Shown here piece after piece: positions 1 through 9,254 of a stretch of DNA of 9,254 nt. The stretch's first letter is position 1, and each line of letters starts with the position of its first letter. Both the position numbers and the translations under genes were made by a program. The notes beneath the pieces were generated by a model. The model searched no databases. It was not told the DNA's origin and worked only from the letters and a program-made list of their open reading frames with translations. The stretch covers positions 1 through 9,254 of the forward strand of contig JAUVYQ010000105.1 in NCBI GenBank assembly GCA_030603035.1, given 5' to 3'. Source of the DNA: Phycisphaerae bacterium. Its GTDB lineage: Bacteria > Planctomycetota > Phycisphaerae > Sedimentisphaerales > SG8-4.

Positions 1-208
1 GGAATAAAAACAGGTATTCGTATGGCAAAACACAATATTGCAAACCTCGATTACTGTTTCTTACTGAGCAAAAACGGCTATGCGAGAGTTTCTGGTAAGC
101 TTTTAAGCTTCCCATTTGTTCAATTAGCGTAAGACACGAGGTAACTTCCTCTATTTTCCGAAATCATCCTTGGTGCGGTTCTCCGCTATATCTGCCATCT
201 CTATGGCG
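1..208 (-). other. Transcribed leader or degraded gene at left edge, uncertain
   Basis: Downstream of the minus-strand promoter there is a 15-codon frame starting ATG at 198 (M-A-D-I-A-E-N-R-T-K-D-D-F-G-K) and ending at TAG 153-151. A second frame, offset by -1, opens just before that stop. It contains an ATG at 115 (M-G-S-L-K-A-Y-Q-K) and stays open to the window edge. A single-base shift at the G-GAA-AAT run (about 158-152) would join the two, so this could be the broken start of one gene, a short leader ORF before a gene outside the window, or chance. No Shine-Dalgarno sequence is well placed and I recognise no protein family. A GAGG-AAGTTA-CCTC stem lies between the frames. Confidence 0.2.
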
Positions 209-214
209 GTTTGT

Positions 215-242
215 ATTATACCAAATTTCAAACAAAAGTCAA
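215..242 (-). promoter_or_regulatory. Probable sigma-70-type promoter firing leftward
   Basis: Read on the minus strand there is TTGACT (242-237), a 16-nt spacer and a perfect TATAAT (220-215). Transcription would start near 208 and run off the left edge of the window. Within the first 60 nt of the predicted transcript are two compact hairpins, GCCAT-AGAG-ATGGC and GCGG-AGAA-CCGC, so the product may be a structured leader or a small RNA. The hexamers are clear. What is transcribed is unknown. Confidence 0.5.
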
Positions 243-440
243 GAAGAAAATTGGCCACAGATTTCGCAGATTTCAGGATTTTTATTAACCGCAGAGAACG
301 CTCCCATTTACCTCCAGCGTAACGTCTCAATCTGTCAATTTTGTACGTATTCTAACTCTTTCTGGCAAAATGTCCACAGTATCTTTGGCAAGTAGCCAAG
401 GGAGCAGCCCGGGCAAAGGGGCTGGGCAACAGGGATAGGT

Positions 441-495
441 TATCAGGTAATCAGGTAATCAGGTTGCAGGATATCAGATTATCAGGGTATCAGGA
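441..495. repeat. Degenerate octamer tandem repeat (TATCAGGT)
   Basis: Seven consecutive units are visible: TATCAGGT, AATCAGGT, AATCAGGT, TGCAGGA (one base short), TATCAGAT, TATCAGGG, TATCAGGA. The period is 8, so it would shift frame if translated, and it sits outside any gene. The flank GATAGGT just upstream is shared with the second array at 591-614. Confidence 0.8.
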
Positions 496-530
496 TAGCT
501 CGATGTGAGGCGAGGGGCAAGGAAAGAAAA

Positions 531-569
531 GAATATCGAATATCGAACAAGGAATGATGAATGTCGAAG
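531..569. repeat. Degenerate GAATATC heptamer repeat
   Basis: Two exact GAATATC units (531-544) are followed by degraded relatives (GAACAAG, GAATGAT, GAATGTC) ending in GAAG. The period of 7 and the sequence differ from the neighbouring octamer arrays, so this is a separate repeat family lying between them. Confidence 0.6.
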
Positions 570-590
570 TGGGCGGCGGGGGCGATAGGT

Positions 591-614
591 TATCAGGTAA
601 TCAGGAAATCAGGA
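591..614. repeat. Second TATCAGGT octamer array
   Basis: Three units are present: TATCAGGT, AATCAGGA, AATCAGGA. With its upstream flank GATAGGT this repeats the opening of the array at 441-495, so the two probably derive from one element or from a duplication. Confidence 0.7.
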
Positions 615-654
615 TAACGAACCCTGCGTAAAACCTTTCGACTCCTTCGGCGGT

Positions 655-684
655 GCTCAGGACAGGTGCGCTCAAGACAGGCGC
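655..684. repeat. 15-nt tandem direct repeat
   Basis: GCTCAGGACAGGTGC (655-669) is followed directly by GCTCAAGACAGGCGC (670-684), 13 of 15 bases identical. The preceding TTTCGACTCCTTCGGCGG resembles a short intergenic repeat type often seen next to CTCAGGACAGG. It runs straight into the CGCAGGGGG arm described for the terminator hairpin. Confidence 0.65.
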
Positions 685-701
685 AGGGGGTAAACGCAGA
701 A

Positions 702-726
702 CGAAAACCCCCTGCGATGCAGGGGG
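702..726 (-). terminator. Probable intrinsic terminator of the rimO-pgsA operon
   Basis: On the minus strand an 8-bp perfect stem CCCCCTGC-ATC-GCAGGGGG (726-708) is followed by TTTTCGTT. It lies about 140 nt past the pgsA stop in the direction of pgsA transcription. The same CCCCCTGCG strand (708-716) could instead pair with CGCAGGGGG at 682-690, giving a mutually exclusive alternative fold. The T run is short, so termination efficiency is uncertain. Confidence 0.45.
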
Positions 727-758
727 CTGATAAATGTGTTTCGTATGGGTTGGGGACG

Positions 759-819
759 TGCCGAATGAATCGGCAGGCTAACTATAATCAAATCAGAGGG
801 CGGGTTAGCCAAATTTGCC
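759..819. other. Pair of hairpins downstream of pgsA
   Basis: TGCCGA-ATGAA-TCGGCA (759-775) is a 6-bp stem with a 5-nt loop. GGCTAAC (776-782) pairs with GTTAGCC (804-810), and the outer GGCA/TGCC (772-775 with 816-819) could extend it past a small bulge. The two overlap at 772-775, so the extended form competes with the first hairpin. No T tract follows on either strand. Function is unknown; RNA processing or 3'-end stabilisation of the leftward transcript is possible. Confidence 0.35.
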
Positions 820-868
820 TGAACGCTTACAAAATTTTGCCCTTAAACTACCCGTTAGCCAGCGGTCT

Positions 869-1501
869 TCAAACGGAAGTAGAATCTCCGGCCCTGACTG
901 TTTCCTTCCAACAACTTCGCTGGGTAGCCCTTATGCCTGAAACAACGGTAATCGTCAGCATGAGTATAAACACTATGGTCGTGAACCAATATCCCCACTC
1001 GGCGGTCTGGACATGAGCCATTTTTATTATCACGGTGCCGATGGCAAAAGACTGGAGAAACATCTTGACCTTGCCGGAGACGGTGGCGGCAAAGTTGACG
1101 CCGCGAGCTTCTGCAATATGACGCAGCACGGTAACGTAAACTTCCCTTAAGGTGAGTATGCCCGCCACCGACCACTGAACAGCCGCCAATGCCCCTGGGC
1201 TGAAACCAAAAAGCTTGGGCTCACCAATTATGGCAAAACAAATAAAGGCGCCGCAGACGAGGACTTTGTCGGCCAGCGGGTCTATCATTCGGCCGAGCTT
1301 GCTGACAACGTTTAATCTCCTGGCGATGGCGCCATCGACCATATCAGTCAGGCTGGCGACAACAAAGATGGCAAATGCTATGTCGAGAAAAATTGCCCTG
1401 TTCTCGGCGTCAGGTGGCGGTGAGTAAAGAATCATAATCAGAAAAACGACGGTTAAAACGAGTCGGCCAAAAGTCAAAATGTTCGGAATAAGTTTCAGCA
1501 T
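869..1501 (-). CDS. pgsA: CDP-diacylglycerol-glycerol-3-phosphate phosphatidyltransferase (phosphatidylglycerophosphate synthase family)
   Basis: This is a membrane enzyme of the CDP-alcohol phosphatidyltransferase family. PgsA transfers the phosphatidyl group from CDP-diacylglycerol to glycerol-3-phosphate, the committed step to phosphatidylglycerol and cardiolipin. The 210-residue product carries the complete family signature DxxDGxxAR(x8)GxxxDxxxD: D53, D56, G57, A60, R61, G70, D74, D78. Hydrophobic segments follow the pattern of a multi-pass inner-membrane protein: residues about 5-26, 38-52, 80-110 and the C-terminal 150-190 region. The opening M-L-K-L-I-P-N-I-L-T-F-G-R is typical of PgsA starts. 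No strong ribosome-binding site precedes ATG 1501. It lies 37 nt after rimO on the same strand, an arrangement seen in many bacteria, so co-transcription is likely. The exact alcohol acceptor cannot be proved from sequence, but PgsA is the best fit. Confidence 0.9.
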   Translation of the reverse strand: MLKLIPNILTFGRLVLTVVFLIMILYSPPPDAENRAIFLDIAFAIFVVASLTDMVDGAIARRLNVVSKLGRMIDPLADKVLVCGAFICFAIIGEPKLFGFSPGALAAVQWSVAGILTLREVYVTVLRHIAEARGVNFAATVSGKVKMFLQSFAIGTVIIKMAHVQTAEWGYWFTTIVFILMLTITVVSGIRATQRSCWKETVRAGDSTSV

Positions 1502-1538
1502 AATCCAAAGTTTACCCCGTTACCGGCATAATTCAATA

Positions 1539-3023
1539 CTAAATTTGCTCAACGAGCAAATCGTAGTCTTTCGTGGCAACGACTTTTGTATTGATGAACT
1601 GTGCGGGTTTTGCCGAACAATTTTTTATGATGCAGATGCTGTCGATATCGGGCGCCTGGCCGTAAAAGCGCCCCTTGCCCGTGCCTGCACGGTCAACCCC
1701 GTTAGAAATCGGCGTGTTAGCCCGTAAGTTTTCGTTAGTCTTACGGGGCTTACTTCTAACGGGGCCAACGGAATCAACCAGGCAGGTAAGTTTACTGCCG
1801 ACCCTGTTTCTATTTTTGGCAAAGACGATTTTCTGCTGGGTGAGCATCAGCTCTTCGAGTCGCTGCTGTTTTATCCGGTCAGGAACTTGAGCGGGCATAT
1901 CGGCTGCGTCGGTGCCGGATTCGGGATAGAACCTGAAACAGCCGAGTGCGTCAAACTTCGCCCATTTGATAAAGTCCAGAAGCTCGTCGAATTGTCGGTC
2001 GGTTTCGCCGGGGAAGCCGACTATCAGAGTTGTTCGCAGTGAACAATCGCCCAGCCGCGAGCGCAAGTTTTCAATCAGTCGGCAGATGCGCTCTTTGGTA
2101 TCGGGCCGGCGCATGGCCTTTAAGATTTTATTGTTTATGTGCTGGATGGGGACATCCAAATAATTGACGATTTTTTCACTTCTTGTGATGGTTTCGATTA
2201 GCTCATCATCAATTCCCGCCGGGTAAAGATACATCAATCGAATCCACGCCAGGCCGGCAATTTTTTCAAGCTCCCTTACAAGTGCAGCCAGGCCGGTTTT
2301 TACCCCGTTAGAAATCACCGCCAACAGGGAGCAGACGTCGGGCGTCTTACTTCTAACGAGGTTTATTTTCAAATCGCGCCCGTAGTATGTGGTGTCCTGT
2401 CCGATTATGTTTAACTCGACTGCGCCTGCCGAGACCAGTTCGACGGCTTCGGCAAGAACAAGCTCTTTGGGCTTGCTTCTAAACGGGCCTCTGATTGCCG
2501 GTATTGTGCAAAAAGAGCATCGGTGATTGCAGCCCTCGCTGATTCGCAGGTACGCCCAATGACGTGGGGCAATAAGTAATCTGGTTCTATCATCACTGAT
2601 TGCGTGCGGCGATTGCTCCAGGAAAGCAGCGGGCTGCTCGCAAGAAAGAGTTTTTTCGATTATCCGGGCAATATTGTCCCGCTGGCCAAGGCCGACAATG
2701 GCGTCAATACCGTCGGCCTGGTTGAAAAGCTCCCGGCCTAATCTCTCCGGCAGACAACCTGCGACGATTACCTTTTTTACCCGCCGCGGCGGGTTGAGTT
2801 TGCAGGCCACCGCGCGTTTTACTGCCTCGAGCGCTTCAGCTTTGGCCGGAGCGATAAACCCACACGTATTGATGACAACAATATCGGCATTCTCAGGCTC
2901 GGCGGTTATCAGCAAACCCGCCCGGGCAATTTCGGCCAATATCCTTTCGCTATCAACTATATTTTTAGGACAGCCCAGCGCTATGAAGCCGACGGTTACT
3001 TTTTTTTGCCTTTTTTTGGCCAT
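1539..3023 (-). CDS. rimO: Ribosomal protein S12 methylthiotransferase RimO with two in-frame insertions
   Basis: RimO is a radical-SAM enzyme with two iron-sulfur clusters that adds a methylthio group to a conserved aspartate of ribosomal protein S12. The N-terminal UPF0004 domain has its three cluster cysteines at C18 (L-G-C-P-K-N, the RimO form rather than the MiaB form), C54 (N-T-C-G-F) and C90 (A-G-C-L-P-E-R). The radical-SAM motif CxxxCxxC is C165, C169, C172. The C-terminal TRAM domain starts around residue 408 and ends in A-P-D-I-D-S and Y-D-L-L. The protein is 494 residues, against about 440 for E. coli RimO. The excess is two stretches, residues about 221-241 and 420-443, encoded by palindromic elements. 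Without them the length would be about 449 and both junctions read like ordinary RimO. All catalytic residues are intact, so it is probably functional. ATG 3023 has no clear Shine-Dalgarno sequence. pgsA follows after 37 nt. Confidence 0.93.
   Translation of the reverse strand: MAKKRQKKVTVGFIALGCPKNIVDSERILAEIARAGLLITAEPENADIVVINTCGFIAPAKAEALEAVKRAVACKLNPPRRVKKVIVAGCLPERLGRELFNQADGIDAIVGLGQRDNIARIIEKTLSCEQPAAFLEQSPHAISDDRTRLLIAPRHWAYLRISEGCNHRCSFCTIPAIRGPFRSKPKELVLAEAVELVSAGAVELNIIGQDTTYYGRDLKINLVRSKTPDVCSLLAVISNGVKTGLAALVRELEKIAGLAWIRLMYLYPAGIDDELIETITRSEKIVNYLDVPIQHINNKILKAMRRPDTKERICRLIENLRSRLGDCSLRTTLIVGFPGETDRQFDELLDFIKWAKFDALGCFRFYPESGTDAADMPAQVPDRIKQQRLEELMLTQQKIVFAKNRNRVGSKLTCLVDSVGPVRSKPRKTNENLRANTPISNGVDRAGTGKGRFYGQAPDIDSICIIKNCSAKPAQFINTKVVATKDYDLLVEQI
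1697..1764 (-). repeat. Palindromic element, copy A (in-frame inside rimO TRAM domain)
   Basis: This 68-bp element has perfect 11-bp terminal inverted repeats CCCCGTTAGAA/TTCTAACGGGG. An inner 8-bp stem, CCCGTAAG (1721-1728) with CTTACGGG (1740-1747), makes a second palindrome. Flanks are TCAA and CCAA (3 of 4 identical), compatible with a 4-bp target duplication. Read in rimO sense it encodes V-R-S-K ... I-S-N-G-V with no stop. 68+4 = 72 nt = 24 codons, which preserves the frame. Removing it gives V-D-S-V-D-R-A-G-T-G-K-G-R, close to the E. coli RimO V-D-E-V-D-E-E-G-A-I-G-R. Confidence 0.88.
2303..2361 (-). repeat. Palindromic element, copy B (in-frame inside rimO radical-SAM domain)
   Basis: This 59-bp element has the same inverted ends (one arm CCTCGTTAGAA, with one mismatch that is a G-U pair in RNA) and an inner stem AGACG/CGTCT. 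It is flanked by a perfect 4-bp direct repeat, TTTA at 2299-2302 and 2362-2365. In rimO sense it encodes V-R-S-K ... I-S-N-G-V in the same phase as copy A. 59+4 = 63 nt = 21 codons. Removing it joins G-R-D-L-K-I-K-T to G-L-A-A-L-V-R-E-L, the same spacing as canonical RimO proteins. Confidence 0.9.
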
Positions 3024-3117
3024 AATCCGATAAGAATAGCAAAAAAATGCGGTTTGGTCTAATGTTGATTTGGGTAAGATTAAAGTAATTATTTTTGCTC
3101 AACTAATTAAAATATGC

Positions 3118-3145
3118 TTGACGATAGAGAAATATGCAATATAAT
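3118..3145 (+). promoter_or_regulatory. Sigma-70-type promoter of the secretin operon
   Basis: TTGACG (3118-3123), a 16-nt spacer and a perfect TATAAT (3140-3145) lie in an AT-rich divergent spacer between rimO and the secretin gene. The predicted start near 3152 leaves a 5' leader of about 95 nt. That leader includes an AGGAG (3199-3202 region) followed by a 9-codon GTG frame (3202-3231), which may be incidental. No equally good promoter was found for rimO on the other strand. Confidence 0.65.
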
Positions 3146-3246
3146 AATGCGAGATACCGTTTTTATTTACGTTACGTTAAAAGTGCTTAGGCACAATAGG
3201 AGTGGTTTGCCTGTTAGACGTAGGTTCATAAGGGCGGTTATTGATT

Positions 3247-5244
3247 ATGGACAGCAGCCAGAAAATTAGCCGCAGTCAAGCGCTGATTGGGGCTTTGGTT
3301 GTAATAACTTTGCCGTGTATTTGCGGCTGCGGGGAGTTATTAGGCACAAAACCTGCCGAATTTCAATCCGAAAAGATCCTCAGCGATTTGAGTGCAGTTA
3401 GAATCACACCCGAGCCCAATATCCCTCTGCCGCAAATCTACAAAGACCCACCTAAAATCGTCAAGCATATAGTCGGTGGCGCTGAAGAGTGGAAACTATT
3501 CTACTTCGGCCAGTACCTTACCTCAGACGAATTACAAGCTATCGTCCATGAGATGTTTGCCACGCTACTTTTCAACGCAAAAGGTAAATCAACTACCATC
3601 AAGGACTACAAGGTCATCAGCATCCGCCCTACCAACCAGTTGATAGTAAGATGCCCACTCAAGGAAGATATCGACGCGGTACTTGAAACTCTGGAGTGGT
3701 CGGATGTCCCGCCGGTTCAGGTTAAAATAGATTGCATTATATCCGAGGTTTATGCGGATAAGACACTGGACCGGTCAACCACTATAGAAATCTTAGACCT
3801 ATTCGGTGAGGATATTGCTTTGAAACCTGCCGGTATACCTTTCATCGAGCAGCTTCGCTTGTTAGTGGAGGAAGGGGAAGAAGTATTCCCTGCATTTCCC
3901 GGGGCCGTCCTTAGAGACGTAGCTCGTGCAAAAATGGGGCTTAAGGCCGGATACTTGAGCGATAAATTCACAGCTTTGGTGGATGTGTTGGAGTCTCACG
4001 GTTATCTCAAAATCCTGATGAACCCCACCCTTGAAACCGTCAATGGCCAGATGGCAAAAATCTCGGCGACTCAAAAAATACCGCTGCAAAGGATAACTAC
4101 AGAGCGTCCGGAATTGGATTATGTAACAACGCAATTCGAATATGTGGAGATAGTGGATTCGCTTGAAATCACTCCCCACGTCTACTTTGGAGACAGCTCC
4201 ATCGGCCTGAAAACAAAGATCGTTCTCAGCTCAAAATTAACTCCCGAAGGCGTCAAGCAAATAAGCATCGTCACCAAAAAAGAAATCGACAATAAAGAAA
4301 ACCGCATCAGACAAGGCGAAAGTCTGGTAATTGGAGGGATAAGAAAGATTGAGGAGCGTGATGTTGTCCGCGGCTTCCCAATCCTAAAAGACATACCCTT
4401 CCTCGGCATGCTGTTCTCAGGCAGAGATTTTGAAGAGCGAGCCGTGGAGACTATATTCATATTAACCCCGACCTTCTCCACCGGCGGCATCCCAAGAGAA
4501 GAAATGCTCGAAGAGCTCAAAAGAAAACACGAAAAGGCTTCCTCCAAATTCATGGACCCCCTCGGCATCAAAGCCCTCGAAAGAGAACACCAGCGCAAAG
4601 CCCGCGAGGCTGAGGAAGCACGTATCAAGGCCGAGGCAGAAAAAGCAGAGGCCCGACACGCCGTCAGAGAGGCCGACGAGCAAGTCAAAAAAGCAAAGGC
4701 CGAGACCGAACAGGCAACAACAAAAACCAAAAAAGCTACTGCTGCCGAACAGCAGGCAAAAGTCGAAGCTGAAAAAGCAAAGACCGAAGCTAAAACAGCC
4801 GCAGAAAAAGCTGCTGTCGCCGAGAAGCAAGCACAGACCGAAATAGAAAAATTAAAAGCCGAGGCTGAAAAGGCGAAGGCCGAGGTCGAAAAAGCAAAAG
4901 CTGATGCACAAAGGGCAGCGGCCGAAGCCGAAAAAGCAAAAGCCGATGCAGCAAAAACCAAAGCTGAAGCCGAAAGGTTAGCGGCAGAGGCCAAAAAGGC
5001 CAAAGCTGAAGCCGAAGAAAAGGCCAAAGCTGAAGCCGAAGAAAAAGCCAAACGAAAAGCCAGGGCAAAAGCCAAACGAAAAGCCAGGGCGAAAGCCAAA
5101 CGGGAAGCCGAGGAAAAGGCCAAACAAGAAGCCGAGGCAAAGGCCGAAGCTGAAGCCGAAGAAAAGCCCGAGGATGAAGCTGAAAATACCGAACCTGAAG
5201 ATGTGAAGCCCTATAGTCGTGTCAAACCTGAGCGGCGTTATTAA
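3247..5244 (+). CDS. Secretin-domain lipoprotein with long Ala/Lys/Glu-rich helical tail
   Basis: This is a probable outer-membrane secretin-like channel protein of the type II/III secretion and type IV pilus superfamily. Numbering here is from an alternative TTG at 3241; the chosen ATG 3247 is better spaced from AGGGCGG (3231-3237). A hydrophobic segment (residues 14-29) ends in I-C-G-C30, a lipobox-like site, so a lipid-anchored mature protein is likely. Residues about 95-170 resemble a secretin N domain, with T-N-Q-L-I-V near 131. Residues about 235-412 form the secretin domain, with G-E-S-L-V-I-G-G-I (359-367), F-P-I-L-K-D-I-P-F-L-G-M-L-F (379-392) and I-L-T-P (407-410). From about 445 to 650 the chain is almost only A, K, E and R, as in a TolA-type long helix. 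At one N domain the periplasmic part is shorter than in GspD. No other secretion genes are in the window, so the transported substrate is unknown. Confidence 0.82.
   Translation: MDSSQKISRSQALIGALVVITLPCICGCGELLGTKPAEFQSEKILSDLSAVRITPEPNIPLPQIYKDPPKIVKHIVGGAEEWKLFYFGQYLTSDELQAIVHEMFATLLFNAKGKSTTIKDYKVISIRPTNQLIVRCPLKEDIDAVLETLEWSDVPPVQVKIDCIISEVYADKTLDRSTTIEILDLFGEDIALKPAGIPFIEQLRLLVEEGEEVFPAFPGAVLRDVARAKMGLKAGYLSDKFTALVDVLESHGYLKILMNPTLETVNGQMAKISATQKIPLQRITTERPELDYVTTQFEYVEIVDSLEITPHVYFGDSSIGLKTKIVLSSKLTPEGVKQISIVTKKEIDNKENRIRQGESLVIGGIRKIEERDVVRGFPILKDIPFLGMLFSGRDFEERAVETIFILTPTFSTGGIPREEMLEELKRKHEKASSKFMDPLGIKALEREHQRKAREAEEARIKAEAEKAEARHAVREADEQVKKAKAETEQATTKTKKATAAEQQAKVEAEKAKTEAKTAAEKAAVAEKQAQTEIEKLKAEAEKAKAEVEKAKADAQRAAAEAEKAKADAAKTKAEAERLAAEAKKAKAEAEEKAKAEAEEKAKRKARAKAKRKARAKAKREAEEKAKQEAEAKAEAEAEEKPEDEAENTEPEDVKPYSRVKPERRY
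4999..5097 (+). repeat. Two 24-nt in-frame tandem duplications in the secretin tail
   Basis: One 24-nt unit encoding A-K-A-E-A-E-E-K is repeated at 4999-5022 and 5023-5046 with one base difference. Immediately after, a unit encoding K-R-K-A-R-A-K-A is repeated at 5050-5073 and 5074-5097, again with one difference. Near-identity at DNA level points to recent slippage or unequal exchange that lengthened the tail by whole heptad-scale blocks. The second pair replaces the mixed-charge pattern with a strongly basic patch. Confidence 0.85.
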
Positions 5245-5272
5245 AATTTGATTTTTAGTGGAGTGATGGTAT

Positions 5273-5701
5273 ATGGATAATCTCGACAGCAGCAAAGCTT
5301 CCGGCAATGAAAATCTCGACGCACCAATTCCTTTTGACGAAGACCTTGACAGGCCGATTCCCTTTGACGATGTCAATACGAGCGAAACGGGTGTTTCACA
5401 CGCGCCTTTGACTTTAGGCGGTGGCGGCCCGGCAGAAGCGCGAAAGGTTGAGGCGGCGCCTCAGCTAACGAGGCCGGTTGAAAAAAAGCCGCAGGAAAAA
5501 ATAGTTTCCTCCGACCGAATCACGGGCATAAAAACCTTCTTTACAAAACTGCACCCGGGCGCTATGGAGTTTCTGGACGAGCAAATCGGTAAGTGGCTAA
5601 AAGCAAACCCCGGTGTTACGATAAAACGAACAAATGTAACAACGGGCGAGGTCCAGGCCAAAAAGACCGAGCCTAATATCATAATTACGGTCTGGTATTA
5701 G
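5273..5701 (+). CDS. Hypothetical protein, acidic N-terminus with repeated PIPFD motif
   Basis: I do not recognise this 142-residue protein. ATG 5273 has a good ribosome-binding site, GGAG (5260-5263) 9 nt upstream. It follows the secretin gene by 28 nt, so the two are probably co-transcribed. Residues 1-80 look disordered. They contain a tandem decapeptide, L-D-A-P-I-P-F-D-E-D then L-D-R-P-I-P-F-D-D-V (residues 15-34), a Gly-rich patch and a Pro/Lys linker. Residues about 84-142 look folded: T-F-F-T-K-L-H-P-G-A-M-E-F-L-D-E-Q, an amphipathic helix, then a basic strand-rich end finishing in I-I-I-T-V-W-Y at the very C-terminus. There is no signal peptide or membrane segment, so it is likely cytoplasmic. 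A partner or adaptor role with the secretin or with the downstream ribosomal cluster is only a guess. Confidence 0.75.
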   Translation: MDNLDSSKASGNENLDAPIPFDEDLDRPIPFDDVNTSETGVSHAPLTLGGGGPAEARKVEAAPQLTRPVEKKPQEKIVSSDRITGIKTFFTKLHPGAMEFLDEQIGKWLKANPGVTIKRTNVTTGEVQAKKTEPNIIITVWY

Positions 5702-5872
5702 TTCGCATCTCGCAGCTCGGAGTCAAACCACAAGTCACGAGCGACGAGATACGAGCAGCTTTCTCAGCTGGCTCTCACCGCAATCATTCTTTCAAAGGCC
5801 AGCCTGGCGGACACGGCCCAAGCCACACAATACGCAATACCAAATACAAACATCGAAGGACAGCAGTGTGAA

Positions 5873-5931
5873 CCCCGTTAGAAGTGAAACGCCCAGCGTC
5901 TGTCCTGCTAACAACAGGACTTCTAACGGGG
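5873..5931 (+). repeat. Palindromic element, copy C (intergenic)
   Basis: This 59-bp copy is the same length as copy B. Its outer arms CCCCGTTAGAA and TTCTAACGGGG match perfectly. Inside, ACGC-CCA-GCGT and GTCCTG-CTAACAA-CAGGAC can form two hairpins, so the single strand would fold into a three-way junction. Flanks TGAA and CGAA match at 3 of 4 positions. The left half shares GTTAGAAGT and ACGCCC..CGTCTG with copy B. It remains stop-free in the phase used in rimO, although it is not in a gene. Confidence 0.85.
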
Positions 5932-6039
5932 CGAACTGCGAATAGAACCCGGGGCTAAGTATGCACATCAGTTAGCCACAAATGCAACGTGCACTCACAA
6001 TATCACTATATTCAGCAAAAATCCCTGGCATAAAATTTC

Positions 6040-6068
6040 TTGACATATTGTGCGGCTTACATTACTTT
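6040..6068 (+). promoter_or_regulatory. Probable promoter of the rpsB-tsf-pyrH-frr cluster
   Basis: A perfect -35 box TTGACA (6040-6045) is followed after 17 nt by TACTTT (6063-6068), a weak -10 with 3 of 6 matches. TTACTT at 6062 with a 16-nt spacer is equivalent. The region is AT-rich and ends about 65 nt before the rpsB start. Transcription would begin near 6075. The -10 is the weak point of this call. Confidence 0.5.
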
Positions 6069-6132
6069 TCTTCTTTTAACTGTCCGTACGTGGCAGATGA
6101 AGGAAATTTTCTAAACTGTTTGGAGGTTTTTT

Positions 6133-7002
6133 GTGGCTAAAGAGCTGACTCGTGAACTCATTAACGCAGGGGTCCATTTTGGACACAGTGTGAGCCGATG
6201 GAATCCCAAAATGGCCCCGTTTATCTTCGCAAAACGCGGTAATATTCATATTATTGACGTGAAAAAAACCTTAAAGGGGCTGCTCATAGCCAGAAAGCTC
6301 CTTGCTGAGGTGGTCTCTTCCGGCAAAGATGTCGTTTTTGTAGGCACGAAGCGTCAGGCCCAAAAAGCCGTGCAGGCGGTTGCGGAAAAGTGCGGGATGT
6401 ATTATGTCTCCGAGCGGTGGCTCGGCGGGATGCTTACCAACTTTAGAACCATACGCTCTCGACTGCAAAGACTGGAGCAGTTGGAAGCTATGCAGGAAAA
6501 TGGAACACTTGAGAGTGAAAGCAAGAAGCAGGCGTCGAGACTCAAACGCGAAATGCGAAAGATAAAGAGTAATCTCGATGGCATTCGCAAGATGTCTCGT
6601 CTGCCGGGTGCTGTTGTGGTGGTTGACGCCAGAAAGGAATATCTTGCCTTGCGTGAGGCCAGAAAGCTGGGGATTGCAACAGTGGGACTTCTCGATACGG
6701 ATTCGGACCCTGATACGGTGGATGTGGCGATACCGGCCAATGATGATTCCATCAGAGCAATCGATTTGATACTCAACGAGCTGGCCGATGCGGTGGCGAT
6801 TGGTAAAACGATGGTTTCAGCTCGTCCGGAACCGAAGCAACGCCCGAGGCGGGTCCGCTCAAGAAAGCCAACGTTGGCCCGTGCCGATGAAGCCAAACCC
6901 GAGACTGTTACCGTTGTCGAGCAGACCTCAGCAAAGACCGCAGAATCGCCTTCGCAACAAGACCAAACACAGCAGCAGGAACCAAAACAATCAACCTCGT
7001 AG
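6133..7002 (+). CDS. rpsB: 30S ribosomal protein S2
   Basis: S2 binds the 30S subunit late in assembly and helps recruit S1. The start is GTG 6133, with GGAGG (6122-6126) 6 nt upstream and the standard opening M-A-K-E-L-T-R-E-L-I-N-A-G-V-H-F-G-H. Family landmarks are W-N-P-K-M (23-27), I-H-I-I-D (38-42), F-V-G-T-K-R-Q-A (69-76), R-W-L-G-G-M-L-T-N-F (95-104), D-A-R-K-E (165-169), L-L-D-T-D-S-D-P (186-193) and I-P-A-N-D-D-S (200-206). At 289 residues it is about 48 longer than the E. coli protein. The excess is a C-terminal tail from about residue 231, basic at first (R-P-R-R-V-R-S-R-K) and then rich in Gln, Glu and Ser, probably disordered. It heads the conserved cluster with tsf, pyrH and frr. 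Confidence 0.97.
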   Translation: MAKELTRELINAGVHFGHSVSRWNPKMAPFIFAKRGNIHIIDVKKTLKGLLIARKLLAEVVSSGKDVVFVGTKRQAQKAVQAVAEKCGMYYVSERWLGGMLTNFRTIRSRLQRLEQLEAMQENGTLESESKKQASRLKREMRKIKSNLDGIRKMSRLPGAVVVVDARKEYLALREARKLGIATVGLLDTDSDPDTVDVAIPANDDSIRAIDLILNELADAVAIGKTMVSARPEPKQRPRRVRSRKPTLARADEAKPETVTVVEQTSAKTAESPSQQDQTQQQEPKQSTS

Positions 7003-7080
7003 TGCGTCGTGCGTATTGAGTATTGCGTAAAAACTAACTCCGCACGCAATACGCAATACGATATGCGCAATACGAAATTA
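7003..7080 (+). repeat. AATACGA-type repeat filling the rpsB-tsf spacer, forming a long hairpin
   Basis: The repeat starts on the base after the rpsB stop. The left half, TGCGTATTGAGTATTGCGT (7010-7028), is nearly the inverse of ACGCAATACGCAATACGAT (7044-7062). Together they could form a 19-bp stem with two mismatches and a 15-nt loop. The right half then continues as GCGCAATACGAAATTAGG and merges into the tsf ribosome-binding site (AGGAG, 7080-7084). No T tract follows, so read-through is expected. Partial attenuation or RNA processing between rpsB and tsf is possible. Confidence 0.75.
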
Positions 7081-7092
7081 GGAGTTTTTAAG

Positions 7093-7965
7093 ATGGCGGA
7101 AATTCCAGCTTCAATGGTGGTGAAACTGCGAAAGATGACCGGACAGGGAATGATGGACTGCAAAAAGGCACTCCAGGAAGCGAACGGTAACATCGAGCAG
7201 GCTATGGGGATACTTAGAAAAAAGGGGCTTGCAACTTTAGCAAAACGCGCCGAGCGCGAAACTTCCGAGGGTACAATTATCTCTTGGGAAAGTGAAGATG
7301 GAAAGTGGGGCGGGTTGGCTGTGCTTCGCTGCGAAACTGACTTTGTAGCGAAGAGCGACGATTTCATCCAGATGGTAGAAGCCATCAAAGAAGGTATACA
7401 GCAATGCGACGCCAATGAAGGGGGAGACCATCTGCTTGACACTACGGTCGATGGAAAGAGACTGACCGATATGCTGAATGAGGTAGCCGGTAGGACAGGT
7501 GAGAAAATCCAGCTTGTTAAGAAAGAATATGAGAGATATCATCTCGATGGCCCAGGGCTTATAAGCACTTATATTCATTTCAACGGGAAAGTAGGCACAA
7601 TGGTCCAGATTGAGACCAGCGACGAAACGACAGCGGCGGCAGACGCGCTAAAGCAGACGGCAGCCGATATAGCAATGCACATTACCGCAACCAAGCCGTT
7701 GTCGCTGGATAAAGACGGGATTAGTCCTGAGACAATCGAGCAGGAGAAGGCCATTTTCGCCGAGCAGGTCAAGAACAAGCCTGCAAACATCATAGACAGG
7801 ATTGTTCAAGGCAAGATAAAAAAGTTTTTTGTCGAGAATTGTCTCCTCGAGCAGCGATTTGTCAAGGACGACAGCAAATCCGTTGCCCAGGTCCTCGCCG
7901 AGGCCGCCAAACAAACCAGCGGCGAGGCAAAAATAAAAAGATTTGTCCGATTCGAAGTCGGATAA
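7093..7965 (+). CDS. tsf: Translation elongation factor Ts
   Basis: EF-Ts is the guanine-nucleotide exchange factor that releases GDP from EF-Tu. The 290-residue protein begins with a UBA-like domain (M-A-E-I-P-A-S-M-V, then L-R-K-M-T-G-Q-G-M-M-D-C-K-K-A-L, 12-27), followed by the EF-Tu-contacting motif T-D-F-V-A-K-S-D-D-F (82-91) and the core subdomains. An in-frame upstream ATG at 7009 would add 28 residues, but these are translated intergenic repeat (M-R-I-E-Y-C-V ...). ATG 7093 has AGGAG 8 nt upstream and matches the family start, so it was chosen. Length is close to E. coli EF-Ts (about 283). It is probably co-transcribed with rpsB, 90 nt upstream. Confidence 0.96.
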   Translation: MAEIPASMVVKLRKMTGQGMMDCKKALQEANGNIEQAMGILRKKGLATLAKRAERETSEGTIISWESEDGKWGGLAVLRCETDFVAKSDDFIQMVEAIKEGIQQCDANEGGDHLLDTTVDGKRLTDMLNEVAGRTGEKIQLVKKEYERYHLDGPGLISTYIHFNGKVGTMVQIETSDETTAAADALKQTAADIAMHITATKPLSLDKDGISPETIEQEKAIFAEQVKNKPANIIDRIVQGKIKKFFVENCLLEQRFVKDDSKSVAQVLAEAAKQTSGEAKIKRFVRFEVG

Positions 7966-8034
7966 GAAGCGTGCCTTGTGAATCGTGAATCGTACCTCGA
8001 CCGAGATATGAAGTACGAAATACGAGATACGAAG
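7966..8034 (+). repeat. AATACGA-type repeat filling the tsf-pyrH spacer
   Basis: The left half holds GTGAATCGTGAATCGT (7978-7993). The right half holds AAGTACGAAATACGAGATACGAAG (8011-8034), roughly in inverse orientation. CCTCG-AC-CGAG near the centre suggests the halves meet in a hairpin. The array is open in the pyrH frame, so upstream in-frame starts exist (GTG 7978, ATG 8008). The same two-halves layout as in the rpsB-tsf and pyrH-frr spacers shows one repeat family. Confidence 0.65.
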
Positions 8035-8037
8035 AAA

Positions 8038-8766
8038 ATGGTTAAGAGCAAATATAATCGCGTGTTATTGAAACTTTCCGGCGAAAGTTTTTGCAAACCC
8101 GGCGGATTCGGTATTGACGCCGCTGAGCTTAAATCAATTGCCGAAAGGATAACAGAAATCTGCAAGCTCGGGCCGCAGGTCGCAATCGTGGTTGGTGGAG
8201 GCAATTTCCTTAGAGGAGAGAATTTTTCGCAAATCTGCAAAATACCCAGAAACACGGCCGATTATATGGGGATGTTAGCCACTATTATCAACGCCTGTGC
8301 CCTGCAGGAGACGCTTGAGAAACTGGGTCAGCCGACGAGGGTCCTCAGCGCAATCGAGGTCGCGGCGATATGTGAGCCGTTTATTCGCAGAAGAACCCTT
8401 CGGCACCTCGAACAGGGAAGGGTTGCGATATTGGCCGGCGGAACCGGAAATCCTTTCTTCACCACCGATACCTGTGCGGCCTTAAGGGCTTCGGAGCTCG
8501 ATGCAGACCTGCTCATAAAGGCAACGAAGGTCGAGGGCGTCTACAGCGATGACCCCGAAAAAAATCCGGATGCAAAGCTGTTCGAGAAATTATCTTACGA
8601 TGATGTGTTAAAGAAAAACCTTAGAGTAATGGACCATTCGGCAATAAGTCTTTGCCGGGACAACAATATTCCTATCATTGTTTTGAATATTTTCAAAAAG
8701 GGAAACATAGCAAAGGCCCTTTGCGGCCAGCAGGTCGGCACCAAAATAGTGATGCGTCGTGCGTGA
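8038..8766 (+). CDS. pyrH: Uridylate kinase (UMP kinase)
   Basis: This cytoplasmic amino-acid-kinase-family enzyme phosphorylates UMP to UDP with ATP, in pyrimidine nucleotide synthesis. Bacterial PyrH is a hexamer, usually activated by GTP and inhibited by UTP. The 242-residue product has K-L-S-G-E (12-16), V-V-G-G-G-N-F-L-R-G (51-60), D-Y-M-G-M-L-A-T (75-82), G-G-T-G-N-P-F-F-T-T-D-T (134-145) and K-A-T-K-V-E-G-V-Y (161-169), all typical. ATG 8038 puts the first strand in the usual place. Its ribosome-binding site is weak (CGAAGAAA), and starts at 7978 or 8008 would add repeat-encoded residues. The last four codons and stop (M-R-R-A) lie in the next intergenic repeat. tsf ends 72 nt upstream and frr begins 74 nt downstream. 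Confidence 0.95.
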   Translation: MVKSKYNRVLLKLSGESFCKPGGFGIDAAELKSIAERITEICKLGPQVAIVVGGGNFLRGENFSQICKIPRNTADYMGMLATIINACALQETLEKLGQPTRVLSAIEVAAICEPFIRRRTLRHLEQGRVAILAGGTGNPFFTTDTCAALRASELDADLLIKATKVEGVYSDDPEKNPDAKLFEKLSYDDVLKKNLRVMDHSAISLCRDNNIPIIVLNIFKKGNIAKALCGQQVGTKIVMRRA

Positions 8767-8834
8767 TGCGTATCGCGTGAGGGAAAAGACCAAATACGAT
8801 ATACGCAATACGATATACTCAATACGAAATGAGG
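8751..8834 (+). repeat. AATACGA-type repeat overlapping the pyrH end and filling the pyrH-frr spacer
   Basis: The left half, GATGCGTCGTGCGTGATGCG (8751-8770), covers the last pyrH codons and stop. Its TGCGTCGTGCGT (8753-8764) is identical to 7003-7014 after rpsB. The right half has AATACGATATACGCAATACG and CAATACGAAATGAGG, closely matching CAATACGAAATTAGG before tsf, and ends at the frr ribosome-binding site. Left and right halves are partly complementary (TGCGTATCG with CGATATACGCA). Confidence 0.75.
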
Positions 8835-8840
8835 CTACAG

Positions 8841-9254
8841 ATGCCCGCTAAAGAAATACTCTCCGAGAGCAAATCTAAAATGAAAAAGGCGCGCGAAGCC
8901 CTCCAGAATGAGTTAAAAACCGTTCGGACCGGAAGAGCTGCTACGGGGCTGATTGAAAATATAAAGGCCGATTATTACGGGACGCCTACGCCCTTGAAAC
9001 AGATGGCGACCCTGGCAACGCCAACGGTAGATATGATTGTGATTAAGCCGTTCGACCCCACTTCGGTCAAAGAGATCGAAAAGGCAATCAAAAGCAGCGA
9101 CCTGAGCATCGCACCGGTCGTGGACGGCAAACTAATCCGGCTCAACATTCCACCGCTCAGTGAGGAAAGAAGAAGGCAGCTCGTCGGCCAGGCCAAACAG
9201 ATGGGCGAGCAGACGAAGGTTACTATTCGCAACATACGAAGAGACGCAAATAAG
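8841..9254 (+). CDS. frr: Ribosome recycling factor (3' end beyond window)
   Basis: RRF splits post-termination ribosomes together with EF-G. The frame starts at ATG 8841 with GAGG (8831-8834) 6 nt upstream and is open to the window end, giving 138 of an expected 185 or so residues. Landmarks are the N-terminal helix with K-T-V-R-T-G-R-A (26-33), Y-Y-G-T-P-T-P-L (45-52), the I-K-P-F-D region, the S-D-L-S-I-A-P turn of domain II, and the return helix beginning P-P-L-S-E-E-R-R-R-Q-L-V. It ends within I-R-N-I-R-R-D-A-N-K, the conserved nucleic-acid-facing segment. No defect is visible. Its place after pyrH is the standard bacterial order. Confidence 0.96.
   Translation, partial: MPAKEILSESKSKMKKAREALQNELKTVRTGRAATGLIENIKADYYGTPTPLKQMATLATPTVDMIVIKPFDPTSVKEIEKAIKSSDLSIAPVVDGKLIRLNIPPLSEERRRQLVGQAKQMGEQTKVTIRNIRRDANK

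Follow-up and report, generated by a model that had tools for sequence, protein, structure and literature searches.

The window, by which we mean the whole stretch of 9,254 nt analysed, was Phycisphaerae-like in gene content and carried, in order, a pgsA-like gene (minus strand; match below the model cut-off), rimO (minus strand), a secretin-like gene, an unknown gene, and then rpsB, tsf, pyrH, and frr. The rimO product was identified as RimO by its profile match (TIGR01125, 434 bits, above the cut-off). A palindromic element with 11-bp inverted ends (CCCCGTTAGAA/TTCTAACGGGG) was present in three copies, of which A and B lay inside rimO and C was intergenic (Table 1).

Table 1. Position of rimO, the element copies, and other repeats in the window.
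Feature	Position	Strand	Description
Direct-repeat array	426..613		Intergenic array of short direct repeats, TTATCAGGTAATCAGG type
rimO	1539..3023	-	Ribosomal protein S12 methylthiotransferase of 494 aa; carries two peptide inserts
Copy A	1697..1764	-	68 bp, with inverted ends of 11 bp; accounts for most of residues 419-442 (VGPVRSKPRKTNENLRANTPISNG)
Inner palindrome in copy A	1721..1748	-	28 bp, ends CCCCGTAAG/CTTACGGG; resembles sister CCCCGTAAGA element
Copy B	2303..2361	-	59 bp; one end bears CCTCGTTAGAA; encodes most of residues 221-241 (NLVRSKTPDVCSLLAVISNGV)
Copy B target-site duplication TTTA	2299..2302 and 2362..2365	.	Exact, both sides
Secretin-like protein	3241..5244		Long Ala/Lys/Glu repeat tail, DNA periodicity of 12 bp
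CAATACG/CGTATTG repeats	5825..5863, 6984..7088, 8742..8834		Between genes around rpsB, tsf, pyrH, frr; another repeat family
Copy C	5873..5931	.	59 bp, between genes, upstream of rpsB

As the earlier note had described, two copies of one element, 24 and 21 codons long, were found in the rimO frame, both encoding V-R-S-K...I-S-N-G-V on the coding strand and free of stops; the inserts read (V)GPVRSKPRKTNENLRANTPISNG(V) for copy A and NLVRSKTPDVCSLLAVISNGV for copy B. Together with the 4-bp duplication, copy A amounted to 72 bp (24 codons) and copy B to 63 bp (21 codons). The flanks of copy A (TCAA at 1693-1696 and CCAA at 1765-1768) matched at 3 of 4 positions, as did those of copy C (TGAA and CGAA), and the inner palindrome of copy A was flanked by TAAG and CTAA, with no exact duplication. 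The two insertions left the rimO frame unbroken, and the enzyme would gain two extra peptide loops. A gapped 16-base core pattern (gap 10–40) matched twice in the window, at the copies starting at 2303 and 5873, vs. no match in 200 shuffles; the copy at 1697 was missed because its spacer is longer than the allowed gap.

In an AlphaFold model of RimO of moderate quality (mean pLDDT 65.7, pTM 0.52), both inserts had a pLDDT under 50 and were predicted to lack regular structure, the copy-B insert between strand 203–208 and helix 244–252 and the copy-A insert between strands 411–416 and 449–453. The solved RimO structure 4jc0, compared with the family profile, had no insert at either place. The statement of the earlier note that six cysteines remain held: C18, C54, C90, C165, C169, and C172, which we take to be the six cluster cysteines, were all invariant in 47 aligned homologs. 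Since the cysteines are conserved and the frame is intact, RimO probably remains active with its inserts, as may the other insert-bearing proteins described below. The same note had called RimO an essential-fold enzyme; this was overstated, as RimO is usually dispensable.

An exact 4-bp direct repeat flanked 111 of 181 distinct elements, against a shuffled mean of 13.7 (maximum 27). Direct repeats of 3 and of 5 bp flanked four elements each, and 70 of the 181 had no exact duplication. A first, stricter set gave 84 exact 4-bp duplications in 130 elements; before these counts, we had removed elements lying less than 30 bp (130 set) or 45 bp (181 set) from the end of a locus, along with duplicates whose flanks were identical. 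The target consensus was YNNR, in most cases TNNA, with a slight preference for G just before it and for C just after. Element length was mostly 44–72 bp in the sets counted, a range favoured by the patterns used, and copies of 74–250 bp also occurred. Insertions were also nested, as in locus L206, which reads TTTA[CCCCGTTAGAA...TGGA[CCCCGTAAGA...TCTTACGGGG]TGGA...TTCTAACGGGG]TTTA with exact duplications, and in L119, where the inner copy had an exact TGAG duplication; there are therefore sister families, whose ends are CCCCGTAAGA and CCCCGCACCTTC. In L042, sister palindromes with CCCCGCACCTTC ends lay near genes of an Omnitrophota MAG (4874–4991 and 6696–6834); at the second, the duplication (TTCA) was exact and a further copy lay inside. 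In being short and multicopy, in lacking a transposase gene, and in having exact 11-bp terminal inverted repeats, target duplications of a fixed 4 bp, and both occupied and empty sites, the element resembled MITEs. These are as a rule linked to a single group and to an IS parent, whereas the identical ends of the present element were common to many phyla and no parent was found in the loci examined.

The transposase loci examined (three Pfam families) and 18 orphan ends revealed no gene-bearing partner. Around PF13701/PF01609 genes (52 loci of 68 matches, 24 carrier genomes), no end pair bracketed the gene within ~1.5 kb, with only the ends CCCCGTTAGA and CCCCGTAAGA searched, at one mismatch; likewise, no end pair bracketed the Y1 gene in 30 loci of 97 Y1_Tnp matches. 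Both groups of loci held stray one-mismatch half-sites, and L336 contained one small element-like end pair apart from its Y1 gene. Locus L150 was rejected as an autonomous transposon as its transposase has other inverted repeats, and the kb-spaced end pairs inspected were either juxtaposed small elements or spanned host genes. The half-site pattern gave 72, 101, 127, 89, and 65 matches against non-zero controls of 1, 5, 8, 4, and 1, respectively. Among the 18 orphan half-sites, taken from two Elusimicrobia genomes (G023 and G025), eight had a one-mismatch partner at 71–126 bp (seven of these with an exact duplication), three had only a three-mismatch partner at 126–149 bp, and seven had no partner; the stretch to one alternative partner, at 1,101 bp, took in part of a GTPase-like gene rather than a transposase. 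In the same two genomes (L316, L317), many copies were exactly 125 bp long, and two that were compared had common CCCCGTTAGAGA ends and different interiors. In Elusimicrobia carriers, 13 copies were near-identical. Sites of attC type, considered for their GTT/AAC cores, were rejected since the order is inverted relative to that of attC.

These searches bear on the idea that the element is a palindrome of REP type whose movement depends on a RAYT (Y1, HUH) transposase acting on folded single strands. The REP/RAYT systems (GTAG and CGTC families) are likewise small palindromes found in many phyla, including Planctomycetes, and some lie within genes, as passages of PMC3733652 describe. They are defined by a tetranucleotide tag and a tyrosine transposase, whereas the present element has CCCCG ends and duplicates 4 bp of its target, and it bracketed none of the Y1 genes in the loci examined. 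Y1_Tnp matches were present in 22 of 24 carrier genomes, and in a subset of elements the fold was a precise three-way junction whose stems covary. The members of this subclass, 62 or 65 bp long, have one layout in common, in which an outer stem of 13 bp encloses a hairpin of 7 bp (loop of 3 nt) and another of 7–8 bp (template taken from two members, L276 and L241). At least 12 inner pairs formed in 12 of the 51 elements of 62 or 65 bp vs. 0.15 expected from shuffled interiors. The stem sequences differed among Patescibacteria, Omnitrophota, and Planctomycetota with the pairing kept, although perfect stems could also arise without selection, via hairpin-templated repair. A three-way fold common to all elements was rejected (median z −0.46 over 177 interiors, 24% below −2), most elements having no significant inner fold. 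Against a RAYT stand the exact 4-bp duplications, which are not expected of Y1 enzymes, the ends (CCCCGTTAG, not GTAG-tagged), and genomes G005 and G008, which carry the element without a Y1_Tnp match. We therefore consider movement by a RAYT unlikely.

The reading frame of host genes was assessed by defining a long open frame as one open for at least 40 codons on both sides of the element. Such frames held 57 of 133 elements of length 3n−4 vs. none of 48 elements of other lengths. In all 57, the element plus 4 bp was divisible by three and stop-free, with the open frame and not the 3n length having been the selection rule. The count of copies inside ORFs and their phase, which the earlier note had proposed, was thus 57 of 181, with 46 in the PVR...SNG phase and 11 in the PLE...LTG phase; the third phase is empty by construction because the ends carry TAG/TAA there. 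Outside long frames, 76 of 124 elements also had a length of 3n−4, and the length is therefore not simply the outcome of selection at each site. Scanning of 20 of the 57 host proteins gave a family match in 15: IF-2, SecA (its insert lying past the matched region, close to the C-terminus), a copper-type P-ATPase, a RarA-like AAA ATPase, AcsV, WaaA/KdtA, MnmG, an S1-domain protein, an O-antigen ligase-type protein, TGT, DNA polymerase I, carbamoyl-phosphate synthase (CarB), HydF, a PLP decarboxylase, and bL25. The 23-residue insert in TGT, from a genome in the phylum of G008, was present in 2 of 120 proteins, namely P0126 and the record of the query itself; it was missing from the remaining 118, and P0237 had an unlike insert of 30 residues close by.

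Removal or skipping of the insert at the RNA or ribosome level, as for an intron or a bypassed hairpin, would leave no added peptide. Some copies do form strong hairpins, and the junction at empty sites is precise in DNA, but frame-keeping and freedom from stops in 57 of 57 copies in long frames would be needless for a skipped element, and no Rfam match was found in five sources, making this explanation very improbable.

The exact signature, a 22-base pattern with a gap of 20–50 bp in the scan of genome contigs, was found in at least 115 genome stretches. Among the matches listed, NCBI phylum labels were Omnitrophota (22), Planctomycetota (19), Nitrospirota (8), Elusimicrobiota (7), Thermodesulfobacteriota (4), Myxococcota (3, titled Deltaproteobacteria), candidate phyla of the Patescibacteria (~20), and single matches in Nitrospinota, Riflebacteria, WOR-3, and Bacillota, with 27 carrying no phylum label. 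The Bacillota-labelled (Clostridia) record sits in a phylum group of six genomes, four of which had the pattern. No Rickettsia appeared among the titles or labels of the matches listed from the at least 115 stretches, and the exact signature was present in only two stretches of viral contigs. Further copies in related genomes, which the earlier note had suggested searching for, were indeed found: 32 in the Phycisphaerae MAG G014, and between 1 and 56 in each of 30 genomes chosen as carriers, with none for the reversed control. The earlier note's placement of the element in a probable planctomycete was supported, with the correction that the element is not planctomycete-specific and extends across phyla. 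It is patchy within them, with the pattern in 13 of 145 genomes in the phylum of the Omnitrophica MAG G002, 3 of 149 in that of G014, and 7 of 192 in that of the Jorgensenbacteria MAG G008, centre genomes counted. In L032 (1581–3695), several CCCCG(T/A)TAGA-type copies lay at one place beside sequences that by eye resemble pilin leaders, an arrangement suggesting either a hot spot or genes that have been copied.

The carriers are almost all MAGs and the signature is rare within the sampled phyla (3/149, 7/192, 13/145), as expected if mis-binned metagenome contigs had produced the cross-phylum range. Copies nevertheless lay inside core genes and numbered 56, 27, and 17 in single genomes; several assemblies per group carried them (~12 Omnitrophota and ~13 Planctomycetota among the matches listed, with contigs of one MAG merged), and the few named TGT homologs were mostly Doudnabacteria/Patescibacteria, though two were named Methylomirabilota and Binatia. 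An artefact of binning is hence hardly credible, even less so than skipping.

Occupied and empty sites were compared in 121 RimO proteins (the query and the best 120 of 7,960 homologs), among which close homologs lacked one or both segments, as an alignment with relatives, recommended in the earlier note, was meant to reveal. The inserts were scattered, some nested and some at another site. After residue 220, ten rows had at least 10 extra residues, two of them a different repeat (VRQAHH...), and after residue 418, extra residues occurred in 19 rows, 18 of them of the PVR...SNG type. P0014 and P0021 had a further PLE...LTG insert nested within the 418 insert, and the same KTxEN subfamily was found in P0076 and P0104 at a third site near the RimO C-terminus, which points to an independent gain. 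The different peptide at site 220, VRQAHH(P/H)EQ in P0096 and P0107, also occurred at the N-terminus of RimO P0036, perhaps representing a second protein-inserting repeat family.

On a maximum-likelihood tree built without the insert columns, presence at site 220 required at least 5 state changes and presence at site 418 at least 11 (element type only); with all insert types, site 418 required 13 vs. an average of 19.6 for shuffled labels. Several nodes on the path of the window were poorly supported (48–57). Divergence was faster in the insert than in the body at site 220, and tracked the body at site 418 (body/insert 98/100, 90/93, 83/82, and 77/80% by identity band), and for this reason site 418 fits an old insert that would have been repeatedly lost. 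Least credible is that the two segments are ordinary lineage-specific loops, vertically inherited and palindromic by appearance only: the tracking at site 418 is what an old inherited segment would give, but P0003 (with insert) and P0009 (without) are 97.3% identical in RimO, the state changes at site 418 number at least 11, and the same DNA ends recur in unrelated genes and phyla, so that this reading is already refuted.

At the DNA level, copy A was absent from relative L209. In rimO of G014, the closest of 120 class members searched (RimO 88% identical to that of the window), copy A was lacking and copy B was present. The empty site in G014 reads GATTTC-GTTAAT vs. GATTCCGTTGG-element-TTGACC in the window. 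Conversely, G014 carried in the rimO-pgsA gap a related 110-bp element (CCCTGTTAGAA...TTCTAACAGGG) with TAAA on both sides, a place that was empty in the window. Copy C was not recognisable in relative L239, where the spacer does not align with the window; between G014 and the window, the spacer around copy C gave no alignment.

The element is real, mobile, palindromic, and protein-inserting, is present across phyla, and is RPE-like in action. The reading we prefer, with a probability of about 0.78, is that of a short, non-autonomous MITE-like element moved by a transposase and spreading between phyla. The type of transposase, the source of the element, and the transfer routes are what we infer. 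An element with CCCCGTTAGAA ends would be moved by a transposase supplied in trans, which would cut YNNR (mostly TNNA) with a 4-base stagger and so leave a 4-bp direct duplication. Element plus duplication is usually a multiple of three, and the two ends are mirror images that can be read through in two phases out of three (P-V-R...S-N-G-V or P-L-E...L-T-G); many genic insertions would thus do no more than add a loop of 12–25 residues. Loop-tolerant hosts would retain the insert, genic copies would be held to the 3n length and may seed more copies, and spread within genomes would be joined by transfer between phyla sharing sediment and groundwater. The third copy (5873–5931), the 4-bp duplications, the nesting, and the cross-phylum range are additions to the earlier note, whose analogy with RPE was supported by the in-frame copies, the empty sites of relatives, and the many further copies.

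Protein-inserting palindromes are best known from Rickettsia. In extracts of a 2024 review (PMC10969869, citing Ogata 2000, 2002), RPE are short palindromes of several families, ~150 bp long, lying in frame in protein genes and reported from Rickettsia, where in-frame insertion is unusually frequent; in-frame fusions through intragenic MITEs are given there as not unusual, and similar MITE-based protein evolution in other prokaryotes as conceivable. The present element shares with RPE that it is a short palindrome adding peptides in frame within genes. It differs, as far as a comparison by description goes, in its length (mostly 44–72 bp), its own 11-bp ends, the 4-bp duplication, the nesting, and its many phyla. 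PARCELs (palindromic amphipathic repeat coding elements), as described in PMC2996958, are also coding DNA with dyad symmetry, with a patchy distribution across clades that is ascribed to horizontal transfer, but form domains of tandem repeats of 25 residues, many of which lie in ORFs targeted to the membrane, whereas the present element makes single insertions in conserved enzymes. In the open-licence PMC literature we found no description of the element, and motif strings matched only papers unrelated by title.

A broader proposal, put forward tentatively and at somewhat less than even odds, is that one structured palindromic transposon lineage with a CCCCG-type end, and with an undescribed mobility enzyme that may recognise the three-way-junction fold, is active in eight or more bacterial phyla, where it would supply housekeeping enzymes with new peptide loops time and again and perhaps reversibly. 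In-frame insertion is seen here in several phyla, with a single set of DNA ends, with target duplications, and with empty sites to match. Two questions thereby become testable, namely the frequency at which mobile DNA gives rise to new protein segments and the means by which an element of 60 bp passes from one phylum to another. Annotation is also affected, because inserts of this kind turn up repeatedly in the proteins of uncultured bacteria as loops without an explanation, and peptides resembling PVRNK...SNGV are presumably to be met in candidate-phylum bacterial proteins.
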